Shown piece by piece: positions 1-22,060 of a DNA stretch of 22,060 bases; position 1 is the stretch's first letter, and each line of letters starts with the position of its first letter. Location of the stretch: the IMG/VR virus record IMGVR_UViG_3300032050_000899, positions 1 through 22,060 of that record, one strand, 5' to 3'. The position numbers and the translations under genes are program-made. The DNA is from a virus. Below the pieces are notes generated by a model. That model saw nothing but the letters and a program-made list of their open reading frames with translations. It had not been told where the DNA came from and searched no databases.

Positions 1-81
1 GTCATATATTCTAGCTAGCATAATATAATTTACCATAGGCAAATTATCTTCTAAATTATTATTTTCTATATTATTGTCCAT
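1..81 (-). CDS. Partial small ORF, leaves window at left edge
   Basis: This is the 5' part of a leftward gene. The 27 readable residues begin MDNNIENNN and continue with a hydrophobic stretch (PMVNYIMLARIYD). The start ATG lies inside the end of the preceding 37-residue gene, with an 11-base overlap, and an AGGT-type ribosome site lies about 8 bases upstream. The asparagine-rich start followed by an MLARIYD-like helix gives no recognisable domain. It is called a gene because it continues the overlapping, co-directional layout of the minus-strand operon. It could be spurious, since only 81 bases are visible. Confidence 0.5.
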   Translation of the reverse strand, partial: MDNNIENNNLEDNLPMVNYIMLARIYD

Positions 82-184
82 CTGGTCTACCTAAGTCTTC
101 CCAAAATATTTCTCTTCCCATGTTATCAGTTACTACCATAGGAGTAGATTCGCATTGGCATTCATTTTCGCTACATTTTTTCAT
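71..184 (-). CDS. 37-residue hypothetical protein, cysteine-containing
   Basis: A complete short leftward ORF starts MKKCSENECQCE and ends WEDLGRPDGQ. Three cysteines sit at positions 4, 9 and 11. The ATG follows an AAGGATGG ribosome site by about 9-12 bases. The gene overlaps the end of the upstream 71-residue gene by 14 bases, and its own end overlaps the next ORF by 11 bases. This chained overlap is typical of translationally coupled phage accessory genes. The N-terminal cysteine cluster might bind metal, but three cysteines in so short a protein prove nothing. The function is unknown. Confidence 0.6.
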   Translation of the reverse strand: MKKCSENECQCESTPMVVTDNMGREIFWEDLGRPDGQ

Positions 185-386
185 TATGATTTACCATCCT
201 TACAATGTCATCATATAATTTAGTTCCTATATTTTTTCTATAATCACACGATAGGCAATATAAAAATATATTATCTTCAGCGTCAAGATTAGAAAGAAGA
301 GAACCTTGATCGATTGGACATTCCATTTTCGATACAAGGCCCTCTTCTGAAAGAGCTATATATTTGGATACGTATTGTATCTTCAT
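171..386 (-). CDS. Small putative zinc-binding protein
   Basis: This 71-residue protein has Cys23 in a CPIDQG motif and a second pair, Cys44 and Cys47, in YCLSCDY. This resembles small phage proteins with a CPxDxG...C-x2-C layout, which probably form a one-metal knuckle. Only three cysteines are present, so Asp26 or another residue would have to complete the site, or there is none. An AAAGGTAGG ribosome site lies just upstream of the ATG. The gene lies 12 bases downstream of the transglycosylase gene and is surely co-transcribed with it. Its role is not known. Regulation of lysis or host takeover would fit the position but is speculation. Confidence 0.7.
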   Translation of the reverse strand: MKIQYVSKYIALSEEGLVSKMECPIDQGSLLSNLDAEDNIFLYCLSCDYRKNIGTKLYDDIVRMVNHNEKM

Positions 387-398
387 ATACCTACCTTT

Positions 399-959
399 CT
401 AATTTTTGAATTCTTTTAAGAATTCTTTATATCTTACCCCATTTAGGGAAGACCATGATGACCAATCAATTCCGCCCTTAGTCATATAATACGTTATCTC
501 TGCGTTAATTACTGGGTCAAACAATAAAATGTTTGACTTTAGATCAAATTTTTCTTTACGATCAATGCCGAGTTCACCCAACATATTAATCTGAAAAATT
601 CCGTAGGAACTGTCTCCAGTTTTCCTGTTACCATTGTAAGCCATAGGTCTAGAATTAGATTCTGCCTTTGCAATAGCCCAAGCCTGTTTAAGGGCTTTTC
701 CTTCAAAGCCAACAGCTGATAGGAGTTCTTTTAGTTCTCCGTCTGTTAGCATCTCAGAAGGCTTGTATACAGTAGTGCTGTACTTCTCTAAGGTTTCTTT
801 CTTTATTTGTACTGTCGATTTAGGTGTTTCCACCCCAATAGCTTGAGATGCTGGCATTACTGGAACAACCGTGTTGTTTCCGAATAGGAATAATGTTATC
901 ATTACTATTGCGGTCCAGTGATGGGCAACATCACTAAGCTTTTGTTTTATATTCTCCAT
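399..959 (-). CDS. Membrane-anchored/secreted lytic transglycosylase-like enzyme (SLT/lysozyme fold)
   Basis: This 186-residue protein has an N-terminal hydrophobic segment (about residues 16-26) that could be a signal anchor. A Thr/Lys-rich linker follows, then a C-terminal SLT-type domain (about residues 70-155). That domain shows the catalytic glutamate context AIAKAESNS (Glu100) and the family pattern GDSSYGIFQIN. It should cleave the glycan strands of peptidoglycan, either for lysis or for genome entry. The start at 959 is preferred over the ATG two codons upstream (965). The AAAGGAGG ribosome site is 8 bases from the former but only 2 from the latter. This is the first gene of a leftward operon driven by the promoter at 993-1022. 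A virion-associated muralytic protein is the main alternative to an endolysin. Confidence 0.8.
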   Translation of the reverse strand: MENIKQKLSDVAHHWTAIVMITLFLFGNNTVVPVMPASQAIGVETPKSTVQIKKETLEKYSTTVYKPSEMLTDGELKELLSAVGFEGKALKQAWAIAKAESNSRPMAYNGNRKTGDSSYGIFQINMLGELGIDRKEKFDLKSNILLFDPVINAEITYYMTKGGIDWSSWSSLNGVRYKEFLKEFKN

Positions 960-992
960 TGGCATTTCCTCCTTTAGAGATAACGAACTATA

Positions 993-1022
993 AGAATAGC
1001 ATTGTCAGTAAGTTACTGTCAA
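993..1022 (-). promoter_or_regulatory. Sigma70-type promoter of the leftward operon
   Basis: On the minus strand a perfect -35 box TTGACA (1017-1022) is separated by 18 bases from TATTCT (993-998). The dinucleotide TG precedes the -10 by one base, giving an extended -10. Transcription would start near 986, leaving a leader of about 27 bases with the AAAGGAGG ribosome site of the transglycosylase gene. This is the best-looking promoter in the window. Confidence 0.7.
1002..1022. promoter_or_regulatory. 21-bp near-palindrome over the leftward -35 box (candidate operator)
   Basis: The half-sites TTGTCAGTAA and TTACTGTCAA flank one central base and match in 9 of 10 positions. The dyad contains the whole -35 box and most of the spacer of the leftward promoter. 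It sits between divergent genes, so a dimeric repressor bound here would block the promoter. A second, shorter dyad, GTCAA-5-TTGAC (1018-1032), overlaps its right side. Confidence 0.55.
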
Positions 1023-1044
1023 GTCAGTTGACCAGAAAGATTAT

Positions 1045-2034
1045 ATGCAAATATCATTTTTTACACCTACAATTAACTTCAAGAACTCTAATGGATATGG
1101 TTATGCTGGATCAAATATAGCTACTTCGTTAAAAGAGTTAGGCCATGAGGTTCCATATTCTTATCCAAAAGCTCCAGTACAATTAAATTTTGCTCAGCCA
1201 GAACATTTTAAAATGCACAGAGGTCAATATCAAATAGGATATACTCCGTGGGAATCTACAAAAATTCCAGATAAATGGAAAAATATGCTAGATCACTGCG
1301 ATGAAATTTGGACAACATCAGACTGGTGTGCTAATGTTTTTGAAGATAATGGATATAAAAATATTAAGGTTTATCCACATGGAATACAAGACATATGGAA
1401 GCCAAAAAGAAGAAGAGAATCAGATAAGATTAAGTTTCTTCACATTGGAGAACCAGCACCAAGAAAAGCTGGCCAAATGGTGGTGGATGTGTTTGGAGAA
1501 CTTTATGGAAATAACCCTAAGTATTCTCTTACAATAAAAGCGTATCATCATAATACAACCAGAGTTTATAATAACTACATAGATAAAGAGATAATAGGTT
1601 TACCGCAAAATATTTATAATAATGTAAAGGTTATAACAGAAGAACTAAGTGATCTAGAGTTAGTTAGACTATATCATGATCATGATGTTTTAGTGTATCC
1701 AAGTTATGGAGAAGGATTTGGTTTTATTCCGCTTCAAGCTCTTGCTACTGGAATGCCAACTATATGTACAGCAAGTTGGGCACATTATGAAAAATACTTA
1801 GGGCCATTAAAATTAAAATCAAAGTTAGTGGATTCTCCATGGCCATTTCCACACGAAGGCAAAGTTTTTGAGCCAAACCGTCAACACCTAGTTGAGCTTA
1901 TGAGAGATGTTGTCTTTAACTTTAATGCATATTCTGGATATTACTATGCTCAGTCAACTAAAATACATGAAGAATATAATTGGTTAGAGTTGACTAAGAA
2001 CTCTTTTGATCACATATTCAAAAAATTTAGCTAG
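1045..2034 (+). CDS. Glycosyltransferase, GT4/GT-B family
   Basis: This 329-residue protein has a GT-B layout. The N-terminal half starts with a beta strand followed by a glycine-rich turn (SNGYGYAGSNIATSL). The C-terminal half has the nucleotide-sugar site motif YPSYGEGFGFIPLQALATGMP. GT4 enzymes usually have E-x7-E here. The first Glu is residue 223 and the second is Gln231, a substitution also plausible in active relatives. It would transfer a sugar from a nucleotide donor; the acceptor (DNA base, virion protein or host envelope) cannot be told. The ATG follows a weak AGAAAG site. The gene is divergent from the transglycosylase and stands alone in front of the reductase gene. It is somewhat shorter than typical GT4 enzymes of about 360-400 residues. 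Confidence 0.8.
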   Translation: MQISFFTPTINFKNSNGYGYAGSNIATSLKELGHEVPYSYPKAPVQLNFAQPEHFKMHRGQYQIGYTPWESTKIPDKWKNMLDHCDEIWTTSDWCANVFEDNGYKNIKVYPHGIQDIWKPKRRRESDKIKFLHIGEPAPRKAGQMVVDVFGELYGNNPKYSLTIKAYHHNTTRVYNNYIDKEIIGLPQNIYNNVKVITEELSDLELVRLYHDHDVLVYPSYGEGFGFIPLQALATGMPTICTASWAHYEKYLGPLKLKSKLVDSPWPFPHEGKVFEPNRQHLVELMRDVVFNFNAYSGYYYAQSTKIHEEYNWLELTKNSFDHIFKKFS

Positions 2035-2121
2035 CCCTAGACTCTTAAAAAAAAGTTTGATACACTTAGGTTTCATTAAAATTTATTAATCCGTAAGGCG
2101 GAAGAAGAGGTCACACTTAAA

Positions 2122-4056
2122 ATGTCAAGAACTATTGAAAACCCATATGAAAACTTTATTGCATTGTCTAGATATGCAAGATGGATTCCAGAAGAAAATC
2201 GTCGTGAAACATGGGGTGAGACAGTAGATCGCTATTTTGACTTTATGACAAAACATCTTAAAGAAACTAAAGATTATATTCCAGATTCAAAACTTCTTCA
2301 AGAAATGAAAGAGGCGGTTTATAATAGAGATGTAATGCCATCAATGAGATCAGTAATGACTGCAGGTGCTGCATTAGATAGAGATCATGTTGCGGGTTAT
2401 AATTGCTCGTTTGTTCCAGTAGATTCACCACGCTCATTTGACGAAACAATGTATATTCTTATGTGCGGAACAGGCGTAGGGTTCTCTGTTGAATATAAAT
2501 ATGTTAATAAACTTCCTCCCGTTCCAGAAACTTTAGAAAAGTCTACGACTGTAATTACTGTTGAAGATTCAAAGCAGGGTTGGGCTAAAGCATATCGTGA
2601 GCTACTTGCATTATTATGGTCAGGACATATTCCTTCTGTTGATGTAAGCAAACTTCGCCCATCTGGTGCTCGACTTAAGACAATGGGCGGAAGATCATCT
2701 GGTCCACAGCCACTTATCAACCTATTTGACTTTACTATTTCAAAGTTTAAATCTGCAACAGGACGACAGCTAAAACCAATTGAAGCACATGATATTATGT
2801 GTAAGATTGGAGAAATTGTTGTAGTTGGAGGAGTCCGTAGATCAGCAATGATCTCTTTGTCAAATATTAATGACATTGAAATGGCTCAAGCAAAATCTGG
2901 GAACTGGTGGGAAAACAATTCACAACGTGCACTTTCAAATAACTCTGTTGCTTACTCACGTAAGCCAGAAATGGAGCAATTTATTGCAGAATGGAAATCT
3001 CTTTATGACTCGAAGTCTGGCGAACGTGGAATCTATAATGTTGCGGCAGCGCAGAAGCAGGCAGCGAAGTATGGCCGTAGAGACCCTGAAATCCATTATG
3101 GAACAAACCCGTGTTCCGAAATTATTCTCCGTCCTTATCAGTTTTGTAATCTTTCAGAAGTCGTATTACGTGAAAAGGATACAGTTGAGGATATTTCAAA
3201 TAAAGTACGTCTTGCAACAATTCTTGGAACTTGGCAATCAACGCTAACAGACTTTAAGTATCTTCGTAAAATCTGGAAAGATAACACAGAAGAAGAGCGT
3301 TTATTAGGAGTTTCTTTAACTGGACAATTCGGACATAAATTCTTCTCAGGTAAACAAGATATCAAGAAATTAGAAGAAGTTTTAGTTGGACTTCGTGAAT
3401 ACGCAAGAACAATTAATTCAGAAGAGGCTCAGAAGATTGGGATTCAAGAGTCTGCTGCTATCACATGTGTAAAGCCTTCTGGAACAGTTTCCCAATTGGT
3501 CGGGGTGTCTTCAGGAATGCATGCATGGCATTCACCATATTATATTCGTACAGTACGTGGCTCAAAAGGAGATCCAATCTCTACATTTTTAAAGGAGGTC
3601 GGAATTCCAGTAGAAGATGATGTTATGAAGCCAAACGATACATACGTATTTTCATTTCCAGTTAAGGCACCAGAGGGTGCGATTGTTAGAAATGATTTAA
3701 CAGCAATAGAGCATTTAAATACTTGGCTTGTTTATCAACGTGCATGGTGTGAGCACAAGCCTTCAATCACTGTATCTGTAAAAGAAGATGAATGGATGGA
3801 AGTAGGAGCTTGGGTATACAAGCATTTTGATGAAGTTTCTGGAATCTCATTCTTGCCACACTCTGATCATACTTATAAGCAGGCTCCATACCAAGAAGTT
3901 ACAAAAGAAGAATACGAAGCAGTTTTAGCACAAATGCCAAAATCGATTCGTTGGGAAGATTTGTCTTTCTACGAAACAGAGGACGGAACTTCTGGAACAC
4001 AGACCCTTGCCTGTACATCAGATGGCAATTGTGAGATAGTAGATATATCAGCTTAG
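2122..4056 (+). CDS. nrdJ: Adenosylcobalamin-dependent (class II) ribonucleotide reductase, monomeric RTPR type
   Basis: This 644-residue enzyme reduces ribonucleotides to deoxyribonucleotides using a cobalamin-generated thiyl radical, supplying DNA precursors for phage replication. Visible catalytic residues are Cys95 (GYNCSF) and Cys342 (QFCNLSE), the reducing pair; Cys331, the radical cysteine; and Asn329 and Glu333 in the motif NPCSE. The 11-residue spacing from radical to reducing cysteine equals that of the Lactobacillus leichmannii enzyme (Cys408/Cys419, known). The C-terminal pair Cys631/Cys637 (CTSDGNC) fits the shuttle that re-reduces the active site. At 644 residues it is shorter than the roughly 740-residue bacterial enzyme, as is common in phages. 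Its arginine codons include many CGT/CGC, unlike the AGA-dominated oxygenase block. No thioredoxin or cobalamin gene accompanies it here. Confidence 0.93.
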   Translation: MSRTIENPYENFIALSRYARWIPEENRRETWGETVDRYFDFMTKHLKETKDYIPDSKLLQEMKEAVYNRDVMPSMRSVMTAGAALDRDHVAGYNCSFVPVDSPRSFDETMYILMCGTGVGFSVEYKYVNKLPPVPETLEKSTTVITVEDSKQGWAKAYRELLALLWSGHIPSVDVSKLRPSGARLKTMGGRSSGPQPLINLFDFTISKFKSATGRQLKPIEAHDIMCKIGEIVVVGGVRRSAMISLSNINDIEMAQAKSGNWWENNSQRALSNNSVAYSRKPEMEQFIAEWKSLYDSKSGERGIYNVAAAQKQAAKYGRRDPEIHYGTNPCSEIILRPYQFCNLSEVVLREKDTVEDISNKVRLATILGTWQSTLTDFKYLRKIWKDNTEEERLLGVSLTGQFGHKFFSGKQDIKKLEEVLVGLREYARTINSEEAQKIGIQESAAITCVKPSGTVSQLVGVSSGMHAWHSPYYIRTVRGSKGDPISTFLKEVGIPVEDDVMKPNDTYVFSFPVKAPEGAIVRNDLTAIEHLNTWLVYQRAWCEHKPSITVSVKEDEWMEVGAWVYKHFDEVSGISFLPHSDHTYKQAPYQEVTKEEYEAVLAQMPKSIRWEDLSFYETEDGTSGTQTLACTSDGNCEIVDISA

Positions 4057-4065
4057 TGATACAAT
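4057..4065 (+). promoter_or_regulatory. Possible extended -10 promoter
   Basis: TGATACAAT follows directly after the reductase stop codon and reads as TG-N-TACAAT. No convincing -35 is seen. Transcription would begin near 4072, so the two hairpins downstream would lie in the leader of the small membrane protein. The evidence is weak. Confidence 0.25.
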
Positions 4066-4068
4066 AGT

Positions 4069-4109
4069 ATTTGGGTTAATACCCAAATTCTCAGGGCACC
4101 CTGCCCTGA
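4069..4109 (+). other. Two tandem hairpins between reductase and membrane-protein gene
   Basis: The first hairpin has an 8-bp stem ATTTGGGT/ACCCAAAT with a TAAT loop (4069-4088). Two bases later comes a perfect 8-bp stem TCAGGGCA/TGCCCTGA with a CCC loop (4091-4109). Neither is followed by a T-run, so a classical intrinsic terminator is unlikely. mRNA processing or end protection, or attenuation of the next gene, would fit. The second stem ends only 2 bases before the GGAG ribosome site. Confidence 0.5.
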
Positions 4110-4124
4110 TTGGAGATGATAAAT

Positions 4125-4361
4125 ATGGCTAAATTCGATAAAGCCGATTTAAACAAAGATGGGAAAGTTACAATGCAAGAGCAAATTCTAAGCGCATTAG
4201 GTACATATGGAAGAGCATTCTTAGCAGCAGCTATGGCTCTATATATGACTGGAAATACAAATCCAAAGGATTTGATCGCAGCAGGCGTAGCCGCAGTTGC
4301 CCCAGTTATCCTTAAGGCGCTAAATCCAAACGATAAAAGCTTTGGATTTCAGAACAAATAA
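4125..4361 (+). CDS. Holin-like small membrane protein with an EF-hand-type loop
   Basis: The 78 residues fall into three parts. The N-terminus carries a canonical 12-residue calcium loop at 8-19 (DLNKDGKVTMQE, with Asp8, Asn10, Asp12, Gly13, Thr16 and Glu19 in ligand or structural positions). Two hydrophobic segments follow at about 28-43 and 50-66, separated by a polar turn (GNTNPKD). The tail is charged (LNPNDKSFG). The two-segment layout and size resemble phage holins and other small phage membrane proteins. The start at 4125 is chosen because GGAG (4112-4115) lies 9 bases upstream; an upstream ATG at 4116 is too close to it. If it is a holin, it is separated from the muralytic gene and on the other strand. 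The calcium loop is unexpected for a holin and could gate or localise the protein. Confidence 0.65.
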   Translation: MAKFDKADLNKDGKVTMQEQILSALGTYGRAFLAAAMALYMTGNTNPKDLIAAGVAAVAPVILKALNPNDKSFGFQNK

Positions 4362-4374
4362 TCAGTAGATTAGA

Positions 4375-4408
4375 AATACTCCTGTGCTAAAATTGGTACA
4401 GGAGTATT
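4375..4408 (+). terminator. Strong hairpin, terminator-like
   Basis: A perfect 11-bp stem AATACTCCTGT/ACAGGAGTATT has a 12-base loop and lies between the membrane-protein gene and the first appendage gene. It is the longest perfect hairpin seen in an intergenic gap here. The downstream sequence (CCTATTTAGG) is only weakly T-rich, so termination is uncertain. The loop contains TGCTAAAAT (4386-4393 with its TG), which also reads as an extended -10. The structure may therefore separate two transcription units. Confidence 0.45.
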
Positions 4409-4430
4409 CCTATTTAGGAGACTATGGCAA

Positions 4431-4781
4431 ATGGCAGTACAAAAAAATTTCGAAGTAGATCAAAATGCTACATTTACTTTTCAGGTTCAATACACTGAAG
4501 AGGATGCAGTAACACCAATTTCTTTAGTTGGTGCATCAGCAAAGATGCAGATCCGAGATACACCAGGCGGATCTAAGTTAGCAGTTTCATTAACATCACC
4601 ATCTGGTGGTATCACTATAAATGGTGCAACTGGAACTTTAACAATTAGACTAACTCCAACACAAACAAATAAATTGTTCTACCCAAAATCTGCCTATGAT
4701 ATTATGGTCATCGATTCTGCTGGGAATAAAATTAAACTCCTTGAAGGGTTTATGGCTCTCAAAAGATCGGTGACTATTTAA
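4431..4781 (+). CDS. Baseplate/BppU-like beta-sandwich virion protein
   Basis: This 116-residue protein has the pattern of N-terminal domains of BppU-type baseplate proteins and related cyanophage appendage proteins. Its sequence runs as a hydrophobic/polar strand (NATFTFQVQY), SLVGASAKMQIRD, GGITINGATGTLTIRLTP and YDIMVID...LLEG. It probably forms an all-beta domain in the tail tip or baseplate. An AGGAG site (4416-4420) lies 10 bases before the ATG. Its stop overlaps the start of the next gene by one base. Family assignment rests on pattern recognition only. Confidence 0.6.
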   Translation: MAVQKNFEVDQNATFTFQVQYTEEDAVTPISLVGASAKMQIRDTPGGSKLAVSLTSPSGGITINGATGTLTIRLTPTQTNKLFYPKSAYDIMVIDSAGNKIKLLEGFMALKRSVTI

Positions 4782-5056
4782 TGAATGAAAAAATAATAGT
4801 TACAGAAACTATAAACAATGTTATAGTTTCTTCTCCTGGACCACAAGGTATTCGTGGAAACACAATACTTAATGGAAGCGGAGCTCCATCATCAAATCTT
4901 GGAATAACAAACGATTTTTATATAGATAATGTTAGTAAAACTTTCTATGGCCCAAAACTTTCAGATACAACTTGGTCTGGGGCATCATCATTTTCCCTAG
5001 TACCTTCAACAGTACCAGATCATACACATACTTATGATGGAGATGTTGTTAGATAG
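4781..5056 (+). CDS. Small tail-tip protein with collagen-like start
   Basis: This 91-residue protein has a short collagen-type stretch GPQGIRGN near residue 20. It is followed by a pattern typical of phage fibre modules, in which a glycine-rich turn leads to a DFYID...YGPK strand pair. It ends HTHTYDGDVVR. The single GPQGIRG is too short for a stable collagen triple helix and may be a trimer linker. The start overlaps the previous stop (TAATG), so translation is coupled. It likely works with the upstream beta protein in the tail appendage. Confidence 0.6.
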   Translation: MNEKIIVTETINNVIVSSPGPQGIRGNTILNGSGAPSSNLGITNDFYIDNVSKTFYGPKLSDTTWSGASSFSLVPSTVPDHTHTYDGDVVR

Positions 5057-5075
5057 TAAAATTATTAAAAATACA

Positions 5076-5084
5076 TGATATAAT
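5076..5084 (+). promoter_or_regulatory. Extended -10 promoter (TGATATAAT)
   Basis: The sequence TG-A-TATAAT lies in the 63-base gap before the 5120 gene. No good -35 is visible, as is allowed for extended -10 promoters. The start point would be near 5091, with a leader of about 29 bases containing AGAGGT. Confidence 0.5.
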
Positions 5085-5119
5085 TATTATGTACAAAGGC
5101 TTTAAATTTAGAGGTAATC

Positions 5120-5653
5120 ATGGCAACCAATTATCCAAACTCTCTGGATACTTTAACAAATCCAAGCGGAACAGATAGTCTTTCTTCTCCGTCACACGCT
5201 CAACAACATTCAAATGCTAACGATGCAATCGAAGCTCTTGAGGCTAAAGTTGGAGTTACTGGCTCTTCAGTAACCACATCTCTTGACTACAGAGTAAGCA
5301 CTCTTGAAGCAGGAGGACAGGTAGGAACAGAACTGGGACTTGCTGGAAACAACGATTCAACAATAAGCGGAATAGAAAACAAAACAGCAATTGATACTTT
5401 TTCTAAGTCCCTATATTCAACAGTAAGATATACGCTTCAGATTAAAAAAGACAGTCTTTTTGTATCCGATCAGTTAGACATAGTTAACGATGGAACAGAT
5501 CTACATGTAAATAGATATGAGATATCATCCAATACAAATAATTCTCTTTATACTGTGCAATTAGAAGAAAATGCAGGTATAATTAGTTTGTCAGTAACAC
5601 CAACAAGTGGATCTATAACCGCTAGATATTATAGAACCGCCTTAAAAAGTTAA
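5120..5653 (+). CDS. Tail appendage protein with coiled-coil stem and beta C-terminus
   Basis: This 177-residue protein has an N-terminus (MATNYPNSLDTLTNPSGTDS) seen widely in phage appendage proteins. A predicted trimeric coiled coil follows at about residues 30-68 (NDAIEALEAKVGV...SLDYRVSTLEAG). The C-terminal beta-rich domain is about residues 100-177. That domain lines up with the C-terminus of the 607-residue fibre encoded next: SSNTNNSLYTV...VTPTSGS against SSTSGTSLQSI...VTPANNN. The two may be homologous capping domains. AGAGGT precedes the ATG. It probably trimerises in the tail fibre network; the receptor is unknown. Confidence 0.7.
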   Translation: MATNYPNSLDTLTNPSGTDSLSSPSHAQQHSNANDAIEALEAKVGVTGSSVTTSLDYRVSTLEAGGQVGTELGLAGNNDSTISGIENKTAIDTFSKSLYSTVRYTLQIKKDSLFVSDQLDIVNDGTDLHVNRYEISSNTNNSLYTVQLEENAGIISLSVTPTSGSITARYYRTALKS

Positions 5654-5670
5654 GGCGAAAGGGATAAAAA

Positions 5671-7494
5671 ATGGCAACAGTAGATAAGAATTTTAGAATT
5701 AAGAATGGGTTGGTTGTTGAAGGATCAACAGCTACAGTAAATGGATCTAATATCCTTACTGAGAATTCAACAGAGTTCATACAAGATACCGCCGCTGCAT
5801 TAATTACAGGCGGAACTCATACAAACATAACCGCCACATATAATGACTCAACTGGTACATTAAATTTAGTTGGTGCAGTTACATACACTGATGAGCAGGC
5901 ACAGGATGCAGTAGGTAATGCAGTAGGAACTGGTCTTTCATATAACGATACAACTGGTGCCATATCTGTTGATACAACAGCTATACAGGCAAAGGTTGCA
6001 AATGTATCAGATACCGAAATCGGATACCTTAATGGCGTAACTTCTGCAATTCAAACTCAATTAGATGCAAAAGCAGCCTCTTCAGATCTTACATCTCACA
6101 CAGGCGCAACAGAAGCACACGGTGCAACTGGTGCTGTAGTTGGAACAACAAATACTCAGACACTTACAAATAAGACTCTTACATCACCAGTAATTAATAC
6201 TCCTACTGGAATTACAAAGTCCGATGTAGGTCTTGCAAATGTTGATAATACATCAGATGCTAATAAGCCAGTCTCTACAGCAACTCAAACCGCCCTCGAT
6301 GCTAAATTAGCACTATCTGGCGGAACTATGACTGGTGCAATTGCAATGGGTGCAAACAAGATCACTGGTCTTGGAACACCAACAGATTCAGCAGATGCTG
6401 CTACAAAAGCTTACGTGGATGCAGTTTCTGAAGGACTTCATATTCATCCAGCAGCAAGAATAGCAATACTTACAAATGTTGCAATTGCCACTGGCCTTGA
6501 AAATGGAGATACCGCTGGCGGAGTAACACTTGCAACAGGAGATCGTGTTCTTGTCAATGGACAGTCCACAGCCTCTGAAAATGGTATTTACGTAGTTCAG
6601 GCTTCAGGACAAGCACTTCGTGCGACAGACTTTGATACAGCAACAGAAGTAGATAGCGGAGACTTTATCTTCGTAAGTTCTGGTACTTATGCAAATACAG
6701 GTTGGGTGCAAACACTTAAACCAGCAACAATTGGAACAGACCCAATATCATTCACACAGTTCTCAGGTGCAGGCACATTTACTGCTGGCAACGGATTAAC
6801 TCTTGACGGTACAGTATTTAGTATTGATACAACAATTACACAAACTCGTGTAGCAGATGTGTCTGATACAGAGATTGGCTACTTAAATGGTGTTACTTCT
6901 GCTATTCAAACACAGTTAAATTCTAAGTTTGCTTCAGCAGATGCTTCAACAACAAATATTTCTGAAGGAAGTAACCTCTACTTTACCAATGAAAGAGCGC
7001 AGGACGCCATTGGTAATAACGTCGGAACTGGACTTTCTTATAATGATACTACAGGTGCAATATCTGTAACAGAAAATACTTATGAGCCATATGGTGCAGC
7101 AACTACAGCACAAAACGCATTAGACGATGTTTTAGATGCTACAACAGCATTTACAGCAATAAATGTTAATTCAGTTGCCAAGCAAGTTGCCGCAACAACA
7201 GGAAATATTGTAACCGCAGCAGCAACTACAGCTTACTCATGGGCAAAGGCTTCATACCGAAGCGCAGAGTTCCTTGTTAAGTCAAAGACTTCAACACACA
7301 CAGAAGTTACAAAAATTATGTTGACTCTAGATTCTTCAGATAATGTTTATCTAACAGAGTATGGAATGTCATCAACAAGCGGAACTTCTCTTCAGTCAAT
7401 CACAGCAGATATAAGCGGAACAGATGTAAGAATCCGCGTAACACCTGCAAATAACAATACCGAAGTATTAATTACTGGTACACTGTTAGTATAA
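5671..7494 (+). CDS. Modular tail fibre protein
   Basis: This 607-residue protein has several modules. An N-terminal attachment-type module at 1-40 (DKNFRIKNGLVVEGS) is shared with the 7561 gene. Two copies of the stalk module VSDTEIGYLNGVTSAIQTQ follow, near residues 112 and 398, along with TNKTLTSP and DVGLANVDNTSDANKP stalk motifs. A beta-rich central domain at about 254-370 has the pattern GDRVLVNGQSTASENGIYVV. A C-terminal capping domain at about 530-607 resembles the end of the 5120 protein. All are typical of long trimeric phage fibres. AAAGGG lies ahead of the ATG, and the gap to the preceding gene is only 17 bases. It likely mediates host attachment or serves as a fibre shaft. Confidence 0.85.
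   Translation: MATVDKNFRIKNGLVVEGSTATVNGSNILTENSTEFIQDTAAALITGGTHTNITATYNDSTGTLNLVGAVTYTDEQAQDAVGNAVGTGLSYNDTTGAISVDTTAIQAKVANVSDTEIGYLNGVTSAIQTQLDAKAASSDLTSHTGATEAHGATGAVVGTTNTQTLTNKTLTSPVINTPTGITKSDVGLANVDNTSDANKPVSTATQTALDAKLALSGGTMTGAIAMGANKITGLGTPTDSADAATKAYVDAVSEGLHIHPAARIAILTNVAIATGLENGDTAGGVTLATGDRVLVNGQSTASENGIYVVQASGQALRATDFDTATEVDSGDFIFVSSGTYANTGWVQTLKPATIGTDPISFTQFSGAGTFTAGNGLTLDGTVFSIDTTITQTRVADVSDTEIGYLNGVTSAIQTQLNSKFASADASTTNISEGSNLYFTNERAQDAIGNNVGTGLSYNDTTGAISVTENTYEPYGAATTAQNALDDVLDATTAFTAINVNSVAKQVAATTGNIVTAAATTAYSWAKASYRSAEFLVKSKTSTHTEVTKIMLTLDSSDNVYLTEYGMSSTSGTSLQSITADISGTDVRIRVTPANNNTEVLITGTLLV
6028..6059 (+). repeat. 32-bp exact direct repeat, copy 1
   Basis: These 32 bases are identical to 8708-8739 in a neighbouring fibre gene, within a longer similar stretch encoding the VSDTEIGYLNG stalk module. 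Identity at synonymous positions suggests recent duplication or gene conversion between the two fibre genes. Confidence 0.8.
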
Positions 7495-7495
7495 T
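7490..7495 (+). promoter_or_regulatory. TATAAT -10 box over the end of the fibre gene
   Basis: A perfect TATAAT overlaps the stop of the 5671 gene, 66 bases before the 7561 gene. No clear -35 is seen. It would give a leader containing the GGGGT...ACCCC hairpin. Confidence 0.3.
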
Positions 7496-7504
7496 TAAAT
7501 AAAA

Positions 7505-7531
7505 GGTACGGGGTCCTTTCAAAACCCCACC
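7505..7531 (+). other. Bulged hairpin in the leader of the 7561 gene
   Basis: GGT-AC-GGGGT (7505-7514) pairs with ACCCC-ACC (7524-7531) around a 9-base loop, with a 2-base bulge on the left arm. It is the only G/C-rich patch in the gap. There is no T-run, so it is not a standard terminator; a role is unproven. Confidence 0.35.
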
Positions 7532-7560
7532 AAAAACAATTAGGGGATATGTGAACTTAA

Positions 7561-7923
7561 ATGGCAACAACAAATAAGAATTTCAAGGTCAAGAACGGAT
7601 TAAATGTGGCTGGAACAGCGACATTTGATACCGATATCGTACTTGGCACAACTCCTATTGCTTTTGATACAAATACTAAAAGGCTCAAGGTTTATATTGA
7701 TAACGCTTGGCAGCCTATTGCTTTATACTCTGAAATACCAGATTTAACACAATCCCTTACATTTATGGATGTAGGCCTTTCTATTGATTATAATGGAGAG
7801 CCAACATATATAATTCAGGGTAACGGTGTAACACCTTCTGCAACATCTAAATTTATGGATGGTGGGTCACCAACAACTTCAGCAGTGGACTATATATTTG
7901 ATTCAGGTGCACTTCAGTCATAA
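7561..7923 (+). CDS. Short tail fibre/attachment protein
   Basis: The first 25 or so residues of this 120-residue protein (TNKNFKVKNGLNVAGTATF) match the N-terminus of the 607-residue fibre. This suggests a common attachment site on the tail. The rest contains a small beta segment (PIAFDTNTKRLKVYIDNAWQ) common in phage fibres, and a C-terminus with glycine/serine turns (MDGGSPTTSAVDYIFDSG). The ribosome site is poor (AGGGG about 14 bases upstream), so translation may be low. It may be an adaptor between the tail and the longer fibres, or a short accessory fibre. Confidence 0.7.
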   Translation: MATTNKNFKVKNGLNVAGTATFDTDIVLGTTPIAFDTNTKRLKVYIDNAWQPIALYSEIPDLTQSLTFMDVGLSIDYNGEPTYIIQGNGVTPSATSKFMDGGSPTTSAVDYIFDSGALQS

Positions 7924-7932
7924 TTTATTAAA

Positions 7933-7941
7933 TGCTATAAT
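7933..7941 (+). promoter_or_regulatory. Extended -10 promoter (TGCTATAAT)
   Basis: TG-C-TATAAT lies in the 37-base gap before the Mtd-type fibre gene. The predicted start point near 7948 gives a very short leader that just includes the GGAG ribosome site. Confidence 0.5.
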
Positions 7942-7960
7942 ATAAAATAGGAGAAACAAA

Positions 7961-9922
7961 ATGTCAACAGTAAGAATTCAAGTAAGAAGAGGTACAGCGG
8001 CTCAATGGACTTCCGCCAACCCAGTTTTAGAAGCTGGAGAAATGGGTCTTGAGACAGACACAAAGTATATTAAGTTCGGTGATGGAACAGCAACTTGGTC
8101 AGCATTAGGTTATGCCAATGACCCAGGATTCCTTGATCTCTCAAACCAGTTAGTTAATTATGTAGAGCTAACAGATATTGGAGCGGTGTCTGGTGTAGCA
8201 GGACTAGATTCAAGCAAGAACCTTCTAGTTCCAGGAGCATCTATTATTGTTGAGGGCTCTACAAATAATGAATTTGAAACTACTCTTACTGTTACAAACC
8301 CAACAGCTGACAGAACAATTACATTCCCAGATGCTACAGGTACAGTAGCTTTAACATCAGATATTACAGCAATAATTGATGGTGCTCCAGGCGCATTAGA
8401 TACATTAAATGAATTAGCGGCAGCAATTAATGATGATCAAAATTATGCTGTAACAATTGCAAATGCATTAAACTCATTGGGTAGTAATAAGCAAGATAAA
8501 GTTACAGATGTTTCAGATACTGAAATTGGATATCTTAATGGAGTATCTTCAGCAATTCAAACACAACTAAATGGAAAGCAACCACTTGTTGCTGGTGTCT
8601 CAGATACTGACATTGGTCGCCTACAAGGTATCACATCAAATATTCAAACTCAGATAGATGGCAAACAATCAGTTGTTGCAAATGTTTCAGATACTGAAAT
8701 TGGATATCTTAATGGCGTAACTTCTGCAATTCAAACTCAGTTAGATGCCAAAGCTTCTTCTGCTAATCTAGACTCACACGCTTCGGACACAACTGGAATT
8801 CACGGTATTGCAGATACATCCTTATTAGCAACACAATCTTATGCAGATGGAAAAGCATCAGATGCTCAGACAAATGCTATCACAGCAGCAGGAATCGCAG
8901 CAGCTTCAGCAATTGGCACAGCAGTAACAAATCACGAGAATGACACTACAAACGTTCACGGAATTTCAGATACTTCTGTTTTAACAACAGCAAGTAATAC
9001 ACAAACTTTAACAAACAAGACTTTAACAAGCCCAAAGATTAATGAAGATGTTGCAGTAACAGCAACTGCCACAGAGCTTAATTATGTTGACGGAGTTACC
9101 TCAGCAATTCAGACTCAACTAGATGCAAAAGCATTATCTTCTGATTTAAGCTCACATGCAACAGATACCACATCTATTCATGGAATCTCTGATACAGCAC
9201 AACTAGCTTATTTAAATGCAGCAAATCAAACATTTACTGGAAATATGGAAGTTGACGGCAACGTAGTTGTTGATGGGAATTTAACAGTTAATGGTACATC
9301 CTTTAACGCATCATCAACATCTATTGTAATCGAAGACAGTCTTGTACAGTTAGCTCATCAAAATCCAGCAAACACAGTTGACCTTGGTATTGTGGTTGGA
9401 TACAATGACGGAACAGCTAAACACTCAGGTTTTGTAAGAGATGTTTCTGCTGATATTTGGAAGATATTTAAAGGTGTAACAACAGAACCTACAACTACGG
9501 TTGATTTTACTGAAGGATCACTTGATAACCTTCAGCTAAATAACTTAACCGCAGCAGGAGTTGTCTTTACAGATGGAACACAAACAAAAGAAGGCGTACC
9601 ATCACAGACTACAATTATTCAAAAGACCGCAGCATATACTCTTTCAGCTCTAACAGAAAGAGACGATCTAATTGAAGTTTCACACACAGGTGGATCTGCA
9701 GTAGATATAACAATCCCAGCAGATTCAACACTAAACTTCCCAATTGGCACTGCCATAGATGTTCTTAGAACAAATACTGGAGGAGTTAGAATTGTTGGAG
9801 CAGGTGGGGTTACAGTAAATGCGACTCCAGGAGCTTTCTTAAGAGCCCAGTGGTCATCTGCAACACTTTTCAAACGTGCAGCAAACACTTGGGTATTAAT
9901 CGGCGATTTAGCAACAGCATAA
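7961..9922 (+). CDS. Long tail fibre with Mtd-type N-terminal domain
   Basis: Residues 1-52 of this 653-residue protein (VRIQVRRGTAAQWTSANPVL...GDGTATWSALGY) match the N-terminal domain of phage major tropism determinant and hyaluronidase-like fibres. Four diverged stalk repeats of VSDTEIGYLNGVTSAIQTQ type follow between about residues 182 and 390, with IHGISDT motifs between them. A later module (VDGNLTVNGTSFNASS... LVQLAHQNPANTVDLGIVVGYN) is known from fibres of marine and freshwater phages. A C-terminal beta domain ends VRIVGAGGVTVNATPGAFLRAQWSS. GGAG precedes the ATG. There is no reverse transcriptase or template repeat nearby, so the Mtd resemblance is limited to the attachment domain. 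It is probably the main receptor-binding or structural fibre. Confidence 0.85.
   Translation: MSTVRIQVRRGTAAQWTSANPVLEAGEMGLETDTKYIKFGDGTATWSALGYANDPGFLDLSNQLVNYVELTDIGAVSGVAGLDSSKNLLVPGASIIVEGSTNNEFETTLTVTNPTADRTITFPDATGTVALTSDITAIIDGAPGALDTLNELAAAINDDQNYAVTIANALNSLGSNKQDKVTDVSDTEIGYLNGVSSAIQTQLNGKQPLVAGVSDTDIGRLQGITSNIQTQIDGKQSVVANVSDTEIGYLNGVTSAIQTQLDAKASSANLDSHASDTTGIHGIADTSLLATQSYADGKASDAQTNAITAAGIAAASAIGTAVTNHENDTTNVHGISDTSVLTTASNTQTLTNKTLTSPKINEDVAVTATATELNYVDGVTSAIQTQLDAKALSSDLSSHATDTTSIHGISDTAQLAYLNAANQTFTGNMEVDGNVVVDGNLTVNGTSFNASSTSIVIEDSLVQLAHQNPANTVDLGIVVGYNDGTAKHSGFVRDVSADIWKIFKGVTTEPTTTVDFTEGSLDNLQLNNLTAAGVVFTDGTQTKEGVPSQTTIIQKTAAYTLSALTERDDLIEVSHTGGSAVDITIPADSTLNFPIGTAIDVLRTNTGGVRIVGAGGVTVNATPGAFLRAQWSSATLFKRAANTWVLIGDLATA
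8708..8739 (+). repeat. 32-bp exact direct repeat, copy 2
   Basis: Identical to 6028-6059. It lies in the third stalk module of the Mtd-type fibre gene. The pair could allow recombination that deletes the 7561 gene or shuffles fibre ends. Confidence 0.8.
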
Positions 9923-9941
9923 TAGAATAGGAGATATAAAA

Positions 9942-10826
9942 ATGGCAGCAGGTAAAAGAACAGGTAAAGTTTCAGGTCAGATAAGTCAGCCAGAAGCAGT
10001 AGTTATATCTAGCGCAACAGATGTTGGGACATCAAGACCATATCTAGCAACAGCAAATACAACTTCTGAGGCAAATGCGGCTGGAACTGGTGGAGCTGTC
10101 ACATTAACATTTGCAGTTCCTTCTGGATCTGCATCAGCATCCTCATTTACAATTACAACAACTCCAAGCACATATACTGTAACAGCTTCTTCAAGCCCAT
10201 ATACATTCCAAGGCCTTGCCTCTAATACAGCATATACATTTACAATTGTTGCAAATAGCGCAGTAGGGTCTTCTGCATCCACAACATCATCTTCAGTAAC
10301 AGCAACGACTGTTCCTCAAGCAATTCAGACAGCTTCAGTTACTTCAACAGTTGCAAATAGAGATGATATTACATGGGATGCTCCAGCAACTGGAGGAAAA
10401 GCTATAGCAAGTTATACAGTGACTTCTACAGATGGACCTTCGTATACTGGAATTCTTGTAACTTCAAAGAATATTGATGAAACTGGTGGATCTGCACAAA
10501 GCTATGATATATATGCTCTTAATGCCAACGGTACATCTGTGGCAAAAAGAGTTGGACCAGTTACTACATTCTTCTCTCCACCGAGCTTCTTCGGTCCACC
10601 TACTTTCTTTGGTCCACCTACTTTCTTTGGTCCGCCAAACTTCTTTGGTCCGCCAAACTTCTTTGGTCCGCCAAACTTCTTTGGTCCACCTACTTTCTTC
10701 GGTCCACCTACTTTCTTCGGTCCGCCAGGGTTCTTCGGTCCGCCAGGGTTCTTTTCTCCTCCTTCATTCTGTTCTTTCCAGTGTCCATATGGAACATACT
10801 GTGAAGGCAATTCATGTATCGGTTAA
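9942..10826 (+). CDS. Fibronectin-III protein with FFGPPX repeats and Cys-rich tail
   Basis: This 294-residue protein has an N-terminal region of about 35 residues. A fibronectin type III domain follows at about 50-125 (TFQGLASNTAYTFTIVANSAVGSS), then a second diverged one at about 128-208 (DDITWDAPATGGKAIASYTV). Next come eleven tandem hexapeptides FFGPPX (about 210-275; X = T, N, G or S). The end is a four-cysteine stretch, CSFQC-PYGTYC-EGNSC. The first and last hexapeptides read FFSPPS, so the array is symmetric. Fibronectin domains on phage surfaces often bind carbohydrate weakly. The aromatic/proline array could be a sticky or rigid rod, and the cysteines suggest disulfides outside the cell. 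GGAG precedes the ATG. It is the last appendage gene before the oxygenase block. I know of no characterised homologue of the repeat. Confidence 0.8.
   Translation: MAAGKRTGKVSGQISQPEAVVISSATDVGTSRPYLATANTTSEANAAGTGGAVTLTFAVPSGSASASSFTITTTPSTYTVTASSSPYTFQGLASNTAYTFTIVANSAVGSSASTTSSSVTATTVPQAIQTASVTSTVANRDDITWDAPATGGKAIASYTVTSTDGPSYTGILVTSKNIDETGGSAQSYDIYALNANGTSVAKRVGPVTTFFSPPSFFGPPTFFGPPTFFGPPNFFGPPNFFGPPNFFGPPTFFGPPTFFGPPGFFGPPGFFSPPSFCSFQCPYGTYCEGNSCIG
10569..10766 (+). repeat. Tandem 18-bp repeat, 11 units, encoding FFGPPX
   Basis: The eleven in-frame 18-base units vary mainly at the sixth codon and at wobble positions (TTC/TTT, CCA/CCG, GGT). Sixth residues run S,T,T,N,N,N,T,T,G,G,S. Adjacent units with the same X are nearly identical at DNA level, which points to local duplication by slippage or unequal exchange. 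Copy number is likely to vary among relatives. Confidence 0.95.
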
Positions 10827-10866
10827 CTTACATAATATAGTGTAAGCATAGTAGAAAGAAAAAAAT

Positions 10867-11289
10867 ATGACAAGCAAATATGCTTTGTGCATAGAAATAG
10901 AAGAAGGTCTATACGAAATATTTGATATATTGTATTTTGAAAAAGATACAGATATAGATAAACGGTATAGGGAGTCAATTGCTATGGGATCAAAGGCTAT
11001 TATGGCCCCAGACCTTAATAATATTAAGATAGGCGCCACGTTAGTAGATAATAAATTTATGATTGATAATCAAGAAGGTGTTAGAGAGTTTAATCCCAAT
11101 GATATTGCTTACGTGTTCTTGTCAAACAATAAAATTTTTGGTATCATATCTATGGATAAAGATAGTATCAATTCTGCAAAGTACAGAGCAGCTTTTGATG
11201 GCAATGTGATTATAGTAGATGTTTCCAAAGAAGATTCCGTTGGATTTGGAGATATCTGGGACTCTAGCAAAAATTTAATATTAAAATAG
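10867..11289 (+). CDS. Hypothetical protein, start of the oxygenase block
   Basis: This 140-residue acidic protein is not recognised. It alternates short predicted strands and helices (YALCIEIEEGLYEIFDILYFEK; VIIVDVSKEDSVGFGDIWDSS) and has no signal peptide or membrane segment. A GAAAG ribosome site precedes the ATG. A 6-bp inverted repeat, CTTACA/TGTAAG (10827-10846), with TATAGT inside its right half, lies in the short gap before it and could hold a promoter. Base composition turns visibly more AT-rich from here on. Confidence 0.65.
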   Translation: MTSKYALCIEIEEGLYEIFDILYFEKDTDIDKRYRESIAMGSKAIMAPDLNNIKIGATLVDNKFMIDNQEGVREFNPNDIAYVFLSNNKIFGIISMDKDSINSAKYRAAFDGNVIIVDVSKEDSVGFGDIWDSSKNLILK

Positions 11290-11301
11290 TAGAAAGAATA
11301 A

Positions 11302-11547
11302 ATGATGTCTAAATGGAAAGAATGGAAAGAAAGTTTAGGTGATTCTAGGCCATGGCACTTAATTGACCCAAATAAAAAAATACGTGAGCAGTCAATTATA
11401 GATAAAAGAATGAGTCTTTGCATGGGCTGTGAATTTTTTTTGCCGACAAAACAGTGCGATAAATGTAAATGCTATATGCCTGCAAAAACAACTCTTTCAA
11501 ATGCTGAGTGTCCTATAGGTAAATGGCATAGAGAAGATCAAGAATAA
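11302..11547 (+). CDS. Six-cysteine putative metal-binding protein
   Basis: The cysteines of this 81-residue protein are at 40, 43, 52, 55, 57 and 70, in the pattern C-x2-C-x8-C-x2-C-x-C...CPIGKW. The N-terminal half is Trp/Lys-rich and helical. The pattern resembles small zinc-ribbon-like phage proteins ending in CPxGKW. Zinc is the likely ligand, though a rubredoxin-like iron site cannot be excluded. Two ATG codons in tandem make the start uncertain by one residue. It ends one base before the first oxygenase gene, so it is co-translated with it and may assist those enzymes (inference). Confidence 0.75.
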   Translation: MMSKWKEWKESLGDSRPWHLIDPNKKIREQSIIDKRMSLCMGCEFFLPTKQCDKCKCYMPAKTTLSNAECPIGKWHREDQE

Positions 11548-11548
11548 T

Positions 11549-12157
11549 ATGATAAAAAATATAATTGGTCCAGGTATAGTAGTATATAAAAATATTTTTT
11601 TAAAATCTATGAATTTAGTAGAAAGATATGAGCAAAATATAGGAGATTCTTGGGCTAAAGCTAAAACCAATGAAAGTTCCCTATATCAAGGTGAAGGTAG
11701 ATTTTGTCAATCTTTTGTGTATAGCAACATTTCTTTAGATAAAGAGGCAAAAAACTCAAAAGAGTTGTTAGAGTTATACGATGAAGTAATGATAAAAATT
11801 AAAGAATGTTTGTTAGACTATGAAAAAGATTATCCAGTTAAAGTAGAATATTTTGAAGCATTAAATGTTATTAAATACTCTGTAAATAATTTTTTTAATT
11901 ATCATACAGATGACGGACCAGATGTTAGATACACTGTCTCCTGTGTAGGATATCTAAATGATGAATACGATGGAGGAAACCTCCACTTTAAATTCTTTGA
12001 CATTAACTATCAGCCAGAGTCTGGAGATTTAGTAGTTTTCCCATCTGCTTATATATATGCACATGCAGCATATCCAATTAAAGCGGGAACAAAATATGTA
12101 TTGGCCTTAATGACCGATAGAACACAAAAGGGTCACAGAAGTGACCAATATAAATAA
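11549..12157 (+). CDS. 2-oxoglutarate/Fe(II) oxygenase, prolyl-4-hydroxylase type (1 of 6)
   Basis: This 202-residue protein has a double-stranded beta-helix oxygenase core. Iron ligands are His119 and Asp121 (YHTDD) and His172 (YAHAAYP), and the 2-oxoglutarate-binding lysine is Lys182, ten residues after the distal His as in prolyl 4-hydroxylases. The signature GYLNDEYDGGNLHF lies between them. It should hydroxylate a substrate, coupled to decarboxylation of 2-oxoglutarate with O2. No signal peptide is seen, so it acts in the host cytoplasm. The N-terminus starts IIGPGIVVYKNIF, as in the next gene, so the two are close paralogues. Protein side chains are the usual substrates of this subfamily, but the actual one is unknown. 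Confidence 0.88.
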   Translation: MIKNIIGPGIVVYKNIFLKSMNLVERYEQNIGDSWAKAKTNESSLYQGEGRFCQSFVYSNISLDKEAKNSKELLELYDEVMIKIKECLLDYEKDYPVKVEYFEALNVIKYSVNNFFNYHTDDGPDVRYTVSCVGYLNDEYDGGNLHFKFFDINYQPESGDLVVFPSAYIYAHAAYPIKAGTKYVLALMTDRTQKGHRSDQYK

Positions 12158-12169
12158 ATTGGAGTATAA

Positions 12170-12835
12170 ATGTTAAGTAATGCTGAATTTCTAGGTCCAG
12201 GTATTGTTGTCTATAGAAATGTATTTACGCCAGAAATGAATTTAATTAATAGACTAGAAGAAACTTTATCAGATAGCTCTGATGTAAATCAATGGAAAAC
12301 TGCAAAAACTGGATATGCCTTGGTAGATAAAAGATATAGAGATTGTTCAGATTTTAAAATTAAAAAAAATACATGGGATGATGCTGGTAAAAGTGAGTCT
12401 ACTCTAAAGTTAGAAAAAATTTGGGAAGATTCGTACAAGGTACAGTTAGCTCCAGTAGAAGACTATAGACAAATGTTTGGCTTGGCTCCTCTAAACTATT
12501 GGGAATCATTTAACTTTATTAAATATGGCCAAGATCAACATTTTCAAATTCATTCAGATCACGGATATTCTTATATATGCGTACTTTCTTCAGTTGGATA
12601 TATTAATGACGACTACGAAGGAGGCGAGCTATTTTTTGACAAATTTAATTTAAAAATAAAGCCCAGGGCGGGAGATCTTTATTTATTCCCCTCATCATTT
12701 ATATATTCTCATGCTGCGATGCCAGTAACTTCTGGCACTAAATACTCTATAGTTACCATGCTTGATTATTTAGAAGCACCACATACTCCAGAATACAGAG
12801 AGATCGAAAAAAGATATACAGAGAATTATGTATGA
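12170..12835 (+). CDS. 2-oxoglutarate/Fe(II) oxygenase, prolyl-4-hydroxylase type (2 of 6)
   Basis: This 221-residue enzyme has iron ligands His128, Asp130 (IHSDHG) and His181 (SHAAMP) and the co-substrate residue Lys191. The core signature is YINDDYEGGELFF. The N-terminus FLGPGIVVYRNVF and the distal motif HAAxPxxxGTKY mark it as the nearest relative of the preceding gene, suggesting tandem duplication followed by divergence. GGAG lies 5 bases upstream of the ATG, one of the better ribosome sites of the block. The stop overlaps the next gene by 8 bases. Confidence 0.88.
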   Translation: MLSNAEFLGPGIVVYRNVFTPEMNLINRLEETLSDSSDVNQWKTAKTGYALVDKRYRDCSDFKIKKNTWDDAGKSESTLKLEKIWEDSYKVQLAPVEDYRQMFGLAPLNYWESFNFIKYGQDQHFQIHSDHGYSYICVLSSVGYINDDYEGGELFFDKFNLKIKPRAGDLYLFPSSFIYSHAAMPVTSGTKYSIVTMLDYLEAPHTPEYREIEKRYTENYV

Positions 12836-13523
12836 TATTTTAGTTTATAAAAATACAGAAGATTCTGCTAATATATCTCAGCTTTCCGTAAAAAGAGATT
12901 GGATGGATAATACTGTAGATGCCCATGCCTATAAATGTTTTCCAGTTACACTTACAAATTCGCTGGGATGGGGAATATCATACCCAGAAGATATATCTTT
13001 TGTCTGGGATGGAATATCAGATACGTCTAGTCATCACGTTAGGGTTCTTTCGGGGCATAAATATTGTAATTTAGGCAGAGCAAATGGAACAATAAGCTTC
13101 AAGACAGGTTTGGTTTTTAGAACTAATGAAAACACTACTTTGTTGCAAATGCCCGTACCTAATTTATTTACAGATGAATATCAATCATTTACAACTCTTA
13201 TAAGCACCTCATTTTTTCAAGGAGAACTTCCCTGCGCTTTAAGAATATTAAAGCCAAATCAAATAATAACAATTAAAGCAAATACTCCAATTTCATCTAT
13301 AATTCCAATATCTTTATCAGAAATTCAAGGGTCTTGTGTTTCTTATTCTGGAATAGAGATATTAAAGCCCAGTCAATATGGTGAAAAACATTTAGATATA
13401 GTAAAAGAAAAAACTTCTAAGGGACTATGGACAAACTTTTACAGAGACGCTATAGACCCAGAAGGAAATAAATTAGGTAACCATGAAGTAAAATCAATTA
13501 AATTAAAGGTGATTGAAAAATAA
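12828..13523 (+). CDS. Unknown conserved phage protein, paralogue A (possibly DUF6065-like)
   Basis: This 231-residue protein has no oxygenase motif. It has a beta-rich pattern: FPVTLTNSLGWGISYPEDISFVWDG, then a long strand region, then TPISSIIPIS. The same order of elements is seen in the next gene (CPALLDIFLSGYYLTTPCDIMF ... GTPYLQIFPF). The two are therefore probably paralogues of one fold, perhaps a cupin/jelly-roll. I recall such proteins as the DUF6065 group of environmental phages, but cannot confirm it. The gene overlaps the upstream oxygenase by 8 bases and ends one base before the next gene, so it belongs to the operon. Confidence 0.7.
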   Translation: MYDILVYKNTEDSANISQLSVKRDWMDNTVDAHAYKCFPVTLTNSLGWGISYPEDISFVWDGISDTSSHHVRVLSGHKYCNLGRANGTISFKTGLVFRTNENTTLLQMPVPNLFTDEYQSFTTLISTSFFQGELPCALRILKPNQIITIKANTPISSIIPISLSEIQGSCVSYSGIEILKPSQYGEKHLDIVKEKTSKGLWTNFYRDAIDPEGNKLGNHEVKSIKLKVIEK

Positions 13524-13524
13524 T

Positions 13525-14256
13525 ATGAATAAAAAAATAACATTTGTTTCTCATCAATTATACAACAATGATAACCCAGACCTTTCCCCCAAGCCAGGAA
13601 AAAGACAAGTTCCCAAATGGTTTTCTTCTGCAAATAAGTATTGGAAGGAAGAAGGAAAGGAAGAAGTTTTAAGGCACCAATGGGGCTCAGAAATACTTGG
13701 GTTTAAGTCTTGCCCAGCCTTGCTAGACATATTTTTAAGCGGATACTACTTAACGACACCCTGTGACATTATGTTTTATAAGGATACACAAAACAATTTA
13801 TTGTTGGCTAAAACTGAGCCAGGATATGAAAGCTTTATTGGGTCTAGGGTTCCAATGGAAGGGTTTGAGGTTCCTTATGGATACGAAGCACAACATTTTC
13901 ATTGGTATCCAAATTGGGGAGTTAAATTAGAAAAGGGTTATAGTGCAATTTTTATGTCTCCAATGAATAGATATGATTTACCTTTTATAACTACTGCTGG
14001 TATAATAGATAGCGATATGTTAGAAATACCAGGCCTTACTCCATTTTTTTTAAGAAAAGATTTTTCTGGTTTATTGCCAGCAGGAACACCATATCTTCAA
14101 ATATTTCCATTTAAAAGAGAAGATTGGAATATGGAATTAGATTATAAAGAAGAACAAGAAATGAATGAAATAAAAAATAAAGCTTCAAAAATTTTGAGAA
14201 CAACTGAAAACGGACAATATAAAAAGAAATTATGGCAAAGAAAGGTATACGAATGA
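13525..14256 (+). CDS. Unknown conserved phage protein, paralogue B (possibly DUF6065-like)
   Basis: This 243-residue protein has an N-terminal segment PGKRQVPKWFSSANKYW and a core SCPALLDIFLSGYYLTTPCDIMFY. A tract NWGVKLEKGYSAIFMSPMNR and the segment LLPAGTPYLQIFPFKRE follow, and the tail is lysine/glutamate-rich. The core aligns by eye with the preceding gene. The start at 13525 is chosen because an upstream in-frame TTG would lie inside the previous gene, and AAAGGTG lies about 13 bases ahead of the ATG. The stop TGA shares bases with the next start (ATGA), a hallmark of coupled translation. It is probably a partner or a separate modifying/binding protein in the oxygenase block; no catalytic residues are recognised. 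Confidence 0.72.
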   Translation: MNKKITFVSHQLYNNDNPDLSPKPGKRQVPKWFSSANKYWKEEGKEEVLRHQWGSEILGFKSCPALLDIFLSGYYLTTPCDIMFYKDTQNNLLLAKTEPGYESFIGSRVPMEGFEVPYGYEAQHFHWYPNWGVKLEKGYSAIFMSPMNRYDLPFITTAGIIDSDMLEIPGLTPFFLRKDFSGLLPAGTPYLQIFPFKREDWNMELDYKEEQEMNEIKNKASKILRTTENGQYKKKLWQRKVYE

Positions 14257-14942
14257 TACAAGATGCTAATCAAAAGGTTCAAGAGAGAGTAAGGTACGCC
14301 AGGAAGTCAATTACTCCATCAGGTTATTTTGGAAACTCTTCAGATAATATCGTAGAATTAGAAAATTTTATGACAATTGAAGAGCAAGAATACCTTTTAA
14401 ATTTTGCTAAAAATAACACATTGTGGGATATAACGGAGTCACAATGGAATGAAAATGGCAACATCATATACGACCACAGGGTTTGGGAAAATCGTGTTGC
14501 AACAGTTGGAACATTGAAAAAGGCTGACGAAAAAGTAATTGAAATACTAGAGAACTTAACAAATAGAATGCAGCCTATTATCGAAGAAAAATTTAATGTT
14601 ACAGTTCAACCAGCTGCACCAGCCATAGTAAGATGGCCAGTTGGAACCATGCAATTCCCACACGCAGATAAAGAACTTCATGAAGGTCCAGACGCTGGAA
14701 CAGAAAACGAATTTCCTTGGTATGACATAGGAACAGTATTCTATATTAATGATGACTATGTTGGAGGAGAACTATATTTTCCTAAGCAGAGCATAGTGTT
14801 TAAAACTAAGGCCAGGGGAGCATATTTTTTCCCTGGAGACATGCACTATATTCATGGAGTTAATGTTGTTAAAGAAGGATGTAGGTATACATTCCCGCTT
14901 TTTTGGACAGTTACGGAATTAGAAAGAGATAAGCATGAGTAA
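14253..14942 (+). CDS. 2-oxoglutarate/Fe(II) oxygenase (3 of 6)
   Basis: This 229-residue enzyme has iron ligands His137, Asp139 (PHADK) and His201 (YIHGVN). The 2-oxoglutarate-binding position is Arg211 instead of Lys. The core signature is YINDDYVGGELYF. The start at 14253 forms the ATGA overlap with the preceding stop and has AGAAAGG 7 bases upstream. An in-frame ATG seven codons earlier (14232) has no good ribosome site. The N-terminal 90 residues differ from enzymes 1 and 2, with a charged helix and the stretch NIVELENFMTIEEQEYLL. That suggests a different substrate pocket. It overlaps the next gene by 8 bases. Confidence 0.87.
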   Translation: MIQDANQKVQERVRYARKSITPSGYFGNSSDNIVELENFMTIEEQEYLLNFAKNNTLWDITESQWNENGNIIYDHRVWENRVATVGTLKKADEKVIEILENLTNRMQPIIEEKFNVTVQPAAPAIVRWPVGTMQFPHADKELHEGPDAGTENEFPWYDIGTVFYINDDYVGGELYFPKQSIVFKTKARGAYFFPGDMHYIHGVNVVKEGCRYTFPLFWTVTELERDKHE

Positions 14943-15717
14943 TGAATTTGATTTTTTTGAAATTTATCCGATGGTTGATGTTTACAAAAACCTACTTCCA
15001 GATTCAAAAAAAATGGCAGAAATAGTTAAAGAATCTTATGCATCTTCAAAAGGTAAATATTATTTAAGAGAATGGGACCAGTGGTCGATATTTGGAGCCT
15101 ATACTCAGCAAAAACATGATCCAAACGAACCAAGAGAACACGGTCAAATGTACGATGACGAAAAGTATTTGTCTGACTCTGTTTATGCGGCTTATTCAAA
15201 AGCAATATTTGATTATGTAAAAAGACATAATTTAAATCTTCCCGAAGGTGCCTCACTTCTTACATCATCATTTTCAAAATATGATACGAATATTGATGTA
15301 ATGAATAATAATATGTCCATGCAATATCACACAGATTATGTGATTTCAGAAAAAGATATGCCAGGGCCTAAGTTCTTTTTAACATGCACAACCTATCTTA
15401 ATGACGATTATACTGGTGGAGAAATAGAGTTTTTATTGGATGGGGAAACGTATCCTTATAAGCCAGACTCTGGAGATATTTTGGTTTTCCCATCAGGAGA
15501 ACCTTATTTCCATGGAGTTAAAACAATTACATCAGGGGAAAAATTTTTTGTAAGAAACTTTGTTTTTTATCCATATGCTGGCTCGGAAGAATGGTTAAAG
15601 AATCAAAGGCATTATGGTGCGGTTCGTTGGGCTAAAATGGAAGAAGAAAGACTTGAAATAGAAAACCCTAAAAACATGAGATATCATAAGATGGAGGAAA
15701 AGCATGAAAATTACTAA
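14935..15717 (+). CDS. 2-oxoglutarate/Fe(II) oxygenase (4 of 6)
   Basis: This 260-residue enzyme is the longest of the set. Iron ligands are His132, Asp134 (YHTDY) and His193 (YFHGVK), and the co-substrate lysine is Lys203. The core signature is YLNDDYTGGEIEF. It has a C-terminal extension of about 45 residues rich in charged and aromatic residues (EEWLKNQRHYGAVRWAKMEEE) that the shorter paralogues lack. This could bind a partner. It overlaps its neighbours by 8 bases upstream and 14 bases downstream. Confidence 0.88.
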   Translation: MSNEFDFFEIYPMVDVYKNLLPDSKKMAEIVKESYASSKGKYYLREWDQWSIFGAYTQQKHDPNEPREHGQMYDDEKYLSDSVYAAYSKAIFDYVKRHNLNLPEGASLLTSSFSKYDTNIDVMNNNMSMQYHTDYVISEKDMPGPKFFLTCTTYLNDDYTGGEIEFLLDGETYPYKPDSGDILVFPSGEPYFHGVKTITSGEKFFVRNFVFYPYAGSEEWLKNQRHYGAVRWAKMEEERLEIENPKNMRYHKMEEKHENY

Positions 15718-16411
15718 GCACAAAGAAGATGTTTTCCATGTGTCAGACGTTGTAACCAAAGAAGAAGCTAATAAGATAATTAGATATTTAGAATTTTTAG
15801 CAGAGTCAAATCTTTTAAAATGGAATCAAATATCTTTTTATGACTCATATGCAATGGGATTCTGGGAGTCAGATCCAAAGCTGGTGATGTTTGACTTGCC
15901 CCCAGACTATTTTGCTAGACTTAATTCTAGAATAAAAGATGCGTGCGAAAAGGTTTTAGGTAAAGATCTTTCTGAGGTTAGTTATCATGCACAGAAGTGG
16001 ATAGAAGGAGCATTTGCCTCATTTCACTCAGATAACTCAGACGATGAAGGCAATCCAACAGCATTTGAAAGAAGCAAGTATGCAGCATTTATGTATTTAA
16101 ATGATGATTTTACTGGAGGAATATTAAACTTTAAAAATTATGATATTAGTATAAAGCCAGAGATAGGCATGCTTGCAGTATTTGCGGGAGGTCATGGAAA
16201 TGAGCATGAAGTTACACAAATTAAAAGTGGTACAAGATATACAATAGGCTCGTTTTGGGATAATGCAGATTCAGTTTATACTGATGAGCAGAGAAAAAAA
16301 TGGGCTGACGAATTGGCAGAAGTAAGAAAAGCTCAAGACGAAGAATATAAATTATGGGCAGAAGATAAAGAAAAGGGTCTAAGACCAAACTATAAAGGCA
16401 AAAACGAATAA
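15704..16411 (+). CDS. 2-oxoglutarate/Fe(II) oxygenase (5 of 6)
   Basis: This 235-residue enzyme has iron ligands His108, Asp110 (FHSDNSD) and His168 (NEHEVT), and Arg178 at the co-substrate position. The core signature is YLNDDFTGGILNF. The distal-histidine region reads GGHGNEHEV and differs from the aromatic FPS/FPG context of the other five. The C-terminal 45 residues form a charged helix (DEQRKKWADELAEVRKAQDEE). GGAGG lies just upstream of the ATG, within the end of enzyme 4. Confidence 0.87.
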   Translation: MKITKHKEDVFHVSDVVTKEEANKIIRYLEFLAESNLLKWNQISFYDSYAMGFWESDPKLVMFDLPPDYFARLNSRIKDACEKVLGKDLSEVSYHAQKWIEGAFASFHSDNSDDEGNPTAFERSKYAAFMYLNDDFTGGILNFKNYDISIKPEIGMLAVFAGGHGNEHEVTQIKSGTRYTIGSFWDNADSVYTDEQRKKWADELAEVRKAQDEEYKLWAEDKEKGLRPNYKGKNE

Positions 16412-16414
16412 CAA

Positions 16415-16963
16415 ATGAATACTCAAAAGCTAGAGGACAATATATATTATTATACAGAACTTTTTGAGAATAAAAACGAGTATATAGATTTATTAAAAGA
16501 CCCTTCGCTTGATTGGAAAGATTGGTTCTCCAGCGATGGATTAATTCATTATGGTCACTCCATTGGAGGAAACCCGAAGTTATCAGATCATATTTTAAAT
16601 CCAATTAAAGATTTAGTATATAAATGCTTGAAAGACTACACAGCAAATACAGGCCTATCTTTTGGATGGATACCAGAGTTTTATAGAATTCAAAAATATT
16701 CTACAAATGCTTATATGGGCCCACATGTAGACTCAATAGATAAGACAGCATTAAAATCACCAACTATATCTATAGTTTTGTATTTAAATGAAGACTACGA
16801 AGGTGGAAACATATGCTTTCCAGAACAAGGACTTGATATTAAACCAAAGGCTGGGAGTATGATTATATTTCCTTCATATCCACCATACTACCACGATCCA
16901 AAACCAGTAACAAAAGGCACTAAATATATGTGTCCTATATTTTGTTTCAAGGAGCCTTTCTAA
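16415..16963 (+). CDS. 2-oxoglutarate/Fe(II) oxygenase (6 of 6)
   Basis: At 182 residues this is the shortest and nearest to a minimal catalytic core. Iron ligands are His104, Asp106 (GPHVDS) and His160 (YYHDPKP), and the co-substrate lysine is Lys170. The core signature is YLNEDYEGGNICF, followed by KPKAGSMIIFPS. The N-terminus has a helical region ending in the strand WIPEFYRIQKYSTNAYMG. It begins 3 bases after enzyme 5 and is the last gene of the block; the LamG-type virion gene starts 14 bases after its stop. Confidence 0.88.
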   Translation: MNTQKLEDNIYYYTELFENKNEYIDLLKDPSLDWKDWFSSDGLIHYGHSIGGNPKLSDHILNPIKDLVYKCLKDYTANTGLSFGWIPEFYRIQKYSTNAYMGPHVDSIDKTALKSPTISIVLYLNEDYEGGNICFPEQGLDIKPKAGSMIIFPSYPPYYHDPKPVTKGTKYMCPIFCFKEPF

Positions 16964-16971
16964 GGTATAAT
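16942..16971 (+). promoter_or_regulatory. Promoter before the LamG-type gene
   Basis: A weak -35 (TTGTTT, 16942-16947) is followed after 18 bases by a perfect TATAAT (16966-16971). It lies over the end of the last oxygenase gene and only 6 bases before the ATG at 16978, so its transcript would be close to leaderless. Confidence 0.35.
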
Positions 16972-16977
16972 CTTATT

Positions 16978-18885
16978 ATGTCTTATAAATACTCAGTCAT
17001 AAAAGATAATCCACTTGGGTTTTGGTTTCTAGATGAACAGTCTGGAACTACTGCTATAGATATATCTGGTTGTGGAAATAATGGCGTATATTTACAATCT
17101 GTTTCTACTTTTCCTCTGCCACTCACATATGGCGGAATAAATTCTGTAGAAATAACTAGCTCACAAAGTATAACTTTTCCACTAACATATAACTATTATG
17201 GAATAAGTAAAGGTACCCCAATAGCAAATAGTAGCTATTCTTTTAACCCATTTACGATAGAGTCTTTTATCTATCCAAAAGCTTTAACATCAACAATGGA
17301 ACCAGTAGTTGCAGATGCATCAAACGGAGTCGGACTTTTTGTGAACAATAATGGCGTGGCATTTGCACTAAAAGGTTTATCTAATATTGATTCTAGAGTA
17401 GATTTTGCCATATCTAATTTTAGCCGTGTGGTACATGTTGTATGTGTTTATTCGGTGTCAGAAATATCAATATACATAGATGGAGAAAAACAAGCTTCAA
17501 AAACATTAAATGATTTTAAATTTACAAATTCATCTTTGTCACTAAAATGCGGACCCACTTCTAATTCATCAAATAAGTTTTTAGTTGATTCTGTAGCTAT
17601 ATATAGATATTCTTTATCAGAATCTCAAATACAAAATCATTATAATTTAGCTCAGTCACTACCAGCATTTAATACGACCTTTCCAGACCTTGGAGAGCTG
17701 TTTGACATATACGATACAAATATATCAACTAAGTTTGAGTATTCCTACCCAGCAAGAAAACCCTGGAAAGATTTAACTACAGCAGGACTAGAGTATGATT
17801 TTATAAAAAATAGAATACAAATTCCTGTTGGATCTGGAACTTCTCAGTCTGCATTTTTTACTGAGTTTTTATATATACCATCACAATATGGAATAGACGC
17901 TTCCAAGATAGAATGGTCTGCGACAGAAGGAGTATCCGTATACTCAAGTGTTGATGGAATAACCTATGTTGAATGTGAGAATGGCTCTAAAATACCACAG
18001 TATGGAAATTCTACTAGCGGAGAAGATTTTAATGCATCGTATAGCCTTTATATAAAGGTGCTTTTTGAGACAGCAAACGATAAAACAAATAATCCTTTTA
18101 TGGAAAGCCTTACAATTAAGTTTTATAAATCACAGATTATTTATGCTACAAACTCTTCTAGTTACATATCACAAATGACAGATGACCCCGACTATTTTGC
18201 AAAAGCATATGCGGGAAATAAAAGATACTCAGCTTTATCAAGGAATATGCATAGTGGAATACGAGTAAAAGAAAACTCTGGATTCTATTTAAATCTAGGA
18301 AGACTTTGCACATCAATGGAGTTTTTCTATACTCCAAAAGATCTATCTGGCGGAGGTCTTGTATACAGAGAAGAAATTACTTTTATAGAGGTCCTAGGAG
18401 GACTATATAACACCTCATACACTGGATTGGCTGTGGCAGACGGTGGGCTATATAATTCTTCTTATACGGCCTCCTATGACGCAGGGCCAGCAAGTCCAGA
18501 CATAGGGGTAGAATATACATGGGCATCATCTGGAACAATAACTAAAAATAATATAAAAAAGATATATATAAACGGAGTAGATAAAACATCTCAAACATCA
18601 ATATCAAATGTTTTTAAGGCTGGTGAAATTTATCACGTAGTCCTGGTTTTTGATAATCAAATCATGAACTCAGTTAAGCTAGGATATTCCCTTGATGGGG
18701 CTTCAGAGTCTTCATATCAATATATATCTACATACGGCTATGAGCTAGATTCTGCAACAGTTACTGATCATTATCAAATTTATATAAATGGAGACCCTAC
18801 TGTTATATCTGAACCGTCATTCTCCCTGACAGAAAATACAGCCGAAGTATTCGATAATGACTGGATTGTGATCCAAAACGTTTAA
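16978..18885 (+). CDS. LamG/concanavalin-A-like virion protein
   Basis: This 635-residue protein has a jelly-roll LamG-type domain at about residues 1-220. It opens PLGFWFLDEQSGTTAIDISGCGNNGVYLQ and contains VVHVVCVYSVSEISIYIDGE. A central beta region follows, then a second ConA-like region at about 400-635 with a short internal repeat, GGLYNTSYT/GGLYNSSYT. Such domains on virions usually bind sugars or form spikes. The ATG at 16978 is chosen over an in-frame GTG at 16930 inside the previous gene, because the domain starts right at this ATG. An AAGG ribosome site is weak. It separates the oxygenase block from the head genes and is likely a tail or head decoration. Confidence 0.78.
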   Translation: MSYKYSVIKDNPLGFWFLDEQSGTTAIDISGCGNNGVYLQSVSTFPLPLTYGGINSVEITSSQSITFPLTYNYYGISKGTPIANSSYSFNPFTIESFIYPKALTSTMEPVVADASNGVGLFVNNNGVAFALKGLSNIDSRVDFAISNFSRVVHVVCVYSVSEISIYIDGEKQASKTLNDFKFTNSSLSLKCGPTSNSSNKFLVDSVAIYRYSLSESQIQNHYNLAQSLPAFNTTFPDLGELFDIYDTNISTKFEYSYPARKPWKDLTTAGLEYDFIKNRIQIPVGSGTSQSAFFTEFLYIPSQYGIDASKIEWSATEGVSVYSSVDGITYVECENGSKIPQYGNSTSGEDFNASYSLYIKVLFETANDKTNNPFMESLTIKFYKSQIIYATNSSSYISQMTDDPDYFAKAYAGNKRYSALSRNMHSGIRVKENSGFYLNLGRLCTSMEFFYTPKDLSGGGLVYREEITFIEVLGGLYNTSYTGLAVADGGLYNSSYTASYDAGPASPDIGVEYTWASSGTITKNNIKKIYINGVDKTSQTSISNVFKAGEIYHVVLVFDNQIMNSVKLGYSLDGASESSYQYISTYGYELDSATVTDHYQIYINGDPTVISEPSFSLTENTAEVFDNDWIVIQNV

Positions 18886-18908
18886 TTTTGTCATCAATCG
18901 TGACAAAA
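18886..18908. other. Inverted repeat after the LamG gene
   Basis: A perfect 8-bp dyad TTTTGTCA/TGACAAAA with a 7-base loop starts immediately after the stop codon. It could be a short terminator stem or a binding site. Its TTGTCA/TGACAA core recalls the half-site of the dyad at 1002-1022. No T-run follows on the plus strand beyond the stem. Confidence 0.45.
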
Positions 18909-18925
18909 GCTGGACTTAAACAAAA

Positions 18926-18931
18926 TATAAT
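18926..18931 (+). promoter_or_regulatory. TATAAT -10 box before the head block
   Basis: A perfect TATAAT lies 16-22 bases ahead of the next start codon. GTGACA (18900-18905) matches the -35 consensus in five of six bases but the 20-base spacing is long. If used, the mRNA would begin almost at the start codon. Confidence 0.35.
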
Positions 18932-18947
18932 GGTAGAATGAGTGTCT

Positions 18948-19289
18948 ATGGACTTCAATAAGATCGGCACCAAAGTTTTAGACGAGGAAACAACACTCGG
19001 AATTTACGTATGGGAAATTGATGGAAAGTGGGTCGGAGACGACGAAGGAAACTACCTATCAATAACATCAATGAAGGATAACAAAGAAAGAATTGAAGCC
19101 TTGAGAAAAGCTGTTTCTGGATATGGTATAGACAGAGGGCAGCCATTATTTTTGTCGGGAAGACGCAAGATTGATGATGAAGAATATCAGTATCAGCAGT
19201 CAAGACTTAATTTAGGTTTAGTGCCAGACCCACTAGATGTAGGAAACTATAAGGATGAGATGAAAAAGCTCACTGTGCCAGGGAGATAA
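18948..19289 (+). CDS. Small conserved protein preceding the portal gene
   Basis: The 113-residue product (115 if the GTG at 18942 is used) has a beta hairpin (TLGIYVWEIDGKWVGDDEGNYLSI). A helical part follows, then LFLSGRRKIDDEEYQYQQSRLNLGLVPDP. No known domain is recognised. It ends 2 bases before the portal gene and is co-transcribed with it, so a role in head assembly or packaging is likely. Neither candidate start has a clear Shine-Dalgarno sequence, which fits the nearly leaderless promoter at 18926. Confidence 0.7.
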   Translation: MDFNKIGTKVLDEETTLGIYVWEIDGKWVGDDEGNYLSITSMKDNKERIEALRKAVSGYGIDRGQPLFLSGRRKIDDEEYQYQQSRLNLGLVPDPLDVGNYKDEMKKLTVPGR

Positions 19290-19291
19290 AA

Positions 19292-20872
19292 ATGGAACAT
19301 GTTGATGAAACCCCAGAAGTAAATGAAGAAATTCAGCTATCTAGTGCTGCTGATTGGTTTTCTTTTAAGAAAGAAACAGAGCATGATGATCCATTTAATA
19401 TTCAATTAGATGACATTAGAAAGCTAAACGGATTAAGCCCAGCATTTCGCAGAAAAATAGGCAGAGAATTTTCTAAAGCCTTTACTGGAATAGATAGTAC
19501 ATCAACACAGCAAAACTTGCTAGCACAGGCAATAACTGGTTACGCCATGTTTGATCTGGTTCAGCCAATATATAACTTAGAGTATCTATCAAAAATTTAT
19601 GAAGTTTCAACATATAACTACGCAGCAATAAATGCAAAAGTTGCAAACATTGTAGGTCTAGGATATCAATTCGATGAGACAAGAAAAACAAACGATGCCC
19701 TTGACGGAATCACAGATGAAAAACAATTACAGAGAGCCAGAAAAAAGCTTGGCAAATTAAGACAAGATTTAGAGCAGTGGCTAGAGGATGTAAATGATGA
19801 AGAAACATTTACAGAAACTCTTATTAAAGCGTATACAGATTTAGAAGCAACTGGTAATGGCTTTATTGAAATAGGCAGAACAACTCGTGGAGATATTGGA
19901 TACATTGGACATATTCCAGCAAAGACAATGCGTGTAAGAAGATTACGTGATGGCTTTATTCAGTTGCTTTACGGAAAGGCTGTTTTCTTCAGAAACTTTG
20001 GCGATCAAGATACACCGAATCCAATTGCTGGCGGACTAGATAGACCAAACGAAATTATTCATTTAAAGAAATATACTCCTATGGATAATTACTACGGTAT
20101 TCCAGATATTATTGCTGCACAAGTAGCTCTTGCAGGAAATGAATTTTCTGGTCAGTACAACCTTGACTATTTCCAGAACAAGGCTGTTCCAAGATATATT
20201 ATTACTGTTAAGGGTGCCAAACTTTCACCAGAGTCAGAAAGAAAATTGCTTGAGTTTTTCCAGGTTGGACTAAAGGGCAAAAACCATAGGTCTCTTTATG
20301 TCCCTCTTCCACCAGATACGCCTGACTCAAAGGTTGAATTTAAAATGGATCCAATTGAGGCTGGAGCACAGGAATCATCATTTAATGTTTATCGTAAAGC
20401 AAATAGAGATGAAATTCTTTTAGCACACAGAACTCCAATTTCTAAAATTGGTATTCCAGAAGGAATTAATTTAGCTGCAGCAAGAGATGCGGATAAAACA
20501 TTTAAAGAGCAGGTTTGTCGCCCAGCACAAATGAGATTAGAGAAAAAAATTAATTTAATTATTGCTGAAAAAACAGATGCCGTTCAAATTAAATTTAATG
20601 AACTTAGCCTTACAGATGAAGATACTCAGTCAAAGATTGATGAGAGATATTTAAGAATGCAGGTTATTACCCCTAATGAAGTTCGTCTAAGAATGGGTAA
20701 AATTGCAATTGAAGGCGGAGATGAAGTTATTCAATTAAAGCCTCAGCAGCAGGCAGAAATTAGAGCTCAGGCTGGACAGACAAGAACTAGGGATCAAGAA
20801 AGACAAAATAATTCTCCAGATATTTCTGGGGAAGCCAGGAATCCAAAAGGTGACGGAAGTCAGGTAGAATAA
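19292..20872 (+). CDS. Phage portal protein
   Basis: This 526-residue protein forms the dodecameric ring at the capsid vertex through which DNA is packaged and ejected. Typical features of HK97/PBSX-type portals are visible. The N-terminal part reads YEVSTYNYAAINAKVANIVGLGYQF. The centre carries GNGFIEIGRTTRGDIGYIGHIPAKTMRVRR and HLKKYTPMDNYYGIPDI. The helical region FSGQYNLDYFQNKAVPRYIITVKGAKL leads into HRTPISKIGIPEG, and the C-terminus is Gln/Arg-rich. GGGAG precedes the ATG. It is followed by the protease-scaffold gene, the canonical head-module order. Confidence 0.92.
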   Translation: MEHVDETPEVNEEIQLSSAADWFSFKKETEHDDPFNIQLDDIRKLNGLSPAFRRKIGREFSKAFTGIDSTSTQQNLLAQAITGYAMFDLVQPIYNLEYLSKIYEVSTYNYAAINAKVANIVGLGYQFDETRKTNDALDGITDEKQLQRARKKLGKLRQDLEQWLEDVNDEETFTETLIKAYTDLEATGNGFIEIGRTTRGDIGYIGHIPAKTMRVRRLRDGFIQLLYGKAVFFRNFGDQDTPNPIAGGLDRPNEIIHLKKYTPMDNYYGIPDIIAAQVALAGNEFSGQYNLDYFQNKAVPRYIITVKGAKLSPESERKLLEFFQVGLKGKNHRSLYVPLPPDTPDSKVEFKMDPIEAGAQESSFNVYRKANRDEILLAHRTPISKIGIPEGINLAAARDADKTFKEQVCRPAQMRLEKKINLIIAEKTDAVQIKFNELSLTDEDTQSKIDERYLRMQVITPNEVRLRMGKIAIEGGDEVIQLKPQQQAEIRAQAGQTRTRDQERQNNSPDISGEARNPKGDGSQVE

Positions 20873-20924
20873 TCTACTCGACTGTTATTTGCCTTTTTAT
20901 ATATATGCCTATAAAATTAAGCAT

Positions 20925-22060
20925 ATGAATATCGAAAAATCTTACTGGTCATCAAGTGGAGAGAACCTTCATTTATCAGTTCCTTTCACAAAGGTCAACA
21001 TAGAAAAAAGAACAGTGTCTGGTTTTGCGACACTAGATAATGTTGACCAAACAGGAGACGTTGTAACAGCAGATGCAAGCCTAAAGGCGTTTGAAAACTT
21101 TAGAGGTAATCTTAGAGAAATGCATCAGCCAATTGCTGTAGGTAAGGTTGTTTCTTTTAAGCCAGAGACATACTACGATCAAGATTCACAAAAGTTTTAT
21201 AATGGAGTTTATGTAACATCATACATTTCAAAGGGCGCACAGGACACTTGGGAAAAGGTTCTCGATGGAACTCTTACTGGATTTTCAATCGGCGGAAAAA
21301 TTAAAGATTCAGATAATGAAGTTAACAAGTCTACAGGAGAAACAGTAAGATTTATTAAAGACTATGATCTAGTTGAACTATCTATTGTAGACTCTCCAGC
21401 TAATGAACTATGCAATATTTTTTCAATTGAGAAATCAAATGGGGCTATGGTCTTTAAGGGAATGGCTGCAGAGATTGTAACAGAAAACATTTTTTATTGT
21501 GAAGAAAGCAATTCAGTATTTCTTTCTACAGAAAAAACATTTGATTCACCAATTACTGGTAAGCCAGCATCTATTATTGGATGGGTAGAAAAGTCAGACA
21601 TTAATAAGTCTAACGAAGTACAGAAGATTCTTGATTCATTTAAGAAATCAAGATTTACGTTGCCTGATACACAAACAATTGCAAAACAGGCAAACGCAGA
21701 AGGAGGTAATGAAGTGTCAGAAAACACAGAAAACGCAGTGGTTGAAGAGACCGCTGTTGAAGAAACAGTTGCCGTTGAAGAAACACCAGCAGCTGAAGAA
21801 GCTCCTGCAGAAGATGCAGTTGCAGACGCTCCTGCCGAATCTCTGGAGAAAGCAGCCGACGTATCAGAAGTTATGGTTGATGAACCTGATTTTGCAAAGA
21901 TGCTTGGTGACCTAAAGGGCTTTTTCTCAGAAACTCTAAATAAAGCTGCACAGACAAACGCAGCTCAAGTTTCATCTATTCAAGATACTGTTGAGTCATT
22001 CAGCAAGAGCGTAGATGTAAGAATTTCAGAGTTGGCAGAACAGCATGCTATTTTAAGCAA
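20925..22060 (+). CDS. Prohead serine protease fused to scaffold, 3' end beyond window
   Basis: At least 378 residues are visible, running off the right edge. Residues about 20-170 are a prohead protease domain of S78/XkdF type. It has the putative catalytic His67 (REMHQP) and Ser121 (TGFSIGGK), plus the family tract DYDLVELSIVDSPAN. After residue 264 the protein becomes acidic and Glu/Ala/Pro-rich, then helical (KMLGDLKGFFSETLNKAAQT), as in scaffolding domains. In this family the protease matures the prohead and degrades the scaffold. The ATG at 20925 has no good ribosome site, but the reading frame and first residues (MNIEKSYWSS) fit. It follows the portal gene by 52 bases. Confidence 0.85.
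   Translation, partial: MNIEKSYWSSSGENLHLSVPFTKVNIEKRTVSGFATLDNVDQTGDVVTADASLKAFENFRGNLREMHQPIAVGKVVSFKPETYYDQDSQKFYNGVYVTSYISKGAQDTWEKVLDGTLTGFSIGGKIKDSDNEVNKSTGETVRFIKDYDLVELSIVDSPANELCNIFSIEKSNGAMVFKGMAAEIVTENIFYCEESNSVFLSTEKTFDSPITGKPASIIGWVEKSDINKSNEVQKILDSFKKSRFTLPDTQTIAKQANAEGGNEVSENTENAVVEETAVEETVAVEETPAAEEAPAEDAVADAPAESLEKAADVSEVMVDEPDFAKMLGDLKGFFSETLNKAAQTNAAQVSSIQDTVESFSKSVDVRISELAEQHAILS
21698..21716 (+). promoter_or_regulatory. Internal ribosome binding site and in-frame GTG
   Basis: AGAAGGAGGT (21698-21707) contains a full anti-Shine-Dalgarno match (AAGGAGGT). It is followed at 6 bases by a GTG (21714) in the same frame as the protease gene. This is the strongest ribosome site in the window and lies inside a coding region at the protease/scaffold boundary. 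Confidence 0.65.
21714..22060 (+). CDS. Nested in-frame scaffold protein (partial)
   Basis: Translation from the internal GTG would give the C-terminal part of the protease-scaffold protein alone (residue 264 onward; at least 115 residues, open at the right edge). It starts MSENTENAVVEE, followed by an acidic Glu/Ala/Pro linker and amphipathic helices, as expected for a scaffold. An analogous arrangement is known in lambda, where Nu3 is made from an internal in-frame start in gene C. The perfect ribosome site is the evidence here; production of the protein is inferred. Confidence 0.55.
   Translation, partial: MSENTENAVVEETAVEETVAVEETPAAEEAPAEDAVADAPAESLEKAADVSEVMVDEPDFAKMLGDLKGFFSETLNKAAQTNAAQVSSIQDTVESFSKSVDVRISELAEQHAILS

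Follow-up and report, generated by a model that had tools for sequence, protein, structure and literature searches.

A block of six prolyl-hydroxylase-type oxygenase genes beside a Phe-Pro repeat gene in a viral sequence, a likely virion-modification cassette

Eriksson et al. reportedly showed in 1999 that the chlorovirus PBCV-1 encodes a prolyl 4-hydroxylase (P4H) with peptide substrates, and proline-rich repeats of viral proteins are said to have been suggested as its target. We know of no DUF6065 partner for it. One reference entry of PMC7019647 states that hydroxyproline went undetected in particles of PBCV-1; going by this entry, virus-encoded P4Hs do not necessarily modify the virion. 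A section of PMC3037559 reports numerous 2-oxoglutarate-Fe(II) (2OG-Fe(II)) oxygenase proteins in 14 of 16 cyanophage genomes and assigns such phage enzymes to host nitrogen control. The use of phage P4H-like oxygenases is termed cryptic in a passage of PMC9301287, and a passage of a paper on phage collagen-like proteins says that bacteria and viruses lack collagen-type prolyl hydroxylases (PMC3368898).

We analysed a 22,060-nucleotide stretch of viral DNA (IMG/VR record IMGVR_UViG_3300032050_000899), here called the window. Like PBCV-1 it encodes P4H, with an activity that we infer from sequence, but PBCV-1 is an algal virus with a single enzyme, whereas the window carries an array beside one repeat gene. 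The window enzymes belong to the same superfamily as the cyanophage 2OG-Fe(II) oxygenases (phrog_61). A search with one of the genes, B, found P4H genes in cultured cyanophages, and all 199 of its matches to cultured records lay below 60% identity. By profile, the closest solved relatives are the prolyl 3-/4-hydroxylases 8k0e, 3itq and 5hv0, from which the window enzymes differ in their phage setting and in their proposed substrate, which would be FF-PP repeats and not collagen-type sequence.

The block spans positions 11549-16963 and contains eight genes, all on the forward strand. Six are P4H-type ORFs: A (11549..12157; PF13640, 5.5e-10), B (12170..12835; PF13640, 2.2e-12), E (14232..14942; phrog_2297, 2.2e-12), F (14935..15717; PF13640, 6.8e-9), G (15704..16411; PF13640, 3.2e-8) and H (16415..16963; PF13640, 4e-12). 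The other two, C (12828..13523; DUF6065, PF19541, 2.1e-25) and D (13525..14256, with a possible alternative TTG start at 13513; phrog_7084, 3.6e-33), are not oxygenases. An earlier note on this DNA had described six 2OG-Fe(II) oxygenase genes in 5.4 kb, in one coupled operon. Six intact, deeply diverged ORFs of the P4H type (PF13640) are indeed present, and adjacent genes overlap or sit at most 12 bases apart, as in a coupled operon, but the unit comprises eight genes, C and D having been overlooked.

The PF13640 scores of A, B, F, G and H range from 34.9 to 48.2 bits, against a Pfam cut-off of 27; E falls under this cut-off (18.9 bits) and matches phrog_61 (2.7e-10) as well as phrog_2297. In the alignment all six oxygenases carry the HxD motif and the distal His, and the 2-oxoglutarate residue ten positions after this His is Lys in A, B, F and H, and Arg in E and G. 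The earlier note, which had named loss of the triad in most of the six as the finding that would speak against it, was thus right about these residues on careful alignment, and all six enzymes appear catalytically competent by their residues. Its further signature, YxNDDxxGG, is exact in four of the six, A having YLNDEYDGG and H YLNEDYEGG. When we collected distinct P4H proteins of at least 150 residues, the six of the window included, 919 of 976 kept all four catalytic residues and two did not, the other 55 having been aligned only in part. In a PDB profile search the best matches bore the deposited names Prolyl 3-hydroxylase 1 (3e-12) and Prolyl 4-hydroxylase (2.9e-11), followed lower down by PKHD-type hydroxylases (1.3e-8) and Egl nine homolog 1 (1.5e-5); Tet-like enzymes matched only at E values of at least 0.19.

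C and D are predicted to share a dUTPase-like fold. The AF2 model of C (pLDDT 93.8), also matched by Foldseek, aligned to dUTPase folds in VIA with Z 10.9 (rmsd 5.4, 122 aligned residues) and Z 10.6 (rmsd 2.6, 116 aligned), and that of D (pLDDT 92.6) with Z 9.3 (rmsd 2.7, 121 aligned), Foldseek giving only 4.0e-3 for the latter. The Pfam dUTPase model returned neither protein at E ≤1, and a dUTPase motif III pattern was found in 0 of 99 C sequences and 1 of 66 D sequences. A profile of C weakly matched the shrimp-virus dUTPase chain Wsv112 (E 0.35). Searches with two C proteins found no match in cultured phages; the halophage HF1 was considered as a carrier of the module and set aside, since its annotation shows no oxygenase within 18.7 kb of the D relative. 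DUF6065 is named by no paper in the literature searched.

A short way upstream of the block comes a repeat gene (9942..10826, forward strand), so that the virus encodes a proline-rich repeat protein of its own beside its P4Hs. The product has an Fn3 domain (Pfam fn3, 3.3e-9), a C-terminal array of FFxPPx hexapeptides and a Cys-containing tail. By sequence count there are eleven FFxPP units; the array (10569..10763, forward strand) starts at residue 210 and runs FFSPPS FFGPPT ... FFSPP, encoded by an 18-nt unit in which synonymous codons are mixed; it contains neither Lys nor Arg. With this six-residue unit, the protein lacks the collagen-like GXY triplet. It is probably a surface or appendage protein of the virion. 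Between the repeat gene and the oxygenase array lie a 140-residue ORF (10867..11289, forward strand), with no PHROG or NCBIfam match at 0.01, and an 81-residue Cys-containing ORF (11302..11547, forward strand) with a weak DUF6171 match (21.7 bits, cut-off 27).

We then compared the locus with other viral sequences. Each of the 80 viral loci closest to gene B carries 4-9 P4H ORFs, and the count at other loci goes up to 11; the earlier note's view that six oxygenases in one operon are unusual therefore does not stand, blocks of 4-11 being the rule in the loci sampled. A Phe-Pro repeat gene lies beside arrays of at least three P4H genes in 55/55 gene-B relatives and in 38/38 loci of a P4H-profile sample, counting arrays with at least 3 kb of upstream sequence among related sequences that were not dereplicated (the 80 gene-B loci fall into 11 or 12 clusters, the 80 profile loci into 49). 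The second figure includes L413, L424, L429, L440 and L446, where YFPP/FFPP repeats were found after reading stop to stop, a frame change being apparent there; it is 33/38 without them. A contractile tail sheath suspected in L429 was not confirmed. The repeat flavours paired with arrays are FFxPPx, FFPP and FFPP+FFP, and the pairing persists across changes in flavour, in the N-terminal type of the repeat protein and in P4H orientation. A Hint/intein domain in some repeat proteins was likewise rejected: five proteins of the Fn3 type were scanned, and one alone gave a match, below cut-off. B- and E-type enzymes accompany every flavour, and G and H only some. The median distance from the end of the repeat gene to the first P4H is 64 bases (124 repeat ORFs), and among 232 loci, not dereplicated, the commonest order is Repeat-P-P-C-D-P-P-P-P, seen in 46, while 227 contain C.

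The association also holds when approached from the repeat. Among 147 viral stretches with an FFxPP array ORF, P4H is present in 119, and for 20 of the remaining 28 (3/9 + 17/19) it lies elsewhere on the record, one of the 17 scoring below the Pfam cut-off; the whole records of the other eight (6.5-33.4 kb) gave no P4H. As a stretch-level control we took 120 generic tail stretches, with a median length of 9.0 kb where the repeat set has 9.4 kb; 26 had P4H and two had at least three, and both of these carry the repeat. Reduced to 111 clusters, P4H occurs in 4/4 with the repeat and 22/107 without (Fisher p 0.0025), and both clusters with at least three P4H genes carry the repeat (p 0.001); the occurrence of P4H where no repeat was detected shows that the family has other uses. 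Among cellular sequences, 11 genome contigs matched the FFxPP DNA pattern and eight had an array ORF, but by eye these looked antisense or low-complexity, and the eight stretches held no P4H (0/8). BLAST gave no cultured phage with an FFxPP repeat, in a search weakened by the low-complexity filter; literature matches listed for FFGPP, FFSPP or FFAPP included no phage paper apparent by title, and the literature searched gave no account of the pairing.

The paralogues are deeply diverged. In the window they lie 2.4-5.6 substitutions per site from each other, whereas at positions B, E and G the genes of other loci differ from their window counterpart by about 0.05-1.1, and we therefore reject recent tandem duplication. 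The N-terminal halves do differ, as the earlier note had it, but A and B can be aligned along 206 residues with 37% identity. The orthology of A and H is less clear, because in most loci beyond the closest the gene found at the A position resembles window B (distance 1.05-1.97) more than window A, and the distance of H copies reaches 2.9. The block is under purifying selection: against the close loci L006-L010, dN/dS is 0.04-0.06 for B, 0.06-0.07 for E (L010 not computable), 0.07-0.08 for F, 0.08-0.10 for G, 0.10-0.22 for A and 0.13-0.28 for H, and together with the retained catalytic residues these values indicate more than chance. In comparisons with L013, L015 and L017, which are more distant and where dS is saturated and orthology doubtful, A reaches 0.31-0.70, F up to 0.50 and H up to 0.31. 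Among 164 loci, not dereplicated and labelled by score thresholds of our choosing, orthologues of B and E were each assigned in 163, of H in 137, of F in 114 and of A in 11. The set is thus largely ordered across loci, although not every paralogue (A, F, H) is stable.

Downstream of the array lie a LamG/ConA-like gene (16930..18885, scanned from 16978; forward strand; Laminin_G_3, 8.8e-16) and the portal gene (19292..20872, forward strand; Phage_portal, 1.8e-32). The portal is 55-59% identical to the best 15 Streptomyces phage portals among the matches listed. Two of these phages, Muntaha and Gilson (Stanwilliamsviridae; portals 55-59% identical to that of the window), share with the window the succession of a glycosyltransferase (1045-2034 in the window), a ribonucleotide reductase (2122-4056), and then a large gene, a small gene and the portal; an endolysin lies in between. 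Unlike the window, neither whole record has a PF13640 match. The glycosyltransferase is therefore not favoured as a dedicated partner of the oxygenases. As to whether homologous phages lose the block freely, which the earlier note had raised against itself, it is kept in the 80 closest relatives of gene B, the gene by which they were selected, and these two phages have no PF13640 match.

That the array and the repeat recur together in many phage sequences suggests that the viruses modify their own repeat protein, and we think it likely that the block is a phage virion-modification cassette whose P4Hs would hydroxylate prolines of that protein. The product of 9942-10826, with its Fn3 head and Phe-Phe/Pro-Pro repeats, would be made as a probable appendage protein, and the oxygenases probably from the same transcript. 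Using Fe(II), O2 and 2-oxoglutarate, they would hydroxylate repeat prolines inside the infected cell, either ahead of assembly or while it proceeds. The paralogues probably divide the work; since B and E occur with every flavour and G and H only with some, they may differ in the proline they target, in the ring position, or in acting on one another's products in turn. C and D, with a predicted trimeric-dUTPase-like fold lacking the signatures, would be partners in holding or presenting the repeat. Hydroxylation would make the repeat stiffer, change its binding or open it to glycosylation. Separate substrates or stepwise modification of virion proteins, as the earlier note suggested, would fit the largely ordered paralogue set and the constant Phe-Pro neighbour; nothing in the analysis favours host-surface precursors, its other proposed target.

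The co-occurrence could instead come from one exchangeable tail cassette whose enzymes are directed at something else, for example a host surface protein, a peptide or a glycan. Exchange fits the comparison with L006-L008, in which portal dS is 0.08-0.13 and that of nine cassette genes 0.32-1.54, and the two Streptomyces phages without a PF13640 match. The contrast is missing, however, against L009 and L010 (portal dS 0.78 and 0.74), the pairing outlasts the changes in flavour, N-terminal type and orientation, and arrays are rare in other tail loci (2/120), always with the repeat; we consider linkage alone unlikely.

A metabolic role, in which auxiliary oxygenases would influence host nitrogen metabolism by consuming or sensing 2-oxoglutarate, was put forward for cyanophages in a section of PMC3037559 and repeated in a passage of PMC4164917. 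P4H in tail loci without a repeat gene (22/107 control clusters) agrees with it, yet array-repeat adjacency and the ordered retention of several deeply diverged paralogues are left unexplained. NtcA-type control is cyanobacterial, yet the window portal is closest, among cultured phages, to those of Streptomyces phages, and we judge this role quite improbable. Still more improbable in our view is that the oxygenases and the two dUTPase-fold proteins form a nucleic-acid or nucleotide base-modification set. The predicted folds, the weak Wsv112 match, the reductase and two matched PHROG families named DNA endonuclease speak for it; the Pfam and motif III results for C and D, the presence of the reductase in both Streptomyces phages and the poor Tet-like matches speak against it.

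Returning to hydroxylation of the phage's own repeat protein, a fuller version, which we hold tentatively and at somewhat less than even chances, is that of a multi-enzyme line patterning hydroxyls on a hydroxyproline-rich Phe-Pro fibre, B and E acting on all repeats and G, H and others being flavour-specific, while repurposed dUTPase-fold trimers present the chain; if true, this would be a new class of virus appendage, built post-translationally and spread over many uncultured phages. Phage tail loci often carry P4H-like oxygenases (26/120 control stretches), and the tight gene pairing names a candidate substrate, so that the question of their use is reducible to a peptide assay. DUF6065 gains a genomic context and a predicted fold. 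Phages would join a field in which the passage of PMC3368898 denies bacteria and viruses such hydroxylases, with a repeat that is not collagen.

On the right-hand side of the window, a linear virus record of 22,060 bases, tail-fibre-type genes are followed by the repeat gene (9942-10826), which combines an Fn3 domain with an FFxPPx array, and then by two small ORFs, eight closely packed genes named A to H (11549-16963) and, beyond them, a LamG protein, a 115-aa ORF, the portal and the prohead protease. Of these, A, B, E, F, G and H encode P4H-type oxygenases, six in all and each with complete catalytic residues; the remaining two are C (DUF6065) and D (phrog_7084). Gene G (15704-16411) also matches the peptide-modifying 2OG oxygenase YhhC weakly (20.7 bits, cut-off 150).

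Arrays of this kind are common among relatives. Scanning with gene B gave 105 relatives, and each of the best 80 carried 4-9 P4H ORFs per locus, some of them cut by contig ends. When a profile built from the six oxygenases was used instead, at least 532 relatives matched, and 70 of the best 80 had three or more P4H (maximum 11). Whole records of the group reached 15 PF13640 places (record G023), part of them below cut-off. Since the copies in the window lie 2.4-5.6 substitutions per site apart, the paralogues are, by this measure, old. When paralogue labels were assigned by score threshold in 164 loci with at least five P4H plus the repeat gene, related loci not being dereplicated, each of B and E was recognized in 163 and G in 148, against 137 for H, 114 for F and 11 for A; under the same labelling, G and H occurred in none of the 13 loci of pure FFPP flavour. 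Compared with five relatives (L006-L010), dN/dS was 0.04-0.28 across all six genes, indicating purifying selection; with L013, L015 and L017, which are further removed, it rose to 0.70 (A) and 0.50 (F), values for which dS is saturated and orthology doubtful.

In the loci sampled, the repeat gene accompanied the arrays wherever enough DNA was available. It was present in all 55 gene-B loci in which 3 kb or more of sequence precedes the array (55 of the 80 sampled), and the 12 loci lacking it each had less than 1 kb upstream. In the profile sample (best 80 of at least 532) it was found in 38/38 loci with at least 3 kb upstream, 33 of them without, and five by, reading stop to stop. In the reverse direction, we scanned viral and cellular genomes for the repeat as a DNA pattern. 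Among the matches listed, 155 of 164 stretches had an array ORF; eight of the 155 were cellular, and their ORFs look spurious. A P4H lay within the stretch for 119 of the 147 viral ones listed, to which one record may contribute several, and elsewhere on the record for 20 of the remaining 28 (3/9 and 17/19 in two checks, 16 of the latter 17 above the Pfam cut-off); the whole-record check found no P4H for the other 8, on records of 6.5-33.4 kb. After dereplication by shared 80-mers, 60 of 70 repeat clusters among the matches listed had a P4H in the stretch.

As a control we used 120 listed stretches sharing a generic tail-fibre motif, one also present in the window (median length 9.0 kb, versus 9.4 kb for the repeat set). 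P4H occurred in 26 of them, and three or more in only 2. Grouped into 111 clusters, P4H was found in 4/4 with the repeat versus 22/107 without it, and both clusters with at least three P4H carry the repeat. The four repeat-bearing clusters are L257, L267, L308 and L333; the repeat of L333 is truncated by the contig start, leaving four motifs, and in L257 an Fn3 protein with an FFPP+FFP repeat adjoins six P4H, a DUF6065-like gene and a D-like gene.

Repeat genes vary in form. In small ones from L413, L419, L424, L429, L440, L446, L086, L091, L178, L180, L197 and L249, the first 25-42 codons are in a different frame from the repeat part, and a +1 shift would join the two; in relatives such as L088 and L228 the gene is readable in one frame throughout. 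The hexamer CGGAAC occurs in the upstream ORF of 12 of the 22 sequences listed, 16 of which are of the +1 type. These genes could use a conserved programmed +1 frameshift. L095, L096 and L130 have a related small gene with a comparable two-frame layout at another site, without CGGAAC. By eye, the region after the array resembles a Hint/intein-type domain in L030, L037, L054, L057, L079 and L112; a scan of five such proteins for Hint/intein domains matched only L057 (Intein_splicing, below cut-off). In L086 (9631-10284) a Peptidase_S74 intramolecular chaperone domain (6.5e-10), of a kind usual in phage fibres, comes after the array. Predicted further redox enzymes besides P4H lie in the blocks of L413 (a glutathione-peroxidase-family protein, 14755-15405) and L446 (a TauD-family dioxygenase, 8502-9287).

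Genes C and D recur with the oxygenases: among 232 loci with at least three P4H, not dereplicated, C was found in 227 and D in 181, and C was present in 11/11 gene-B, 43/45 repeat, 2/2 control and 43/43 profile dereplicated clusters with at least three P4H. AlphaFold2 models had mean pLDDT of 93.8 (C) and 92.6 (D). The C model matched dUTPases by Foldseek (3c2t, 8.6e-5) and by VIA (Z 10.9, rmsd 5.4, 122 aligned; Z 10.6, rmsd 2.6, 116 aligned). For D the Foldseek match was weak (best 4.0e-3, none under 0.001), and VIA gave Z 9.3 (rmsd 2.7, 121 aligned). dUTPase signatures were not found; against PDB sequences the best matches of the C profile were insignificant (myristoyltransferase 0.12, Wsv112 dUTPase 0.35), and the D profile had no match up to E 10. 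Predicted fold and co-occurrence suggest a partner role for both.

The 15 best of 259 cultured matches to the portal are Streptomyces phages (55-59% identity). In Muntaha and Gilson (Stanwilliamsviridae), genes for a glycosyltransferase, a reductase and an endolysin come first, then one large gene, a small gene and the portal; because of these resemblances the host is probably an actinobacterium. A search of both whole records found no PF13640 match, which makes the tail-fibre and oxygenase stretch look like an added cassette. When the window is compared with L006-L008, dS is 0.08-0.13 for the portal (19292-20872) versus 0.32-1.54 for the nine cassette genes (9942-16963), which is consistent with exchange of the cassette by recombination. 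The contrast is confined to these closest relatives, since portal dS is 0.78 against L009 and 0.74 against L010.

In the accessible text of the sources, viral P4H are described as cryptic (PMC9301287), nitrogen control is linked to phage 2OG-Fe(II) oxygenases (PMC3037559, PMC4164917), and PBCV-1 particles contain no hydroxyproline according to a reference entry (PMC7019647); PMC9611531 and PMC3368898 were also among the sources. Among top-ranked titles and abstract openings, a scope outside which most subscription papers fall, we found no description of P4H arrays with Phe-Pro repeat proteins. P4H-like proteins are named DNA endonuclease or ferrochelatase in PHROGs (phrog_2297, phrog_274, phrog_3531) and GenBank (cyanophage ACG-2014f), which looks like misannotation.

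The repeat protein and the oxygenases might be merely linked within a swappable tail cassette, but their pairing persists through three repeat flavours, with two N-terminal types of repeat protein and in both P4H orientations, all of which argues against linkage only. The constant feature of the repeat protein is paired aromatic residues with paired prolines, and the window oxygenases are, by profile, relatives of prolyl 3- and 4-hydroxylases. On this comparative evidence, the simplest account is that oxygenases and repeat protein are enzyme and substrate, the predicted oxygenases of these phages acting on the repeat protein encoded beside them.
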